Assembly: GCA_009692005.1 (NCBI GenBank)
Contig: SHZZ01000007.1
Location: 1 to 64,000 of the forward strand
DNA: 64,000 bases
Source: Gemmataceae bacterium
GTDB lineage: Bacteria > Planctomycetota > Planctomycetia > Gemmatales > Gemmataceae
Reading direction: 5' to 3'
This document shows, piece by piece, positions 1 to 64,000 of the stretch; the first letter of the stretch is position 1; each line of letters opens with the position of its first letter. The position numbers and the translations under genes are program-made. The notes below the pieces were generated by a model. That model ran no database searches. It was not told where the DNA came from and saw nothing but the letters and a program-made list of their open reading frames with translations.

Positions 1-109
1 GCCAGGCGGCGGGCCACATGTAAAAGCCTTTAACTTCCCGCAACTCGATCTCTTGTTCCAGTTCTTTAGCGGGGCGGAAAGCGACACCGGCGGCGTCTTC
101 GTGAGTTAA
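1..109 (+). CDS. FG-GAP/VCBS-type repeat surface protein, C-terminal fragment
   Basis: Only the last 35 codons lie in the window; the reading frame begins at base 2 and ends with TAA at 107-109. The visible residues begin PGGGPHVKAFN and the last residues are TGGVFVS. From family knowledge, PGGGPHV(K/R)VFD followed about 20 residues later by GGVFVA is the recurring signature of FG-GAP-like beta-propeller repeats in the large exported surface proteins of planctomycetes, so this is the final repeat of such a protein, most of which lies to the left. It converges on galT, with a palindromic repeat between them. The opposite strand is also open here but has no start signal. The fragment is short, so the call rests on this motif alone. 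Confidence 0.7.
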   Translation, partial: PGGGPHVKAFNFPQLDLLFQFFSGAESDTGGVFVS

Positions 110-148
110 GGGCGGGGGGGGATTCTTTATTTTGGCCCCTTCACCCCC

Positions 149-186
149 CTTCTCCCCCACTGCTTTGCAGCGTGGAGAGGGGGAAG
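149..186. repeat. Intergenic palindromic repeat, module A (copy 1)
   Basis: A hairpin-forming stretch: CTTCTCCCCCACTGC, then TTT, then GCAGCGTGGAGAGGGGGAAG. It is the reverse complement of a near-identical block at 5048-5081, and half of it recurs at 35949-35969. It lies between the convergent ends of the FG-GAP fragment and galT, so it may double as a transcript end. I saw no open reading frame of its own. Confidence 0.6.
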
Positions 187-240
187 AATGCCAGGCTCCA
201 GCGCGGCGATGCCGGGGGAGAAGAAAACAGCCGGGGCAAT

Positions 241-1239
241 TTAAGCCGTCGGGGTCTGCGCCAGTTGGCTGGCGGCTTGTTCCGGCGGGACATGGTTGAT
301 GTAGAAACCGGTGCCCCATTCAAAGCCCGCCGTGCGAGTCAGTCGGGGAATGATTTCGATATGCCAATGATAGTGGGGCAAGTGGGGTGAATTGAGCGGC
401 CCCGTGTGAATCATGTAGTTGTACGCTGGCTTTTCCAAGCAGATCTCCAGTTTTTTCAACACCGTCTTCAGTACCCTGGCCAGGTCATCAAGTTCATTCA
501 TCGACGCATTTTCATAATGGCTGTTGTGCTGTTTGGGAAGGATCCAGGTTTCATAAGGAAACCTGCTGGCGTAAGGGGCAATGGCCAAGAAGTGAGGCGA
601 ATCGAGAACAATCCTTTTTCCCGTTTCCATCTCCTGGTGCAAAATATCACAAAAGATGCAACGGCCACGGTAGCGGTGAAACTCCTCCGCCCCATTCATC
701 TCCTCCTGAACATTGACCGGCACAATTGGCGTGACGATCAACTGGCTGTGCGTGTGTTCCAGCGAAGCCCCGGCCGCCTCCCCGACATTCTTGAAAATCA
801 TGCCATAAACTAGCCGCGGGTCTTTTTTCAAATCCACCAGCCGGTCGCGGTAGATCCACAACACTTCCCGAATGTTGTCTTCCGGCAAATTGGCCATGCT
901 GACTTCATGGCACGGCGTTTCCAGAATCACCTCATGAGCGCCAATCCCGTTCATGCGGTCGTAAACCCCCTCCCCCCGCTTGTTCAATTCTCCTTCAACC
1001 TGCAGAGCGGGGTATTTGTTTGGCACAACGCGAACCCGCCAACCGGGCAGGTCGGGGTGGGAATCCCGGCTGCGGTAGGAGATGATTTCGTGCGGCGTTT
1101 TTTCCTCGCTCCCTTCGCAAAAGGGGCACAGTCCAGCGGGAGCCATCGGCTCCACGCGGTGGCCCACCGGGCGGTTGGCCCTTTCCGTGGCCACGATCAC
1201 CCAACGGCCCACAATCGGGTCTTTTCTTAGCTCTGGCAT
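241..1239 (-). CDS. galT: Galactose-1-phosphate uridylyltransferase family protein
   Basis: A 332-residue HIT-superfamily nucleotidyltransferase. It likely exchanges UMP (or a related nucleotide) between UDP-glucose and a hexose-1-phosphate in the cytoplasm. Seen: zinc-type CPFC at about residues 38-41 and CIFC at about 194-197, the active-site HTHSQ at about 162-166 (histidine 164 would be the nucleophile), and a C-terminal HWHIEIIP. The usual HPH triad reads HTH here. I chose the ATG at 1239 ([13 protein letters not shown]), just after GGAAGA, because the open frame upstream overlaps glgA and is unlike the family. It lies 50 bp downstream of glgA on the same strand, which suggests joint work in glycogen or sugar-nucleotide metabolism. 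ADP-glucose phosphorylase is an alternative activity. Confidence 0.88.
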
Positions 1240-1251
1240 TGCTGTTCTTCC

Positions 1252-1290
1252 ACCCTCGACAGAAAGCGGACCCCGTTCGGACCCGAGGGT
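1252..1290 (-). other. Inverted repeat between glgA and galT
   Basis: ACCCTCG at 1252-1258 is matched by CGAGGGT at 1284-1290, with the 3' arm touching the glgA stop codon. In the minus-strand transcript this places a 7-bp stem with a 25-nt loop just before the galT ribosome binding site. It could stabilise or attenuate the glgA-galT message. There is no U-tract, so it is not a classical terminator. Confidence 0.3.
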
Positions 1291-2810
1291 TAATGTAGGG
1301 AATTGGCCATCTGTAAATAAAGATCCTGATACTCGCGGGCGCTTCTTTCCCAGGACCAATCCTGCTTCATGGCGTTGATCTGGACCTGCCGCCAAGTTGC
1401 AGGGTGGTTGCGGTAAAGGCTCAAGGCCCGTTGCAAGGTCTCCACCAGGGCCTCGGGGCTGTAAGCCTGGAAACGAAAACCGGTGGCAGTGCCATTGGCC
1501 AGGGTTTTTTCCTTGGTATCGGTGACTGTGTCGGCGAGGCCACCGGTACCGCGCACCAGGGGCAAGGCTCCATAACGCATGCTGTAAAGCTGGTTCAAGC
1601 CGCTTGGTTCATAAAGGCTGGGCATGAGAAACAGGTCGGCGCCGGCCTCGATCCGGTGCGCCAGCCCCTCGTTAAAACCAAACTGCAGCGCCACCTGGGA
1701 GGGAAACTCTCGGCGCAGGTTTTCCAACGCCAAATGGTAACGCGAATCGCCTTCACCCAGCACAACAAACTGCATGCCGGTGGCCAGCAATCGGCCTCCC
1801 GCCTCGGCGATTAATTCCAGACCTTTTTGCTCCACCAGGCGCGCCACCATCCCGGCCAGCGGAGCTCGAGGATCGACTGGCAAATGAAATTCCTTTTGCA
1901 GCGCCTCCTTGCAGGCGGCCTTGCCCGGGTCAATTAGCAAAGCGTCGAAATGCGCAGGCAACTCCGGGTCGGTCGCCGGATTCCACGATTGGTAATCGAT
2001 GCCATTGACAATTCCGCTCAGGTCTGCGCTGCGTTCTAGCAATACGCCCTGCAGGCCGCAGCCAAAGTAAGGCGTTTGGATTTCTTTGGCGTAGGTCGGG
2101 CTGACGGTGTTGAGGCGATCGGCAAAAACCATACCCGCCTTGAGGAAGCTCAGGCAATCGTTGAATTCCACACCCGACGGGTTGAACAGCCGCCAGTCGA
2201 GGCGGCACATATTCATGTCTTCCTTCCAGAAATTTCCCTGGTAGGCGATGTTGTGAATAGTCATCAGGGTGCGGATGCGCCGGTACTTTTCCGCCAATTC
2301 CTGGTTGTCCGCGCTGGCAAACTGTTTTTTTAAGAGCACGGGAATCAGGCCGGTTTGCCAATCGTTGCAGTGCAGCACCTCGGGCCAGAAGTTGAGCAAG
2401 GGCAGCGCCTGTAACACCGCCCTGCAAAAGAAAAGGTAGCGGGCGGAATTGTCGGGGTAATCTTTTTTCCAACCGTCGGATGAAGCAAACTGGTAGATGC
2501 CGCGGCCGAATGCGGCATTGTCCCGTTCAAACAAGGCTGGGTTTTCAATGAGGTAAACGGGAACCTGAGAACCTGGGATTTTCGCCTGCTGGATCCCGCC
2601 TTCAACCCACTCGTCGCCAACGAGCACGCGCAGACGGTGCGGCGTGGCCTGCAAAGCCACTTTCTGCCGAACACTATTGTAAAGGGGGAGGAAAACCGCC
2701 GCCTGGTGCCCCAGTTTTTCCAAAGCCGGGGGCAGGGAACCCACCACATCGGCCAGGCCGCCTGTCTTGGCAAAACCGACCACTTCCGACGATGCCAGCG
2801 CGATCCGCAT
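1290..2810 (-). CDS. glgA: Glycogen (starch) synthase
   Basis: A 506-residue GT5 glycosyltransferase that adds glucose from ADP-glucose (possibly UDP-glucose) to a growing alpha-1,4-glucan in the cytoplasm. Seen: the N-terminal Rossmann domain starts [20 protein letters not shown], which holds the [13 protein letters not shown] sugar-nucleotide motif at about residues 15-27. The C-terminal domain carries the GT-B signature [18 protein letters not shown] followed by GTGGLADTV. Length is normal for bacterial GlgA. The start at 2810 gives the canonical N-terminus. galT follows 50 bp downstream on the same strand; mnmA is divergent. No other glg gene is in the window. Confidence 0.95.
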
Positions 2811-2977
2811 GAAACCGCTCTTCCTTTAACTCTTCGACCCGTTCATTGTGGAGTTTATGAATTCCTTGCCCCGGACCCATAGTGGGAATGCCCCCGAGGC
2901 CAGAGAAACCGCCGTTGGCGACCACGCAAGCGCCCTACCCGTTGCCCGCCCGGGGAAATCTGCCCGGCCATGGTCCT

Positions 2978-3005
2978 TTGAATGAACCCCTCCCAGTAAT
3001 AAGAT
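2978..3005 (+). promoter_or_regulatory. Candidate sigma-70-like promoter for mnmA
   Basis: TTGAAT at 2978-2983 and TAAGAT at 3000-3005 are separated by 16 bases. Each matches the -35 and -10 consensus at four of six positions. Transcription would begin near 3012, giving a leader of about 25 nt before the TTG start at 3036. The match is modest. Confidence 0.3.
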
Positions 3006-3035
3006 AGAGTTGCTGTCATTGATGGAGGGAACCCC

Positions 3036-4154
3036 TTGGGTAAGAAAGTTCTCCTCGCCATGTCGGGCGGGGTGGATAGTTCTGTTTGCGCCAAACTTCT
3101 TCTCGAACAAGGTTTCGAGGTGTTGGGAGTTTTCATGCGCACGGGGGTGCATCCTGGGCATGGCGACCGGCCGGAAAGGAAAAAAGGGTGCTGCAGCGCC
3201 TTGGATGCCAACGATGCCCGGCGGGTTGCCGACCGCTTCGACATCCCCTTCCACGCCCTCGATTTTGAAGCCGAGTTTTCCAAAATCATGGATTATTTCG
3301 CCCTGGAGTACCTGGCCGGCCGGACCCCAAACCCCTGCGTGGTTTGCAACAATTGGCTGAAGTTCGGCCAGCTTTGGTCCCATGGGCAAATGCTCGGCGT
3401 TGATTACATTGCCACCGGACATTACGCTCGCATTGAACATGCCGACGGGGAACCCCGCTTGCTTCGAGCCGTCGACCCCGACAAGGATCAATCGTATGTG
3501 CTGCATGGGTTGAACAAGGAAGTCTTGGATAAAACCCTTTTCCCCCTGGGTGGAATGAAGAAGGAACAGGTGCGCAAGATTGCGGCCGAGGCCGGGCTGG
3601 CTGTCGCCAGTAAACCCGATAGCGTGGAAATCTGCTTTGTTCCCGATGGCGACCACGCCCGCATGGTCAAGCAGAGGTTCCCCGGCAAATCCGCCCCGGG
3701 GAACATTGTCGATGAACAAGGCGCCGTGCTGGCAAGCCATGATGGAATCGAAAAGTTCACCATCGGGCAAAGAAAAGGCTTGGGTTTTTCCGCCGGAGAA
3801 AGGCGCTATGTCCTCAACATTCTTCCGGGGGAAAACCAGGTGGTAGTTGGCGAACGCCAAGGGCTTTTGGCGCAGGGCTTACTGGCAGAAAAAGTCAACT
3901 GGCTGGCAGCTTTTCCACAAGAGGAAAATATTACCTGTCAGATTCAAATCCGCTATCGGCACCAGGCAGCCAAGGGTGAGGTTAGACGGTTCTCCGACGG
4001 CAGAGTTGAAGCCTATTTTGCCGAGGCACAGCCAGCGGTCACGCCGGGCCAGGCAGCGGTCTTTTACCAGGGCGACCAAGTCTTGGGCGGAGGCTGGATC
4101 GTTAAGCCCATTCGCCGGGCTAGCCTAACCCAAGAAAAGGCGGCCCTGGCCTAA
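3036..4154 (+). CDS. mnmA: tRNA-specific 2-thiouridylase MnmA
   Basis: A 372-residue enzyme that thiolates U34 of tRNA-Lys, -Glu and -Gln in the cytoplasm, using ATP and a persulfide relay. Seen: the PP-loop SGGVDSS at about residues 10-16, the first catalytic cysteine in GRTPNPCVVCN, and the second in EICFVPDGD. A C-terminal beta-barrel region follows. Length is close to E. coli MnmA. The start is an unusual TTG at 3036: it is preceded by GGAGGG at 3024-3029 at good spacing, and MGKKVLLAMSGG is the expected N-terminus. The insertion after MRTGVHPGHGDRPERKKGCC matches the usual substrate loop. It is transcribed alone and divergently from glgA. Confidence 0.95.
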   Translation: MGKKVLLAMSGGVDSSVCAKLLLEQGFEVLGVFMRTGVHPGHGDRPERKKGCCSALDANDARRVADRFDIPFHALDFEAEFSKIMDYFALEYLAGRTPNPCVVCNNWLKFGQLWSHGQMLGVDYIATGHYARIEHADGEPRLLRAVDPDKDQSYVLHGLNKEVLDKTLFPLGGMKKEQVRKIAAEAGLAVASKPDSVEICFVPDGDHARMVKQRFPGKSAPGNIVDEQGAVLASHDGIEKFTIGQRKGLGFSAGERRYVLNILPGENQVVVGERQGLLAQGLLAEKVNWLAAFPQEENITCQIQIRYRHQAAKGEVRRFSDGRVEAYFAEAQPAVTPGQAAVFYQGDQVLGGGWIVKPIRRASLTQEKAALA

Positions 4155-4465
4155 GCCAAAGGCCATGGGCTGGGAACCTGGGGCCCGGGCAACGGTTATG
4201 CCGCCGGCAATCTTACATTTCGTCTCCCAAACACTTGCATTCTCAAGAACTTCCATTTAGATTGACTTTATTGGCGGGGAGTTTGATGTTCCCTTTCCCT
4301 AAACAGGGCCAAAGGGGCGAGTTTCCTGCCATTGGGTGTGGAGGCCTATATTCCCTGATTCCATTCATCTCCTTGTTGTTCATCTAGCACTAGGGAAAAG
4401 GGAATTGAACGAAATTAGTGGCCATGGCCGACCCGGTCTTGGCATAGCAAGGAGAGGCTGAATCC
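4155..4465. other. Intergenic region between mnmA and rpiB
   Basis: No frame in this 311-bp stretch looks like a gene. It is less GC-rich than the flanking genes around 4200-4300 and 4340-4420, as expected of a promoter-bearing spacer, but I could not find a convincing -35/-10 pair. An AAGGAGAG ribosome binding site at 4449-4456 serves rpiB. Confidence 0.5.
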
Positions 4466-4981
4466 ATGAGCGCTTATTACACCACTCAGGGAAGCCGAAA
4501 TATGTTGATTGCCATCGCCAGCGACCACCGTGGCTTTCAGGCCAAAAGACGGGTTATTACTCAGCTCACGGGCATGGGTTACGAGATCCAGGATTTCGGC
4601 CCGCATAATCAAGAGTGCGTGGACTACCCCGACTACGCTTTTGAAGTGGCCACTGTTGTGGCCTCCTCCGGGGCCGAACGAGGCATCCTGATTTGCGGCA
4701 CGGGCATCGGCATGTGCATTGCTGCCAACAAAGTCATTGGCATTCGCGCCGCCCCCTGCCACGACAGCATTACCGCCGAAATGAGCCGCCGCCACAATGA
4801 CGCCAATGTCCTGTGCCTTTCTGCTGATTTTCTTGGCGAGCAATTGATCGAGCGCATGGTGCAAATCTGGATGGAGACCCCATTCGAAAGAGGCCGCCAT
4901 GCCCGCCGGGTGGAAAAGATCCACGATTTCGAATCCGGTTTTCGCGAGATGCTGCCCAAGCTCGAGCGCACCAAGGAATAG
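4466..4981 (+). CDS. rpiB: Ribose-5-phosphate isomerase B / RpiB-LacAB family
   Basis: A 171-residue sugar-phosphate isomerase that most likely interconverts ribose-5-phosphate and ribulose-5-phosphate in the pentose phosphate pathway. Seen: the IAIASDHRGFQAK N-terminal motif, the GILICGTGIGMCIAANK phosphate-binding and catalytic-cysteine loop, and the conserved RRHNDANVLCL segment. At 171 residues it is longer than E. coli RpiB (149) because of a 12-residue N-terminal lead and a C-terminal tail. The ATG at 4466 follows AAGGAGAG; an internal ATG at 4502 is the alternative start. It stands alone between two long spacers. LacA/LacB-type activity cannot be excluded. Confidence 0.9.
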   Translation: MSAYYTTQGSRNMLIAIASDHRGFQAKRRVITQLTGMGYEIQDFGPHNQECVDYPDYAFEVATVVASSGAERGILICGTGIGMCIAANKVIGIRAAPCHDSITAEMSRRHNDANVLCLSADFLGEQLIERMVQIWMETPFERGRHARRVEKIHDFESGFREMLPKLERTKE

Positions 4982-5047
4982 CCCCCTGGTCGGTGATTCA
5001 ATTCTGCACTTCCCGCAAGGGGAAAAAAACGAGTCCGACTTTTTCCT

Positions 5048-5081
5048 CCCTCTCCACGCTGCGAAGCAGTGGGGGAGAGGG
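5048..5081. repeat. Intergenic palindromic repeat, module A (copy 2)
   Basis: CCCTCTCCACGCTGC, then GAA, then GCAGTGGGGGAGAGGG: an imperfect stem of about 15 bp. It is the inverse of the copy at 149-186. It is the first of three repeat modules filling the spacer between rpiB and the propeller gene. Confidence 0.65.
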
Positions 5082-5127
5082 ATTGAGGGTGAGGGGACCA
5101 AAGTGAAAGCAGTTTAAACCCGTCGCC

Positions 5128-5187
5128 CAAGCTTGCACCCTTGAGGGTGCTTGGCCCCTTGGGGCCTTGCACGACGATGCAAGCTTG
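5128..5187. repeat. Branched palindromic repeat, module C (copy 1)
   Basis: A perfect 10-bp inverted repeat, CAAGCTTGCA at 5128-5137 and TGCAAGCTTG at 5178-5187, encloses two further perfect hairpins: GCACCC-TTGA-GGGTGC (5135-5150) and GGCCCC-TT-GGGGCC (5153-5166). The first inner hairpin recurs at 35907-35922. The outer arm and inner stem share a few bases, so two alternative foldings exist. Confidence 0.65.
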
Positions 5188-5219
5188 AACACCTTTGCGG
5201 CCTCGGTGAGAGGTTTGTT

Positions 5220-5294
5220 CTTCGCTGGGATCGCCGCGCAGAGAGCGCGGCTTTTTCTTTTGCCAGGCTTGAGCCTGGCGTTCCCAGGGGAAAA
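5220..5294 (-). repeat. Intergenic palindromic repeat, module B (copy 1, inverted)
   Basis: Read on the minus strand it is CCCTGGGAACGCCAGGCT..AGCCTGGC, then GCCGCGC..GCGCGGC, then GATCCCAGCGAAG: two adjacent hairpins between CTGGGA and TCCCAG arms. Copies on the plus strand lie at 35823-35892 and 42083-42155. It occupies the end of the spacer before the propeller gene. Confidence 0.75.
5233..5261 (+). terminator. Terminator-like hairpin inside the module B repeat
   Basis: GCCGCGC at 5233-5239, loop AGAGA, GCGCGGC at 5245-5251, followed by TTTTTCTTTT. On the plus strand this has the form of a rho-independent terminator and could end the rpiB transcript. The T-tract is specific to this copy of the repeat. 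Confidence 0.5.
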
Positions 5295-5334
5295 GACGGG
5301 CCCGTTGGGCCTCCGGAAAGAGAAGACATCCCGG

Positions 5335-6825
5335 TTAGGGATTGTTACTCGGCAAGTAATTCAAAGTGTAATAGGCTTCCGGGTGAAGCAGCGGCAATCC
5401 GGCCTCGGATCGCACCCCCGCCGACACCAATTCATGAATGTGCCCAGCAACAGGTTTATCAATCACCAGCCGCACTGATTTCTTATCCGCGCCAACCGTG
5501 GCCGAAACAACATTGGGATAAGTGAAGTCCACCTCCGGGCTGCCATAGGCGGCCTGGTAAATGTAACAGTAAGTGGAAATCTTGTAGGAAGCCAAGTCGG
5601 CCGCGGTCTTCGGATCCACCGTCTGAGTGAAAGTGAGATCGAAGCCGTCTGACCTGGCTTTCATTTCGTGAACTTCAAAAGGAACTTTGCCAGTCCAGTC
5701 GAGGCGCTCCAGGGCAAAGGGTTTGTTGCCATGCGAGCCCCAGCCGCGGTTGGTTCCTCCCACAAACAAATGTCCCGACTTGGAGAAAAGAATTGGCACA
5801 TTGCCGGAGCCGAATCCCTTTCTAAAAGGGATGCAAGCGCCCTGGTAACGGCCATTCACTTTTTCCAAACAGACGCGCATGACTGTGCTGTTTGTCTGGT
5901 CGGCGACAAAGAGCTGATTTTGGAAAGGCCCGAACTTGCCTCCGGAGGAGTCGAAATCGATGCCGCTGGCGGACTGGCCCATTTTTTTGTAAGGGAAGTA
6001 AATCGCCGGGGGCATCAATTGCGGAATGCGCGCGGCCTCAACCATCATGCGGGAATTGCTTTTTGGAGTTTCGGGCCGTTTCCCAAGGATGCTGCTCTCC
6101 TTGGCTTCCTCGAACCAGCGGTTGCCATCGGGATGTCCTTGAAAGGAACCGGGTAGCAAGTGTTTCAGACTGCTGGTGCCGTTCCATGGCCCCTGGTTAT
6201 CGGTGTAGAAACAGTCGCCTGCGGAGTTGAATCCGATGCCTCCCGGCGAGCGAATGCCGCTGCAGGTGGGAATGAGTTTCCCCTCGGGGGTGACGCGCAC
6301 GCACCAGCCGCGGTATTTGCAATTACTGTTGAAGGAACCGGTCAGGCAAAGAACGATCCAAATATTCCCTTCTTTGTCGAAGTGGCTGCCGAAGGCGTAC
6401 TCGTGGTAGTCACCGGTGATTTCCCAGGCATCATTGACGGTTTCGATTTTGTCGGCCTTGCCGGCGCCTTTGCTGTCTTTCAACCGTGAAAGCTCGCCGC
6501 GCTGCGTGGCGTAGACCCAGTCATCTTTCAAGGCCAGGCCGAGCACCTCGTGCAAGCCATGGGCATAGCGCGTCCACTTGGCGTCCTTGGCCAGGTCAGC
6601 GGCAAAGGGGTTTTCAACTGTCCAGATCTCGCCGCGACGAGAACTTACCATCAGCTTGCCATCGGGAGTCAGCGCCATCCCGCCCGGTTCCAGCACCACA
6701 TCCTTGGGGAACTCGAACTTCACGATCTTGTAGTAATCCTCTTCCTTGGGAAGAGGGTCTGCGGCACGGGACACCCCGGCAAAAGCCACCAGCGCCAAAC
6801 CAACCATGCATGCGTTGCGAATCAT
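5335..6825 (-). CDS. Secreted beta-propeller dehydrogenase-like protein
   Basis: A 496-residue exported protein. Residues 1-21 form a Sec signal peptide (hydrophobic [12 protein letters not shown], cleavage near SRA-A). The mature part has propeller-type blades of the glucose/sorbosone dehydrogenase-like sort that planctomycetes encode in large numbers: [52 protein letters not shown]. The last 100 residues look like a separate beta-sandwich ([17 protein letters not shown]). No haem motif is present. It lies 23 bp downstream of the five-haem cytochrome gene on the same strand, so the two are probably co-expressed, with the cytochrome as possible electron acceptor. The substrate is unknown and enzymatic activity is not proven by the sequence. 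Confidence 0.8.
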
Positions 6826-6848
6826 GTTTCATCCCGTATAAAGGCCAA

Positions 6849-9617
6849 TCACCAGGAAAATTCCTGCACGAGTTTTGCCTGCCCTTTTTCAAATAAAACA
6901 GGGGCTAGAAGTTCCTTTTTGCCATTCATTTCACGCACCAGCGCGCCCTGCACCCGCACCTTGATTTCCCCATCGACCGAGAACCAGCCGTCTTTGAGTT
7001 CCTCGATTTTGTTCCCAACTGCGGCCCGCAGGTAAAACGCCGACGGCGGTTTCACGCAGCTCAAGGATAAAGTCCGGGTGAATCCCCCTTCTTTATTGGT
7101 GGAGGGAATTAAGGAATCGTTGACGGCGACATCGCCGACACGGTATTGAAAGGCGGGACGGCCCAAGGCGTCAATTTCGTAACCGAGAAACTGCCCGGCT
7201 TGCTCTCGAACTGGGTTCGGCCAGGCATCCTTCAGACCGGCCAGCACGGCCAAATTCGGCCCGGCAGGCAGCGAGACAACATTGTCTCCCAGCGGCGCCT
7301 GGAAGCCGACTCCACGATCGCGCCAATGTTTCCCCGCATCAATAAAGCCACCCTGCCAGATCAGGGCCAGCCTAAGGTGATTGGCATCGAAGGCCAGGTT
7401 TACCTTTTCCGGGTAACCGACGCCAATGGCCCTCGCCCCGGCGCCCTCGATGAAGTTGCGGTAAATGATTGGTTCTTTTCCCGGCACCAACGGGATCGCA
7501 TCGCGGGTCAATCCCTCGGGCGCCGAGGCCTTGCTACCCGCGCTCAGGTAAACATAGATCCCTTCAATCTGCTTTAAGGTGCTGCCTTCCAAGACATCGT
7601 TGAAGAAGGTTTTGCCCATGGGCCAGGGGGCGGGCATGCGCGTGCCAGCGCGGAAAACCTGCGGGTCGAGCATGTAGCGTTGGAACCAGTCATGCTTCAA
7701 CCGTTGAGGCATGGTGGTCAGGTCCATCGCCTGGATGCCTTCTGCTTTTTGATTGTTGAATGTGTGGCACTTGATGCAACCCAGCGCTTTCGACCCGACC
7801 AAAAAGCGGGCGGAACTGCGGACCTTGGAGGCAGGGTCGGCAAAAGTAATGGGATCCACGGCCGGCAGCGGGTCGGACTGAGCCAGTCCCTTCACCAGAT
7901 GGTTGACATTGCCAGAGCCATATTTCGGCATGCGCGTGAACATGTAAGGCCGGGCCTTCGTTCCCTGGTCCAGCACTTGCTTCAGCCAGGCCTCGTTCAA
8001 TTTCGCCCCAACCCCGGTGAGGTGCGGAGGCACCCTACCCTCATCCCCCATTTCCGGCTGGTTGGAAAGGAAGAACGATAAACGAGACTCTTCCGCCCCC
8101 CCCACTTTGTCCCGCTGATGACAGGCGTAACAATTGAGCGACAAGAAAGTGTGGTTCACTTGCTGCGAGGCGCTGGGCATAGCCGGATTGGACGCAAGCT
8201 TTTGCAATGCTGAGGCGATCGACTTTCGTTGTTGATCATCGAGGGAGAAATCGGGCGCTTTGCCCAAAGGTTTTTCCGCCAGACAGCCCTGGCCCGGCCG
8301 CATTTTCAGCAGCGCCGGCCCCTTCACTGTGCCGACCACTTTCTTGTTCCCGTTGGTTAACGAATGACAATTCGCGCAACCCGCCGAAGCGAACAACGCC
8401 TTGCCTTTTTCCGCCAGTTGCGCATCGGGGCGATACCCTTCCACCGCTTTTTCCTTTTCTTTTATCGGCTCGGCGCTGGCTTCCGCGGACTTCTCGCCCG
8501 GTTGGCAAAGCCCGCTCAGCGCCTGGCGGTCCATGCGCTTTCCTTCGATTTCCACATTCAAGGAAAACTCGCCTCCACCGTTGAATACGCCGACCACCAC
8601 CTGGTGTTCGCCCTTGAACAGCTCGACGCTTTTCGTCACCGATTGGTGCGGGTGAACGCCATCGTTGTCGATCACCAACTTGCCATCGATCCACAACTTT
8701 GAGCCGTCGTCGCTGCCGAGGTGAAAGGTGTAAGTCCCGGCGGCGGGAAGCTTGAACCAGCCTTCAAAGCGCAGTGCGCTGTTGTTTTCCCGGCTGGCGG
8801 CCTCAACATCAAACCCGGGGGAGAACCCCTGGTTTACAGGCTTCAACTTGGCAAAGTCTGGAAGTTTGTCCCAGGTACCTTCAAAGGATTTGAATTTCAA
8901 GGCTTTGGCCTGCAGCGCACCTTTGGCGCCCTGCAACAAATAGGAAGCCACTGCCTTGGTTTCCTTGTTGTCTTTCAACACGGCTGGCATCCGCCCTGAC
9001 GGCCGGACCTGGTGGGGGTTTTCCAAAAAGGAGGAGAGCGAGGTGAAAGTGTATTTGTTTTCCAACGGGCCCAGAGGAACCGACCCGGGAATTTTTTGCG
9101 ACTCTTTCCCCGCAGCGTCGCGCGGATTGTGGCAGGCCAGGCAGCCTGATTGCGCAAAGAGGGTGCGCCCCGTGGCAATCTGCTTCACTTCAATAGGCGA
9201 GTTCACTGGCGGACCGCCCTGGCTGGCCAGGTAATGCGTCAGCGCCAGGACGGCCTCTTTTTTCTCCTGGGGAGAAAGCCCGGCAAACAGTTCGGGCATG
9301 GTCGATCCTGGTTTTTTTTCATGCGGGTTTTCCAGAAACGCCTGCAAGTATTCCGGCTGAACCCGGCTGCCGACCTTGTCCAGCACCGGCGCCAGTTTCG
9401 GCGTGAGAAGCCCCTGGGTGACACCCTCGGCGGCATGACAACTGGTGCAATTGAGTTCCCCCAGCAAAACCAATCCCAGACCACCCGCGGCGATGGGATC
9501 TTTGGCAAACCGCTCAAAGGCGGGAACCACCGGCCTGGCGGGGGTATCCGCTCCCGGCAAGGGGAGGGCCATCAACAATAGGAATGCCAAGGCAAGGGAG
9601 GATGATAATCGCGCCAT
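6849..9617 (-). CDS. Five-haem c-type cytochrome with PA14 domain
   Basis: A 922-residue exported protein that probably moves electrons in the periplasm-like space. Seen: a signal peptide (LALAFLLLMALPLPGADT), CxxCH haem sites at about residues 57-61, 159-163, 414-418, 496-500 and 614-618, and between the second and third a PA14 sugar-binding-type domain at about 240-360 (FEGWFKLPAAGTYTFHLGSD, KLWIDGKLVIDNDG). The C-terminal 280 residues have no recognised motif. I start at the ATG at 9617 because it opens the signal peptide; the frame is open upstream to 9767 without one. The propeller gene follows at 23 bp. An ECF sigma gene and its partner lie 149 bp upstream. The PA14 domain suggests attachment to a polysaccharide. 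Confidence 0.88.
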   Translation of the reverse strand: MARLSSSLALAFLLLMALPLPGADTPARPVVPAFERFAKDPIAAGGLGLVLLGELNCTSCHAAEGVTQGLLTPKLAPVLDKVGSRVQPEYLQAFLENPHEKKPGSTMPELFAGLSPQEKKEAVLALTHYLASQGGPPVNSPIEVKQIATGRTLFAQSGCLACHNPRDAAGKESQKIPGSVPLGPLENKYTFTSLSSFLENPHQVRPSGRMPAVLKDNKETKAVASYLLQGAKGALQAKALKFKSFEGTWDKLPDFAKLKPVNQGFSPGFDVEAASRENNSALRFEGWFKLPAAGTYTFHLGSDDGSKLWIDGKLVIDNDGVHPHQSVTKSVELFKGEHQVVVGVFNGGGEFSLNVEIEGKRMDRQALSGLCQPGEKSAEASAEPIKEKEKAVEGYRPDAQLAEKGKALFASAGCANCHSLTNGNKKVVGTVKGPALLKMRPGQGCLAEKPLGKAPDFSLDDQQRKSIASALQKLASNPAMPSASQQVNHTFLSLNCYACHQRDKVGGAEESRLSFFLSNQPEMGDEGRVPPHLTGVGAKLNEAWLKQVLDQGTKARPYMFTRMPKYGSGNVNHLVKGLAQSDPLPAVDPITFADPASKVRSSARFLVGSKALGCIKCHTFNNQKAEGIQAMDLTTMPQRLKHDWFQRYMLDPQVFRAGTRMPAPWPMGKTFFNDVLEGSTLKQIEGIYVYLSAGSKASAPEGLTRDAIPLVPGKEPIIYRNFIEGAGARAIGVGYPEKVNLAFDANHLRLALIWQGGFIDAGKHWRDRGVGFQAPLGDNVVSLPAGPNLAVLAGLKDAWPNPVREQAGQFLGYEIDALGRPAFQYRVGDVAVNDSLIPSTNKEGGFTRTLSLSCVKPPSAFYLRAAVGNKIEELKDGWFSVDGEIKVRVQGALVREMNGKKELLAPVLFEKGQAKLVQEFSW

Positions 9618-9766
9618 GATCGGGGTTTCAACATTCCAGAGGATGGATAAAGCAGGGAGCCGATTAGGAGAGTCTATCAACAGCGTAAAAGCAAGGGAAG
9701 GAGTTTTTCTCACACGGAAAAAATATGCGTCGCTGACGCTGCAGTCTGGTAGGGAAGTTAAACCCA

Positions 9767-10741
9767 CTAATCATCGTTGCGGATGTTGGAAAAGGGCCGG
9801 GAGTGGCTGGGGCCAAGGACATGGTCATGCGGATGCTTCCCCGCCCGCACCTGGCCATCCTGGTTGAGAAAAATGTCGTCGCCCTCGTATTTCCTCGCGG
9901 ACAGCCAGCTCACATGCCCGCCGATGAAGAGCGTGTTCTGTCCTTTCCCGCCATGGTTCATGGAATTCTTCCCCGGGTTGACTCCGGCCTTGTCTGCCAT
10001 GATCGGGCGGAGGTCGCCGGAATCCTTGGTCAGCCCTTTCAACTCGCCATTTTCCACATAGCCCAGGGTGTAGGCGTAATCCCCCGCCGCTTCACGCGTG
10101 TGCAGATGATAGGCATCCTTGTCTTCCTGTTGATACAAAGCGGCGAGTTGATCAGCCTGCAAACCGCTGGCGGGTGTGCGGGTGTTGCCCGGGCAAGTGA
10201 CGGAATGTTTTTCTCCCAGCAAGCCACGCTGGCGCAGGGTCGAGACAAAGGCGCCGGCGAAGCTGTGCGGCCCTTCGGCTTGCACCTTGGGAAATTCCCC
10301 ACTGGGTTGCAGCGCCGAGTAATGCTGCAAAGACTTCCCGTAATGCGCAAGGTTCAGGGCGCAGGCTTTCTTTTCAGCCTCGGCGCGAGCCGTATGCAGC
10401 CAGGGAGTGAGAATTCCACCGACCAGGATCAGCAAGCTGGCCGCCAAGAGCAAGTCCCTGCGCTTGAGGGAGCTAGAGCTGCCCCAGGCGCTTTGGTTGC
10501 GCAGGCGCGGCGCCATGGGTATCGTGCGGGTCAGGGTGGCCTTGGCCCGCTGGATGGTTTTTCTTCCCAGGCCCGAGGAAGGCAAGGGAGCCTCTCGGTC
10601 GAGCGACAGCGGTTTCAGCAGTTGTTGAATTTGATCGAGTTCATGGCGAAGGGCGATGTCGCTGGCGAGGCGTGATTCCATCACTCCCGCTTCCGAAGGG
10701 CTCAGGAGGTTCATGGCGTAACGAAGGGTCTGGTCGTCCAC
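9767..10741 (-). CDS. Anti-sigma-like protein with pseudopilin-like C-terminus
   Basis: A 324-residue single-pass membrane protein. Residues 1-50 (DDQTLRYAMNLLSPSEAG, LASDIALRHELDQIQ) look like the cytoplasmic anti-sigma part often encoded after planctomycete ECF genes. One membrane segment spans about 96-115 (LLLAASLLILVGGILTPWL). The outer part begins with KKACALNLAHYGKSLQHYS, resembling the post-helix region of DUF1559 pseudopilins, and near its end has NHGGKGQNTLFIGGHVSWL, like their H-x9-DG end. I chose the GTG at 10741: GGAGG overlaps the stop of the sigma gene at ideal spacing, so translation is coupled. An upstream ATG at 10777 overlaps the sigma gene and lacks such a site. Function as anti-sigma factor is inferred from position. 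Confidence 0.72.
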   Translation of the reverse strand: MDDQTLRYAMNLLSPSEAGVMESRLASDIALRHELDQIQQLLKPLSLDREAPLPSSGLGRKTIQRAKATLTRTIPMAPRLRNQSAWGSSSSLKRRDLLLAASLLILVGGILTPWLHTARAEAEKKACALNLAHYGKSLQHYSALQPSGEFPKVQAEGPHSFAGAFVSTLRQRGLLGEKHSVTCPGNTRTPASGLQADQLAALYQQEDKDAYHLHTREAAGDYAYTLGYVENGELKGLTKDSGDLRPIMADKAGVNPGKNSMNHGGKGQNTLFIGGHVSWLSARKYEGDDIFLNQDGQVRAGKHPHDHVLGPSHSRPFSNIRNDD

Positions 10742-10743
10742 TG

Positions 10744-11367
10744 TTAACCTCCAGCAAGTTCTTTCGAGAGGCCCCAAGCCTCTTGAAGTTTGGCCATGGC
10801 TGTGTGCAGCCTCGATTTCACCGTTCCCAGGGGAATGCCGAGAACCTCGGCAATGTCCTGGTATTTCATCTCCTGAAAATACGCCAGCAGGACAACTTGG
10901 CGGAGGAAATCGGGAAGCTTGTCGACCGTATTACGCACCCGCGCCCTTTCCTCTTCAACCTCGCTTTGGGCCTGAGGAGTGATTCCAGGCCCCACCTGGT
11001 TTTCTAAAAGGCTGGTCTCCTTCCCGTCCTCTCCGCCGCGGTCCTGATCCAGGCTGGTCATGGCCCGACGCTTCACTTTGCGCGTGGCATCAATGGCCTG
11101 GTTAGTGGCGATGGCGTAAAGCCAGGGACGGAAAGGCTTGCCTTCCTCAAATTGAGAAGCCTTTTGAAAAACCACCAGGAAGGTGTTTTGGAAAACATCC
11201 TCCGCCAAGGTTTTGTCACGCAGATACCGGGCAAGGTATCCGTAAAGTTCACCCTCGTACCGGTAGACCAGGCTTTCAAAAGCGCTGGTATTACCCGCGC
11301 GGAATAGGCGGATCAATTCCTCATCGGTTCTTTCAGCCTTTGCGGAATCGTTCCTGGCCTGCTCCAT
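10744..11367 (-). CDS. ECF-type RNA polymerase sigma factor
   Basis: A 207-residue sigma-70-family factor of the extracytoplasmic-function class. Region 2 is visible at about residues 18-90 (FESLVYRYEGELYGYLARYL, LAEDVFQNTFLVVFQKASQF, FRPWLYAIATNQAIDATRK) and region 4 at about 145-195 (LPDFLRQVVLLAYFQEMKY, DIAEVLGIPLGTVKSRLH). The linker is acidic. The stop codon sits inside the ribosome binding site of the downstream hybrid protein gene, 2 bp before its GTG. It probably directs transcription of an envelope regulon; the cytochrome and propeller genes just downstream are the obvious candidates. Its own promoter must lie in the 100 bp between it and metG. Confidence 0.93.
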   Translation of the reverse strand: MEQARNDSAKAERTDEELIRLFRAGNTSAFESLVYRYEGELYGYLARYLRDKTLAEDVFQNTFLVVFQKASQFEEGKPFRPWLYAIATNQAIDATRKVKRRAMTSLDQDRGGEDGKETSLLENQVGPGITPQAQSEVEEERARVRNTVDKLPDFLRQVVLLAYFQEMKYQDIAEVLGIPLGTVKSRLHTAMAKLQEAWGLSKELAGG

Positions 11368-11467
11368 TCTTGTCTACGCCCCCTGACCGGAAAAGGTTCG
11401 CCAGAATTAGGAAAAAGTTGTCTTTCTCAGCTCAAGTGTGGAATTGCCACAACTCCTTTTTGTAACA

Positions 11468-13036
11468 TCATTTCTGGACTCTTGGAAGAAGCGGTTTGAC
11501 CTTGCCGCCTTCCAATTGCGCCAGAATTTTCAAATGGGGCGTCCCCGGCCCGCCTCCGATGGCATCGGCGTAGACGATCTCCTCCCACGGCTTGGTGAAA
11601 TTGAAACTTTGATAAATGGTAGCGGCCAGCTTGGGTAAAAACGGCTTCAGCAGGATCGACCCCGCTCGCAATGCCTCCACCAGGTGCGCCAACACCACCT
11701 TCGCTTTTTCCCGGTCGGCCTTTACCAGCGACCACGGCGCGGTCCGCTCGGCGTACTGATTGGCAGGGTCGAGCACCTTCATCCACAGTTTCTGCAGTGC
11801 CAAGTTGTACTGGCAGGATTCCACATGCAGGGCAATTTCCTTCACCGTGGCCTCCAGGGATCCGGATTCATAAAGGGAACCGATGCCGCTGGTTCCCACT
11901 TCGCCCAGGTCGCCTTCGTAATTTTTCCCAATCAGGCCGACCACCCGGCTGTAGAGGTTTCCCAGGTTGTTGGCCAGGTCGGAATTGTAAAGATCGACGA
12001 ACCGCTGGAGGCTGAATTCCCCGTCGCCGGGGAAGGGGCATTCCCGCAGGAAGTAGTAGCGGAAGGCTTCCGCACTGAAACGGGTGATGATGTCCATCGG
12101 CTCGACCACATTCCCCAGTGACTTGCTGATTTTTTGCACATCGCCAGTTTCTTCATTCTTGACATAGACAAAGCCATGGCCAAACACTCTCTTGGGCGGT
12201 TCGATGTCGGCAGCGAAGCACATGGCCGGCCAGAGCGCGCAATGGAAACGCGTGATGTCCTTGCCAATGACATGCAGCGCCGCCGGCCACCACTGGCGGA
12301 AGCGCTCATTGTCGCTGCCGTAGCCGATCGCAGTTATGTAGTTCAATAGCGCGTCGAACCAGACATAAATGGTGTACCCCTGGTCAAAGGGAACCGGGAT
12401 GCCCCAGGCCTGGCCAGAGCGGGTGATGTTGACATCGCGCAATTCCGTCTGCACCAGGCTGACGATCTCATTGCGGCGGCTTTCCGGCTGGATGAAATCC
12501 GGATTGGCTTCGTAAAACTCCAGAAGCTTCTCGCGAAACTTTGACAGGGCAAAGTAATAGCAGGGCTCCGACCGCCGGATGGCCGGAGCTTTGTGGCTGG
12601 GACAGTGCTTGTTCTCGTCCAGTTCCTTCTCGGTTTTGAAAGCTTCGCAGCCCTCGCAATACCAGCCCTCGTACTGCTGCTGGTAAATATGTCCGGCGTC
12701 GAACACTTTCTGAATGAAATCCTTGCAGCCCTTGTGGTGCCTGGGCTCGCTGGTCTGAATGAAGTCATCGAAGCTGATGTCCAGTGCGCGCCAGACTTCT
12801 TTAAACTGCCTGGCCATGTCGTCGCAGTATTCTTGCGGCTGCTGGCCGAGTTCTTGCGCCCGCCGGGCCACTTTGATCGTGTTTTCATCATTGCCCATGA
12901 GGAAAAAAACTTCAAAGCCGTGCATGCGGCGGTAGCGGGCCTGGACATCGGCGCCGATTTTCTCGAAGGCCGTGCCGATGTGCGGCCTGCTGTTGGGGTA
13001 ATCAATGGCGGTGGTGAGGAAAAAGCGAGGTTTCAT
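11468..13036 (-). CDS. metG: Methionyl-tRNA synthetase
   Basis: A 522-residue class I aminoacyl-tRNA synthetase that charges tRNA-Met in the cytoplasm. Seen: the HIGH-type motif PHIGTA at about residues 18-23, a zinc-type CEGC..CPSH cluster in the connective domain (WYCEGCEAFKTEKELDENKH), the VWFDALLNYITA motif, and KISKS in place of KMSKS. The anticodon-binding helical domain follows (VESCQYNLALQKLW, NQYAERTAPWSLVK). It ends without the C-terminal tRNA-binding dimer domain of longer forms. I start at ATG 13036 (MKPRFFLTTAIDYPN), the conserved N-terminus; the upstream ATG at 13072 only adds 12 unlike residues. It is divergent from the aldo/keto reductase operon. Confidence 0.97.
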   Translation of the reverse strand: MKPRFFLTTAIDYPNSRPHIGTAFEKIGADVQARYRRMHGFEVFFLMGNDENTIKVARRAQELGQQPQEYCDDMARQFKEVWRALDISFDDFIQTSEPRHHKGCKDFIQKVFDAGHIYQQQYEGWYCEGCEAFKTEKELDENKHCPSHKAPAIRRSEPCYYFALSKFREKLLEFYEANPDFIQPESRRNEIVSLVQTELRDVNITRSGQAWGIPVPFDQGYTIYVWFDALLNYITAIGYGSDNERFRQWWPAALHVIGKDITRFHCALWPAMCFAADIEPPKRVFGHGFVYVKNEETGDVQKISKSLGNVVEPMDIITRFSAEAFRYYFLRECPFPGDGEFSLQRFVDLYNSDLANNLGNLYSRVVGLIGKNYEGDLGEVGTSGIGSLYESGSLEATVKEIALHVESCQYNLALQKLWMKVLDPANQYAERTAPWSLVKADREKAKVVLAHLVEALRAGSILLKPFLPKLAATIYQSFNFTKPWEEIVYADAIGGGPGTPHLKILAQLEGGKVKPLLPRVQK

Positions 13037-13266
13037 GCTGCATCCGTTTTTTTTACGCGGGAGAATCGCCATGGCTTTTTTAGAGGATTCAAGGCCAGAA
13101 AGTGAGCGGCCTTGAGGATTTTCCTAATCGTTTTAGGTCCAGGACCAGAATGCCACCGTTCCAGGCAAGGGCCCTGCCAACAAGAAGGCTATAACGGCCC
13201 CTCGCCAAAAAATTGGTCTTTTCTACCCTGCCATGCTAAGCTCCCGTTTTCCTTCCGGAGCAGAGC

Positions 13267-14238
13267 GTGGAATTCCACAACAAAATGGGTTTAGGCGCCG
13301 GGCCAATTGCAGGGCTGATGACGGGCGAGGACACGGCCCGGCAGGTGGAAGTGATTCGCGCGGCAGTTGAAAACGGGTTCGAGTGGATCGATACCGCCGC
13401 CGGGTATGGCAGCGGAAAATCGGAAACCGCCATTGGCCGCGCCCTTCAAGCGCTCAGCTTTCCCAAGGTTCAGGTGGCGACCAAGTTCCGCCTCAATTCC
13501 CCGGTCTCCGCCAACCCTTATCCCATAATCCGCGATTCGCTTTTGGCCAGCCTCGGCCGCTTGAAGCTCCCCAATTGTGAACTCCTCTACTTGCATAACG
13601 CCATCACGAAAAGTGAAGGAGACATTCCCTCATCGCTGGCTGTTGAGGATATTCTGCGCCCGGACGGTGTGCTGCAGGCCATGTGCCAATTGAAACAAGA
13701 AGGGCTGGCCCGCAATTTGGCCCTGACCGCGACCGGCGACCCCGAGTGCAATTTGCGAGTATTGACCACGGGAAAGATTAACGCCATCCAGATTCCGTAC
13801 CACCTGCTTAACCCCAGCGCGGGAATGAGCGTTCCCCCCGGTGTGGTGGAATTTGATTATGGGGAACAGATTCCCCAGGCCAAGAAGCTGGGAGTGCGGG
13901 TCTTTGCCATCAGGGTTCTGGCGGGGGGGGCTCTGGCCATGCTGAAACCCAGCCAGCACACCATGACCACGCCCTATTTCCCCCTCGATCTTTTCCGCAA
14001 GGACACCTTCCGCGGCGGACGCTTGCGCTCCTTGCTGCCCAAGGGAATGGAACTCCAAGAAGCGGCGATCCGCTTCGCTCTAAGCAACCCGGACATCGAC
14101 TGCGTGCTGGCCGGCCTGGGGACGGTTGAAGAGGTAAAAGACCTGGCTCGCTTCGCCTCACTCGATCCTTTGGATGAGGAACTCAAGGGAAAACTTCTCG
14201 AAAAAGCCCTCAGCAAGCCCTTGAAGGAAAAGGCATGA
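13267..14238 (+). CDS. Aldo/keto reductase family protein
   Basis: A 323-residue TIM-barrel NAD(P)H-dependent oxidoreductase. Seen: GFEWIDTAAGYGSGKSE with the catalytic aspartate and tyrosine at about residues 40-46, the LYLHNAITKS segment with the active-site histidine, and a C-terminal FALSNPDIDCVLAGLGTVEE typical of the family. A basic residue where the catalytic lysine is expected is seen in VATKFRL. The start is GTG at 13267, six bases after GGAG. It is the first gene of a three-gene operon: its TGA overlaps the ATG of the MFS gene. L-fucose or galactose dehydrogenase-like proteins have this architecture, but the substrate cannot be read from sequence. Confidence 0.9.
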   Translation: MEFHNKMGLGAGPIAGLMTGEDTARQVEVIRAAVENGFEWIDTAAGYGSGKSETAIGRALQALSFPKVQVATKFRLNSPVSANPYPIIRDSLLASLGRLKLPNCELLYLHNAITKSEGDIPSSLAVEDILRPDGVLQAMCQLKQEGLARNLALTATGDPECNLRVLTTGKINAIQIPYHLLNPSAGMSVPPGVVEFDYGEQIPQAKKLGVRVFAIRVLAGGALAMLKPSQHTMTTPYFPLDLFRKDTFRGGRLRSLLPKGMELQEAAIRFALSNPDIDCVLAGLGTVEEVKDLARFASLDPLDEELKGKLLEKALSKPLKEKA

Positions 14239-15524
14239 ATCCTTCAGGCGCCGGGCTGCCCGGCAGCAAGCGAATCCTGGTCTTCCTCTCTGGCTTCCTG
14301 GCCTGGATGGGGGCGGGAATGCAAATCTCGCTCTTCCCACTGATCAGCCGTACCGCGCTTCTGGACCTTTTCAGCAGTATTGCTGACAAGGACCTGAAGG
14401 AAAAACAGGTGGCGATGTGGTTCTCCTGGTATGTCTGCGCCTTTCTTTTTGGGGCGGCGCTGGGCGGCTGGGTGTTCGGCGCTTTGGGGGACCGACTGGG
14501 AAGAAAGCGGGCCCTCGGCTGGAGCGTGATGGTTTATTCCCTCGGAACGGGAGTTCTCTGGTGGTTGAGCGACCCTATTTGGATCGCAGTGGCGCGATTC
14601 ATCGCCTGCCTGGGCGTGGGGGGCGCCTGGCCCAACGCCGTGGCGCTTGTCAGCGAGGCCTTGCCCAATGTATCCAAGCCCTGGCTGGCGGGGTGGCTGG
14701 GCGCGGCGGCGAATTTCGGCTTCGTTCTCCTCGGCCTGATCGCCTGGAAATTCCCCGTGACGCCAGATTCGTGGCGCTGGATTTTGCTCGTGGCCGCCTC
14801 ACCCGCCCTGCTCGGTGTATTCATCCTGGCTCTGGCGCCCGAGTCACCTGCCTGGCTGGCTTGCAGAGGGGAGAAGGGGAAAGGCAGCGGCCAACAGGTA
14901 TCTGTTTGGCGGCAGCCGCTACTGACTTGCACTCTTTTGGGGATTGCTCTGGGAGCGGTGCCCACGGTTGGCACGGCGGTGAGCGCTTCCTGGCTGATTC
15001 CATGGGCAGACCAGGCGGCGGAGAAAAAAGGCCTCAGCGAAAAAAAAGCCCCCGATCCTTCCGTCAAAGCCTGGACTCAGGTGACGCGTTCCACCGGCGC
15101 CATTGCAGGCAGCCTGCTCGGCGGTTGGATCGCCAGCCTGATCGGACGAAGGCTGACTTATTTTCTCATCAGCTTAATATCGCTGGCCATCAGCGAATCG
15201 ATCTTCCTGTTTCTCGAGCCGTCTCATCCCTGGTTCGGGACTTTTGTATTTCTCATGGGGTTGGCCGGGGTAACCTATTTCGGCTGGCTGCCTCTTTATC
15301 TGCCGGAGTTGTTTCCCACGGCGGCGCGGGCCCTGGGGATTGGCGTGTCGTTTAATTTTGGCCGCATCGCAGCCGGATTCTTCGCCCTCGGGTCGATGGC
15401 GTTGGTAGCATGGTTTGGGGGCAACTACGCCCGCATCGGCCAGGTCACCAGCCTGGTCTTCGCCCTGGGAATGCTTATTATCCTCTTCGCACCAGACACC
15501 TCCAAAACCCGGGAATTAACATGA
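14235..15524 (+). CDS. Major facilitator superfamily transporter
   Basis: A 429-residue inner-membrane secondary transporter with about 12 hydrophobic segments in two halves. The cytoplasmic loop motif A of MFS proteins is clear (GALGDRLGRKRALGW, about residues 86-100) and a related GGWIASLIGRRLTYF occurs in the second half. A polar central loop of about 25 residues separates the halves. Its ATG overlaps the stop of the aldo/keto reductase (ATGA), and its own stop overlaps the start of the dehydrogenase, so the three are translated together. It probably imports the sugar or hydroxyacid that the two flanking oxidoreductases act on; this is inferred from the coupling. Confidence 0.9.
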   Translation: MNPSGAGLPGSKRILVFLSGFLAWMGAGMQISLFPLISRTALLDLFSSIADKDLKEKQVAMWFSWYVCAFLFGAALGGWVFGALGDRLGRKRALGWSVMVYSLGTGVLWWLSDPIWIAVARFIACLGVGGAWPNAVALVSEALPNVSKPWLAGWLGAAANFGFVLLGLIAWKFPVTPDSWRWILLVAASPALLGVFILALAPESPAWLACRGEKGKGSGQQVSVWRQPLLTCTLLGIALGAVPTVGTAVSASWLIPWADQAAEKKGLSEKKAPDPSVKAWTQVTRSTGAIAGSLLGGWIASLIGRRLTYFLISLISLAISESIFLFLEPSHPWFGTFVFLMGLAGVTYFGWLPLYLPELFPTAARALGIGVSFNFGRIAAGFFALGSMALVAWFGGNYARIGQVTSLVFALGMLIILFAPDTSKTRELT

Positions 15525-16396
15525 AGCCGGCTATCGGGTGCATTGGGTTGGGGTTGCTGGGCGACGCGCTGGCCGAGCGGCTGTTAGAATCCGGTTATTC
15601 CTTGTCGGGCTTCGACCTTTCCGCCGCCAGGTTGCGCGAGTTTGCAACCCATGGCGGCCAACCCCAATCCCATTGGTCTGAAGTGGTCCGCCAAGCCCAA
15701 GTCTTGATCCTTTCCCTTCCCGATGGAACGGTGGTCGATCAGGTTCTTCAGGAAATGGCCGCCGAATTGAAACCTCCCTTGGCGATTATTGACACCACCA
15801 CGGGTGACCCGCAAGGGGCTCAGGCTCGCGGAGAAAAATTGGCCCTGATGAATGTCGCTTACCTCGACGCCACCGTGGCGGGCTCGAGCGAATTAGCGCG
15901 AAAGGGCGAAGCGATTCTCCTGGTTGGCTCTCGCGAGGGCGATTATCTGCGCATGAAACCGGTGTTCGACACCCTGGCAAAAAGTCATTTCCTGTTGGGG
16001 GCCTGGGGCGCGGGGAGCAAGATGAAGCTGGTGCACAACCTGGCTCTGGGTTTGCACCGGGCCGTGTTGGCAGAGGCGCTCACCTTGGCGCGCGGTCTGG
16101 GAATCCAGCAGGAGCTGGCGTTGGAAGTGCTCATGGCCAGCCCCGCGGCTTCCGCAGCCATGCCGACCAAGGGATTCAAAATGATCCGCAGGGAATTTAC
16201 TCCCCAGGCTCGTTTGAAACAGCATTTGAAGGATGTGCACCTGATCCTTGAAGCCGGGGCCCGGTCGGGAATTGCCCTCCCCCTTTCCGATCTTCATCGG
16301 AAGATCCTGGATCAACTGGTGAAGGCAGGGTTTGGCGATTTCGACAATGCAGCAATCATTGAAGCGTGGAACCAGTCGGCCAGTAAGGGTAACTAA
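15521..16396 (+). CDS. Beta-hydroxyacid dehydrogenase (3-hydroxyisobutyrate dehydrogenase family)
   Basis: A 291-residue NAD(P)-dependent dehydrogenase. Seen: the N-terminal dinucleotide loop IGCIGLGLLGDALAE (GxGxxG), the substrate-binding signature DATVAGSSELARKGE at about residues 116-130, and the catalytic-lysine motif GAGSKMKLVHNLALG at about 160-175. The family includes 3-hydroxyisobutyrate, tartronate-semialdehyde and 6-phosphogluconate-like reductases. I start at ATG 15521, which overlaps the MFS stop (ATGA) and gives the expected N-terminus; the longer open frame from 15410 overlaps the transporter. It ends the operon, and a terminator-like hairpin follows at 16413. Confidence 0.92.
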   Translation: MKPAIGCIGLGLLGDALAERLLESGYSLSGFDLSAARLREFATHGGQPQSHWSEVVRQAQVLILSLPDGTVVDQVLQEMAAELKPPLAIIDTTTGDPQGAQARGEKLALMNVAYLDATVAGSSELARKGEAILLVGSREGDYLRMKPVFDTLAKSHFLLGAWGAGSKMKLVHNLALGLHRAVLAEALTLARGLGIQQELALEVLMASPAASAAMPTKGFKMIRREFTPQARLKQHLKDVHLILEAGARSGIALPLSDLHRKILDQLVKAGFGDFDNAAIIEAWNQSASKGN

Positions 16397-16412
16397 TGAG
16401 ATAGATCCTGTT

Positions 16413-16440
16413 CCCGCCCTGAAGGGGCGGGGCTGCGTTT
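16413..16440 (+). terminator. Terminator-like hairpin after the oxidoreductase-MFS operon
   Basis: CCCGCCC at 16413-16419, loop TGAAG, GGGCGGG at 16425-16431, then GCTGCGTTT. The stem is strong but the T-tract is short, so termination may be incomplete or factor-assisted. Confidence 0.45.
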
Positions 16441-16470
16441 GGGCAAATTGTGGTGGCAAAAAAAAAGCAC

Positions 16471-16498
16471 TTGACGGCGGTGAAGGGTGGCCTAGAAT
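16471..16498 (+). promoter_or_regulatory. Sigma-70-like promoter of the DUF1559 gene
   Basis: TTGACG at 16471-16476 and TAGAAT at 16493-16498 lie 16 bases apart, each matching consensus at five of six positions. An A-tract at 16459-16466, just upstream, could act as an UP element. The start of transcription would be near 16505, so the palindrome at 16515-16529 falls within the first 25 transcribed bases. Confidence 0.6.
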
Positions 16499-16514
16499 TG
16501 GGTCATGATGATTT

Positions 16515-16529
16515 TGAGACTCAGTCTCA
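16515..16529. promoter_or_regulatory. Fur-like 7-1-7 palindromic operator
   Basis: TGAGACT-C-AGTCTCA is a perfect 7-1-7 inverted repeat. A one-base centre cannot form a hairpin loop, so this is a DNA-level site for a dimeric repressor rather than an RNA structure. The layout matches the TGATAAT-n-ATTATCA form of Fur-family boxes (five of seven bases per arm). It lies just after the predicted transcription start and 17 bases before the ATG at 16547, where a bound repressor would block transcription. The regulator is not in this window. Confidence 0.55.
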
Positions 16530-16546
16530 TTTAAAAAGGTGTCCGC

Positions 16547-17551
16547 ATGATTTCCCGCAAAGCCTTCACCCTTATTGAGCTATTAGTAGTCATCGCCATC
16601 ATTGCCATCCTTATCGGTTTGCTATTGCCAGCGGTGCAAAAAGTCCGCGAGGCCGCCGCCCGCATGTCTTGCTCCAACAACCTGCGCCAGATTGGGTTGG
16701 CCTTGCACAATCACCAAGCCACCTTTGAGTACTTTCCCGTGGCCGGGGCTTACCCCATTGCCACCGCCCCTTCCACCCGCACCGCCAAGTCCTGGTCGGT
16801 TCTCGCCCGCCTGCTCCCCTTTGTCGAACAGGAAAACCTGCAGCGAGCCATTGATTGGAATACCGCCTACGACCTACAACCCAATGTGTGCAAGCAGCGG
16901 ATATCCATTTTTCTTTGCCCAAGCGATCCGAAAATTGCGCCGCGCATCAGCCCCACCCTGACCCATTACCCTTTGAACTACGCTGCCAGCATGGGTTCCT
17001 GGATGGTTTTCGATCCCAACCCAGCTTCCTTTGATGGCAAAGGTGGTGATGGCGCTTTCGCCGTCGGGCAAAAAGTCCGCATCAATGAATTCATCGATGG
17101 CACCAGCCAGACAATTGGCTTCGCTGAGGTGAAAAGCTACACCTCTTACCTGCGCGACGGAGGCAACCCCTCCGCAATTAACTCAGCCATTCCTACCACC
17201 GTGGCCCAAGTAGCCGGTTACCCCGGGAATTTTACTCTTGAAACAGGCCATACTGAATGGGTTGATGCCCGAGTTCACCAAACCGGCTTCACTACCACTT
17301 TTCCACCCAACACCAATGTCCCCTACACCAATGCCGGCACGGTCCACGACATCGACTTCAATTCCATGCGTGAAGGGAACGCCAACAACCGCATCACTTA
17401 CGCCGCGGTGACGGCTCGAAGTTACCACTCGGGCGTGGTCAACGCGGTGTTCATGGACGGGTCGGTGCGGAGCATTCAGAATTCAATTGACTTGAATAGC
17501 TGGCGGGCCTTGGGAACGCGCTCGGGCGGCGACCTGGGGCAGGTTCCCTAA
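16547..17551 (+). CDS. DUF1559 pseudopilin-like protein with H-x9-DG end
   Basis: A 334-residue protein of the DUF1559 family expanded in planctomycetes. Seen: a type IV prepilin leader [18 protein letters not shown] with cleavage expected after the basic KA-F site, a single N-terminal hydrophobic helix to about residue 28, then [16 protein letters not shown] (about 43-58), and near the C-terminus [15 protein letters not shown], a perfect H-x9-DG signature. It would be inserted in the inner membrane, processed by prepilin peptidase and displayed outside. The ATG follows AAAGGTGTCCGC. It has its own promoter and palindromic operator and converges on the 17-kb minus-strand array with 29 bp between them. 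Role unknown; structural or binding. Confidence 0.93.
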
Positions 17552-17580
17552 TCTCCCGCCGGTTGTTCCCGCCCCCCGAC

Positions 17581-20500
17581 TTATTTCTTCGGATTGAGCG
17601 CGTCTTCCAGCGTTTTCTTCACCAGCTCTTCGTGGATCTTTTGCAGCAAGTCGAACTGCTTGCGCTCTTCATCCTCGATGGCTCTGAGGATGGCCACCAG
17701 TTTGTTGATGTCGGTCAGGGTGCCCATGGCGGCCAGAACTTCATCAATGGCCTGGATCAATTTGCGGTATTGGCCGCGGGTGGCTTGCAGCGCCGTGGAC
17801 GAGGCCTGAACGCGGGCCGGCAGCGCCAGCCCCATGTTCTCCAGCGCCTCTTGAAAGCGGATGACTTCCCTGCCGGTGGCAGGAAATTCCACCGCGGTGA
17901 TCAGGCGCAGCGGCTCGAAAATCGTTTCCTGCACCCGCTTGATCCGTTCGGAATCGACCCTGTTCAACCGCAATTCCTTGAGGATTCTACTGTAGGCTTC
18001 CTGCACCTCCTGGGTGGAAGTCAACCGGGTTTCCAGCGAACGGGTCAATTCCTCGCAACGGGCCACCAGCGGACCTAGTTGCTCAACCTTGACCGATCCC
18101 TGAGCCAGATCCAGGGAAGAAAGCCCCAGGCGGGCCTCGGCTTCCAGCAACTGCCCCTTGACCTGCTCCAGCGCGACTTTCAGCTTCTCTTCCTCTCGGC
18201 CGATTTCCGCCAGCAGTTCCTGTTCCCCCACGATCATAAAAAGGAAGCGGTCTTTGCTGGTGGACAGGCTTGGTCCGGTTTCGATGTCATGGTCAAGCGC
18301 CTCGAGCCAGAGTTCCATTTTGTAACGCGGCTGATGCGTGTTGGCAGAAAAGGGCAGGGCAAGGGCAAGTTTCCAAACCGGAAAATCGCTGGACGGCTCG
18401 TCATCCTGGCGATCAAAAGTGTCGGGTAGGACCTGGTAGGCCCGAACCACGGGCCGCCGCTGCGACAGTTTCAGAGGCTTCTCCAAGTTTTGCAGGATGG
18501 TTGACAAGGGCTGGAACTCGCCTGGGGTCGACTGCAACAACTTGTGGAACCCTGCCAGAGGAAAGTGGCGGGTTTCGACAGCCGGTTTTTCCGGCTTCTT
18601 GCTGGGCAGCACCGCGCCGAGGAATGCCGTGGTTCGCCAGTGGGCTCCCGGCAGCGGGACTATCTGGGCGATGGCGGAAATCTGGAACAGAACCGCCACA
18701 TCGATCGTCTCGGTCTCGGCTTTTTTCACCTGGACGGCGTAGCGCACTTCACCCAGGCCGTGGCCATCGGTGGCATGGCCGCGGAAGGGAATGCGGGCCA
18801 GGGCTGTGACCATCAGACCGTCTTTGGTTCTGCGGGGTGCATCGGGTTCCAGATCAGCCGTGGGCGGGTCGTCGCCATTGGGCTTGAAGGACACGCCGCG
18901 CCTACCCATCACTCCTTCCTCATCCTCGTATTCAAGGTAAAAGTTCATTTCCTCGCGGAGGTTCTCCACTTCGAAAGTGAAAGAGCGCTTGTCGAGAAGT
19001 TTGGGGTTCACTTTCGGGAACTTGGCTCCGGTCTTGGTCACGGCGCGCACGACGGCGATGTCCATGTCGGATTCAGATCGAATCTTGGCCGAGCTGCCCT
19101 CGGGCATCGATAAACGACTCATGTCCGATCCAGGCTGCAGCATATCTTGCGCTTCAAAGCTTTGGCGTTTGCCCTTGAGAGCGGCAGCGGACTCGCCCGC
19201 CAGCGGCCGGTGGTAAAGGTAAGCGGGATGCAGTTCTTCAGCCATCATGCGTGTCAGCATCGGCGGAGGAACGAGGATAATCTTCCGGGCGCGGGTGCGA
19301 TAGTCGGCCGCTTCCGCCGTGAATTCCACCGATTCTCTGAGGTCGGCCAGTTGCGTGGAGAATTCGTTTTCCGCCCCGCGCTGCAGCGTGACCAGGTTGC
19401 TGGTGCTGGCGCCCCAGTAGCGGACGATCACGGTTTCCGGGACAGAAAGGTAGCGAAAACTGCGGCGGTAAAGCGGTTGCTTCCCTCGTTCTCGCAGTTC
19501 TTCCAGAGTTTTGGCCCACTCGGCCAAGGCGCCGGGGGCCTTACCCATCCGAGTCTGCGGTCCCTGTAGGAACAAGTCCACTTCGTCCACACTCAGGGGT
19601 TCACCCGGGATTTGCGCTTTGCACCCCGAGGGAAGTTTTGCCAATTCCGGGGCGCTGGTCAAAAGGTCGGCCAGGTCGAAAACACTGAGCGGCCGCCAGC
19701 CTTCCTGGGGAACTCGGGCAAAGCGCACCCCTGGTAAACCGGGATCGATGCCTTGATCTTTCAGGTGGGAGGTGAAGAGATCGACGGCCCTTTTAGAGGG
19801 CGGCCCCGCCACGAGGAAGCGAATGCCACGGATCTTCAACGGAAAGGGAGGGGCATCGCGGCCGACCCGGGCCTGGCCGGAATCGGGAAAACCAATGAGG
19901 TGCAAAAAGGCGGTGCGCGGCCAGATGACATCCTTCAAGAATAAATCGCGGTCAGCCCATGTCAGCAGGACTTCGTTCAGGGCGCGGAGGCCGCCCTGTT
20001 GGGTTTCTCCCTCGGCTGCGGGCAGCCCGGCGCCAGCGAAAAAAGCCAATAGCGCCACCAGGTAGGCCCCCACCGTCGCCACCGCTGACTGGCGGGCCAG
20101 GCGGGAAAGCCGCGACCAGTCAAACACTTCATCGACTGGCAGCCCTTCCATGCGCGAGGAAGTTTCCCGGAGAACTTCCCTCAGCATGGCCGGTGAGGAG
20201 CCCAGTTGTTGAATTTTATCACCGGTCAACTGCACGGCAGTGATCAGTCGGTCCTGCAGTTTTTCCGGAAACCTCCTTTCGAGAAGGAGGGCTAAAGAAT
20301 CGTTGGAAAAGTCGCGGTTGAGCCGCAGGGCCGCACGAGAAATGATCAGTGTCAGCACGCCGCCAATGAGGAACAGCAGCAACCCGCCGCGAAACCAGCC
20401 GGGCAAAGATTGCACCCAGTCGAACCCAAGCAACCTGTAGCTGCCATAATCCAGGATCAAATCGGCCCAGAACCAAACGGCGGCGAATAGGAGAAGGGTT

Positions 20501-20598
20501 AGCCCCGCCTCCCAGGCCACATACTTTCGGATGCCCCCGCGCAGCCCATCCAAGGGCCCTTTCAGGTTGTCCGCCAGGTTGTCTTGCCAATCGGCCAT
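17581..20598 (-). CDS. DUF4175-type large membrane protein
   Basis: A 1005-residue protein. The N-terminal 190 residues hold two close membrane segments (WEAGLTLLLFAAVWFWADLIL and FRGGLLLFLIGGVLTLIIS) and a third (VGAYLVALLAFFAGAG), separated by LALLLERRFPEKLQDRLITA, the arrangement of DUF4175-like proteins. A long extracytoplasmic part with beta-rich domains follows, and the last 200 residues are strongly charged and likely coiled coil (EEEKLKVALEQVKGQLLEA). I start at ATG 20598 after AAAGGGATT; ATG 20625 would overlap the vWA gene and has no ribosome site. It is the last gene of the MoxR/vWA array. Function unknown; a membrane scaffold acting with the vWA proteins is the likely role. Confidence 0.75.
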   Translation of the reverse strand: MADWQDNLADNLKGPLDGLRGGIRKYVAWEAGLTLLLFAAVWFWADLILDYGSYRLLGFDWVQSLPGWFRGGLLLFLIGGVLTLIISRAALRLNRDFSNDSLALLLERRFPEKLQDRLITAVQLTGDKIQQLGSSPAMLREVLRETSSRMEGLPVDEVFDWSRLSRLARQSAVATVGAYLVALLAFFAGAGLPAAEGETQQGGLRALNEVLLTWADRDLFLKDVIWPRTAFLHLIGFPDSGQARVGRDAPPFPLKIRGIRFLVAGPPSKRAVDLFTSHLKDQGIDPGLPGVRFARVPQEGWRPLSVFDLADLLTSAPELAKLPSGCKAQIPGEPLSVDEVDLFLQGPQTRMGKAPGALAEWAKTLEELRERGKQPLYRRSFRYLSVPETVIVRYWGASTSNLVTLQRGAENEFSTQLADLRESVEFTAEAADYRTRARKIILVPPPMLTRMMAEELHPAYLYHRPLAGESAAALKGKRQSFEAQDMLQPGSDMSRLSMPEGSSAKIRSESDMDIAVVRAVTKTGAKFPKVNPKLLDKRSFTFEVENLREEMNFYLEYEDEEGVMGRRGVSFKPNGDDPPTADLEPDAPRRTKDGLMVTALARIPFRGHATDGHGLGEVRYAVQVKKAETETIDVAVLFQISAIAQIVPLPGAHWRTTAFLGAVLPSKKPEKPAVETRHFPLAGFHKLLQSTPGEFQPLSTILQNLEKPLKLSQRRPVVRAYQVLPDTFDRQDDEPSSDFPVWKLALALPFSANTHQPRYKMELWLEALDHDIETGPSLSTSKDRFLFMIVGEQELLAEIGREEEKLKVALEQVKGQLLEAEARLGLSSLDLAQGSVKVEQLGPLVARCEELTRSLETRLTSTQEVQEAYSRILKELRLNRVDSERIKRVQETIFEPLRLITAVEFPATGREVIRFQEALENMGLALPARVQASSTALQATRGQYRKLIQAIDEVLAAMGTLTDINKLVAILRAIEDEERKQFDLLQKIHEELVKKTLEDALNPKK

Positions 20599-20617
20599 GC
20601 TTAATCCCTTTGCGCTT

Positions 20618-23617
20618 TTAAGCAATGCGCAGCAGTTTTCTAGTCAGCCACTCGAAGGAAAGCAAACCAACCACGATGACCAGCAGCCAGGACATCTTCA
20701 CCGGTTTACCGTCCGAACCGGTCCACATGGTGAAGCCCTCATCCCACCAGTCGCGAATGGGCCCGCGATTGCTGATCATTTTCGTGTCGGCTTTCATGCA
20801 CAGGGGAATGAGGTGAGCGTTTCGCAAGTCGAAGAAGAGGCGCGCCTGTTCTTCCGCCGGTTTGCTGGCGGGGCCTTCGCTCACTGGGGGCGGAGAAACC
20901 AAAGCGGCGCGAACCTTTTCGCGGTCGGCATCAGTCATGCGCGGGAAGACCATCTCGGCCGGGCTGGCCAGGCGGTGCAGAAAGGCAAAGTCAGGCCGGG
21001 TGTTTTCCCTCTCTGGGTCGGGCTGTTCCACCACCAGGTAATTTCCGGACAAACGGTCGCCAGTCTCGGGAACCTCAAAGATGATTTCATAGCGTCCCGG
21101 GGATTTCAGCAGGAAACGGGCGCGGAATATTCCCTCGCTGGCTGGCCGCGGGGTCATGATCACTTCCCTGGGCACTTCGGATTCGGGCACGCCAGCAGGG
21201 GGAAGGACGCGGATTTTTGGCGGCCGGCCTGTGTTCCCCAGCGGCTTGCCTCCGCGGTCGTCGATGCGGGCTTCAAACTCAATGAAGCGGTTGGCCAGGT
21301 AAGGCCCGCCCAGGTAGGGCGAGATGCGCTTGTTTTCCCCGCCGGAGGCGCTGGCCGCGGCGTAGCGAGCCAGCTTCATCCAGAAGCGCTCGAAGTAACT
21401 CTCGCGATATTGCCTGAGCCGCCAGGTTTCCCCGCTGCCCACCCAGACCACGCGCTTGCCGCTCGAGGGATCGCTGATCACGACAAACGGCTGCTCCTTG
21501 CCATCGCGGGTTTTGGCCACCGGGTCGGCAAATCGCGCCACCACCTGCGCTCCGGTGCGCGCCTGATCAACAGGGTAGAAGTTGTAGAACCCGCGCGGCG
21601 GCTGGCCATCCTTCCCTTCCACATTGAAAAAGTCGGTCCAGTCCTTCAAGAAAGGGATGTTGTCATTCTCGTCGAGGCGCAAAAATTCCATCTCGGGAGT
21701 GGCAGCGTCGAAACGCAACGGCCAAGGCGTGTCCGCCTTGCGGTCCATTTCTTCAATGCGGATGTCCTTCAACACCACAGGGTAAAGGTCGAGGATAGGT
21801 TTAAGTTTCTCGCGTTCCAGCCCCGGGCGGGCCAATTCCAAAGTATGCAGCGGACCCGCCACCACCACCAGGCCGCCGCCCTTTTCCACCCAGGTCTTCA
21901 ATAGGCCCATGCTAGGTTCGCTTACCTGTTTCCAATCCGGGTCGAAGGCCAGGATGACATCGTAAGAAGCCAGGTCGTAAATCTTTTCGTTGGGGTCGAC
22001 GGTGGTGGAATCGAAGAGGTCGGGAAAGCGCGTCAACATGCGCTCGGGAGGCACATCCTGGACAATACCGATGCGGCGCTCAATTTTGCCCGGAGGGTTC
22101 TGCAGCAGGATGGCGAGTTCGGCCCGTTTCTTTTCCATTTCACGCACCAGGAGGGTGCGCACGAACTGGTAATCACGGGTGGGCCCGCTGGCGAGCAAGA
22201 GGATGCGCAAGGGCTTGTCCAGGACGCGCATTTCCACCGGACCGCGCTTATGCTCCTTGTCCGCCGAGATCTCGGCGCGATCCTTGGCCACCCGCGCGGT
22301 GAAACGGATCTCGCTGTCACCCGTTTCGGACATGACCCACTTTTTACCCGCCAGGTCGCCTTCGCGGCCGGCGGCCTTGGCCAGCACTATAGCGTCGATT
22401 TGGAACTCCACTTCCGCTCGCGGCGGGTTGCCTTTGTCAAACTTGGCCAGAGGCGACTGCAGCGAAACCTTGTTCCCCAGCACCAGCCGAGCACGGTCTT
22501 TCGCACCTTTGACGCCAGCTTCCTCCAGCGCGATCTCCAGCGCCTCTTCCTTCCCACCGGCCAGCTTTCTCACTCGCGTGACATCCAGCCAGGTTTGGAA
22601 TTCCTTCTCCGGCAGCCCCTCGCCAACTACCTCGGCAACCACGCGAAAACGGTCGTCCGGGTGAACCGTGCCCGGCACGCGCAAGTCCGCGATTTCCGTC
22701 TTGATCTTCGGCCGGTCATCCCCCACGCCCACCACAAACAGGGGAATACGCGCGGCAGCGGCCCTTTCCTCCAGATCTTTCAGCGCCTGAAGCGATCCTT
22801 CCGTCGAGCGGCCTTCGCTGAACACCAAGATCCCCTGGACCATGTGGTTCATTTCTTTTTGAACGATGACGGCGAGAGAGTCGACCAGATTCGTGCCGTT
22901 GAAGTCGCCATTATCGAGCCTGGTCTTGGAGGATTTTTGAAACTCGCTCAGGCGCAGACTGCTGGCTCCAGCCAAGGGCTTGTCAGGGTTCAACCAAGCC
23001 TGCCATTCCTCGAGTGACAGCTTCAGCGTTTTTTCTGCCTGCTTCCCTTTTTCCAGGGGCTCTTTCAACCGCTGCCTTTCATCTTGAGTGAACGCAGCTC
23101 CCTCGCGGATTTCCAGAAACTCGCCATCGACCAAGCGGCCAAAGCGATAGGCGTACAGCGGGTTAGTCTTTTCCAAAGTTTCCAGAAACTCGCCTTTACC
23201 CCCGGCGAGGAAGGCCACAACTTTGTCTTGCCGAGTGGGAAGTTTGGATAAAGGGACAGCTTCCGTGGGAATGTCGTCGACGGTTTTGCTCATGCTGTGC
23301 GAGACATCAAAGGCGGCGACTACGCGGGAATGCGACGAACTTTTCTCCCAAGTCTGCTCGGCGGGAAGCAAGAAGGCAAAGGCCAGCACACCGTATACCA
23401 GCGCCCGGGCCAAGCCCAAGAGCGACGACCACCACGGCCCGATCGAGCGGGCATCCTTCAGGTACATCCAGCCGATGTAAAGGAAGCCAAGAAGTAGGGC
23501 GGCGGCGAGAAGCATCAGCCAAACATTGGGAGAAAACTCGCGACCGAACAGGCGCAGCGGGTCGGCGAGTCGGCGAAACACAAATTCCGTGTAATGGACG
23601 GCTGCTTCGTCGTTCAT
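20618..23617 (-). CDS. Membrane-anchored von Willebrand factor A protein
   Basis: A 999-residue protein. Two membrane helices at about residues 31-52 and 64-84 are followed directly by a vWA domain whose metal-ion site reads DVSHSMS (D104, S106, S108). Then come a glutamine-amidotransferase-like segment (SYDVILAFDPDWKQVSEPSM, KGGGLVVVAGPLHTLELA) and beta-rich domains, and a final membrane helix (WLLVIVVGLLSFEWLTRKLL). This matches the class of planctomycete vWA membrane proteins encoded after BatA-like genes. Its ATG overlaps the stop of the BatA-type gene (ATGA). It probably forms a cation-dependent, protein-binding complex at the membrane with the other array members and MoxR as ATPase partner; this is family inference. 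Confidence 0.88.
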   Translation of the reverse strand: MNDEAAVHYTEFVFRRLADPLRLFGREFSPNVWLMLLAAALLLGFLYIGWMYLKDARSIGPWWSSLLGLARALVYGVLAFAFLLPAEQTWEKSSSHSRVVAAFDVSHSMSKTVDDIPTEAVPLSKLPTRQDKVVAFLAGGKGEFLETLEKTNPLYAYRFGRLVDGEFLEIREGAAFTQDERQRLKEPLEKGKQAEKTLKLSLEEWQAWLNPDKPLAGASSLRLSEFQKSSKTRLDNGDFNGTNLVDSLAVIVQKEMNHMVQGILVFSEGRSTEGSLQALKDLEERAAAARIPLFVVGVGDDRPKIKTEIADLRVPGTVHPDDRFRVVAEVVGEGLPEKEFQTWLDVTRVRKLAGGKEEALEIALEEAGVKGAKDRARLVLGNKVSLQSPLAKFDKGNPPRAEVEFQIDAIVLAKAAGREGDLAGKKWVMSETGDSEIRFTARVAKDRAEISADKEHKRGPVEMRVLDKPLRILLLASGPTRDYQFVRTLLVREMEKKRAELAILLQNPPGKIERRIGIVQDVPPERMLTRFPDLFDSTTVDPNEKIYDLASYDVILAFDPDWKQVSEPSMGLLKTWVEKGGGLVVVAGPLHTLELARPGLEREKLKPILDLYPVVLKDIRIEEMDRKADTPWPLRFDAATPEMEFLRLDENDNIPFLKDWTDFFNVEGKDGQPPRGFYNFYPVDQARTGAQVVARFADPVAKTRDGKEQPFVVISDPSSGKRVVWVGSGETWRLRQYRESYFERFWMKLARYAAASASGGENKRISPYLGGPYLANRFIEFEARIDDRGGKPLGNTGRPPKIRVLPPAGVPESEVPREVIMTPRPASEGIFRARFLLKSPGRYEIIFEVPETGDRLSGNYLVVEQPDPERENTRPDFAFLHRLASPAEMVFPRMTDADREKVRAALVSPPPVSEGPASKPAEEQARLFFDLRNAHLIPLCMKADTKMISNRGPIRDWWDEGFTMWTGSDGKPVKMSWLLVIVVGLLSFEWLTRKLLRIA

Positions 23618-26406
23618 GCGCTCACCCTCCCAGGCACGGCAACCGGCCCTTCTTTACCGCGCAAGTGAAAGCTCAAATGCACCGCCAGCGCCTGTTCCGC
23701 GATTAGCGCCAGCATGAAGATCAGGTACAGCCAGGGAGATTCGGAAGCGTCGGGCATGCGGTTCTTAAGTGAATCGTAGTTATCCCCGGGGGCCCACAAG
23801 TGCACCTTTCCCGCGCGCGGATCCGAGGCAAAGCGGTTGGCTTCCAGCTTTTCGTTGGCAGCCCGGCGCAGATCGCTCTCTCTGGCTGAGTCGATATTGA
23901 AGGAGTAGGCGTGAATTTCAGCCGACGGGGTTGCTCCCCCCGTGGCCTCGTTGGGATGAAACTCAAACAGCCAGGCGCCGGGTTTCATTGACTGCGTGAA
24001 GGTAAATTCCAAACCGCCTTCTTTTTGCGACAGGGGTTGTTCGGCCATTTTCACCGGTGGCACGGCCGGCGCACCCCCCTGCGCTCCGCTCACCTCCAGC
24101 AACTGGTAGCTGCCGGAGACCCGAGGCTGATAGCGCGCCGGGTCGAGGGTCAAACGCACTTCTTCACCGACCAACAGGTTGCGCCCACCCCCCTCGCTCG
24201 ACAAGTAGCGTTGCAGATCCATGAGGAACACTGGGTAACTCCAGGATACCGGACTGCCAGCGCCCCATTCGTTCCAGCTTTCGGCTGCGCCCGGCGCGGT
24301 CGGTCGGGTTCCCGCCGGCGTCAAAACCGCCGCCACCCGGCCTTGCCCCAGCCGCCTCCCCACTACCAGCGGATCGCCAAACAAAATGCTCTTACGAAAC
24401 TCATCGATTTGCCTGGCCAGTGTGCGCATTTCCGCCAAGGCCCAAAGTTCCTTCAGGCTCGGCTCCTTGTTGGCCGGGTCGCCGGGGTCGTTGAGCAACG
24501 CCTCCAGGGCCAGGCCGGCGCGGTATTGCGAATCGGCGGCCAGACTTTCCTTGACGGCCCGCTCGTGCCGCCTCAGCGCTTTTTGAAATTTCTCTTTCAA
24601 GGGCTCGTCGTAGGGCAGCTTGGCCAGGAATTCTCGCGCCCGTTCCTTGTACGACTCACGCTGTTTGTCGTCATTCCATTTTCGATTGGCCAGGAGAACG
24701 ATTTCCTCGGCTTCTTTTCCCGTGGGATCCCAGGTGAAGCGCGGCCGCGCCTGAAAGTACCGGTCGATCAGCAGGTAGCGCATGGCGCCAAGGTTTTTTG
24801 ACAGGCCGACAATGGCCGAGTGATTGGGGTCGGGAAAGAGAATCTTCGGCTGTTCATCTTTCTGTTTCATGTCGGCGCGTTGGGCTTCGCTCAGGGCGTC
24901 GGTGGGGCGGTCAGCCAGCAGCAGGGGAAAGAGGCCAGCTTCTTTCTCGAAGAGTGAGTTATAGAAGGCGGGCTTGCTGCGGTCGCCAGGAAACCAGACC
25001 AGCCCGCCGCCCCGTTCAACAAAGGAACGCAAGCGGGCAATGGCCTTCTCGGATTTGATCTCGGGAAGATTGAGCAAGTAAATGGTTGGGTAAATATCGA
25101 GGTCGGCTTTTTCCAGCTCGTCAAGGGTACGGTGCTCGACCTCGTAAGCCCGCGCGGCAGCCAGGGCATACTCCACATGGAAGGAATCGCCACCAGGCAG
25201 GCGGCCTTCCGCTCCGGCGCCATCCACCACAAGGACGGGAACACGAGAGCGCAGTTCCACCACAATTTCCCTGGCGTTGTCCGCCAGCAGGCCGGTGCGC
25301 TCGTCCTCGGTGATCTCCACCCGCACACGAGCAAACTCGCGATCTTGGCGCAGCTTGCGGTCGCGCTCTTCGCCTTTATCGGAGGCTTTGAGCCCGGCGG
25401 CGCCAGTCTTGTTCTTACGCGTCAGGATCAGCGAGAACTTTTTCTCGGTCCGCTGCCCCGCCGGCAGGCTGTCCAGCGGCTGCGAAGCGCTGAAGTCTTC
25501 TTGCCCATCGATTTTGGCATGCAGGAAAGTTTTCTTGTCGGCGGCGCCATGATTATGAATCCCCACGGTGAACTCAATGGGCACGCCCTCGGCAGCCAGG
25601 CGCGTCTCGGCGCGAAAATCGCTGATGGCCAGGTTGTCGTGGTGAATGACCACCTGGCGGTTTTCCCCACGGAAGGGATGCGCAGCGTCCATCAACCCGA
25701 GGTTCACCCCTGCTTCCAGCAAACGGTCGAGGCCCTGGCGCAATTTCTCCTTGTTGGGCCCCGTGGTCCAATCGTAATCGCGGAAGTCGCCGGCCAGGTG
25801 CAAGTTTTTCTGCCCGACCTGGATGGAGGAGAAATAATCTGCGGCCCGCTCGAGAGCGGAGGAAAAATCACGGTGGAGGAAGCCGGGCTTCAAAGGCTCC
25901 AGCCTGCGGCCCAGATCCTCAAGCGCCTGTTCATTCAATCTTCCTTCAAAGACCGGGTTGGCCGGATCGGACAATAGGGCTAGGCGCAGGTGATGGGCGC
26001 CCGGGGACTGGGCGATTTTCCTGGCCATTTTCTGAATCTCGGCCTGGGCGGTTTTGAAAGTAGTTTCCTCGCCGGCCTTGCCCGCCCAGCGGTCGGTCAT
26101 GCTGAGCGAATCATCGAAGAGGAGGAAGTGAAAGCCAGCCTGGCCAGCGCCGCGGCCCAGGGCGCTGCCGACAAAACGCGCCACCAAAAACCCAGTCAGC
26201 AAAACGAGAAAAATGCGCAGCAAAAGCAGCAGCATCTGTTCGAGAATGAGCTTGCGCCGATTGCGCTTCATGGCCTCGAGGAGGAACTCCATGGCGGCCC
26301 AATCGATGCGCTTGTAGCGGATGCGGTTGATGAGGTGGATAAGGATGGGCGCGCTAACCAGGGCGCCTCCCGCCACCATGTACCAGGGATTAAGAAAAAC
26401 TTCCAT
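23614..26406 (-). CDS. BatA-domain and vWA-like membrane protein
   Basis: A 930-residue protein beginning with a typical BatA N-terminal domain: MEVFLNPWYMVAGGALVSAP, then LIHLINRIRYKRIDWAAMEF and LLLLRIFLVLLTGFLVARFV. A vWA-like domain follows with FDDSLSMTD at about residue 100, a canonical DxSxS ion site. Then come a CARDB-like domain (VEFTVGIHNHGAADKKTF region) and a region similar to its downstream neighbour (ADLDIYPTIYLLNLPE, GGGLVWFPGDRSKP), with a last membrane helix at about 900-920. I use ATG 26406; GTG at 26418 adds four residues and is equally possible. It lies 30 bp after the DUF58 gene and overlaps the vWA gene by 4 bp. Confidence 0.87.
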   Translation of the reverse strand: MEVFLNPWYMVAGGALVSAPILIHLINRIRYKRIDWAAMEFLLEAMKRNRRKLILEQMLLLLLRIFLVLLTGFLVARFVGSALGRGAGQAGFHFLLFDDSLSMTDRWAGKAGEETTFKTAQAEIQKMARKIAQSPGAHHLRLALLSDPANPVFEGRLNEQALEDLGRRLEPLKPGFLHRDFSSALERAADYFSSIQVGQKNLHLAGDFRDYDWTTGPNKEKLRQGLDRLLEAGVNLGLMDAAHPFRGENRQVVIHHDNLAISDFRAETRLAAEGVPIEFTVGIHNHGAADKKTFLHAKIDGQEDFSASQPLDSLPAGQRTEKKFSLILTRKNKTGAAGLKASDKGEERDRKLRQDREFARVRVEITEDERTGLLADNAREIVVELRSRVPVLVVDGAGAEGRLPGGDSFHVEYALAAARAYEVEHRTLDELEKADLDIYPTIYLLNLPEIKSEKAIARLRSFVERGGGLVWFPGDRSKPAFYNSLFEKEAGLFPLLLADRPTDALSEAQRADMKQKDEQPKILFPDPNHSAIVGLSKNLGAMRYLLIDRYFQARPRFTWDPTGKEAEEIVLLANRKWNDDKQRESYKERAREFLAKLPYDEPLKEKFQKALRRHERAVKESLAADSQYRAGLALEALLNDPGDPANKEPSLKELWALAEMRTLARQIDEFRKSILFGDPLVVGRRLGQGRVAAVLTPAGTRPTAPGAAESWNEWGAGSPVSWSYPVFLMDLQRYLSSEGGGRNLLVGEEVRLTLDPARYQPRVSGSYQLLEVSGAQGGAPAVPPVKMAEQPLSQKEGGLEFTFTQSMKPGAWLFEFHPNEATGGATPSAEIHAYSFNIDSARESDLRRAANEKLEANRFASDPRAGKVHLWAPGDNYDSLKNRMPDASESPWLYLIFMLALIAEQALAVHLSFHLRGKEGPVAVPGRVSA

Positions 26407-26436
26407 CCGCTCAACCACCGCCTTGAATCTTGGAGT

Positions 26437-27375
26437 TCATCGCACGGGCCCCGCGCTGGGTTTGTTGCCGCGATCATCGAGTCGCATATTGAGAAACTTG
26501 GTAAGTACAGCGTCGAGGTAGTCGCCTGTGGTAACCAGGTGGTAGTCGATGCCGATCCGTGTGCAACCCCTGCGCACCTCGACCAGATATTTTTCCAGCG
26601 CCTCGATGTAGCCATCGCGTAGCGCCCGCGGGTCGCACAACAAGTGAGGCTGCTCTTCCATCCCTTCGAACTTGGTGCTGCCGGCAAAAGGGAAGGAAAT
26701 TTCGTCGGTGTCGAGAATGTGGAAGGCGAGAATGTCTTGCCTTCTGTGTCGCAGCATTTCCAGGCCTTTAAACAAATCGGAACGATCGACCAGGAAATCG
26801 GAGAAGACCAGGATAAGGCCGCGCTGACTGATCGACTCGGCGACTTTTCTCAAGGTGTTTATGAAGCCGGTTTTCTTGGCCGGGCGGTTGTGGTTCATGC
26901 CGGCCACAAGGGCATCCAGGTGCGACATCTGCGAACGCGGGGGCAAGGTGGCGCGCACCGCGGAGTCAAAGGCAGTCAGGCCTACGGCATCGTGCTGGCG
27001 CAGCAGCAGGTAAGCCAAACACGCCGCCGCCGTGCAAGCGTATTCGTACTTGTTCATCGCCCCGTTGCCGTACCTCATCGACTCGCTGACATCCACCACC
27101 AGGGTGGCCCGCAGGTTGGTCTCCTCCTCGAACTGTTTGATGAAAAAGCGATCGGTGCGCGACCAGACTTTCCAGTCGAGATGTCGGATGTCGTCGCCAT
27201 GCGAGTATTCCCTGTGCTGCAGGAACTCGATGCTGTGTCCAAAAATCGGGCTTTTGTGCAAGCCGGAGATGAACCCCTCAACGACCTGGCGGGCGCGCAG
27301 CTCCAGCCTGCCAATCTTGGCCAGGGTGGCTGGATGGAGAAAACGCCGGGGATCGTCCTGAGAAGCTGCGCTCAC
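26437..27375 (-). CDS. DUF58 domain-containing protein
   Basis: A 312-residue cytoplasmic protein. Seen: the DUF58 core HREYSHGDDIRHLDWKVWSR at about residues 54-73, then FFIKQFEEETNLRATLVVD leading into a vWA-type DVSESM ion site at about 94-99. The end of the protein is short. From family knowledge, DUF58 proteins are always encoded next to MoxR ATPases and vWA proteins and are thought to be MoxR clients. The start is GTG at 27375 after TAAGG. It lies 22 bp downstream of the moxR-like gene and 30 bp upstream of the BatA-type gene, all on the minus strand. Confidence 0.93.
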   Translation of the reverse strand: MSAASQDDPRRFLHPATLAKIGRLELRARQVVEGFISGLHKSPIFGHSIEFLQHREYSHGDDIRHLDWKVWSRTDRFFIKQFEEETNLRATLVVDVSESMRYGNGAMNKYEYACTAAACLAYLLLRQHDAVGLTAFDSAVRATLPPRSQMSHLDALVAGMNHNRPAKKTGFINTLRKVAESISQRGLILVFSDFLVDRSDLFKGLEMLRHRRQDILAFHILDTDEISFPFAGSTKFEGMEEQPHLLCDPRALRDGYIEALEKYLVEVRRGCTRIGIDYHLVTTGDYLDAVLTKFLNMRLDDRGNKPSAGPVR

Positions 27376-27397
27376 GATGCCTTACACCTGGTTCATA

Positions 27398-28507
27398 TCA
27401 GGAGGAGAAAATTTTCTGGAACCGCTCATCGCGGGACAGTTCGCTTTCGTGCGAGGGAGTTTCCGCAAGGATTTTCTGGATGACCTTGTCGGGGGTGATG
27501 CCCTCGCTGGCAGCGGTGAAGTTGGTGAGAATGCGGTGGCGCAGCACAGGCGGGGCCAGGGCGCTGATATCCTCAACCGCGACATGCAAGCGGCCGTGCA
27601 GCAAGGCCCGCGCCTTGGCGCCCAGCAGCAGGTTCTGCACCGCCCTGGGGCCAGCGCCCCACGACAACCACTCCTGAATGAACTTCGGCACTCCCGGCTC
27701 GCCCACACGAGTCTGCCGCACCAGGGCCAGCGCGTAGCGAATGGCATGGTCGCTGACGGGCACGCGGCGCACCAGCGTTTGCAGCTCCAGAATTTGCTTC
27801 CCGTCCAGAACCGGCCGGACATCATCGTGCTGCACCGCCGTCGTCCGCGCCGCGATGTCGAACTCCTCGTTGAAATTCGGGTACTTGACAAACACTTTGA
27901 ACATGAAGCGGTCCTGCTGGGCTTCCGGCAGAGGATAGGTTCCTTCTTGTTCGATGGGGTTCTGCGTGGCCAGGACGAAAAACGGGTGATCGAGTTGGTG
28001 CCTGGCCCGGCCAATGGTGACCTGCCTTTCCTGCATGGCTTCCAGCAGCGCGGCCTGGGTCTTGGGAGGGGTGCGATTGATTTCATCCGCCAGGATGACA
28101 TTGGCAAAGAGCGGGCCAGCCAGAAACTTGAACTCGCGGTGTCCGGTGTCGCGGTTCTCCTGGATGACTTCCGTCCCGGTAATGTCGGAAGGCATCAGGT
28201 CGGGAGTGAACTGGATTCGTGAAAAGGTCAGGGACAAGGTTCGCGCCAGGGTGCTAATCATCAGGGTTTTGGCCAGCCCCGGCACGCCTTCCAGCATGCA
28301 GTGGCCGCGGCTAAAGAGGGCGATGAGAAGCTCTTCGATGACCTCGTTCTGGCCGACGATCACTTTGGCCAGTTCATGGCGGATGCGATCAAAGGCATCG
28401 CGTATTTTCTTGGCGGCTTCGAGATCGCCTGGATCCAGCGGCTTCAGGTCCGCATGCGAGTCGCGTTTTAGTTCCGAGGTGGAAAGCGTTGGTTTCGGTT
28501 CAGTCAT
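27398..28507 (-). CDS. MoxR family AAA+ ATPase
   Basis: A 369-residue AAA+ ATPase of the MoxR class, which remodels or activates partner proteins containing vWA domains. Seen: Walker A GVPGLAKT at about residues 74-81, Walker [21 protein letters not shown] at about 135-154, sensor 1 [20 protein letters not shown] and the helical lid domain thereafter. The N-terminal 40 residues are polar and variable. Length is slightly above the usual 320-340. It is followed by DUF58, BatA-type, vWA and DUF4175-type genes at gaps of 22 bp or less or overlaps, and is preceded by the toroid protein gene 45 bp upstream. Confidence 0.95.
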
Positions 28508-28552
28508 ACCGGCGGATTCCTGTGTTTAACAAATGATGGAAAAGAAGATACC

Positions 28553-29674
28553 CTAGCGTTGATAGATTGGCAACACGCCGCTATCCAATTGCAACATCGT
28601 CAGGTGGACAGCGGTGATAAAAACCGGCCCGACATGTCCGCCGGTCCACGACCCGTCCGCGCCTTGGGTGCGCACCAGGTAATCGAAAGTGAACTTGCGA
28701 TACTTCGACCAGGAGAGGCGGTCGGCTTCCTTGGTCTCGGGAAAGAGCCTGGCCCAGCCGTCCTCGCCCAGGGAGTACATGGCCTGGGCATAGTAGTAGT
28801 GAGTGTATTCATCATGGCCGAAGCGCTGGTTGCCCAGTCCGCCGATGTTATTTTGGCAGAAGCGAAACCATTTCTTGATGAGTGGGGAATTGTAATCGCC
28901 GGCGCTGAACCCGCAGGCAATGGCCGCGGCGGTAAGCGCGGGTCGGCCGTCGCCTCCCCCGCCGCCGCCCAGACTGTAGATCACTCCGCCCTGCGCGTTG
29001 GTTGATTCATCCAGATAAGCCAGCGCTTCCTTGATCGATTCGGGAGGGACGGCAATGCCGGCATTGCGCGCCGCGCGCAGACCCTGCACTTGCGTAATCG
29101 TCACCGAGCCTTCGTCAAAATTGTTCCCTTCCTTGGCGCTGACATAGCCCCAGCCGCCCAAGGCAGTCTTGTTATCTTTGGTGGAGAAGCGCCGAGTTTG
29201 CGCGTCGCGGGAAAACTTCCCAGCCCGCACCAGGATCTCCTCCAGCTTCCTGCGACGGTCCCCTTCCTCTTCCTCTCCGTAAACGCACGAGAGAAAGAGC
29301 ATGCCGAACCCGTGACCATACATATAGCGGCCCGCTTCGCCCGGAATATTTGGGTTGCCGATCATGCCATTCGCCTGGCAGCGGGACATAAGAAAATCGA
29401 CAGCGCGACGGATGTTATCCCGATACTTCCCCTCGCGAATCGTACTGCCTTCCATGAGCATGACCATGCCGCCCAGGGCGGTCATGGTGATGGGGTATTG
29501 CCCGCCCACCGCCTCCCAGTGGCCATCCTTGCTTTGGTTTCGGGCCATCCATGACAAACCCTTCTTCAGGGTTTCCTGGTATTCCTTGGGAATTTCTTCC
29601 CCCCGGGAAGGAGGAGACCAAGGGGCCAAAGCCACAAGGGCGCCCAGCGCCAGGGGAACAAGCAGTTTTCTCAT
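28553..29674 (-). CDS. Secreted alpha/alpha-toroid protein (squalene-cyclase/prenyltransferase repeat-like)
   Basis: A 373-residue exported protein with a signal peptide (LLVPLALGALVALAPW, cleavage near SRG-E). The mature part is a set of helical-pair repeats with the glycine/tryptophan signatures of the terpenoid cyclase/prenyltransferase fold: WMARNQSKDGHWEA, ALGGWGYVSAKEG, GGLGNQRFG and GADGSWTGGH. No DxDD or other cyclase catalytic motif is present and the protein is too short for a squalene-hopene cyclase, so it is more likely a binding protein with this fold. It lies between the giant PQQ/TPR gene (63 bp upstream) and moxR (45 bp downstream) on the same strand. Ligand unknown. Confidence 0.85.
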   Translation of the reverse strand: MRKLLVPLALGALVALAPWSPPSRGEEIPKEYQETLKKGLSWMARNQSKDGHWEAVGGQYPITMTALGGMVMLMEGSTIREGKYRDNIRRAVDFLMSRCQANGMIGNPNIPGEAGRYMYGHGFGMLFLSCVYGEEEEGDRRRKLEEILVRAGKFSRDAQTRRFSTKDNKTALGGWGYVSAKEGNNFDEGSVTITQVQGLRAARNAGIAVPPESIKEALAYLDESTNAQGGVIYSLGGGGGGDGRPALTAAAIACGFSAGDYNSPLIKKWFRFCQNNIGGLGNQRFGHDEYTHYYYAQAMYSLGEDGWARLFPETKEADRLSWSKYRKFTFDYLVRTQGADGSWTGGHVGPVFITAVHLTMLQLDSGVLPIYQR

Positions 29675-29737
29675 TTACCGTCTCCCGATCCAAGGAAACC
29701 TAAATTCATTAGACGAATCCGGCGGGCAATGCCAACC

Positions 29738-32700
29738 TCATTCCCCCCCTGTGGCGGGTTTTCCCGTGTCAGCCTCCAGGTGGTGGATAATCTTTAACTG
29801 GTAGTTAACGAAATCGATCCTGCCGCCACGCTGGTCGTAATTCAGCGCGTGAAACTGGATGCCATTGGGGATGTTCTCGTTGTCGTACAAAAGCTTGCCG
29901 GTTCGTTTGTCGAAGCTCTTGGCGGCAACAACCTGAACGACATTGCGCACCGGCCCGTTGGCCATCATTTTGTGGAACCTGGCGGTGAAAATGAGCACCG
30001 GCATTTCCCTGAAGGAATCGAGGACAATCATCTGATTGACCAGGGGATTGTGCCAGGTCATCTTTCCCGATTCGCGATCGAAGGCGTAAAACTCGCCGTT
30101 TAATGGCAAGGCGCGCATGCCATTGCCAGGCATCAGGTTCGACTGCACTCCGCCCCAAGGCATGATGTTGGCGTTCACCGGGCCGTTGAACCCGAGATAG
30201 AAATGGCCGGGATCGGCAAGCAGGTGCGCTGTCGCCCCCTTGACCAAGTGGCGGGTTTCCACCCGAGTGTTGAGCGCCAGTTTCCCCTCGGGCAGCCGCC
30301 AGGCGCGGACTTTGCCCTCTGGGTCCACCGCGCCGACGAGTTCGGGTTCTTCCTCGGTCTTCAACACCATGGACCCCGCGGGGAAAGATTCCTTCCAGGT
30401 GTCTTTGCCCGAGAGGACATCGTAGAGGCGCAAAGTGACGGCGCCATTGACTTCGGTATCGGTCAGGAGCAAGGCTCCGCCAAGGATGCGCAAGCGCTTG
30501 GCAAACTGTTGCGAGAAATCAGGAATACGGACGCTGACGCCATCGTAGGCCCGCAATGCGCGCGTGGCGGTGGGGTTGTTTTCGGGGCTCATTTCCACCA
30601 CGAAAATGTGCTTTCCCTGGGGAAAGAGAATGGCCCGGGAGTTGATGTCGGAGCGGGTCCAGAGGATTTTTCCTGTGACAGGGTCGACGGCGACGAGTCC
30701 GTCGCGAGTTTGCAGCGCCGCCACGCCCGCGGTCAGCGGGTTGGTCAGGCCAATGCGCTGGCCCCAGCCGTCGGGGTAAAGCACGCGCATGGTCCCGTCT
30801 GGATCAACATTCAACTGGTTGTACCCCGGAGGCGAGCCGATGCCCGCCTGCCCTGGGAGGCCACCCAAGGGGTTGTACAAGTTCTTTTCCCAGAGAACGC
30901 GCTTGCTAACGGGGTCGATGGCAAAGACCAGGTGGCCGATCGGCAGCAGCACCAGGTGCCCCTGAGCTTGCAAGGGGAAGCGGACGAGGTGCGATTGCCC
31001 GTTGCCATAGACCAGATTTTGGAACAGGGTGCGTGTGAGGTTTTTCGACCAAGTTTCATCGCCGGTGAGGGTGTCGGTCAGGCGCAGGGCGTGGTAGTCG
31101 AAGCGCAGCGCCAGGCGATGACGCTGGAAATAGGGCAATTCCCCAGGGGGTGATTCAAACCGGTAGGTTTGGGTCTGCTGGTGGAAGTTGCCACGCTCTT
31201 CAGTCACGCGGATTTTTTTCGCCACCGAAACTGGGCTCAGGCTCAGGAAGGGGAGGAACCGCTTGTCGGCGGCGAGGTCGTTGAAGAAGTCTGCGCCTTT
31301 GCGCCCGTCGCGCACTACGGCGTCGGGGTAGTCGTGGCCGAGCTTGCGGTAACACCAGGCGGCATCGTCGAGCAAACCCTTGCGGGTGTAGAGGCGGGCC
31401 AGGATTTCAAAACCGCGCGCCGCCATGGCGGGGTTCTCACCCACCACCGTTTGCACATGCTGTTCCGATAAGAGCAAGGAGTTGGGATCGGAATCGTCGA
31501 GAAGTTTTTCCGCCAGCCTGAGGCGAGCCTCTTGACCAATTTGAAACAGCGAGCCGCAGGTGGCGACGAACTTTTTCAACCCCGCCAGGGGAGCGCCCTT
31601 TTTCTCCAACTCTTCCCATTGCAGGCGGATGCGGTCTTCCAAGGGCTTTTTGTTTTCCGCAGACGTGTTGGCCACCATGGCGGCAATGCGCCCTTGCGAC
31701 CAGACCTCTCCCGCCGCGCGCACCGACGGTTCATCGATCACTGAAATCAACTCATCGCCGGGGGCTATGGCAGCGAATTCCTGATATTTCTCAAACGCCT
31801 CCACCAACCGGCCCTGCGCCTCTTTCCCCTTGGCGATCAGGCAAAGGTAATTGGCGCGGCGGCGTTTGCCCTCCGCTTCTTGCTCCTGTTTATCCTTCTC
31901 CGTGGCATCGGGGCGGATTTCCACCCGGCAAAGCTCCTCGTATTCCTTGAGGAAGGGCTCCGCCTGATTGAAATCGCGCTGGAAGTAATCGGTGAAGGCC
32001 TCGAACAGTTTCTGCCGGGCTTTTTCCACCACAGCGGCGGGCGGTTTTTGCGCCAGGGCGTCTTTCAAATCAGTAATGGCGCCGCGCAGGTCGCCCTTGT
32101 CCAGGCGCAACTCCCCCCGCTCCGTCAGGCCCATGGGATCGCGCGGATTGGCTTGAATGAGCTTGTCGATCTGGCTGAGCTTTACTGCCAGTTGCGGAAA
32201 CGCCGCCAGTTCGGTCGTCGATTGAGACAACACTTCCCCTTCATAAAACAGCAGGTTTCCTGGCACCTCTTTCTTGCGCGAACGGGTGTGGGCCAGGATC
32301 TGCCCGCGAGAAATGTCGATGGCGCATATCTCCGGCTCCTTCGAGCCCGAGGCCTCTTTCAAAGGCAAATAATAAATATTGTCGAAAGCCACACCCATGC
32401 CCGATGGCACCCCGGTATCCACCGTCCACGCCGTCTGACCGTTGGCCAGGTCGATGGCTCGGCACATTTTTCGCCCCACCACCAGCGCCTTGCCTGAATG
32501 CACGCCGGCAAAAAAGAGATCTTCTTCCTGCCGCGCTTGTGTCCATACCTTCATGCCGTCCCGCAGGTTGACGCAATGAATGGCGCGGGCATCGGGCGCG
32601 GTGAAAATCACCCGCCCCTCATGGATCACTGGCGCTGTCACCTTCCATTGATTGTTGAGGTTGGGATTGGCAACGCGGCCGTCGATGCGGCGGATACCGC

Positions 32701-34498
32701 CACGCATCTGCCCCGGGTTCTTGTTCGGGTCCCAGGTAGTGTCCCCGCCATCGGCCTTATCCCGATACATATAAGCCCAAACCAGGCTGCCTGTAAGCAG
32801 GTCGACGCCGAGAAGGGCGCCGGCATTGGTTGGGCAGACCAGAATGCCTTCGCCATAGGCCAGGTGCGCCGCCTGGGTGCGACGGCCGATGTCTTGTTCC
32901 AGTTTGTCGCGGGTGGTGACAAGGGTTTGCATGGCCAGGAGTTTTCCACTGGCCGGATCGAGAGTTGCCAGTCGGAGTTCCTGCTGTTTTTCCGTGAGCA
33001 CATGGAGTTTGCCGCTGACAGGTAAAGGCGGGCCAAGAAAGTAGGCGTCCAGGAGGTCGCCTTTTTCACCGCGCCCGCCCGCTTCCCATTTCAACTTCCC
33101 TGTCACCAGGTCGTAGGCCTGCAGCTTGCTATGGAGAATGGCGTCCAGGACATCCTTGCTGGCCACGCCGTAGGAGGAAGTGTTGGGCCGGGCGTTGTAA
33201 TTGTTCAGGTTGGGGGGCGGCGGGATGGCCAGGTCCTCAACGGCAAAAACGAATTTCCCGTCGGAGGAAAGCGAGCCGAGGGTGGAATTCTCAAAGAGAA
33301 TGGCCGGGCGCAAGTTGTTCTGCACATACTGAGTCAACCAACCCTGGAAGACGGGGGCTTTTCTGGGTTCGCGCGAAACCGTGTCCGCCGACCATTCCGA
33401 ACGCGCCTCCCATTCGAGCTTCCCGGTCTTCAATTGCACGGCGTGAAGGCCCCAGTAGCTGCGGTAAACCAACAGGGGAAGTTTTTGCTCATTGCGATTG
33501 ATGGTGACGGCCAGGGGGAAGAAGGCGGGAATCATGGCCTGGGCCCGCTGCTGCACCAAGTAGTTTTCCGCCATGCGCAGCCAGGTGCGGGTTTCATCAG
33601 TGCGTAGCGTAGGGGTTTTCCAGCGAGGCTCCATGAAAGCCGTGCCGCCGGGCGCCTCGGCATTGCGCCTGGGATTGCCGCCAAACAGCAACCAGTCATG
33701 CACTCCGGCGTCATGCGCCCTGGTGACCTTGGTGGCCAGGACGCGCAGTTCTTCCAGGGGGAAAGATTCGCCCCCGAGGTTGATTTCTTTCAAACCCTTG
33801 GCGGTGAGCATTTGCCAGATTTTCTGTCCGCGGACCATGTCGCCTGCTTGGAAAAAGGCGAAAGCAGCTTTGAAGAGCGCCCGGGGAGAAAGATTGTTCG
33901 ATCCATCTCGTTCCAAAAGCCGCTCGAAGCAGAGCGATGCGGCCATGAAGTTGCCGCGGTCCAAGTGGTAAGTTCCCAGCAGCGCCGCCGCCTCGCCCCC
34001 TGCTTCGGTGTGCAGGTACTGCCGCACGATTTGCGCCAGCAGGTTGGGGTCGCCAGTGGCCCGCGCTTCTTTCAACCAGGCGGCCGCGGGCGGATTAAAG
34101 GTTAGCTTGTAAAATTCCAGCCCCTTGGGGGGCAGCGATGCGATCAGGCGATTGGCTTCAGTTCGCACGCTGACGATGGCAACCGCATCCTTGCCATCCG
34201 GCCCCTTGCGAGGGATCTCGGCAAAGACATCTTCCTTAATCTCCACCAGTTTTTGCAGAACATTGCAGGCCTCGGCCCAATCCCGCGATTTAATGTAGTC
34301 TTGCGCCGCCTCGACACGGCTTTTCATCTTGTTGTCGCGCGGCAGACTTACCGCCGACCCATCCCCTGGGTCCACCGGAATGGCGCCCGGCCCGCCATCA
34401 ACGGGTTGAATATCAACCTTCTGCTGCTGACCAATGGTCAGGCCCGCGGCCAGCAATAAACCCAGGCCCGCGATCCAGCGCCAACTTTTCTGTTTCAT
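29738..34498 (-). CDS. Giant secreted PQQ-like beta-propeller and TPR protein
   Basis: A 1586-residue exported protein with a signal peptide at residues 1-24 (WIAGLGLLLAAGLTIGQQQ). Helical TPR-like repeats occupy about 55-250 (AQDYIKSRDWAEACNVLQKL, FKAAFAFFQAGDMVRGQKIW). A first PQQ-like propeller follows to about 780 (GALLGVDLLTGSLVWAYMY, MCRAIDLANGQTAWTVDTG), a second helical region to about 1110 (LTERGELRLDKGDLRGAI), and a second propeller to the end (GLVAVDPVTGKILWTRSD, FYAFDRESGKMTWHNP). Tryptophan-docking motifs suggest protein binding, as in BamB, rather than certain PQQ chemistry. It is the first gene of the minus-strand array and probably its most upstream envelope component. Confidence 0.87.
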   Translation of the reverse strand: MKQKSWRWIAGLGLLLAAGLTIGQQQKVDIQPVDGGPGAIPVDPGDGSAVSLPRDNKMKSRVEAAQDYIKSRDWAEACNVLQKLVEIKEDVFAEIPRKGPDGKDAVAIVSVRTEANRLIASLPPKGLEFYKLTFNPPAAAWLKEARATGDPNLLAQIVRQYLHTEAGGEAAALLGTYHLDRGNFMAASLCFERLLERDGSNNLSPRALFKAAFAFFQAGDMVRGQKIWQMLTAKGLKEINLGGESFPLEELRVLATKVTRAHDAGVHDWLLFGGNPRRNAEAPGGTAFMEPRWKTPTLRTDETRTWLRMAENYLVQQRAQAMIPAFFPLAVTINRNEQKLPLLVYRSYWGLHAVQLKTGKLEWEARSEWSADTVSREPRKAPVFQGWLTQYVQNNLRPAILFENSTLGSLSSDGKFVFAVEDLAIPPPPNLNNYNARPNTSSYGVASKDVLDAILHSKLQAYDLVTGKLKWEAGGRGEKGDLLDAYFLGPPLPVSGKLHVLTEKQQELRLATLDPASGKLLAMQTLVTTRDKLEQDIGRRTQAAHLAYGEGILVCPTNAGALLGVDLLTGSLVWAYMYRDKADGGDTTWDPNKNPGQMRGGIRRIDGRVANPNLNNQWKVTAPVIHEGRVIFTAPDARAIHCVNLRDGMKVWTQARQEEDLFFAGVHSGKALVVGRKMCRAIDLANGQTAWTVDTGVPSGMGVAFDNIYYLPLKEASGSKEPEICAIDISRGQILAHTRSRKKEVPGNLLFYEGEVLSQSTTELAAFPQLAVKLSQIDKLIQANPRDPMGLTERGELRLDKGDLRGAITDLKDALAQKPPAAVVEKARQKLFEAFTDYFQRDFNQAEPFLKEYEELCRVEIRPDATEKDKQEQEAEGKRRRANYLCLIAKGKEAQGRLVEAFEKYQEFAAIAPGDELISVIDEPSVRAAGEVWSQGRIAAMVANTSAENKKPLEDRIRLQWEELEKKGAPLAGLKKFVATCGSLFQIGQEARLRLAEKLLDDSDPNSLLLSEQHVQTVVGENPAMAARGFEILARLYTRKGLLDDAAWCYRKLGHDYPDAVVRDGRKGADFFNDLAADKRFLPFLSLSPVSVAKKIRVTEERGNFHQQTQTYRFESPPGELPYFQRHRLALRFDYHALRLTDTLTGDETWSKNLTRTLFQNLVYGNGQSHLVRFPLQAQGHLVLLPIGHLVFAIDPVSKRVLWEKNLYNPLGGLPGQAGIGSPPGYNQLNVDPDGTMRVLYPDGWGQRIGLTNPLTAGVAALQTRDGLVAVDPVTGKILWTRSDINSRAILFPQGKHIFVVEMSPENNPTATRALRAYDGVSVRIPDFSQQFAKRLRILGGALLLTDTEVNGAVTLRLYDVLSGKDTWKESFPAGSMVLKTEEEPELVGAVDPEGKVRAWRLPEGKLALNTRVETRHLVKGATAHLLADPGHFYLGFNGPVNANIMPWGGVQSNLMPGNGMRALPLNGEFYAFDRESGKMTWHNPLVNQMIVLDSFREMPVLIFTARFHKMMANGPVRNVVQVVAAKSFDKRTGKLLYDNENIPNGIQFHALNYDQRGGRIDFVNYQLKIIHHLEADTGKPATGGE

Positions 34499-34716
34499 GG
34501 AGGTTGCCCTTCAATGCCTATTTGCTTTATTGTCGCACTCCATGCCCCTGACCCGCAAGTGTAATGACCCACGAGCTTGGACGATTGGGACGGCACAATC
34601 CAACCCGGAACCGTGGAGATTTCCCTCTACCTGCAACCCAGTTTCCTGTATAAGTTCACCTGCGGAACAGGGTTCACTGCTATTTTACCCACTCCTCCCC
34701 TTTGGAAAGAGCCGTT

Positions 34717-35769
34717 ATGTTCTCACACCGCGTTTACCTCATGCTCCTTGCAGCCCTGGTTTCCTTGAGTTGCCAAGTTTCTTTTGCTGAAGAACCCAAA
34801 AAGGCCGCTGATTCTCTGGTCGTTTATCAGGGTGCTGCTGGACCGGGTTTGGGAAAGCACATCGTGCTGGTCAGCGGCGACGAAGAGTACCGCTCGGAAG
34901 AAGCGCTTCCCCAGTTGGGGAAAATCCTGGCCAAACACCATGGCTTCACTTGCACCGTCCTTTTCGCCATCGATCTCAAGACCGGCCTGATCAACCCCAA
35001 TCAAAACGACAACATTCCAGGCTTGGAAAATCTGGCCAAGGCCGACCTGATGATCATCGGCACACGCATGCGAAAACTCCCGCCGGAACAAATGAAACCG
35101 ATTGAGGATTACCTTCTGGCGGGCAAACCGGTGATCGGCTTGCGCACCGCCACTCACGCTTTCCTGTTCAGCAAGGAGCACCCCTTTGCCCGCTATGGCA
35201 ACGGGTATCGCGGCGAGAGCAAGGAATGGGAAGGCGGCTTCGGCCGCCTGGTGCTGGGGGAAATGTGGATCAACCACCATGGCTCCCATGGGAAGGAAAG
35301 CTGCCGCGGTGTTCTCGCGCCCATGAAGGAGTCGCATCCCATTGTCAAAGGCATCCAGGATGGCGACATCTGGGGCCCGACCGATGTCTATGGCGTGCGG
35401 CTGCCTTTACCCGACGACAGCCAGCCGCTGATCCTGGGACAAGTCCTGAATGGCATGAAATCGACCGATAAACCGGTGGAAGGAAAAAAGAACGACCCCA
35501 TGATGCCGGTTGCCTGGGTGAAGAGCTACCAGCTACCCGGGGGCAAGAAGGGCAAATCGTTTAACACGACCATGGGAGCCTCGCAGGATTTTGAAAGCGA
35601 AGGCTTGCGTCGGCTGGTGGTCAACGCCTCATACTGGTGCCTGGATATGGGAGCGAAGGTTCCGGAAAAGTCCAAGGTGGACTTGGTGGGCAAGTACGAA
35701 CCTACGCGCTTCAGCTTTAATGGCCATAAGAAGGGCATGAAACCGAGCGACTTCGCCGGCCTGGATTAA
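34717..35769 (+). CDS. Secreted ThuA-like (trehalose utilisation) domain protein
   Basis: A 350-residue exported protein with a signal peptide (MLLAALVSLSCQVSFAEE). The mature part has the ThuA-like flavodoxin/amidotransferase fold: KHIVLVSGDEEYRSEEALPQ at about 53-72, KADLMIIGTRMRKLPPEQM, and GLRTATHAF near 145-155, followed by an unusually histidine-rich NHHGSHGKESCRG. I chose ATG 34717 because GGAAAG lies seven bases upstream and the signal peptide begins there; a TTG at 34702 in the same frame is possible. It is a single-gene unit with a strong terminator at 35775. Planctomycetes keep such proteins next to secreted dehydrogenases; the substrate is unknown. Confidence 0.88.
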   Translation: MFSHRVYLMLLAALVSLSCQVSFAEEPKKAADSLVVYQGAAGPGLGKHIVLVSGDEEYRSEEALPQLGKILAKHHGFTCTVLFAIDLKTGLINPNQNDNIPGLENLAKADLMIIGTRMRKLPPEQMKPIEDYLLAGKPVIGLRTATHAFLFSKEHPFARYGNGYRGESKEWEGGFGRLVLGEMWINHHGSHGKESCRGVLAPMKESHPIVKGIQDGDIWGPTDVYGVRLPLPDDSQPLILGQVLNGMKSTDKPVEGKKNDPMMPVAWVKSYQLPGGKKGKSFNTTMGASQDFESEGLRRLVVNASYWCLDMGAKVPEKSKVDLVGKYEPTRFSFNGHKKGMKPSDFAGLD

Positions 35770-35774
35770 TCTCC

Positions 35775-35819
35775 GATTCCGTCAAGGCATCCGAGGGCCT
35801 GATGGAATCGCCTTTTTTC
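35775..35819 (+). terminator. Rho-independent terminator after the ThuA gene
   Basis: GATTCCGTCA at 35775-35784 pairs with TGATGGAATC at 35800-35809 across a loop including GGCATCCGAGGGCC, which extends the stem. The hairpin is followed by GCCTTTTTTCTTT. It begins five bases after the TAA of the ThuA gene. Confidence 0.8.
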
Positions 35820-35822
35820 TTT

Positions 35823-35892
35823 CCCCTGGGACCGCCAGGCTCCAGCCTGGCAGATTGATTGGCCGCGCTGGAGCCTGGCGATCCCAGCGAAG
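35823..35892 (+). repeat. Intergenic palindromic repeat, module B (copy 2)
   Basis: CCCCTGGGACCGCCAGGCT..AGCCTGGC, an AT-rich linker, GGCCGCGCTGGAG, then GATCCCAGCGAAG. It matches the copies at 5220-5294 (inverted) and 42083-42155. In this copy the second hairpin is changed: the GCGCGGC arm is replaced by a second GCCTGGC, as if recombined with the first. Confidence 0.75.
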
Positions 35893-35902
35893 AACAAATC
35901 AC

Positions 35903-35938
35903 GCTTGCACCCCAGAGGGTGCTCGGGGCCGAGCCCGG
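35903..35938. repeat. Palindromic repeat, module C (copy 2, partial)
   Basis: GCACCC-CAGA-GGGTGC at 35907-35922, preceded by GCTT, is the same hairpin as 5135-5150 with a different loop. The following CTCGGGGCCGAG replaces the second inner hairpin. The outer CAAGCTTGCA arms of copy 1 are not intact here. Confidence 0.6.
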
Positions 35939-35948
35939 ATCCAACCTG

Positions 35949-35969
35949 TTTCGTAGCGTGGAGAGGGGA
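35949..35969. repeat. Intergenic repeat, module A (half copy)
   Basis: TTTCGTAGCGTGGAGAGGGG equals the 3' half of the copy at 149-186 with one change in the loop side. The complementary half is missing. Together with modules B and C it makes a block at 35823-35969 whose order is the inverse of 5048-5294. Confidence 0.6.
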
Positions 35970-36011
35970 AAAAGACGGGGTTGTCTAACTCTGGCAACAC
36001 CTGTCCCCGGC

Positions 36012-36596
36012 TTACACCGCCTGAGGCTTTTCTTCCTTCGGCGCGAAGAACATCAAAGTCATCAGCAATATCGCGCCCCCCACCAGCCAGCAATCAGCCA
36101 GGTTAAACACCGGCCAATCGAACCACAGGTTCCAATGAAGGAAGTCGCGCACGCCAGAAAAAGCGATGCGGTCAAAAAAATTCCCCGTAGTGCCACCCAG
36201 AATAAAGGCCAGCGCCACCATTAACGGCGTATGCGCCAGGGACCCTTTTTGCATGCTCCAATAAATTATGCCCATGGCAGCGCCACAACTCACCACCGCG
36301 AAAATCCCATTGGCCAGACCCTGATGCTTACCACCCATGCCAAACAGCGCGCCCTGGTTGACATAGGGGATCGGGTTGCCTGAGGCATCTTTTTTTAATT
36401 GACCGGTTTCCACATCGTATTGGAACTGCGCCACCAGGTGAAACCCGCCTTGCTCTCCCTTTTGAAACAGGGTGTGCACATGGCGCGTTTCCGGATTGGC
36501 CAGCCAATGAAAGACGGTAAACTTGCTGGCCTGGTCGGCAGCCAGGCTGGAAAGGGCCAGGACCCAGAAGAGCAAAAGTTTGGTTTTATCGTTCAT
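36012..36596 (-). CDS. lspA: Lipoprotein signal peptidase (signal peptidase II)
   Basis: A 194-residue inner-membrane aspartyl protease that removes signal peptides from diacylglyceryl-modified prolipoproteins. Four hydrophobic segments are visible, the first in LLLFWVLALSSLAADQASKF. Both catalytic motifs are present: GNFFDRIAFSG and FNLADCWL, each with its aspartate. The first periplasmic loop, between ADQASK and NQGALFG, is about 20 residues longer than in E. coli LspA, as a polar insert (VETGQLKKDASGNPIPYV). I start at ATG 36596; the open frame upstream overlaps the divergent sigma gene. Substrates in this window could include the TolC-family lipoprotein at 56680. Confidence 0.93.
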   Translation of the reverse strand: MNDKTKLLLFWVLALSSLAADQASKFTVFHWLANPETRHVHTLFQKGEQGGFHLVAQFQYDVETGQLKKDASGNPIPYVNQGALFGMGGKHQGLANGIFAVVSCGAAMGIIYWSMQKGSLAHTPLMVALAFILGGTTGNFFDRIAFSGVRDFLHWNLWFDWPVFNLADCWLVGGAILLMTLMFFAPKEEKPQAV

Positions 36597-36761
36597 ACAC
36601 TTTCTCAACACCTGTTGGATTTCCCACAGGCATTCATACTCAGAAGGGGAGAAAATCCCAAGGGCATCTGGAAATGCCGGAAATTGGGGAGTATGGTTAA
36701 TGCCACGCCGTTGAGCCCGGAGGGTGTCCCGCGCCAGGCGTTTCCTTTCACGGCTGAACAA

Positions 36762-37412
36762 ATGCCTTCTCCCGATTCCAACCTGGTGCGCAAAATCCGC
36801 CAGGGCGATACCGCCGCCTGGAACGAACTGTTGCTTCAATTTGAAGGAAGGCTGATGGCTTTCGCCAGGCAGAAAATCAAGGATCATGCCACCTGCCAGG
36901 ATCTGGTGCAGGAAGCGTTTCTTGGGTTCTTCTCATCGCTGGACCGCTTTGATGAAAAGAAGAACATTCAGAACTACCTCTTTACCATCTGTAGCAACAA
37001 AATAATCGATCACCTGCGCAAGCAAGGTCGCCGTCCGTTGCAGGACCTGGGTTCGCCCTCGTCGGGCCCGGATTTGTTAGAGCTGCGCGCTGACTCCGCT
37101 CTGGGACTGACGACCTGGTTTCACCTGGCGGAAAAAAGGCAGTGGGAAAACCAGGCTCTGGCAGCCACCCTGCGGGATTACCTTTCCAGCCTGGCCGCCG
37201 AGGGAGACTATCTCAAGGTCAAAGCTCTGGAACTGGTATGGGTGCTGGGCCTGTCCAATTTGGAAGCTGCGGGGATATTGAACATCAGCAATCAGCAGGC
37301 GGCCAACATCCGCTTCCAGGGGGTGAAAGCGCTGCGGGAGTTCCTGGCAGCGCGCCACTTGCCGCCGGAATTGTTTCCAGAGTTGCAGGATGAGGAAGGG
37401 GGTGAGGCATGA
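36762..37412 (+). CDS. Sigma-70 family (ECF-like) RNA polymerase sigma factor
   Basis: A 216-residue sigma factor. Region 2 is seen at about residues 8-90 (WNELLLQFEGRLMAFARQKI, CQDLVQEAFLGFFSSLDRF, IQNYLFTICSNKIIDHLRK) and region 4 at about 145-200 (YLKVKALELVWVLGLSNLEA, LNISNQQAANIRFQGVKAL). The spacer is long, about 55 residues. I use ATG 36762, which gives a normal N-terminus; an in-frame ATG at 36693 would add 23 residues. Neither has a strong ribosome site. Its TGA overlaps the ATG of the downstream putative anti-sigma gene. It is divergent from lspA, with about 165 bp between. Confidence 0.88.
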   Translation: MPSPDSNLVRKIRQGDTAAWNELLLQFEGRLMAFARQKIKDHATCQDLVQEAFLGFFSSLDRFDEKKNIQNYLFTICSNKIIDHLRKQGRRPLQDLGSPSSGPDLLELRADSALGLTTWFHLAEKRQWENQALAATLRDYLSSLAAEGDYLKVKALELVWVLGLSNLEAAGILNISNQQAANIRFQGVKALREFLAARHLPPELFPELQDEEGGEA

Positions 37413-37810
37413 CACTATCCGACCGCACTTTGGATGCCTACCTCGACGATATGTTGCATGAGGTAAAAATGGCGCAGGTGGAAAAGGTGCTGCGGGAGTC
37501 ACCCCCCTTGCAAGCCCGGATCGCTGCCTTGATTCAAAAGCGCGACCAGGGGGACCACTCCACCGGGGCCATCTGGCGGCGGGAACGGCTCACCTGCCCG
37601 AGCCGGGAGGAACTCGCTTCGTTTCTTTACCAGGGGCTGGAGGAATCCCGGCTCGACTACATCCGTTTTCACTTGCAAATAATCGGCTGCGCTTTTTGCC
37701 AGGCAAACTTGCACGATCTCGACCCGGAAAACAAAAACGCTTTCCAGTGCGACAAATCCTTCAGGGAAAAATCCTCCCGCCTCGTCGCCAGGAAGAAACA
37801 GGATGGGTAA
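37409..37810 (+). CDS. Putative small soluble anti-sigma factor with Cys/His motif
   Basis: A 133-residue protein without membrane segment. Residues 1-40 (LDAYLDDMLHEVKMAQVEKV) are an amphipathic helical part, followed by RLTCPSREELASFLYQGLEE and then HLQIIGCAFCQANL. That H-x5-C-x2-C resembles the zinc-binding anti-sigma (ZAS) motif H-x3-C-x2-C, with a spacing difference. The ATG overlaps the sigma factor stop (ATGA) and a strong GGAAGGGGGTGAG lies upstream, so the two are translationally coupled. Position and motif make it the likely antagonist of that sigma factor. The C-terminus is basic. It converges on the DUF1501 gene with 39 bp between. Confidence 0.72.
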   Translation: MTLSDRTLDAYLDDMLHEVKMAQVEKVLRESPPLQARIAALIQKRDQGDHSTGAIWRRERLTCPSREELASFLYQGLEESRLDYIRFHLQIIGCAFCQANLHDLDPENKNAFQCDKSFREKSSRLVARKKQDG

Positions 37811-37849
37811 TGGGCCTTGCTGGCGCCAGTTTGGCCAGGAATTTCGACC

Positions 37850-39313
37850 TCACGCCAGCACTTCCTGAATGACTTTGCCATGGTCCATGTCGATGCGTTT
37901 TCTCCCCGGGACTTCCAGCTTTCTTAAATCGAGCCCCAGCAAGTGCAGCACGGTGGCGTGAATGTCGGTGACATAATGTCCGTCACCCAGGGCGTTGTAA
38001 CCCAGTTCGTCGGTGGCGCCATGGACATGGCCTTTTTTCAAGCCGGCGCCCGCCATCCAGATGGTGAAGCCGTTGGGGTGATGGTCGCGGCCATCCTTGC
38101 CACCGCCACGAAGTTCCAAACCGGGAGTGCGGCCGAATTCCGTGCAGAAGACAACCACCGCATCGTCCATCAGCCCGCGTTGCTTCATGTCCATAAGGAA
38201 CCCGGCGACGGGGAGATCGACCGTGGCGCACAGGCGGGTGTGATTATCTTTGAGTTTCTGATGGGAATCCCAAACCCCGTAGGTGGAAGGAAAGACCTGG
38301 ACAAAGCGCACGCCGCGCTCGACCAGCCTGCGGGCGGCCAGCAGGTTTTCTCCCGCCACCCGGGTGGCCGGGTTGTCCATGCCATACAGGCGTGTGGTGC
38401 GCAGGGTTTCCCTGGTGAAGTTCATCGCTTCGGGCACCGATTCCTGCATGCGAAAAGCCATTTCATAGGAGCGGATGCGGGCGAGCAACTCTTTGTCGTC
38501 GGGGTACTCGACGGCGGCCAGAGTGTTGAGCCTGTGAATGAGCTGATACTCGCGAATCTGCTCGGCCTGAGTTTGAGACGCCGGTCGCGTGCCAAAAGGG
38601 AGCGGGTTTTTCGCATCGATAATTAAAGGAACGCCCGCGTGCTGCGGCCCGAGGTAAAGGGAATCGATCGATTGGCGGGTGTCGGGACGGCTGGGTCCGC
38701 CGATGACGGCAAACTTCGGCAAGTTGGCATTGAGGGTTCCCAGGCCGTAATGGGCCCAGGCGCCAATGCTCGGCTGGGGCTCGTCGAGTTTGTGCCTGCC
38801 GGTGTGGATCTGGTTCTCGGCAGCGTGATCGTTGTCGGTGGTCCAAATGTTGCGCAGGAAGCAGAGGTCGTCGACCTGCCGCGCCAGGTGGGGCCACCAG
38901 TCGGTGATTTCAATGCCACTTTGGCCATGTTTTTTCCAGCCCACCTGCATCGGGTAGATGGTGGGGTAGACATCGCGGATGTTAATTTCTTCAGCGGGGA
39001 CAGAGCGAAAACGCTTTTTGTGCAAGGGAGAATTGACCGGATTTTCGAAGGGGGTTTTGTCGAAAGTTTTGCCTGCGAATTGGTTCAGCGCCGGCTTGGG
39101 ATCAAAGGTTTCCAAATGGCTGTACCCGCCAGAAAGAAAAATCCAAACAACCGAACGGGCCCGGGGAAGGTGGTGCGTCTGGCCTGTGGGCCCGAGAGGT
39201 TCGCGAGCCACGCCGTCCTCGGCCAGCATGGCGCCGAGGGCCAAGCCGGTAAAGCCCATGCCGCAATCGGCCAGAAAAGTTCTTCGCCCAGCTTGAATTG
39301 AGGGAAGGTTCAT
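37850..39313 (-). CDS. DUF1501 family exported protein (copy 1)
   Basis: A 487-residue protein with a twin-arginine-type leader (GRRTFLADCGMGFTGLALGA). The DUF1501 core, related to the alkaline phosphatase/sulfatase fold, is shown by SVVWIFLSGGYSHLETFDPK at about 50-70, RHKLDEPQPSIGAWAHYGLG, ERGVRFVQVFPSTYGVWDSH, and VVVFCTEFGRTPGLELRGGG followed by GRDHHP. I start at ATG 39313 (MNLPSIQAGRRTF); the open frame from 39385 overlaps the upstream gene. It follows the DUF1549/DUF1553 gene by 4 bp and is co-translated with it. Substrate unknown in this family. Its paralogue is at 50835-52271. Confidence 0.93.
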   Translation of the reverse strand: MNLPSIQAGRRTFLADCGMGFTGLALGAMLAEDGVAREPLGPTGQTHHLPRARSVVWIFLSGGYSHLETFDPKPALNQFAGKTFDKTPFENPVNSPLHKKRFRSVPAEEINIRDVYPTIYPMQVGWKKHGQSGIEITDWWPHLARQVDDLCFLRNIWTTDNDHAAENQIHTGRHKLDEPQPSIGAWAHYGLGTLNANLPKFAVIGGPSRPDTRQSIDSLYLGPQHAGVPLIIDAKNPLPFGTRPASQTQAEQIREYQLIHRLNTLAAVEYPDDKELLARIRSYEMAFRMQESVPEAMNFTRETLRTTRLYGMDNPATRVAGENLLAARRLVERGVRFVQVFPSTYGVWDSHQKLKDNHTRLCATVDLPVAGFLMDMKQRGLMDDAVVVFCTEFGRTPGLELRGGGKDGRDHHPNGFTIWMAGAGLKKGHVHGATDELGYNALGDGHYVTDIHATVLHLLGLDLRKLEVPGRKRIDMDHGKVIQEVLA

Positions 39314-39317
39314 GCGC

Positions 39318-41954
39318 TCACCGGATGGAAAGAAAATCGTTGTGGTTGAAAAGCACACGGACCAGCGCGGCGCGAGTTTTGTCATCGCCCGGCCTGCCGA
39401 GAAAAGAGGCGCAAGCTTCCACCTCCGCCTTGGATGGCGGCCGGGAGAGAATGCGTTCGTAAGCCAGTTGGATAAAGCCGGCGCCGGTCTGACGCGACTC
39501 CGACAGGAGTTTCACCGCCAATTCGCTGCTTAGTTGATGGATCAGCTCGCTGTTGGTCAAGGCCAGGGCCTGCTGGGGCACGATGCTGACAGACCTGCGG
39601 TAGCAATCGAGGGGGTCGGGGCCGTCGAACAATTCCCCAAGAACGCCTTTGCCCCCGCCCTCGGGAAAGCAACTGTAGTAAAGGCTGCGGCGGAAGGTTT
39701 TCAACGCCTCGGTGTTTTCCAGCTCCTGCCCGCCCATGGTGTAATTGAGCTTGCCGGCGCAGTGCAACAAACTGTCGCGAAGGACCTCGGCTTCCATGCG
39801 GCCGGTGTTCATGCGGGCGAGGAAGAGGTTTTCCTGGTCTTTGGAGATATCGCCGGAAGTGGAGCCGCGCTGGTAGGCGTTGCTGGTGACGATCAGGCGG
39901 TGCAGAGCTTTCATGTTCCAGCCGCTGTCCATGAATTCGACCGCCAGCCAATCAAGAAGTTCGGGATGCGTGGGCAACTTCCCGTTCATGCCGAAATCAT
40001 GGATGCTGGCCACGAGCGGGGCGTGGAAATGCCAATTCCAGATGTGGTTGACAGCCACGCGAGCGGGCAGGGGGTTCTCTCGGCTGGTGATCCACTCGGC
40101 CAAGGCCTTTCTGCGGCCGGAACTTTTTGCGGGGTAGACGCGGCTGACGGGGGAGTATTTTTCAGCCTGCGCGGGATCCTTCAAAGCGGCTTGCACCTTT
40201 TGCAATTCAGCCTTGGCCTGGGTGACCCGCTTGTTGGCAGCATCCACGGCCGGTTTGAGCTTGGCCTCGGGCAGTTTTTTGGCTTCCCCCAGAGCGACCT
40301 CGCCCTGTTGCAATTCCGTTTGTGCTTTGGCAGCCAGGGCCAGCTTTTCGAGCCTGGCGGCTTGCCGCTTTAACTCGCCCAGGTTAGTTGGCTGCGGCTT
40401 GGCATAGGCGGCTTCCTCCGCGACCAGGCGGGCGGACAGATCCGCCAGTGCTGCTCGCGCCGCTTCCACCTTCTGGCGCGCCACTTCGGCCCGCAGCCGG
40501 GGCAACTCTTTTTCTTTGGCGGCCTCCTTTTCCTCCAATGGGGAAAGGGGCGGCGCCTGGGCCAATTCCTTTTCTGCCACTGTAAGGGCGGCCTGGGCAT
40601 CTGCCAGAATTGTGGCGCGGATGTCCGATTTGAGCGCTCGACTGATCACTTCACCAGGAAGTTCCACCGGGTCGATCCGCGGGGGCGGCTGCTTGAACAT
40701 GGCGGGCACATGCGGCGGGATCGAACCCCGCTCCTTCACCCGGTTCCGCTCGTCGCCGCCGGTGTAGAACCAAGTCGGCGCCTCCGGAGTTTTGTCGAAA
40801 ACGCGCACCATTCCCAGCCGCTGGATTTTTCTCAACACGCTGTAGTCGTAATCTTGAAAAGGCCCGGAGTCGGCCTCGCCCGCCATCCGATCCTGGCGCA
40901 CATAGATCGGCTCGAAAAAGGCCCGGAAGCCAAAGTAATCTTCCTGACGAATCGGGTCGTACTTGTGATCATGGCAGTGTGCGCAGTTAAAGGTCAGGCC
41001 TAAAAACGCCTTGCCCGTGTGCTCGACAATGTTGCGCATCCAATCATTGGGATTCAGGGCGTACCAGTTGCGCACGAGGAAGCCGGTGGCCACCGACGCT
41101 TTGTCGTCCCCCGGTTTGAATTCATCCGCAGCCAGCATTTCCCGCACCATTTGGTCGTAGCCCAGGTCGCGGTTGAGAGATTGCACAATCCAGTCGCGCC
41201 AGCGCCAAACTTGCGGGGCGCTGTTCCAAACATCGGGGACATTCCTTCGCCCGTACCAATCGCTGTAGCGCCAGATGTCCATCCAATGCCTGGCCCAGCG
41301 CTCACCATGCCGGGGATCTTGCAGCAGTCGGTCGACCAGTTTTTCGTAGGCATCGGGGCTGGCATCAGCGAGGAATCGGCGCAAATCTTCCGGCTCGGGA
41401 GGCACGCCAACCAGGTCGAGGTAAACCCGGCGAAGGAGTGTGGTTTTTTCGGCTCTAGGGGCCGGTGTCAGACCTCGAGATTCCATGGCGGGGCCAAGGA
41501 AGCGGTCGATGGGGTTGGCGGAGAGTTTCGCGGCGGGCAAGGGCGGCCGCAGAGGTTTTTGAAAAGCCCAGTGGCGGGTGGGATCCGCGGGCAACGGTTC
41601 ATTAGCCGGGGTGCGGGCCCCTTCGTCAATCCATTGCTTTAATATTTGCACCTGCGCGGGAGTAAGCGGCGCGCCTTCCTTGGTCGGTGGCATGCGCTCT
41701 CTGTCCTGGCCCAGCACGGCTTGAATCAAGAGCGACTTGCCGTTTTTCCCCGGCACGATGACCGGGCCGTTGCTGCTTCCCTTGCGAATGAATTCACCAT
41801 GATCGAGGCGAAGTTTGGCCTTCTGAGCCAGGACCCCGTGGCAAGAAGCACAGCGCGATTCAAAAATGGGCTTTACCTGCAGGATGTAATCCACCTCGGC
41901 GGCAAGCACCGCGGGTCCCGTCAGCAAGGCAAGCGTAACCAGAATAATGCGCAT
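39318..41954 (-). CDS. DUF1549/DUF1553 (PSCyt1-PSCyt2-PSD1) exported cytochrome-type protein (copy 1)
   Basis: An 878-residue protein with a signal peptide (IILVTLALLTGPAVLAAEV). Seen in order: a planctomycete cytochrome C domain with a haem site RCASCHG at about residues 35-40, the PSCyt2/DUF1549 domain with CAHCHDHKYDP near 325, a charged helical, partly coiled-coil central part of about 200 residues (LAQAPPLSPLEEKEAAKEKE), and the PSD1/DUF1553 C-terminal domain (EWITSRENPLPARVAVNHIW, HRLIVTSNAYQRGS). It likely acts outside the cytoplasmic membrane with the DUF1501 protein encoded 4 bp downstream. The long coiled-coil insert is absent from copy 2, which has a shorter one. Confidence 0.93.
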   Translation of the reverse strand: MRIILVTLALLTGPAVLAAEVDYILQVKPIFESRCASCHGVLAQKAKLRLDHGEFIRKGSSNGPVIVPGKNGKSLLIQAVLGQDRERMPPTKEGAPLTPAQVQILKQWIDEGARTPANEPLPADPTRHWAFQKPLRPPLPAAKLSANPIDRFLGPAMESRGLTPAPRAEKTTLLRRVYLDLVGVPPEPEDLRRFLADASPDAYEKLVDRLLQDPRHGERWARHWMDIWRYSDWYGRRNVPDVWNSAPQVWRWRDWIVQSLNRDLGYDQMVREMLAADEFKPGDDKASVATGFLVRNWYALNPNDWMRNIVEHTGKAFLGLTFNCAHCHDHKYDPIRQEDYFGFRAFFEPIYVRQDRMAGEADSGPFQDYDYSVLRKIQRLGMVRVFDKTPEAPTWFYTGGDERNRVKERGSIPPHVPAMFKQPPPRIDPVELPGEVISRALKSDIRATILADAQAALTVAEKELAQAPPLSPLEEKEAAKEKELPRLRAEVARQKVEAARAALADLSARLVAEEAAYAKPQPTNLGELKRQAARLEKLALAAKAQTELQQGEVALGEAKKLPEAKLKPAVDAANKRVTQAKAELQKVQAALKDPAQAEKYSPVSRVYPAKSSGRRKALAEWITSRENPLPARVAVNHIWNWHFHAPLVASIHDFGMNGKLPTHPELLDWLAVEFMDSGWNMKALHRLIVTSNAYQRGSTSGDISKDQENLFLARMNTGRMEAEVLRDSLLHCAGKLNYTMGGQELENTEALKTFRRSLYYSCFPEGGGKGVLGELFDGPDPLDCYRRSVSIVPQQALALTNSELIHQLSSELAVKLLSESRQTGAGFIQLAYERILSRPPSKAEVEACASFLGRPGDDKTRAALVRVLFNHNDFLSIR

Positions 41955-42319
41955 GGAAGGTTGAAATCATGGCAGGTTGAAATACAGGGGGATACGACAT
42001 CTAATAGTACCTTTCCACCTGCCGGGTTTGCAATCAAGAAAGCCGGCGATTGGTACGGAACGGCCTCGGCCCCTTTTTGCTTCTCCCTGGGAACGCCAGG
42101 CTCCAGCCTGGCAGATTGGTTGGCCGCGCTCCCTGCGCGGCCAACCCAGCGAAAGTTCAAGCACTGGCCCGGCGAGTGGAATACAATGCCGGGTAATCCT
42201 CCATGAGAGAGAGAACCGAGCCAAGGAAGAGATTCATTCGCGTTAAACCAATCCTTAACAACATCAACCGCCGGTTGACGCCACCCGAGGCTTCTTTACA
42301 CTGGTGAGAAGGAGTTCCC
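41955..42319. other. Intergenic region between DUF1549 operon and methyltransferase-pyrB operon
   Basis: A 365-bp divergent spacer. It holds one module B repeat (42083-42155). No open frame is gene-like. Both flanking genes start here, so promoters for both must lie either side of the repeat, but I found no clear -35/-10 pair. AAGGAG at 42309-42314 is the ribosome binding site of the methyltransferase gene. Confidence 0.5.
42083..42155 (+). repeat. Intergenic palindromic repeat, module B (copy 3)
   Basis: CCCTGGGAACGCCAGGCT..AGCCTGGC, linker AGATTGGTTG, then GCCGCGCTCCCTGCGCGGC, CCAACCCAGCGAAAG. Both hairpins are intact, making this the best-preserved plus-strand copy. It lies in a divergent spacer rather than at a gene end. 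Confidence 0.75.
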
Positions 42320-43054
42320 ATGCGGTTGACCCTGATTCCTGGCCTGACCCTTGTACTGTCCGCCTGTTGCGTTTTTTCGCAAGAGCCCAAAGGGGCGCCT
42401 TCTCCTTACGAGTTCAAAAAAGTACACGACCCGAACGGCACGGGCAAGTTCTTCAAAGGGCGGGAAATAGCCCTGGTCATGGGCTACCAGGCTGCCGCCT
42501 GGCTGGAACGGCCCGAACGCGAAAAAGAAGAACAGACCTCCAAGCTGGTCAAAGCGCTCAAGCTGAAACCCGAAATGGTCGTGGCCGATGTTGGCGCGGG
42601 TTCGGGCTACCTGACCTTTCGCATGGCCAAACTGCTTCCCAAGGGAAAAGTTTTCGCCAACGACATTCAAAAGGAAATGCTGGAGATCCTGCGCAAGCGG
42701 GCGGCGGAGTTGAAGGCCGCCAATGTCGAACCGGTATTGGGAACCGAGACCGATCCCAAGTTGCCCAACTCGGGCGTTGATCTGATTATCCTGGTCGATG
42801 TCTACCATGAATTCGCCTTCCCGCTGGAGATGACGCAAGGGATGATCAAGTCGCTGAAGCCCGGGGGAAAACTTGTCTTCGTCGAGTTTCGCGGGGAGGA
42901 CCCCGAGGTTCCCATCAAGCTGGTGCACAAGATGACGGTGAAACAGCTCCTTCATGAGATGAAAGACCACCCCTTGAAATACAAGGAAACGATTGGCATT
43001 CTTCCCTGGCAGCACATCGTGGTGTTTGAAAAAGTGGAAAGGAGCCAGCCGTGA
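42320..43054 (+). CDS. Exported SAM-dependent methyltransferase-fold protein
   Basis: A 244-residue class I methyltransferase with an export signal. The N-terminus [20 protein letters not shown] has a hydrophobic stretch and an LSAC lipobox at residues 13-16, so it is likely a lipoprotein. SAM motif I is [13 protein letters not shown] at about 88-100, followed by [12 protein letters not shown] and [11 protein letters not shown]. Such secreted methyltransferase-fold proteins are known in planctomycetes, but how SAM would be supplied outside is unclear, so a different activity is possible. Its TGA overlaps the GTG of pyrB (GTGA), coupling the two. The ATG follows AAGGAGTTCCC. Confidence 0.83.
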
Positions 43055-43992
43055 CCGCCGTGGCAGAAACTACGCAGACTTGCAGCCATTTGCTCGGTTT
43101 GGAAGGATTGAGCGCCCGCGAGTTGAACTCTATTCTCGACCAAACGGAGGAGTTCATCCCGGCCTCGCTTGATGCGGAAAAGCGTCGGACCGACCTCAAG
43201 GGCAAGGTGGTGGCCAACCTGTTTTTCGAGCCATCGACCCGCACGCGGATCAGCTTCGGCCTGGCGGCGCGCCGACTTGGCGCCGAGACCATCGACTTTT
43301 CCCCCAGCGGGTCCTCCCTTAGCAAGGGCGAAAGCTTCATCGACACTGCGAAGAACCTGATCGCGCTTGGGGTCGATGCCGTGGTCGTGCGCCATTCCAC
43401 ACCCGGCACGCCGCATCTGCTGGCCAAGCACATCAATGTGCCGATCCTCAACGCCGGCGATGGCGCTCATGAACACCCGACCCAGGGGCTGCTCGATGTC
43501 TTCACCATCAGGCAGGTGAAGGGGAAAGTCGCGGGGCTGACAGTGGCGCTGGTGGGGGACATCGCTCACAGCCGGGTGGCCCGCAGTAACATCCACGCTT
43601 TGATCACGCTGGGCGCGAAAGTGATTGTCTGCGGCCCGCCAACGCTGGTGCCCAAAGAAGTCAAACAACTGGGAGTGGAAATCGATTGCGATCTCGACCG
43701 TGTTTTGCCGCGCTGCGATGTCGTCAATGTTTTGCGCATTCAGTTTGAAAGGCAGCGCAGCGGGTTGTTTCCTTCCATCCAGGAATATTTCCGCCTGTTT
43801 GGCATGACGCAGGAACGGGTAAAGCGCAGCCGGCCGGATATGCTGCTGTTGGCGCCGGGGCCGATCAACCGCGGCATCGAACTGACGCCCGAAGTTGCTG
43901 ACGGACCGAACAGCGCCATTCTCAAACAAGTCACCAACGGGCTTGCTGTGCGCATGGCCGTCCTTTATCGCCTGCTTTTACGCAAGGGCTGA
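43051..43992 (+). CDS. pyrB: Aspartate carbamoyltransferase catalytic subunit
   Basis: A 313-residue enzyme of pyrimidine synthesis that joins carbamoyl phosphate to aspartate in the cytoplasm. Seen: [12 protein letters not shown] with the carbamoyl-phosphate site at about residues 57-68, [12 protein letters not shown] with the HPTQ motif at about 145-156, [12 protein letters not shown], and [12 protein letters not shown]. Length is normal. The start is GTG at 43051, seven bases after AAGGAG. It overlaps the exported methyltransferase gene upstream, and the FGGY kinase starts 3 bp after its stop. No pyrC or pyrI follows, which is unlike the common pyrBC arrangement. Confidence 0.96.
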
Positions 43993-43995
43993 TCC

Positions 43996-45492
43996 ATGCC
44001 TGGAATCCCGCTTGCAAGCGCCCGGCCTCCTTTTCTTTTGACCATTGATGTCGGCACCTCGTCGATGCGCGCCCTGGTTTATGACAGCGCCTGCAAACTC
44101 ATCGATTCCAACCACTTCTCCTCGCGAACCCAGGTTTCCTTGCAGACCGACCTATCCGGCGCGGCCTGGTTTGATCCCGAGCTGCTCTTTGCCTCACTCA
44201 CCTCGGTCATCGATGCCTGCGTAAACAATCTGGGCAGCAAGGCCAAAGAGGTTGTTGGGGTGGCCTTCGACACTTTCGCATCCAGCCTGGTGGGGCTGGA
44301 TGAAAAATTCACTCCGCTCACCCCCGTTTTCACCTACGCCGATACCCGCTGTTCCCCCCAGGCCCGGGCTTTACGAATGCTCCACAAGGACGGCGCCTCC
44401 CACCAGCGCACCGGCTGCATGATCCACAGCAGCTACCACCCGGCTCTTTTATCTTGGAGAAAAGAAACCAATCTCGAAGGCTTCAAGAAAGTACGGCACT
44501 GGTGGAGCTTCGGTTCGCTGATAACGCAGCGGCTGCTGGGCAACCCCGCAGTCAGCCTTTCGCTGGCGTCATGGACTGGGCTGCTTCATCGGCAACTCTT
44601 GGAATGGGACAGGGAATGGCTGAGCGAGCTGGGGATTTACGACGAGCAGCTTGCTCCACTCGCCGACTTCTCTCCCGCTTTGCGCACCCTGCAACCCATG
44701 TGGGAAGAGCGCTGGCCGGCGCTGGCAAATGCCGGGTGGTTCCTGCCCATCTCCGACGGCGCGGCGGCGAACATTGGCAGCGGCTGTTTCCATGACAGCG
44801 CCGTGGCGCTGACCATCGGCACCACCGCCGCCATGCGCATGGTTCCAGCGGTTATCCCTCACGCCGTGCCGCTGGGGCTGTGGAACTACCGCGTTGATGG
44901 AAAGCGCCCCTTGCTGGGCGGCGCCCTGACCGAAGGTGGCAATGTTCACGAATGGTTGAACCGGATTCTTCAGCTTCCCCCCAGGGAGGAATGCGAGAAA
45001 CATCTGCTTTCAGCCGGTCCGGGCCAGCATGGCTTGTCGTTCCTCCCGTTCCTTTCCGGGGAAAGGGCGCCTGGCTGGCGCGACGACGCCACAGCGGCCG
45101 TGGCCGGTTTGCGTTTGGGAACTTCCTCTCTCGACCTTCTTCAAGCGGGTTTGGAGGCGGTGGCATTCCGCCTGGCTCTGATCTACAAACGGTTGGAGCC
45201 GCTGGTGCGCCCTGGGCGCCAGATTCTGGCCAGTGGCGGCTTTCTGCAATCCCCCGCCTGGGTGAAGATCATCGCCAATGTTTTGGGGAAAGAAATTACG
45301 CCATGTCTGGAACCAGAGGCCACCAGCCGCGGCCTGGCCTGGCTGGCGCTGGAGGCGTTGGGATTGCTCGACCCGTCGAATCCCCCGCCGGTGGAAACCG
45401 GGCCTGGGGTCACGCCTGACATGGAGTCGCACAAGCAGTATCAAGAAGCATTGGCCGCCCAGGAAGGCCTCTACCGAAAACTGCTGGGTTGA
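43996..45492 (+). CDS. FGGY-family carbohydrate kinase (gluconokinase-like)
   Basis: A 498-residue sugar kinase of the FGGY family. N-terminal domain: FLLTIDVGTSSMRALVYD at about residues 13-30; C-terminal domain with the ATP-binding signatures VALTIGTTAAMRM, GGALTEGGNVHEWL and QILASGGFLQSPAWVKIIAN at about 410-430. Family members phosphorylate gluconate, xylulose, glycerol and similar polyols; GFLQSPAW resembles gluconokinases, but the substrate is not certain. The ATG at 43996 begins 3 bp after the pyrB stop, following AAGGGCTGATCC, so it belongs to the pyrB transcript. It converges on the ABC permease gene with 32 bp between. Confidence 0.9.
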   Translation: MPGIPLASARPPFLLTIDVGTSSMRALVYDSACKLIDSNHFSSRTQVSLQTDLSGAAWFDPELLFASLTSVIDACVNNLGSKAKEVVGVAFDTFASSLVGLDEKFTPLTPVFTYADTRCSPQARALRMLHKDGASHQRTGCMIHSSYHPALLSWRKETNLEGFKKVRHWWSFGSLITQRLLGNPAVSLSLASWTGLLHRQLLEWDREWLSELGIYDEQLAPLADFSPALRTLQPMWEERWPALANAGWFLPISDGAAANIGSGCFHDSAVALTIGTTAAMRMVPAVIPHAVPLGLWNYRVDGKRPLLGGALTEGGNVHEWLNRILQLPPREECEKHLLSAGPGQHGLSFLPFLSGERAPGWRDDATAAVAGLRLGTSSLDLLQAGLEAVAFRLALIYKRLEPLVRPGRQILASGGFLQSPAWVKIIANVLGKEITPCLEPEATSRGLAWLALEALGLLDPSNPPPVETGPGVTPDMESHKQYQEALAAQEGLYRKLLG

Positions 45493-45524
45493 ATAAGCCA
45501 GGCCCAACCGCTCCTGCCAACCTT

Positions 45525-46568
45525 TTAGATAGGGGCTGGGATGTCGCGCTGTTTAAAGATGGCCCAGGCAGCGAGGTACCCCAAAGCGCCGGTGCCAAAC
45601 AGCACCGGTAAAAACGGCACAGCCAGCCAATCCTTTCCCCCGTTCCACTCCTTCAACCCCATGGTCCAGCCACGGTCGAGGATCAGCAACTGCGGCTGAT
45701 AATAATAGAAGATCGTGAATGGCCGAACCCACTCGAGTGGCTCCCAGATCTGCCCGATGACATTGGCGAGAAACATGATCAAGAGAATGAACACGGCGTA
45801 GCCCAGCACGCGAAAGCGGAATCGCCCCAGGGAAGAAAGGACCATTGTCAGGCCGATGATAGAGAAGAGAATTCCCGCCGTGGCCAGCAAGCCTTTGGCA
45901 AAAGCCAAGGGCCGAATCTCCAGCCTGCCGGTGCCTGGCGTAATCGGTTTCACCACCGCCTTGGGCAAAGGATCGTTCACTTTAAATTTAAACCCTGCGA
46001 CGCTGACTTCCAGGCTGACCGGTTTCATCTTGGGCAGGGCATCGATCCCTTTTAATTCCAGGGGGTTGATCATCAGATAGCCGAAAAGGGAACCAAGCCA
46101 GATGCTGAGGCAGATCATCGGTATGGTGATGCAATCGACCAGGAAGTGTGCAAAGACCAAAGTGCCGCGGCTAACCGGTTGCGACAACAGGAGTTCCATG
46201 GTGCCGCGGTCGATCTCGCCCGCCAAGGCGCCGGCGGCGCGCCCCACCGCCCAAACGCACAAGAGCGTCTGCACCAGCGGGTGGATGAAACCAACCGAGA
46301 GCATGTCCATGGCCGTGTTGAGGTCGATCGCTTCGCCTCCCAGGATGCTGCGGACCATTTTCCCCGGCCCACCGAAGATGAATTTTTCCATGTCGGCAAT
46401 CTCGATGCCGGAAACGCCGGCCATGCCGTGGAAGAACGGCGCCAGTTCGCCAATGATTCGCCGCATGACCAGGGCCCAGAGAACCTGGAAAGCGGCCAAG
46501 AGAATGCAGGTGACTCCCAGGATCAGCCTGAGATCGCGGAGCAATTTCCAGACTAAAACGCGAATCAC
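45525..46568 (-). CDS. ABC-2 type transporter permease
   Basis: A 347-residue inner-membrane protein with about six hydrophobic segments, including VCTILLAAFQVLWAL-like TM1, FAHFLVDCITIPMICLSIWL, GLLATAGILFSIIGLTMVL and LGYAVFILLIMFLANVIG. GEIDRGTMELLLSQPVSRG is the typical cytoplasmic ABC-2 motif before TM3. A soluble loop between about 170 and 225 holds the variable part. It overlaps the stop of the ATPase gene by 4 bp and together they form one exporter, probably for a lipid, peptide or drug. No binding-protein gene is nearby. Confidence 0.9.
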   Translation of the reverse strand: MIRVLVWKLLRDLRLILGVTCILLAAFQVLWALVMRRIIGELAPFFHGMAGVSGIEIADMEKFIFGGPGKMVRSILGGEAIDLNTAMDMLSVGFIHPLVQTLLCVWAVGRAAGALAGEIDRGTMELLLSQPVSRGTLVFAHFLVDCITIPMICLSIWLGSLFGYLMINPLELKGIDALPKMKPVSLEVSVAGFKFKVNDPLPKAVVKPITPGTGRLEIRPLAFAKGLLATAGILFSIIGLTMVLSSLGRFRFRVLGYAVFILLIMFLANVIGQIWEPLEWVRPFTIFYYYQPQLLILDRGWTMGLKEWNGGKDWLAVPFLPVLFGTGALGYLAAWAIFKQRDIPAPI

Positions 46569-47434
46569 GCCGTTTCTCCGTGGATTTTTCGGTAGATGCC
46601 GTCGAGTCCCAACGGCGCCATGGCCAGCTCCTCCACCTGCAGTTTCGCCAGCCAGCTCATGAGTGGCTCCAACTCTCCCACATGCTCAAAATGCACATGG
46701 CAGTGGTCTCTGCGCACCAGAGAGAGACCTTCCAAGGTGGGCAAGTGGCCGTCCGAGCCGAGGCGCATATGCACCCTGCGCCCAGCGCGCAACTCCTTCA
46801 TGCACTGCAAATGGGCAAGCTGGCCTTCCTTCAAAATGCCCACACGGTCGCAAACCGCTTCAACCTCGGTCAGGACATGTGAAGAGAAGAAGACTGCCTG
46901 GCCGCGCTGCTTCGCCTGCCGCACTTCCTCCAGCAGCGCTTCGCGCATGGTCGGGTCGAGGGCGTTGGTCGGCTCGTCCATGATGACGAGTTCGCTGGCG
47001 GGGTCAAGCACCAGAAGGAGAGCCACCTTCCTTTTCATGCCGCTAGACATGGTGGCCATGGGAATGTCGATGTTAATTTCGAAGAGCCGGGCTTTTTCCT
47101 CGAGGTCGGCGCGCAGGGGTCTGCCGCGCAGTCCGCCGAGAAATTGAATCAATTGCCTGCCGGTCATGTTCTCGTACAGGCGCAGTTCCCCCGGTAGGTA
47201 GGCGGTTTTGGCTCTGGCTCGGACGCCATCGCTCCAGGAATTGTGGCCGGATATGGTTGAACAGCCCAAGGAGGGCCTGAGAAACCCGAGGATGAGGCGC
47301 AAGGCGGTGGATTTGCCTGAGCCATTGGGGCCTAACAGCCCGAATACCTCGCCCGGGGCGATACTCATGGTAAGGTTGTGCAAGGCGCGGAATTTGCCGT
47401 AGAATTTGCTTAACCTGTCGGTCACGAGCAACAT
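46565..47434 (-). CDS. ABC transporter ATP-binding protein
   Basis: A 289-residue ABC ATPase. Walker A is GPNGSGKST at about residues 35-43, the ABC signature is represented by MSSGMKRKVALLL near 130-142 and Walker B by ELVIMDEPTNALDP near 145-160, with the H-loop SSHVLTEVEAVCD. The C-terminal 80 residues are the small domain found in ABC-2 exporters. Its stop overlaps the permease start. It is divergent from the thiolase with 84 bp between. Confidence 0.94.
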   Translation of the reverse strand: MLLVTDRLSKFYGKFRALHNLTMSIAPGEVFGLLGPNGSGKSTALRLILGFLRPSLGCSTISGHNSWSDGVRARAKTAYLPGELRLYENMTGRQLIQFLGGLRGRPLRADLEEKARLFEINIDIPMATMSSGMKRKVALLLVLDPASELVIMDEPTNALDPTMREALLEEVRQAKQRGQAVFFSSHVLTEVEAVCDRVGILKEGQLAHLQCMKELRAGRRVHMRLGSDGHLPTLEGLSLVRRDHCHVHFEHVGELEPLMSWLAKLQVEELAMAPLGLDGIYRKIHGETA

Positions 47435-47518
47435 GGAAAAAACAGCCCTCCGCGAGGCGTCCCTTGCGAGTCAATGCAAACCCAACGATTGTCAGGCCAT
47501 TCTACTTGGGGGAATCAC

Positions 47519-48691
47519 ATGGTCGAGTCATTTATTCTAGCAGGTGCGCGAACGGGTAACGGCAAGTTTTTAGGCGGGCTGTCGTCATTGACCGCGCCGC
47601 AACTCGGGGCCCTGGTGACCAAAGAGGTCCTGGTCCGCTGCGGCGCCAATCCGCATGAGGTGGACGAAGTGATATTCGGCGAGGTTCTGCAGGCCGGTGT
47701 GGGCCAAAACCCAGCCCGACAAGCAGCGCTAGGCGCCGGCCTTCCTGGCTCCATCACCGCCTGGACAGTGAACCAAGTTTGCGGCTCGGGATTGAAAGCC
47801 GCCATGCTCGCTGATCTTTCCATCCGCGCCGGAGAATCTTCCCTGGTGATCGCTGGCGGGATGGAATCGATGAGCCGGGCACCGTTCCTTTTGGAAAACA
47901 CCCGGACAGGGTGGAAGTATGGCAACCAGGAAGCCGCCGACGCCATGATCCGCGATGGCCTTTGGTGCGCTTTCAACCATTGTCACATGGGCGCGCTGGC
48001 GGATGAAACTGGGAAGGAGCGGGGCATCTCCCGCGCCGACCAAGACGCCTTCGCCATCCGCAGCCATCAGCGCGCGGCCCAGGCCTGGGATAAGGGGCTG
48101 TTCGCTCAGGAAGTGATCGCGGTTTCCCCGGGAGGAAAATATCCCGTGATGCAGAGTGACGAAAATATCCGCCGCGACAGCAATAAAGATGCCCTGGCGA
48201 AACTTTCTTCCACCTTCTTGAAAGGAGGGAGCGTGACTGCGGGAAACGCCTCGCCGTTGTCGGATGGGGCGGCGGCGGTGGTGGTCGGCAGCAAAGCCGC
48301 CGCGGATAAACTGGGGGTGAAACCGCTGGGGCGCATCGTGGCGCACGCCACCGCCGGCACAGCGCCCAAGGATATTTTCCTCGCCCCGATTTACGCTGTC
48401 AGGAAAGTCCTGGAAAAGGCTCGCCTGAGCATCTCTGACATTGACTTGTTTGAACTGAACGAGGCCTTTGCGGCGCAAATGCTCGCTTGCTCAAGGGAAC
48501 TCGGGCTCGATGAGGAAAAGGTAAATGTCCATGGCGGGTCGATCGCGCTAGGCCACCCGATTGGGGCCTCGGGGGCCCGTGTGCTGGTGACCTTGCTTTA
48601 TGCCATGGAGAGCCGAAAGGTGCGAACAGGGCTGGCTTCACTCTGCCTGGGCGGGGGGAACGCAGTGGCCATGATTCTTCAACGCGATTGA
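47519..48691 (+). CDS. Acetyl-CoA C-acetyltransferase (thiolase)
   Basis: A 390-residue biosynthetic thiolase that makes or splits acetoacetyl-CoA in the cytoplasm. The nucleophilic cysteine is in [12 protein letters not shown] (C88), the histidine in [14 protein letters not shown] and the second cysteine in [21 protein letters not shown] is the typical thiolase I motif. Length is normal. I start at ATG 47519, which follows GGGGGAATCAC; the ATG at 47474 lies upstream without such a site. It is a single gene, and its end overlaps the convergent aldolase gene by 13 bp. Possible roles are mevalonate-type isoprenoid synthesis, beta-hydroxybutyrate metabolism or fatty acid breakdown. Confidence 0.95.
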
Positions 48692-49635
48692 ACCACCGCC
48701 GGGGCTTTTCCATTTTCGAAAGAAGCGAGCGGTTTCTGCAGCAGAAATTTTTCCCTGAGAGCTTGCACCTGTTCACGGGCCAGGGGAACCAGAGGAGCGC
48801 GCACGGGGCCGCATTCGATTCCCAATTGCCCCATCAAGGCTTTTCCCCCAGCCAGGCCGCCAAATTCGTTCATCAATTGCACCAGGCGAACACTGCGCAA
48901 TTGCAAAGCCCTGGCCTGGGCCAGGTCGCCGCGGTTGAAAGCCTCGATCATGTCCTGGTAAATCTTGGGAGCGATGTTATAGGTGCTGCCAACCGCGCCC
49001 TTGATTCCCAGCGCCAGCGCCCCGAGTAGCATCTCATCGCAGCCAAAAAGAATGTCGAATTTGCCACCTTCCAAAGTCATGCAATCGAGCAGGTCGGCAA
49101 GGTCGGTGTGGGAAAATTTCACTCCCGCCAGGTTGGGAATTTTCTCGGAAGCGCTGCGGAGGAAGGCCCCAATCTGACCATTGCTCCCGGTAAAACTCGG
49201 AATGTGGTAGTGGTAAAAAGGCAAGCCGGGAACAGCGTCGGCAATGGGTTTGTGGAATTCCACCAGAATGTCGGGGCCCAGAGGTTTGAAAAAGCTTGGG
49301 GAACAGGCGGCAATGGCCTGGGCCCCGCAATCGCGGGCGTGCTTGGCCAGGTACGAGGCATCGCCGTTGCTGTTGGAACCAACATGGACCACAAGGGCCA
49401 GGCGCGCCTTAATGGCCCGGCTCCAGGCTTCCACCAGCGCCAGCCGTTCCTCCAGGGCCATCGATTGGCTTTCCCCCGTGGTGCCGGCGACGAACACGCC
49501 TTGAACCCCCTGGGAAACCAGGTGATCGGCTTGCAAAGGCACCATGTCAAGGTTGAGCGACCCATCCTCGTGAAAAGGGGTATGGGGGGCAGCGATCAGC
49601 CCGGTAAGAGAAAAAGACTTTAGCATAGTAGGCAT
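48679..49635 (-). CDS. NAL/DHDPS-family aldolase (N-acetylneuraminate lyase-like)
   Basis: A 318-residue TIM-barrel class I aldolase. Seen: FVAGTTGESQSMALEERLA with the GTTGES carboxylate-binding loop at about residues 50-55, the catalytic tyrosine in FYHYHIPSF, and the Schiff-base lysine in GVKFSHTDL near residue 172. The HYHIP and MALEE features resemble sialate lyases more than dihydrodipicolinate synthases. Start is uncertain: ATG 49635, ATG 49626 and GTG 49641 lie close together without a clear ribosome site. It is divergent from the exported sugar isomerase-like gene and overlaps the thiolase end by 13 bp. Confidence 0.88.
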   Translation of the reverse strand: MPTMLKSFSLTGLIAAPHTPFHEDGSLNLDMVPLQADHLVSQGVQGVFVAGTTGESQSMALEERLALVEAWSRAIKARLALVVHVGSNSNGDASYLAKHARDCGAQAIAACSPSFFKPLGPDILVEFHKPIADAVPGLPFYHYHIPSFTGSNGQIGAFLRSASEKIPNLAGVKFSHTDLADLLDCMTLEGGKFDILFGCDEMLLGALALGIKGAVGSTYNIAPKIYQDMIEAFNRGDLAQARALQLRSVRLVQLMNEFGGLAGGKALMGQLGIECGPVRAPLVPLAREQVQALREKFLLQKPLASFENGKAPAVVQSR

Positions 49636-49691
49636 CCGCACATTTGATTAATTAATAACCGATAGGGAACTCAAGGACCACTTTTTTCTCT

Positions 49692-49711
49692 GGGGAATGC
49701 GCATTTTCCCC
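49692..49711. promoter_or_regulatory. Palindrome between aldolase and sugar-isomerase genes
   Basis: GGGGAATGCGCATTTTCCCC is a near-perfect inverted repeat (AATGCGCATT core flanked by GGGG/CCCC). It lies in the 258-bp divergent spacer, about 57 bp upstream of the aldolase start, and could be an operator for both genes or a hairpin in the upstream RNA. No regulator can be named. Confidence 0.35.
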
Positions 49712-49899
49712 ATGTACGGCCTGGCCGACAGCATGGAATTACTCGCACCTATCGCAGCTTCCCTTTTCTTATTATGGATTCGGGGTTTTTCCACCCGGGC
49801 TTCGCTCCCAAGTCCGTAGTTTTCTCCAGGATTTTAATGGCAGGTGGGTCCAACCCGCTTTAATCTTGAAGCGACACATTTATTTCACGGAGGTGAATC

Positions 49900-50751
49900 A
49901 TGAACCGGAGAGAATTTTCCCTGACCCTGGGGTCGATGGCCTTGGGATCTTTTGCCCTGGCCCAAGAGAAAAAACCGAACCTGCGTCTGGCGGTTAAGTA
50001 CGGCATGATCCGGCCGGGCAACACGCCCTTGGAAAAACTGCAACTTGCGAAAAAACTCGGCTTTGAAGGGGTCGAGGTCAACAGCCCAAGTCCCTTGAAT
50101 CGCCTTGAAGCCAAGAAAGCCGCCGAGGCCACTGGGGTTAAAATCCATGGCGTAATCGACTCCGTCCATTGGCAGGACACCCTGTCACATCCGGAGGCGG
50201 CGGTGCGCGAAAAAGGCCTGAAGGCCCTGCTCGGCGCCATTGACGACGCCAAGTTCTTTGGATCCGACACCGTCCTTCTGGTTCCAGGCGTGGTCAATGA
50301 CCAGGTGACCTATGAACAGTGTTATGAACGGTCTGTGGCGGAAGTGAAGAAAGCCCTTCCCGCGGCGGAAAAGGCCGGCGTAAAGATTTGCATCGAAACC
50401 GTGTGGAACAATTTCATCACCAAGCCGGAGCAGTTGATATCCTATATCGACGAGTTCAAAAGCCCTTATGTCGCCGCCTATTTCGATTGTTCCAACATGA
50501 TCAAGTACGGGGTCTCCAGCGCCGAGTGGATCCGCCGACTCGGCAAACGAATGGTCAAATTCGACTTCAAAGGCTACAGCAAGGCCAAGTCGTGGTGCCC
50601 GATCGGGGAAGGTGACGAGGATTGGCCGGAAGTTTTGAAAGCGTTGGGTGAGATTGGCTACGACGGCTGGGCCACTTCGGAAGTCGCCGGCGGAGGCGAG
50701 AAGGAACTGGCGGACATCGCGGCGCGAATGAAAAGAGTCCTGGCCTTGTAA
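49900..50751 (+). CDS. Tat-exported sugar phosphate isomerase/epimerase-like protein
   Basis: A 283-residue xylose-isomerase-like TIM-barrel protein with a twin-arginine leader (MNRREFSLTLGSMALGSFAL, cleavage near ALA-Q). Barrel motifs seen: LGFEGVEVNSPSPLNR, KICIETVWNNFITKPEQL with a metal-binding glutamate, YVAAYFDCSNMIKYG and DFKGYSKAKSW, GEGDEDWPEVLKAL. The Tat signal suggests the folded, metal-loaded enzyme is exported; planctomycetes have many such proteins. The ATG at 49900 follows GGAGGTGAATC, the strongest ribosome site in the area. It converges on the DUF1501 gene. The substrate is likely a keto- or hydroxy-sugar, unproven. Confidence 0.9.
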   Translation: MNRREFSLTLGSMALGSFALAQEKKPNLRLAVKYGMIRPGNTPLEKLQLAKKLGFEGVEVNSPSPLNRLEAKKAAEATGVKIHGVIDSVHWQDTLSHPEAAVREKGLKALLGAIDDAKFFGSDTVLLVPGVVNDQVTYEQCYERSVAEVKKALPAAEKAGVKICIETVWNNFITKPEQLISYIDEFKSPYVAAYFDCSNMIKYGVSSAEWIRRLGKRMVKFDFKGYSKAKSWCPIGEGDEDWPEVLKALGEIGYDGWATSEVAGGGEKELADIAARMKRVLAL

Positions 50752-50834
50752 GTTTTGCTTTTTAGCAAAGGCCAGAGCTTGTTTTAAAGAAACAGCCGAC
50801 TGTTCCCCATTTATTGCTCAGGGGTTCAAACCTT

Positions 50835-52271
50835 TTATGCCAGGACTTCCTTGATCACTTCGGCGCCTTCAACGCCCACCAGTTTCTGGTCCAACCCGCC
50901 GTAGAAATAACTCAGGCGGTTGGGGTCCAGCCCCAGGCGGTCGAGCATGGTGGCGTGCAAATGTTTGACATGAAAGGGCTTCTCCACGGCGCGGGAGCCG
51001 ATTTCATCCGTGGTTCCCACGGAAACGCCGCCCTTGACCCCGCCGCCCGCCATCCACATGGTGAAGCCGTAGGCATTGTGATCGCGCCCGGTGCCCTTGG
51101 CGTATTCCGCCGTCGGCTGGCGGCCGAACTCCCCGCCCCAGACCACCAAAGTTTTCCCCAGCAAACCCCTGCGCTTGAGATCGGTCAGCAGCCCGGCGAT
51201 GGGCTGGTCGGTTTCCCCCGCGTGCAGGTTGTGATTCATCTCCAGGTCGCCATGCGCGTCCCAGTTGTCGTCGTTATGGGCTCCGCCGGAATAGAGTTGC
51301 ACGAAACGGACACCCCGTTCCACCAGCCTGCGGGCCAGAATGCACTGCCGAGCGAAGGCCGAGCATTTGGGATTGTCGAGGCCATACAGCTTCTTCACGC
51401 TTTCCGGCTCGTTGTCGATGTGGGTGGCTTCCGGGGCGGAGGACTGCATGCGGTAAGCAAGTTCATACGAGGCCACGCGGGCTTGCAGCGCCGACCAGGC
51501 GGGGTTTTTCGCGGCGTGGTCCTGGTTAAAGGCGCCCAGGGCGTCGAGCAGGTTTCTCTGTGGCGGGCCGGCCAATTCGCTTCGCGGGGCCAGGTCGAGA
51601 ATGGGAGTTCCCTGGGAGCGGAAAAGGGTGCCCTCGTATTGCGCTGGCATGTAGCCGCTGGCCCAGTTTTTCGCACCGCTGATCGGCCCGCCGCGCGGAT
51701 CGAGCATGACGACAAAGCCAGGCAGGTTGGCGTTCATGGTGCCCAGTCCGTAGTTGACCCACGAGCCGATGCAAGGCGAGCCGGTCTGGACTTTCCCCGT
51801 ATTCATTTGAATCATGGCAGAGCCATGGATGGGTGAGTCGGCGGTCATGGAATGCAGAAAGGCGATGTCATCGACATGGTTGGCCAAGTTGGGAAAAAGG
51901 CTGCTGACCCATTTGCCGCACTGCCCATGCTGTTTGAATTTCCACTTGGGCTCAACAATGCGGCCCTGGTTTTTGTGTCCGCCGCGGCCAAAAGTTTTCA
52001 CCGTGATGGTTTTGCCATCCATGCCGTTCATCGCTGGCTTGTAGTCGAAAGTGTCGATGTGGCTTGGGCCGCCATACATGTAAAGGAAAATGACGGAAGT
52101 CGCCTTGGGATCGTGGTGAGGCTTCTTGGGAGCGAGTGGGCTGGCAAGATCGGCGGCCCGCGCCTGGAAGAACTCTTGTTCAAGCATCCCGGCCAGCGCC
52201 ACGCCTGTGAAGCCAGCGCCGGTCTGCCAGATAAACTCCCGCCTGGTTCTACCGCAAAAATTCCGCATCAT
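50835..52271 (-). CDS. DUF1501 family exported protein (copy 2)
   Basis: A 478-residue protein with a clear Tat leader (GRTRREFIWQTGAGFTGVAL). DUF1501 core: SVIFLYMYGGPSHIDTFDYK at about 59-78, GSWVNYGLGTMNANLPGF, ERGVRFVQLYSGGAHNDDN, and LVVWGGEFGRQPTAEYAKG followed by GRDHNAYGF. It corresponds region by region to the copy at 37850-39313 but the sequences clearly differ. It lies 16 bp downstream of the second DUF1549/DUF1553 gene and shares its transcript. It converges on the sugar isomerase-like gene with 83 bp between. Confidence 0.94.
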   Translation of the reverse strand: MMRNFCGRTRREFIWQTGAGFTGVALAGMLEQEFFQARAADLASPLAPKKPHHDPKATSVIFLYMYGGPSHIDTFDYKPAMNGMDGKTITVKTFGRGGHKNQGRIVEPKWKFKQHGQCGKWVSSLFPNLANHVDDIAFLHSMTADSPIHGSAMIQMNTGKVQTGSPCIGSWVNYGLGTMNANLPGFVVMLDPRGGPISGAKNWASGYMPAQYEGTLFRSQGTPILDLAPRSELAGPPQRNLLDALGAFNQDHAAKNPAWSALQARVASYELAYRMQSSAPEATHIDNEPESVKKLYGLDNPKCSAFARQCILARRLVERGVRFVQLYSGGAHNDDNWDAHGDLEMNHNLHAGETDQPIAGLLTDLKRRGLLGKTLVVWGGEFGRQPTAEYAKGTGRDHNAYGFTMWMAGGGVKGGVSVGTTDEIGSRAVEKPFHVKHLHATMLDRLGLDPNRLSYFYGGLDQKLVGVEGAEVIKEVLA

Positions 52272-52287
52272 CGGCCTCGCTGGTCAA

Positions 52288-54819
52288 TTAATTCAGGAAA
52301 GTAAACTCGTTGAGGTTAAGGGCCAAGAGGCAAAAGCGACGGAGCGCCTCGCCCGCCGGGACCTGGTCCTGCTCTTTGGAATGTTGCAGGAATTTCACCC
52401 CCCGGCTGATTTCCACCGCCGAGGGCTCCCGCTGAAGCACTCTGCGCAAGGCCGCCGCCACTTGCCGCGAAGGGTCCTCCCCCGCTTCCTTCAAAACCGA
52501 AAAGGCAAAGGTGCGCGCCTGTTCGTTGGCGAAATCGCCATTCACCAGCGCCAGTGCCTGGGATGGCTGGGTGGTGTTGAAACGAACCGGGCAAGCGGCA
52601 TCCGGGTCGGGTAGATCGAAAATGGACAGCAAGGGCAGGATCAACGAGCGTTTGACATGGACGAAGACGCTGCGCGATGCGGCTTCCTCCGGCGTGGATT
52701 TGCCCCAACCGCTGCCCGGCTGCGACTGCCCCGCGAGAACTTCCCTGGGGATGAGCGGATAGACTCCAGGACCATCCACCTTTTTCAAATTCAAGTTCCC
52801 CGAAACGGCCAGGATGGAATCGCGCAACTCCTCCGCCGACAACCGGCGCAAGTCGAAATGGCTGAGGAAGTCGTTTTCCGGGTCTTTCTGCTGGGCTTGC
52901 AAAGAAGGGGCGGAAGCCATTTTAAAAGCGTTGGAAGTCAAGATCAGCCGGTGCAGCGACTTGAGTTTCCAGCCGTTCTTCATCAATTCACTTGCGAGAA
53001 AGTCGAGCAGTTCCGGATGGGTTGGAGGCGACCCCATGTACCCGAAATTGGAAGAGGAGCGGACAATGCCGCGGCCAAAATGGTACTGCCAAACCCGATT
53101 GGCCATGACCCGCGCTGTGAGGGGGTTGGCGGGTGAGGCGATCCAATCGGCAAGGATCTTTCGCCTGCCAGAGGACGGGGCTTTGGGATGCGCGTCGGGA
53201 ATGACAGGCGGCAAGGCGCCGGCCGGGGTTAAAACCGAGGGGAACCCGGGTTCGACCTTATCTCCTTTGGCCGCATGGAGTCCGCGAATTAGAACGAAGG
53301 TCTCGCGAGCCTTTGATCCTTGTTCAATAACCGCCAGGGCCGTTTCCCGGATTACCGGGCGACCGCGGTTCAGTTCTTCCCGTTCCTTGCGCAGCTTCAG
53401 CCATTCATCCCGCGTTTCCTTGGTCACCAGCGTGCCGGCGAATTTCAGAAAGAGCGGTTCCTTGTGTATTTCCTGTTTGAAATCGTCGCGGGCCCCGCCG
53501 GGGAGTTTCTCCTGCAGTTCCCCTTCGATCTGACCAATGCGCCGGTTGAGCTTGCCAAGGCGGGATTCAAACTCGCGGGATTTTTCCTCCAGTTCCCTAA
53601 TCTTTTTATCCGACGATTGCCTGCCGCCGGGAAGCACGCCCTTCAAATCCTGGATATCGCCATCCACCACGCGCTGCGAGGCCTGCCCGTTGCCGTAATT
53701 GTTGATGCCATGAAAGAAAGCCATCAAGCGGTAGTAATCTTTTTGGGAGAAGGGATCAATCTTGTGGTCATGGCAGCGTGCGCAGCCGGTGGTTAACCCC
53801 AGGAAAGTTTGCCCGGTGGTGGAAACGATATCGTCGAGTTGATCGTAGTAATGCAGCATCGGGTCGGCCGGCTCATCGTCCCAAAGCCCCAGGCGGTAAT
53901 AACCGGTGGCCACCATGCTGTCGCGGGTTACTGGCTCAAGTTCGTCGCCAGCCAGTTGTTCTTTTAGGAACTGGTCGTAAGGTTTGTCTTGGTTGAGGGA
54001 CTTGATGACATAATCGCGGAATTTCCAGGCGTTGGGTTTTAAGCCATCGCGTTCGAAGGAGTTAGTCTCGGCGAAGCGCACGAGATCCAGCCAATGCCGG
54101 CCCCAATGCTCGCCGTAGGTGCGCGAGGCCAGCAGCAGGTCAACGCGTTTTTCCCAGGCATCGGCGGCCGAGTCCATGAGAAAAGAATGAACTTCTTGGG
54201 GGGAGGGTGGCAATCCCGTGACAGCGTAATGAAGCCGCCGCAGCAGGGTGGTTTTCTCGGCCATGGGCGTGGGAGGAAGGCCGGCCTTTTCCAATTTTTC
54301 AAAGATAAAGAAATCAACCGGGTTCTTGGCAGCGGCTTTTATTTTGGGAAGCGCAGGGCTGGCTACCGGCTTAAAGGCCCAGAACTTCCGGGCCTGGTCG
54401 TCTACCTTTGGCGGCCCACCATGATTTAAGGCTACGGTCCCGTAGGGTGCGGACATATGAATCCACTTTTCTAACACCTCGATCTGCGACTGGGGCAGCT
54501 TCCCCTTGGGCGGCATCTTGTTTTTTTCACCATGCCTGATCGCTTCCAATATCAAGCTCTCACCCGGTTTTCCCAGCGAAAGCGCCGGGCCTGTGTTTCC
54601 CCCTTTAATTAGGCCCTCTCGGGAAGTCAGGTTCAACCCTCCTTTGATTTTTTTTTCATTTCCATGGCAGGAGAGGCAATGGGTTTGAAGAATGGGGCGG
54701 ACTTCTTTTTCAAAGAAGGCAGCTTGAGAGGAAGGGGGGTCGGCGGCAAAACGGGGCTCTGGAAGATTCCAGAGCCAAAACACCGTCAGCCAGAGGAGGA
54801 GATTCTTCACAGCTTTCAT
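52288..54819 (-). CDS. DUF1549/DUF1553 (PSCyt1-PSCyt2-PSD1) exported cytochrome-type protein (copy 2)
   Basis: An 843-residue protein with an N-terminal signal (NLLLWLTVFWLWNLPEPRFA). Seen in order: cytochrome domain with HCLSCHGNEKKIKGGL at about 48-63, DUF1549 with CARCHDHKIDPF near 345, a helical middle part (DKKIRELEEKSREFESRLGK), and DUF1553 with ADWIASPANPLTARVMANRV and LHRLILTSNAFKMA. It is the partner of the DUF1501 gene 16 bp downstream. It starts in a 274-bp spacer facing the ROK regulator gene, which may control it. Compared with copy 1 the central helical insert is shorter. Confidence 0.94.
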   Translation of the reverse strand: MKAVKNLLLWLTVFWLWNLPEPRFAADPPSSQAAFFEKEVRPILQTHCLSCHGNEKKIKGGLNLTSREGLIKGGNTGPALSLGKPGESLILEAIRHGEKNKMPPKGKLPQSQIEVLEKWIHMSAPYGTVALNHGGPPKVDDQARKFWAFKPVASPALPKIKAAAKNPVDFFIFEKLEKAGLPPTPMAEKTTLLRRLHYAVTGLPPSPQEVHSFLMDSAADAWEKRVDLLLASRTYGEHWGRHWLDLVRFAETNSFERDGLKPNAWKFRDYVIKSLNQDKPYDQFLKEQLAGDELEPVTRDSMVATGYYRLGLWDDEPADPMLHYYDQLDDIVSTTGQTFLGLTTGCARCHDHKIDPFSQKDYYRLMAFFHGINNYGNGQASQRVVDGDIQDLKGVLPGGRQSSDKKIRELEEKSREFESRLGKLNRRIGQIEGELQEKLPGGARDDFKQEIHKEPLFLKFAGTLVTKETRDEWLKLRKEREELNRGRPVIRETALAVIEQGSKARETFVLIRGLHAAKGDKVEPGFPSVLTPAGALPPVIPDAHPKAPSSGRRKILADWIASPANPLTARVMANRVWQYHFGRGIVRSSSNFGYMGSPPTHPELLDFLASELMKNGWKLKSLHRLILTSNAFKMASAPSLQAQQKDPENDFLSHFDLRRLSAEELRDSILAVSGNLNLKKVDGPGVYPLIPREVLAGQSQPGSGWGKSTPEEAASRSVFVHVKRSLILPLLSIFDLPDPDAACPVRFNTTQPSQALALVNGDFANEQARTFAFSVLKEAGEDPSRQVAAALRRVLQREPSAVEISRGVKFLQHSKEQDQVPAGEALRRFCLLALNLNEFTFLN

Positions 54820-55093
54820 TCAATAGGCTCAAAATTCGGGTGTGGGTTCAGCATCTACCCTGGATAATATCCCAAACGGTCAACCTAGGAAACCTCCTAT
54901 TTTTTTCTCATTTATGAAAAAAGTTCTGGCCAACTTCTATCCGCAGTAGTATTAATTAACCATTGATCATTTCTGGGCGATGCTCGGTTTCTCGTTCTGA
55001 TGATTTTTTGACTCGATGGTTAAAAAAATACGGGGTGGCCATGTCTCTGGTTCCCTTCAAAATGAAGGCCTCTCGGCCGGTGGAGTTGTTACT

Positions 55094-56251
55094 ATGAAGA
55101 CTATTAAAAGTCCTAATCGCGCTTCCCTTCTCAGGCATTTGAATACTTGCGAGGTCCTGGCCACTTTGCAGCGCTATGGCCCGCTCTCACGGGCGGACAT
55201 CGCCCGTCAGACAGGCATCAGCGGGCCGACTGTCACGCGTACGATTATTGACCTGTTGGAGGCCCGGTTGGTGGAAGAAGGAGAGCCGCTTCGGGTGCAA
55301 TTGGGCCGGCCGGGCAAAGTCATCCGCCTGGCCAGCGCCAAGGTTGCCGTGGTTGGGGTGGTGGTGGATGTGGACTATTGCGAGGTGGTTGCGGCTGGGT
55401 TGGATGGCTCGGTCTTGAAAGACAACACTATTTTCCCCACTCCGAAAAAATATGAAGACCTCGTGCAAATGATCAGCGCCAAGGTGAAAGAGGTCAAGCC
55501 CAAGCACCACACCAAGTTTCTCGGACTGGGAGTCACCGTGCCGGGGCTTATCGACAAGCGCGACAACCGCATTCTGGTTTCCCCCAACCTGCACCAGTTG
55601 GACGGGCAAAAATTGGCCGACGACTTGAAGGATGAAACCGGGTTAGATTGCGCCTTGACGCGCGCCATGGATGGGCTTTGCCTGGCCGAAGGTGTATACG
55701 GCGGAGCCCGCGGGATCAAGGATTTCGTGGTGGTCGATCTCGAATACGGCCTTGGGTTGGGCGTGGTTCACAAGGGAGTGCAACTGCAAGGCTACAGCGG
55801 CCTGGCCGGGGAAATCGGCCATATCACAGTGGATATCAACGGCAAGACCTGCGGTTGCGGCAATAAGGGATGTTTGGAAACCGAAGCCACCGATGCCGCG
55901 CTTGCTGCCGCCGTTTCTCAACGCGTCGGGCGCAGGCTTTCCATCGATGAAATCAACTCGATGATTGCCACCGGCGAGCTAAATGCCCACCAAGAGATCC
56001 TGCGGGTCACCGAATACCTGGGGCTGGGGATTGCCGCCATTATCAACTTGTTCAACCCGGAAAAAGTTTTTATCTCCGGCAAGCTGTTCAATTCCAGCCA
56101 AGATATTTTCGACCAGGTGGTGGAAAAGGCCCGCAAAAGGGCGCTGGCTTCGGCTTTCCAATCCTGCAATGTGTTGCGAACCACCGTCAACAAACGCCAG
56201 GGCGCGGTGGCTTCCATCATCCGCCAGCTCACCACCGATCGGGAAAATTAG
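55094..56251 (+). CDS. ROK-family transcriptional regulator
   Basis: A 385-residue repressor-type ROK protein. The N-terminal winged helix-turn-helix is LQRYGPLSRADIARQTGISG then PTVTRTIIDLLEARLVEEGE. The sugar-binding ROK domain follows: TGLDCALTRAMDGLCLAEG at the kinase-active-site position, GLAGEIGHITVDINGKTCG and the zinc motif CGCGNKGCLET. The canonical ND of ROK kinases reads MD here, so kinase activity is doubtful, as expected of a repressor. I chose ATG 55094 after GGTGGAG; an in-frame ATG at 55016 lacks a ribosome site. It is divergent from the DUF1549/DUF1553 operon, its most likely target. Confidence 0.9.
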   Translation: MKTIKSPNRASLLRHLNTCEVLATLQRYGPLSRADIARQTGISGPTVTRTIIDLLEARLVEEGEPLRVQLGRPGKVIRLASAKVAVVGVVVDVDYCEVVAAGLDGSVLKDNTIFPTPKKYEDLVQMISAKVKEVKPKHHTKFLGLGVTVPGLIDKRDNRILVSPNLHQLDGQKLADDLKDETGLDCALTRAMDGLCLAEGVYGGARGIKDFVVVDLEYGLGLGVVHKGVQLQGYSGLAGEIGHITVDINGKTCGCGNKGCLETEATDAALAAAVSQRVGRRLSIDEINSMIATGELNAHQEILRVTEYLGLGIAAIINLFNPEKVFISGKLFNSSQDIFDQVVEKARKRALASAFQSCNVLRTTVNKRQGAVASIIRQLTTDREN

Positions 56252-56329
56252 GGCAAGCAACAAGGCGCTCTGGTTGTGACCGGACGGAAGACCCCGCCAC
56301 ATCCTTGAGGTATTTTCCGAGGGGCTCTG

Positions 56330-56683
56330 TTACGGTTTCCAGAAGACCAATCCACCCATGGGCCGTTTTCTTAAACCGAGGAAGCCCGGCGGCTCGCCGC
56401 CGTCACTGGCGCATTTCCCCTGGGAATGGGGCATGGCCTTGGGTAGCGGTTTGGCCTGGTATTCATCGCACTCGCGGGGGCGGAAATTGGGATAGGTTTT
56501 TGGAAAAGTTTTGATCTGGTAACAGTCCTTGCCGTTGGGAATAAAACAGGGCGCCGTCGCCGGCATCGCTTTGGTTTTGTAATTGTCGGGGCAGCATACG
56601 GGGTATTCTCCGCCGGGCGACATGCCAATCAGGGTCAGAGTTCCGCCAAGGACGGCCAGGCAGCAGCGGGCGGCAAGCATCAT
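56330..56683 (-). CDS. Small cysteine-rich exported protein coupled to TolC gene
   Basis: A 117-residue protein with a signal-like N-terminus (MMLAARCCLAVLGGTLTLIG). The mature part holds several cysteines (VCCPDNYKTK, CFIPNGKDCYQIK, RECDEY, KCASDGG), all outside the signal, suggesting disulfide bonds, and many basic and proline residues. I recognise no family. The ATG at 56683 overlaps the TolC-family stop (ATGA), with AAGGAGAG upstream, so it is translated from the same message as the efflux protein and may act with it. It converges on the ROK gene with 78 bp between. Confidence 0.65.
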   Translation of the reverse strand: MMLAARCCLAVLGGTLTLIGMSPGGEYPVCCPDNYKTKAMPATAPCFIPNGKDCYQIKTFPKTYPNFRPRECDEYQAKPLPKAMPHSQGKCASDGGEPPGFLGLRKRPMGGLVFWKP

Positions 56684-58227
56684 GGGCTCTCCTTGGCCCC
56701 TTCGGGTTTGGGCAGTTCTTTTTTCGGCGGATCAAGCTTGATGGATTCTGCCAGGGAGCAACCATCGAGGCGGATTTGCCAGCCGCCGCCCAGGGCCTTG
56801 TAGGTTTTCACCAGGCCCTCGGCAATGTAGAATTGCGCCTGGGCCAGTTCCAATTCCCTGGAAACTCTTTTCTCCTGCACCAGGGAGACGCGGTTGAAAT
56901 CGGTGGTGCCGGCCCGGTATTGCACGATGACCAAATCGCCAGCCTTGCGGATGGCCGTCACCGACTTTTCCATCTCGGCAGTTTGTTCCTGGGCCCGGAG
57001 AAACTCCGCCAGGCCGTCCTCGACTTCCTTTCCAGCTGTGACCACGGTGTTTTGATACCTGGCGACAGCGGCCTGGAACTTGGCGTCCTGCAAGCGCACA
57101 TGGTTGATCAGCCGGCCATAGTTCAAAACATTCCAGCGGAACCCGGGGGCGATCGAACCATACATCGCCTTGGGGTTGAACAAGTTGTTCCAGGTCATGG
57201 AGTTGGCGCCAATGGCGCCATCGAGTGAGATATGTGGATAGAGATCGGCGGTAGCCACGCCAATGCGGGCGCACTCGGCGGCAGCCTCCCGTTCCACCTT
57301 GCGGACATCCGGTCGGCGGGTGATCAGTTCAGCGGGGATCCCCACGGCCACGGTTTTGGGCGCCACCGGGATTTTCCCCGGACCGATTTTCTTTTCAAGA
57401 TCTTCAGGAGAAATACCCAGTAACAGACATAACCGGTTGTTCTCCAGCCGTGCCAAGCGCTGAAATAACGGCACTTGCGATTCCGTGAAACTCAGATCGC
57501 TTTGGCCCTGGTCGACATCCAGTTCGCTGGCCAGGCCGCCTTTGAAGCGCGCCGTCGCAATGGTTAGCGAAATCTTCTGGAATTCGATATTCTCTTTCAG
57601 CAGGTCCACTACCCGCTCGAAATAGCGCATGCGGGTGTAGGCCTCAACGACATCTGCCAAAAGAAGCACCATGAAATCGTCGAATTCCTCGATGTTGGCA
57701 TCGAGGTTATTAGCGGCTGATTCCACGGTGCGGCGGTACTTGCCCCAGAAGTCCAGTTCCCAGGCGATGCCCAGGCCGTAATTGAATTGCGGGTAAAAGT
57801 TTTGGGGAATGAATTGGCGGTTCGCCACTTCAATACTCAAGGCGTTTTGCGAAAAACTGCCCTGCACGAATTGTTGCTGCGGCATGATGCGGCCAATGGC
57901 AATGGCCAGTTCCGCACGCGATGCCAGAACGCGGTAGCCCGCCTCGCGCACCTTCAAATTCTGATTACTGGCCGAGCAAATCAAGTTATCAAGGTTCGTA
58001 TCGTTAAAAACCGTCCACCATTTGCGGTGTTCGTCGGGATCCTTGAGAATGCGTTTGTCGGAATTGTCGATCCAGTCGTCTGCCACCGGAGCGGGCGGGC
58101 GGGAATACTGCGGCCCGACTTTGAAGCCGTTGGCATAGTAATCGGTCAATGGGGTGCAGCCCGGCGCCAAGGCCAAAAAGCCCATAAACAAGGGGAAAAC
58201 CAGCGCCGAGGAACGAAAGAAACTCAT
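56680..58227 (-). CDS. TolC/NodT-family outer-membrane efflux lipoprotein
   Basis: A 515-residue outer-membrane channel component of tripartite efflux systems. Lipoprotein signal: VFPLFMGFLALAPGC with the lipobox cysteine. The two repeated helical-hairpin/beta regions of the family are seen in LKVREAGYRVLASRAELAIA, FDDFMVLLLADVVEAYTRMR and TARFKGGLASELDVDQGQSD, and in QDAKFQAAVARYQNTVVTAG and REAAAECARIGVATADLYPH. I start at ATG 58227; the open frame upstream lacks a signal peptide. No membrane fusion protein or RND pump gene is nearby, so its partners must be elsewhere. The small Cys-rich gene is translationally coupled downstream. Confidence 0.92.
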   Translation of the reverse strand: MSFFRSSALVFPLFMGFLALAPGCTPLTDYYANGFKVGPQYSRPPAPVADDWIDNSDKRILKDPDEHRKWWTVFNDTNLDNLICSASNQNLKVREAGYRVLASRAELAIAIGRIMPQQQFVQGSFSQNALSIEVANRQFIPQNFYPQFNYGLGIAWELDFWGKYRRTVESAANNLDANIEEFDDFMVLLLADVVEAYTRMRYFERVVDLLKENIEFQKISLTIATARFKGGLASELDVDQGQSDLSFTESQVPLFQRLARLENNRLCLLLGISPEDLEKKIGPGKIPVAPKTVAVGIPAELITRRPDVRKVEREAAAECARIGVATADLYPHISLDGAIGANSMTWNNLFNPKAMYGSIAPGFRWNVLNYGRLINHVRLQDAKFQAAVARYQNTVVTAGKEVEDGLAEFLRAQEQTAEMEKSVTAIRKAGDLVIVQYRAGTTDFNRVSLVQEKRVSRELELAQAQFYIAEGLVKTYKALGGGWQIRLDGCSLAESIKLDPPKKELPKPEGAKESP

Positions 58228-58363
58228 GGGACAATCCCATTTCCTGAAGGGCATTGCAATCGGTACAGAAGGAATAATCGGCAAAAAGGCTCAGGTTCAT
58301 AAAATGGAAAAGGGTTATTTACCTCAACTTCCCGGGAGCCATTGGCAAGCCAGGGAAGGTGAG

Positions 58364-58732
58364 ATGCCCTTGGGAGTATTTGACATGGCCGCTAAAGTAA
58401 AAAAAGAAACCCAGGTTTGGGTGATCACCCATTGTGAAATTTCGGGGAAGGTCTTCGACCGCTGGCCCTTTCATGTGGCCGGTTCCCTCGAAGCAGCCAA
58501 AAAACTTATTCCGCGAGTCAAGGTGAGTGATTACTCCTGGTGGGAAGTTTTCCTGTTTGACCAAAACTACGACATTTATAAGCACGGCTGGGAAGAGCCC
58601 AAGGTTTATTATTTCAATCATCTGGGCAAGGCGGTCAAGACGGCGCCCTTCAACAAGGCGGTCAAGGCTTTTCAGAAGTCTTCCCAGCCCAGCAGCCAGG
58701 CAGGCGGGTGCTGCGGCCAGGCCACCGGCTGA
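58364..58732 (+). CDS. Orphan small protein, family not recognised
   Basis: A 122-residue cytoplasmic protein without signal peptide or membrane segment. Its central part is rich in aromatic residues (WVITHCEISGKVFDRWPFHV, DYSWWEVFLFDQNYDIYKHG) and its end is small and cysteine-bearing (SQAGGCCGQATG). I do not recognise it. I start at ATG 58364 because GGAAGGTGAG precedes it; ATG 58304 and 58385 in the same frame are possible. It is divergent from the TolC gene and ends before a bidirectional hairpin. Confidence 0.6.
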   Translation: MPLGVFDMAAKVKKETQVWVITHCEISGKVFDRWPFHVAGSLEAAKKLIPRVKVSDYSWWEVFLFDQNYDIYKHGWEEPKVYYFNHLGKAVKTAPFNKAVKAFQKSSQPSSQAGGCCGQATG

Positions 58733-58821
58733 GGTTCTTGAATTGGCGCCTGGTCAGGCGCAAAAAAGTGTCAGGTTCTCTTGTCTCTTGGGAATTTATT
58801 TCCTCATCTGCTCCTGATTTT

Positions 58822-58870
58822 ACACGCTCTCTCCCCGCGGCCATTTAGAGCCGGGGGTGAGAGAGAGTGT
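58822..58870. terminator. Long bidirectional terminator-type hairpin
   Basis: ACACGCTCTCTCCCCGCGGC pairs with GCCGGGGGTGAGAGAGAGTGT across the loop CATTTAGA, a stem of about 20 bp with two mismatches. It is followed by TTTAATATTCT. It lies between the convergent ends of the 122-aa orphan gene and the RTX/GlcG gene and can stop transcription in both directions. Its CTCTCCCC arm resembles the module A repeat. Confidence 0.7.
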
Positions 58871-58878
58871 TTAATATT

Positions 58879-61395
58879 CTACGCTGGCGGTGGCAGAATT
58901 GGTTGGCGGTTGAACTTCTGGAACGGCAGCCTGACCCCGCGAACAAAGTACATATCCGACCGCAGGGATTCCGGCGTGTTGAACCCTTGTTGCGCCATGA
59001 AAGTAACGACATCGTCCTGATCGACGCCGTCGCCGCTTATTCCCACCCCGCCCACCAGAATCTGGTTGACATAAACCCCGGAGCTTCCCGAGAAGTAAAT
59101 AATGCCGCTCTGGTTGGCGATGTTTCCAACCTGGCGGAAATTACTTTGCGGATGGAAAGAGGAGAAGCCATCGACGCTTTGATAAGCGCTGGCTGGCAGC
59201 GGCGCGCCCAGGTACCTGGCATTGGTTGGATTGATGCCGCCATCGTTGAGTTGCGAGAACGGCCCAGGGGGGCTGCCATCGATACCTTCTGGAAATCTAG
59301 GCAGCGCCAGGAAACGGACCGTGCGATTGGTAAAGCCAACTCCCTGGGGCAACCCTGCAACCTGGTCCACCGGCTGCAATTGCGCCGAGTTGTAGTATGC
59401 CAAGTTGCGGGCCTTGGTCACCGCCACATCGATGGAAAAGTAGGTGCCGTCCGGCATGCGGAAAAGGCCCAGCACTTCCCCCGTCACTTCATCGGTAACG
59501 CCAATGGTCATTTTGGCGAACTGATTGAGCGGCAAGCGGATGGCCGAACGGGTTTGAATGGATTGCTGCACGCCTTGAACCAGCATTTGATTAACCTGGG
59601 CGGCGCTGAGAGTCGTACCCGCGTGTGGAGTCACCAAATAACCTTCCGGAACAAAGGTGCCATTGAGCAATGGCGTGGCCGCCAGCGGGTTGACTGGCGT
59701 GAAGCCTGGCGTAGCCGGCGTGCCGGTGTAAACAATCTGGTTGTTGCCATTGGGTTGTAACAGCGGAGCAAAAGAGAAGGCATTAGGATCGCCAACACCC
59801 AGCATCTGCCCGAAGGCAACCAGGGATTGCGTGCCATTGGCGGCCGGAGGTCCAAAAATGGGCAGGGTGATTCCCACCAGGTCGATTCTTCCCGAGGGAA
59901 GGGCAAACCCAGTAGGCAAGGGAACCCCATTGATTTCGCCCACGGGGAACCCGGCAGTGCCTCCCAGCGAGGCATAGGCCACATACTCCGCTTCGAAAGA
60001 GCGGTCGAGCAAGTTGGGATTGTAGGTGGTAGAAAGGGAAGAATTCTCCTCGGTGGCGAATCCGGTGGCGCCCGGGTAAAAGATGCCAATGCCCCCGACG
60101 ATGACCCCATTCTTGACGATGGGGATGCCGCCGGGCAAGGTGCCGATTCCACGGCTTTGGGCATTGGGCGCCATGCCCGAAACAAAGCCATAGGAATCCG
60201 GGGCGACCAGGTACTGCTGCACGGGAATAGATGCGGGAATGAAAGCCGGGTTGAAGTTGAAGCGCTGCGGCAGGAGGATGTCGTCTGTCGTGCCCTTGAT
60301 CCTGTCCGGCCCCGGGTGGTAAGTGCTGTCGCGGTTGGTCTGCTCGATTTGGAAAAGATCGACCTGCGGTGTGAAGGGAATATTGGGGGGAAAATGGTTG
60401 CCAATCCCCACCGGCCCGACATAACCCGGCCCGCGCAAAGTCGAGTTCTCATCGGTGATGAACGGATACGAGTTGACTTCCCTTTCGCTCAGTGTCGACT
60501 GACTGATGTATTGGATGGTGCGCGAAGTCAAAGGGGCCTGATTGTTGCCAAAGAGTCCGCCAGTGCGGGCCTTGGCGACAGCGCCATCGATGGCAAAGGT
60601 TGCCAGGTTGGCGTCTGCCAGGAGCGCGGGGTTGACGCCATTTTCGACGGCGACGCCGAGGATGCGGCCGCTGCGATCGACGATGACGGCGATGCCGTCG
60701 TTGCTGGCGGTGGCGGCCACCGCGCGCCTCAACAATATCCCCACCTCTTCAGCCGTGATGGTGATATTGGGGCTGGGCGGCAGGCCGAGTGTGGAGGTCA
60801 GGTCAGGGGGCGTTTGCGCGTTGAAATAGTTGACATCCCTGGCCGGGTTGAAATTGGTGATAATATCGCGGTCGGCAAAGCCGAAGAAGCGATTGGCCCC
60901 CGGCCCGCCGGTCAGGGTATTGTTGCCGCCGCTGCTGCCGAGGACATTGTACCCCCCGCCGCCAATGAGGATGTCGTTGGCGCTGCCGCCCGCGATGCGG
61001 TTGGCGCCTTCTCCGCCGAGGAGCATGGAAGGGCCGCTTCCCGCGTAGATGCGGTCGCCGCCGTCATTGCCGTTAATGGTTGCGGCCTGGCTTATCAGGG
61101 AAGAGACAACCAGTGCGTCGTTGCCCTTGCCTCCATCGAGAAAAATTCCCGCCACGCTGCTGGAGTCGAACCGGCCGGCTTCGCGGTTTCCATCCCGCAC
61201 AACAATCTGGTTGAGCGCTTGATCGAGTTGAATGAAGATCCTGTCGGGGCCGTCGGTTCCTGTCACGATTAAATCGCTGCCCATGAGAAAAGCGGTGGCT
61301 GGCACCGACCTTTCCTCGAGCTTTTCCAACCCCGGGCGGATTTCCCCCATCTTGTGCTTCTTGGTTTCCCTGAACAAGCGGTTCAAGAATCCCAT
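58879..61395 (-). CDS. Surface protein with RTX-like repeats and two GlcG/HbpS-type domains
   Basis: An 838-residue protein. The N-terminus carries GLEKLEERSVPATAF, the planctomycete LExLExRxxPA-type surface-protein motif. Residues 80-180 hold glycine/aspartate-rich calcium-binding-type repeats (GGKGNDALVV, GGEGANRIAGGSANDILIGG). Two domains of the GlcG/HbpS haem-binding type follow: one starts TAEEVGILLRRAVAATASND near 210 and the other LSAAQVNQMLVQGVQQ near 600, each with an AVAKA(R/T) or AVTKARNLA motif. I start at ATG 61395 after GGGAG; the frame open to 61464 adds no signal. It is divergent from the porin-like gene across 358 bp. Haem or small-molecule binding outside the cell is inferred. 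Confidence 0.82.
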   Translation of the reverse strand: MGFLNRLFRETKKHKMGEIRPGLEKLEERSVPATAFLMGSDLIVTGTDGPDRIFIQLDQALNQIVVRDGNREAGRFDSSSVAGIFLDGGKGNDALVVSSLISQAATINGNDGGDRIYAGSGPSMLLGGEGANRIAGGSANDILIGGGGYNVLGSSGGNNTLTGGPGANRFFGFADRDIITNFNPARDVNYFNAQTPPDLTSTLGLPPSPNITITAEEVGILLRRAVAATASNDGIAVIVDRSGRILGVAVENGVNPALLADANLATFAIDGAVAKARTGGLFGNNQAPLTSRTIQYISQSTLSEREVNSYPFITDENSTLRGPGYVGPVGIGNHFPPNIPFTPQVDLFQIEQTNRDSTYHPGPDRIKGTTDDILLPQRFNFNPAFIPASIPVQQYLVAPDSYGFVSGMAPNAQSRGIGTLPGGIPIVKNGVIVGGIGIFYPGATGFATEENSSLSTTYNPNLLDRSFEAEYVAYASLGGTAGFPVGEINGVPLPTGFALPSGRIDLVGITLPIFGPPAANGTQSLVAFGQMLGVGDPNAFSFAPLLQPNGNNQIVYTGTPATPGFTPVNPLAATPLLNGTFVPEGYLVTPHAGTTLSAAQVNQMLVQGVQQSIQTRSAIRLPLNQFAKMTIGVTDEVTGEVLGLFRMPDGTYFSIDVAVTKARNLAYYNSAQLQPVDQVAGLPQGVGFTNRTVRFLALPRFPEGIDGSPPGPFSQLNDGGINPTNARYLGAPLPASAYQSVDGFSSFHPQSNFRQVGNIANQSGIIYFSGSSGVYVNQILVGGVGISGDGVDQDDVVTFMAQQGFNTPESLRSDMYFVRGVRLPFQKFNRQPILPPPA

Positions 61396-61753
61396 AACCA
61401 ATTCTCCCGGAAATAAAGGAACTTTGGGGCAGGGCATGCCCTTCACACTTGTTAGAATCGGCATAAGCGTTACAGTTTTTTAGGAAAAATGGCTGGCTAA
61501 AAGAATTTGTGCAACCTTCCACCCTTGTCCAGGAAAGCTGGGGAACTACTTGTTGTCTCCCGGCTCAAGTTAGGCTACTTTCACAAGCCAGCAAAACCCT
61601 TGCAACAGGCATTCCTGGAAAAAAAGGCAAATCCAGAATCTTTTATGATGCTCCCGCAGATTCCCTCCGATAACCATACCTGAGACCACCGAGGCCGTTC
61701 TCCATGGGGAGGGCCGCGGGATTTTTCGCACACTTGATTTTGGAGCAATCCGC
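61396..61753. other. Intergenic region between RTX/GlcG gene and porin-like gene
   Basis: A 358-bp divergent spacer with no gene-like frame. It is less GC-rich than its surroundings, with A/T-rich patches near 61479-61493 and 61617-61650. It must contain the promoters of both flanking genes; I saw no convincing -35/-10 pair and no strong inverted repeat. GGAG before the porin start at 61754 is its ribosome site. Confidence 0.5.
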
Positions 61754-63691
61754 ATGCGGTTGCGTCCCTTGTTTTGGAACTTGGCGCTGGCAGCCTTTAC
61801 CTGGACGGGCGGAGCTTCCCTCGCCCAGGAAAAAAGTATTCCCACCCCTATTCCCGCTCTGGAAAATATTGTTCCACTCGACGACATTATCCCGGTTCTT
61901 TTTCAGGAGCCAGCCAGCCAGGTCAAGCCACCGGACAGTACCAAGCCCTTGGACCGCCCCCTGACTACTCCCAAACTTCCCGACAAACCACCCACCCTGG
62001 AAGAATTTGTCGCGCCGCCGGTTCTGCCTCCTCTGGGTTTCACCGGCAAGTCTTCAGTCCTTTCAGACATCATGGGTGACAACGACTATGTGCCCGCGCC
62101 CGACCGCTGGCGCCTCGGCTTTCCCGCGCTCGACCGCTATGGCCTGGGACATCCCCACTTGATGGATTACATGGGGCAAATCGGGCACTGGTGGGACCCC
62201 TATAACCAGAATGTTCTCAAGGGCGACTACCCCATCCTGGGGCAGCATATTTTCCTCAACATGACCGGCTCCGTGACGCAGATCACCGCGCCCTTTCAAT
62301 CACCCATTGGCACTACGCCTTTTGAAAGCACAGCCAGGTCCCATGAAGAACCCTTTTTCGGACTGCCCAACTTCCTCGTCAACCTCACTTATTTGAAGCT
62401 GACTTTCGATTTGAGTCATGGCAACGCCGCTTACAAGCCGACCGATTGGCGGGTCCGCCTCACTCCCATTTTCAATGTCAACACCCTCAATGTCGGGGAG
62501 TTGGCCGTCGTCAATCCCAATGTCACCCGGGGCACGCAGCGCGAGCGGACCTACATGGCGCTCGAAGAGTGGTTTTTGGAAACCAAGCTCGCCGACCTAA
62601 GCCCTTATTACGATTTTGTCTCCGTCCGGGCCGGATCGCAGCCCTTTAACAACGATTTCCGCGGCTTCCTCTTCAACGACATCAACCGCGCCGTGCGCTT
62701 GTTCGGCACCCGCAACGCCAACCGCGATCAGTTCAACCTTGCCTACTTCCGCCAATTGGAAAAAGACACCAACAGCTTCCTCAATACTTTTGAGGACCGC
62801 CGCATCGACCTTTTCTTTGGCAACTACTACCGCCAGGATTTCCTTTTTCCCGGCTACACTGCACAGGTCAGCGCCACTTATTACCACGACGATCCGACTT
62901 TCCTCTTCGATAAAAACAGCTTCCTCGTCCGCCCCGACCCCGTGGGTGTCTTCACTCCGCACACCCTTGACACCGTCTATCTTGGCTGGGCCGGCGACGG
63001 CCACATCGGCCGCTACAACCTCAACCACCAGATGTACTATGTCATGGGGCACGACACGCTGAATCCCCTGGCAGGGCAGGCCCAGGATATCAGCGCCGCG
63101 CTCGCCGCCGTCGAACTCTCCTACGACCGCGATTATGTCCGCTTCCGCACTTCCTTTTTCTGGTCGTCGGGCGATCGCGACATCACCAACAGCCACGCCA
63201 CCGGCTTCGACACCATTTTGGAAAACTCCAATTTTGCCGGCGGGCAATTCTCCTACTGGCAGCGCCAGGCCATCAAGCTTTTTGGCGTCAACCTGGTCAA
63301 CAACTTCAGCCTCATTCCCGATCTGCGCTCCAGCAGGATTCAGGGCCAGGCGAATTATGTCAACCCGGGCCTGTTGCTTTACAACATGGGCGTCGATTTC
63401 GATCTCACACCCAAGTTGAAAATGATCAATAACTGCAACTTCCTCTGGTTTGAATCCACCAATGTGCTGGAACAGTACATTTACGCAGGGGGGGTGGATA
63501 CCTTCATCGGCACCGACTTGAGCACCGGGTTTGAATACAGGCCGCTGCTCAGCAACAACGCCATCATCACCATGGGGCTTTCGACTTTGATCCCGGGATC
63601 GGGTTTCAAATCGCTTTATAACAACCCGTTCGCGGGTGGCACAGTCGATCCGCTGGTGGCTGGGTTTTTGGAAATGACTTTGACCTATTAA
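61754..63691 (+). CDS. Large outer-membrane beta-barrel (porin-like) protein
   Basis: A 645-residue exported protein with a signal peptide (LFWNLALAAFTWTGGASLAQ) and a proline-rich lead of about 60 residues. The rest is rich in alternating hydrophobic strands with aromatic girdles, such as FLVNLTYLKLTFDLSHGNAA, RVRLTPIFNVNTLNVGEL, YTAQVSATYYHDDPTFLF and VRFRTSFFWSSGDRD, and it ends in VAGFLEMTLTY with a C-terminal aromatic residue, as in barrels inserted by BamA. It matches large planctomycete barrel proteins without known function. The ATG at 61754 has GGAG nine bases upstream. It is divergent from the RTX/GlcG gene. Confidence 0.8.
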   Translation: MRLRPLFWNLALAAFTWTGGASLAQEKSIPTPIPALENIVPLDDIIPVLFQEPASQVKPPDSTKPLDRPLTTPKLPDKPPTLEEFVAPPVLPPLGFTGKSSVLSDIMGDNDYVPAPDRWRLGFPALDRYGLGHPHLMDYMGQIGHWWDPYNQNVLKGDYPILGQHIFLNMTGSVTQITAPFQSPIGTTPFESTARSHEEPFFGLPNFLVNLTYLKLTFDLSHGNAAYKPTDWRVRLTPIFNVNTLNVGELAVVNPNVTRGTQRERTYMALEEWFLETKLADLSPYYDFVSVRAGSQPFNNDFRGFLFNDINRAVRLFGTRNANRDQFNLAYFRQLEKDTNSFLNTFEDRRIDLFFGNYYRQDFLFPGYTAQVSATYYHDDPTFLFDKNSFLVRPDPVGVFTPHTLDTVYLGWAGDGHIGRYNLNHQMYYVMGHDTLNPLAGQAQDISAALAAVELSYDRDYVRFRTSFFWSSGDRDITNSHATGFDTILENSNFAGGQFSYWQRQAIKLFGVNLVNNFSLIPDLRSSRIQGQANYVNPGLLLYNMGVDFDLTPKLKMINNCNFLWFESTNVLEQYIYAGGVDTFIGTDLSTGFEYRPLLSNNAIITMGLSTLIPGSGFKSLYNNPFAGGTVDPLVAGFLEMTLTY

Positions 63692-63722
63692 CCGCCCGGG
63701 CTTCCCATCTTTCCAGGTCTTC

Positions 63723-63762
63723 TTCCCATGCCAACTTCCCGAGTTGACCCAATTCATGGGAA
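63723..63762. other. Nested inverted repeat after the porin-like gene
   Basis: TTCCCATG at 63723-63730 pairs with CATGGGAA at 63755-63762, and inside it CAACT pairs with AGTTG. It lies 31 bp after the porin stop and could cap or end that transcript, but there is no T-tract on the plus strand. Confidence 0.35.
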
Positions 63763-63828
63763 AAAGGTATATTCCTCCTGCTTCTATTAAGCTTGACTCG
63801 CAACCGCCTGCGCCAAAAGGTAAACCCC

Positions 63829-64000
63829 ATGAAAGTCCGGACCCGTCAGGAAAAAATCTTGGGTGGCTTGGCCATCCTGGCCATTGGGCTTTTCCTTTTC
63901 CTGGGGTTGGGAATCCTGGGCGAACGAACCCGAGCCGCCGGGCCGGAAGGCAAAACTGCCGCTCCGCCTCAGAACATTCCTTTCCCTTTGCCGCCTGAAT
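63829..64000 (+). CDS. Membrane protein, N-terminal fragment
   Basis: The first 57 codons of a gene cut by the right edge. It starts MKVRTRQEKILGGLAILAIG and continues as one hydrophobic helix (LAILAIGLFLFLGLGILG) preceded by basic residues, so it is a membrane protein with a short cytoplasmic N-terminus. A proline/alanine-rich linker follows (AAPPQNIPFPLPPE). AAAAGG lies about eight bases before the ATG. No family can be named from this fragment. Confidence 0.7.
   Translation, partial: MKVRTRQEKILGGLAILAIGLFLFLGLGILGERTRAAGPEGKTAAPPQNIPFPLPPE

Follow-up and report, generated by a model that had tools for sequence, protein, structure and literature searches.

The nearest counterpart among described systems is the binding site of Fur, an iron-sensing repressor, for which the classical consensus half-site is GATAAT and the classic mode of action is occlusion of RNA polymerase (PMC4506495). 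The control of feoAB and bfd by Fur is already known. DUF1559 is one of the largest groups of paralogous proteins in Planctomycetota, with 68 paralogues in Planctopirus limnophila (PMC10632474) and 74 in Rhodopirellula baltica (PMC2754498); the function of the family is unexplained, and earlier work considered no more than possible roles in solute binding or stress response (PMC2754498). The literature that we searched, which covers few subscription papers, contained no paper on DUF1559 together with Fur and no mention of the box sequence described below. It also held no paper on a Fur regulon of Planctomycetota, and its sole co-mention of DUF1559 and iron concerned iron-sulfur clusters, not DUF1559. 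Here, we analyzed a DNA stretch of 64,000 nucleotides from a Gemmataceae bacterium (hereafter, the window), in which a DUF1559 gene is preceded by a predicted Fur operator.

The DUF1559 gene and its upstream region

The features of the locus are as follows.

16471 to 16476, + strand: -35 element TTGACG, read from the sequence
16493 to 16498, + strand: -10 element TAGAAT after a 16-nt spacer, read from the sequence
About 16505, + strand: predicted transcription start, from the position of the -10 element
16514 to 16530, + strand: predicted Fur operator TTGAGACTCAGTCTCAT, from motif comparison
16515 to 16529, + strand: core palindrome TGAGACTCAGTCTCA, perfect 7-1-7
16535 to 16541, + strand: ribosome binding site AAAGGTG, read from the sequence
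16547 to 17551, + strand: DUF1559 (PF07596) pilin-like gene, 334 aa, with its ATG at 16547

The gene is probably transcribed alone, because the following gene has the opposite orientation. Its product matched PF07596 with an E value of 7e-45 (154.6 bits against a curated cut-off of 23.3). An N-terminal methylation/prepilin motif (N_methyl) and a C-terminal H-X9-DG motif were found, with TIGR04294 and TIGR02532 above cut-off, and a profile search gave 73 DUF1559 matches in the window's own genome. The N-terminal 60 residues matched geopilin and pilin chains of solved structures, and the GspG model matched the N-terminus with a score below its cut-off, whereas no sequence match among solved structures was found for the C-terminal part of about 270 residues. 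The predicted structure of the protein was of low confidence (mean pLDDT 56).

As for the surroundings of the gene, metG (methionyl-tRNA synthetase, 11468 to 13072) is separated from it by about three genes, and in a sister genus it is directly divergent from the DUF1559 orthologue. This suggests that the synteny of the two genes is conserved and that the aldo/keto reductase, MFS, and dehydrogenase genes were inserted here or lost in the sister genus. An inverted repeat without a T run, CCCGCCC-TGAAG-GGGCGGG, was observed at 16413 to 16431, 3' of the upstream dehydrogenase gene.

The original prediction had described a sigma-70-like promoter followed by a perfect 7-1-7 palindrome, and both were read directly from the sequence. 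TTGACG-16-TAGAAT agrees with the consensus at 10 of 12 positions and was the only sigma-70-type match between 16380 and 17640, where 0.7 matches were expected. The box is an inverted repeat with a one-base centre, TTGAGACT-C-AGTCTCAT, and occupies about +9 to +25 relative to the predicted transcription start. The perfect form of the palindrome was confirmed, but the form alone is no evidence, since the window contained nine perfect 7-1-7 palindromes against 5.75 +/- 2.6 in shuffled sequences. A number so close to expectation also fits a palindrome that arose by chance and has no regulatory role. It is not the bare form of the palindrome that is significant in the window, but its sequence identity.

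Occurrence of the box before iron genes and DUF1559 genes

The window's own genome (4.19 Mb) was examined by pattern and family searches. When zero or one mismatch to TGAGACTNAGTCTCA was allowed, the window site stood alone in the 4.19 Mb; with two mismatches, three further sites appeared, making four in total. One of these three lies directly 5' of feoA-feoB, in which FeoA was confirmed by Pfam and FeoB is by far the best FeoB match of the genome and the only clear one. Another lies 5' of a Fer2_BFD (bfd-like [2Fe-2S]) gene; an Rrf2 gene and a cysteine-desulfurase-like gene stand back to back with it. The remaining site looks like a chance match. Accordingly, the scan for the box before iron genes, proposed with the original prediction, yielded sites 5' of feoAB and bfd in the same genome.

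In related genomes, the box recurs as an extended 17-mer, TTGAGA(C/T)TNA(G/A)TCTCAA. Within one mismatch, TTGAGACTNAGTCTCAA was found at 27 sites in 21 of 41 genomes of the family, where the reversed pattern gave none, and in 113 of 198 genomes of the class, against four reversed-pattern matches. A tblastn comparison of the 900 bases downstream was used to classify 135 distinct sites: 54 belonged to DUF1559 (43 of them within 260 bases of the start), 36 to FeoA and/or FeoB, and 11 to Bfd, and 33 fell outside these classes. At one site, the box is flanked by FeoB and DUF1559, which brings the feo total to 37. DUF1559 is the most frequent single target of the box in this set, which was collected by motif from relatives that are not independent and in which DUF1559 genes are numerous. 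The sites outside the main classes include those of an FTR1 iron permease with a cupredoxin domain, PepSY_TM, ApbE-DUF2271, Rrf2, and a recurrent TPR protein.

Most boxes are imperfect, with one half-site changed; a perfect inverted repeat was seen at 2 of the 37 feo boxes. At some feo and bfd boxes, the half-site TTGAGAAT (GAGAAT type) replaces GAGACT, in a collection whose half-site counts lean towards the query. Families that seemed to be without the box mostly proved to have weaker variants 5' of feo (TGAGATTNAATCTCA, TGAGATTNATTCTCA).

Several other features were noted at these sites. The TPR-repeat protein was the box target at seven loci. At six others, the box lies 5' of large proteins, of which the one examined combines a cupredoxin-like part with an FTR1 domain, and a methyltransferase-like gene is divergent at several of the six. 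A second imperfect palindrome, of the GAGACTTCGTCTCAA type, lies 3' of the box at two loci and is possibly part of a tandem operator. At four loci, GCCAGCCAG-like repeats were observed between the box and the start codon of box-bearing DUF1559 genes.

Subsequently, a scoring matrix was built from 48 feo and bfd sites alone. On this matrix, the window site scored 26.3 bits and the next best 17-mer in the 64 kb scored 2.4, while 400 shuffles of the upstream region gave a mean of -15.4 and a maximum of 9.6. The closest orthologue, which is 71% identical and belongs to a sister genus, carries TGAGACTCAGTATCA 3' of a TTGACA promoter. When the nearest relatives of the window protein were selected by protein similarity only, a box above the threshold of 8 bits was found in 12 of 29, two of these 12 being near the threshold. 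The original prediction would have been contradicted by a box that is missing in orthologues and before every metal gene; instead, the box was found at the 71% orthologue, at feoAB, and at bfd. The score on an independently trained matrix and the conservation of the box 5' of orthologues and relatives both argue against a chance palindrome, which we regard as very improbable.

Most DUF1559 genes are without the box: it was missing before about 60% of the nearest relatives and before all 28 other paralogues tested in the window's own genome. When box presence was mapped onto a tree of 118 DUF1559 proteins, it required 19 changes against 39.3 to 39.7 in shuffled labels (none of 500 as low), a clustering that is inflated by near-copies and by motif-based collection. 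The box-bearing proteins form at least three subgroups on this tree. At one locus, the box, the DUF1559 gene, and a PepSY_TM-like gene (a weak match, below the Pfam cut-off) stand in a row; at two others, a DUF4198-DUF3386 gene and a Kelch-repeat gene, respectively, come next after the DUF1559 gene with the box. We also asked whether GHTEWVDG-VH, a motif conserved in the DUF1559 subgroup of the window gene, is a metal site that distinguishes the box-bearing members; it was equally common in close relatives without the box.

Promoter geometry and the candidate regulator

TTGAC was found 5' of the box in 58 of 91 oriented sites, against 5.9 expected, mostly 30 to 45 nt ahead. Where a -10 element matching at four or more positions follows, it ends at -17 to +2 relative to the box, and the box of many feo and bfd genes begins 2 to 9 nt past this element. 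A box placed at the -10 element or immediately past it has the layout of a repressor operator. The palindrome could instead act as an RNA hairpin in the 5' leader, and the box of the window gene is indeed probably inside the transcript. However, this reading is disfavoured because the box overlaps the transcription start at many feo and bfd sites, where it would be partly untranscribed. Furthermore, the mostly imperfect repeats suit a protein dimer better than a stem, so we consider an RNA hairpin highly unlikely.

We then compared the possible regulators. The window's own genome has a single match to PF01475 (Fur), with an E value of 1.5e-21, and an alignment with solved Fur structures showed that this protein keeps the C-X2-C pairs, the H-D-H stretch, and the Y-R pair of the DNA-reading helix. 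A scan with the feo/bfd matrix found no box near the fur gene of this genome. Fur was present in 59 of 60 genomes, the exception being a box genome that is perhaps incomplete; Rrf2 and DtxR-family proteins were present in all 33 box genomes tested. Hence, the presence of a regulator does not discriminate between the candidates.

The box might be read by another iron or iron-sulfur regulator, of the Rrf2 family (RirA/IscR-like) or the DtxR family, in which case the gene would still be iron-controlled. Besides the occurrence of both protein families in every box genome tested, the Rrf2 gene adjoining the bfd box of the window's own genome and a box 5' of an Rrf2 gene in another genome are consistent with Rrf2, and RirA sites also have the form TGA-N9-TCA. 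The location of the box in other phyla speaks for Fur. When GTDB genomes were scanned for the exact 17-mer and the downstream genes were compared with Fur, Fur was found downstream of at least 13 sites (13 of 116 among the matches listed). Among these listed matches, the 17-mer lies 5' of fur in Omnitrophota, Latescibacterota, WS1, Bdellovibrionota, Chloroflexota, Fidelibacterota, and Spirochaetota, often in fur-feo operons and at distances from the start that range from a few to about 30 bases. Since the exact 17-mer stands directly 5' of fur in at least about seven phyla, it points to autoregulation of Fur, and this position is the strongest discriminator between the regulators. No comparable recurring link with DtxR genes was noticed in this comparison, which was directed at Fur. 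The GAGAAT half-sites, which we take to be of the Fur type, also occur in the families with divergent boxes as well as at some feo and bfd boxes, and likewise argue against an Rrf2 or DtxR-family protein, which we regard as an unlikely reader of the box.

Taken together, the feoAB, bfd, FTR1, PepSY_TM, and ApbE genes in the window's own and related genomes and fur in other phyla lend comparative support to the Fur-box reading of the original prediction, and these findings strongly suggest that the palindrome is an operator of Fur. As a separate observation, TCGAGAATNATTCTCGA-like palindromes occur near, and apparently 5' of, Fur-family genes at four loci of one related family; they are perhaps a second Fur-family box, belonging to a paralogue.

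Predicted iron response and comparison with known systems

The box matches the site found 5' of iron-uptake genes in the same and in related bacteria, so iron supply very probably controls the DUF1559 gene of the window. With ample Fe(II), the only Fur protein of the genome would bind the box as a dimer, at about +9 to +25, and transcription of the gene would cease. Under iron shortage, the gene would be expressed alongside feoAB, for ferrous iron import, and bfd, for release of stored iron. The simplest guess, which fits this predicted co-regulation, is that the pilin-like protein aids iron gain at the cell surface. A broader proposal is that a subset of DUF1559 proteins assembles into a surface structure produced specifically in response to iron starvation, as a pilin-based device for gaining iron that is typical of Planctomycetota; we regard this as tentative and rather doubtful. 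If true, it would give one branch of DUF1559 a physiological role. In any case, an iron box 5' of a clustered DUF1559 subset provides a testable condition (iron limitation) and a candidate regulator (Fur) for this family, and the box sites outline a predicted iron regulon in Planctomycetota.

Compared with described Fur boxes and regulons, the box is likewise an odd-centred inverted repeat at promoters of iron import genes and of fur, the single Fur of the genome aligns with solved Fur structures, and the layout fits the classic occlusion of RNA polymerase (PMC4506495). The common half-site here is GAGACT or GAGATT, in contrast to the classical GATAAT (PMC4506495), and the predicted regulon differs in including a pilin-like DUF1559 gene. 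The window protein resembles type IV pilins and type II secretion pseudopilins in its N-terminal 60 residues and differs from them in its 270-residue C-terminal part. With the DUF1559 family of Planctomycetota it shares the prepilin motif, the H-X9-DG C-terminus, and very many paralogues, whereas the iron box sets this member and a clustered subset apart from the rest of the family.
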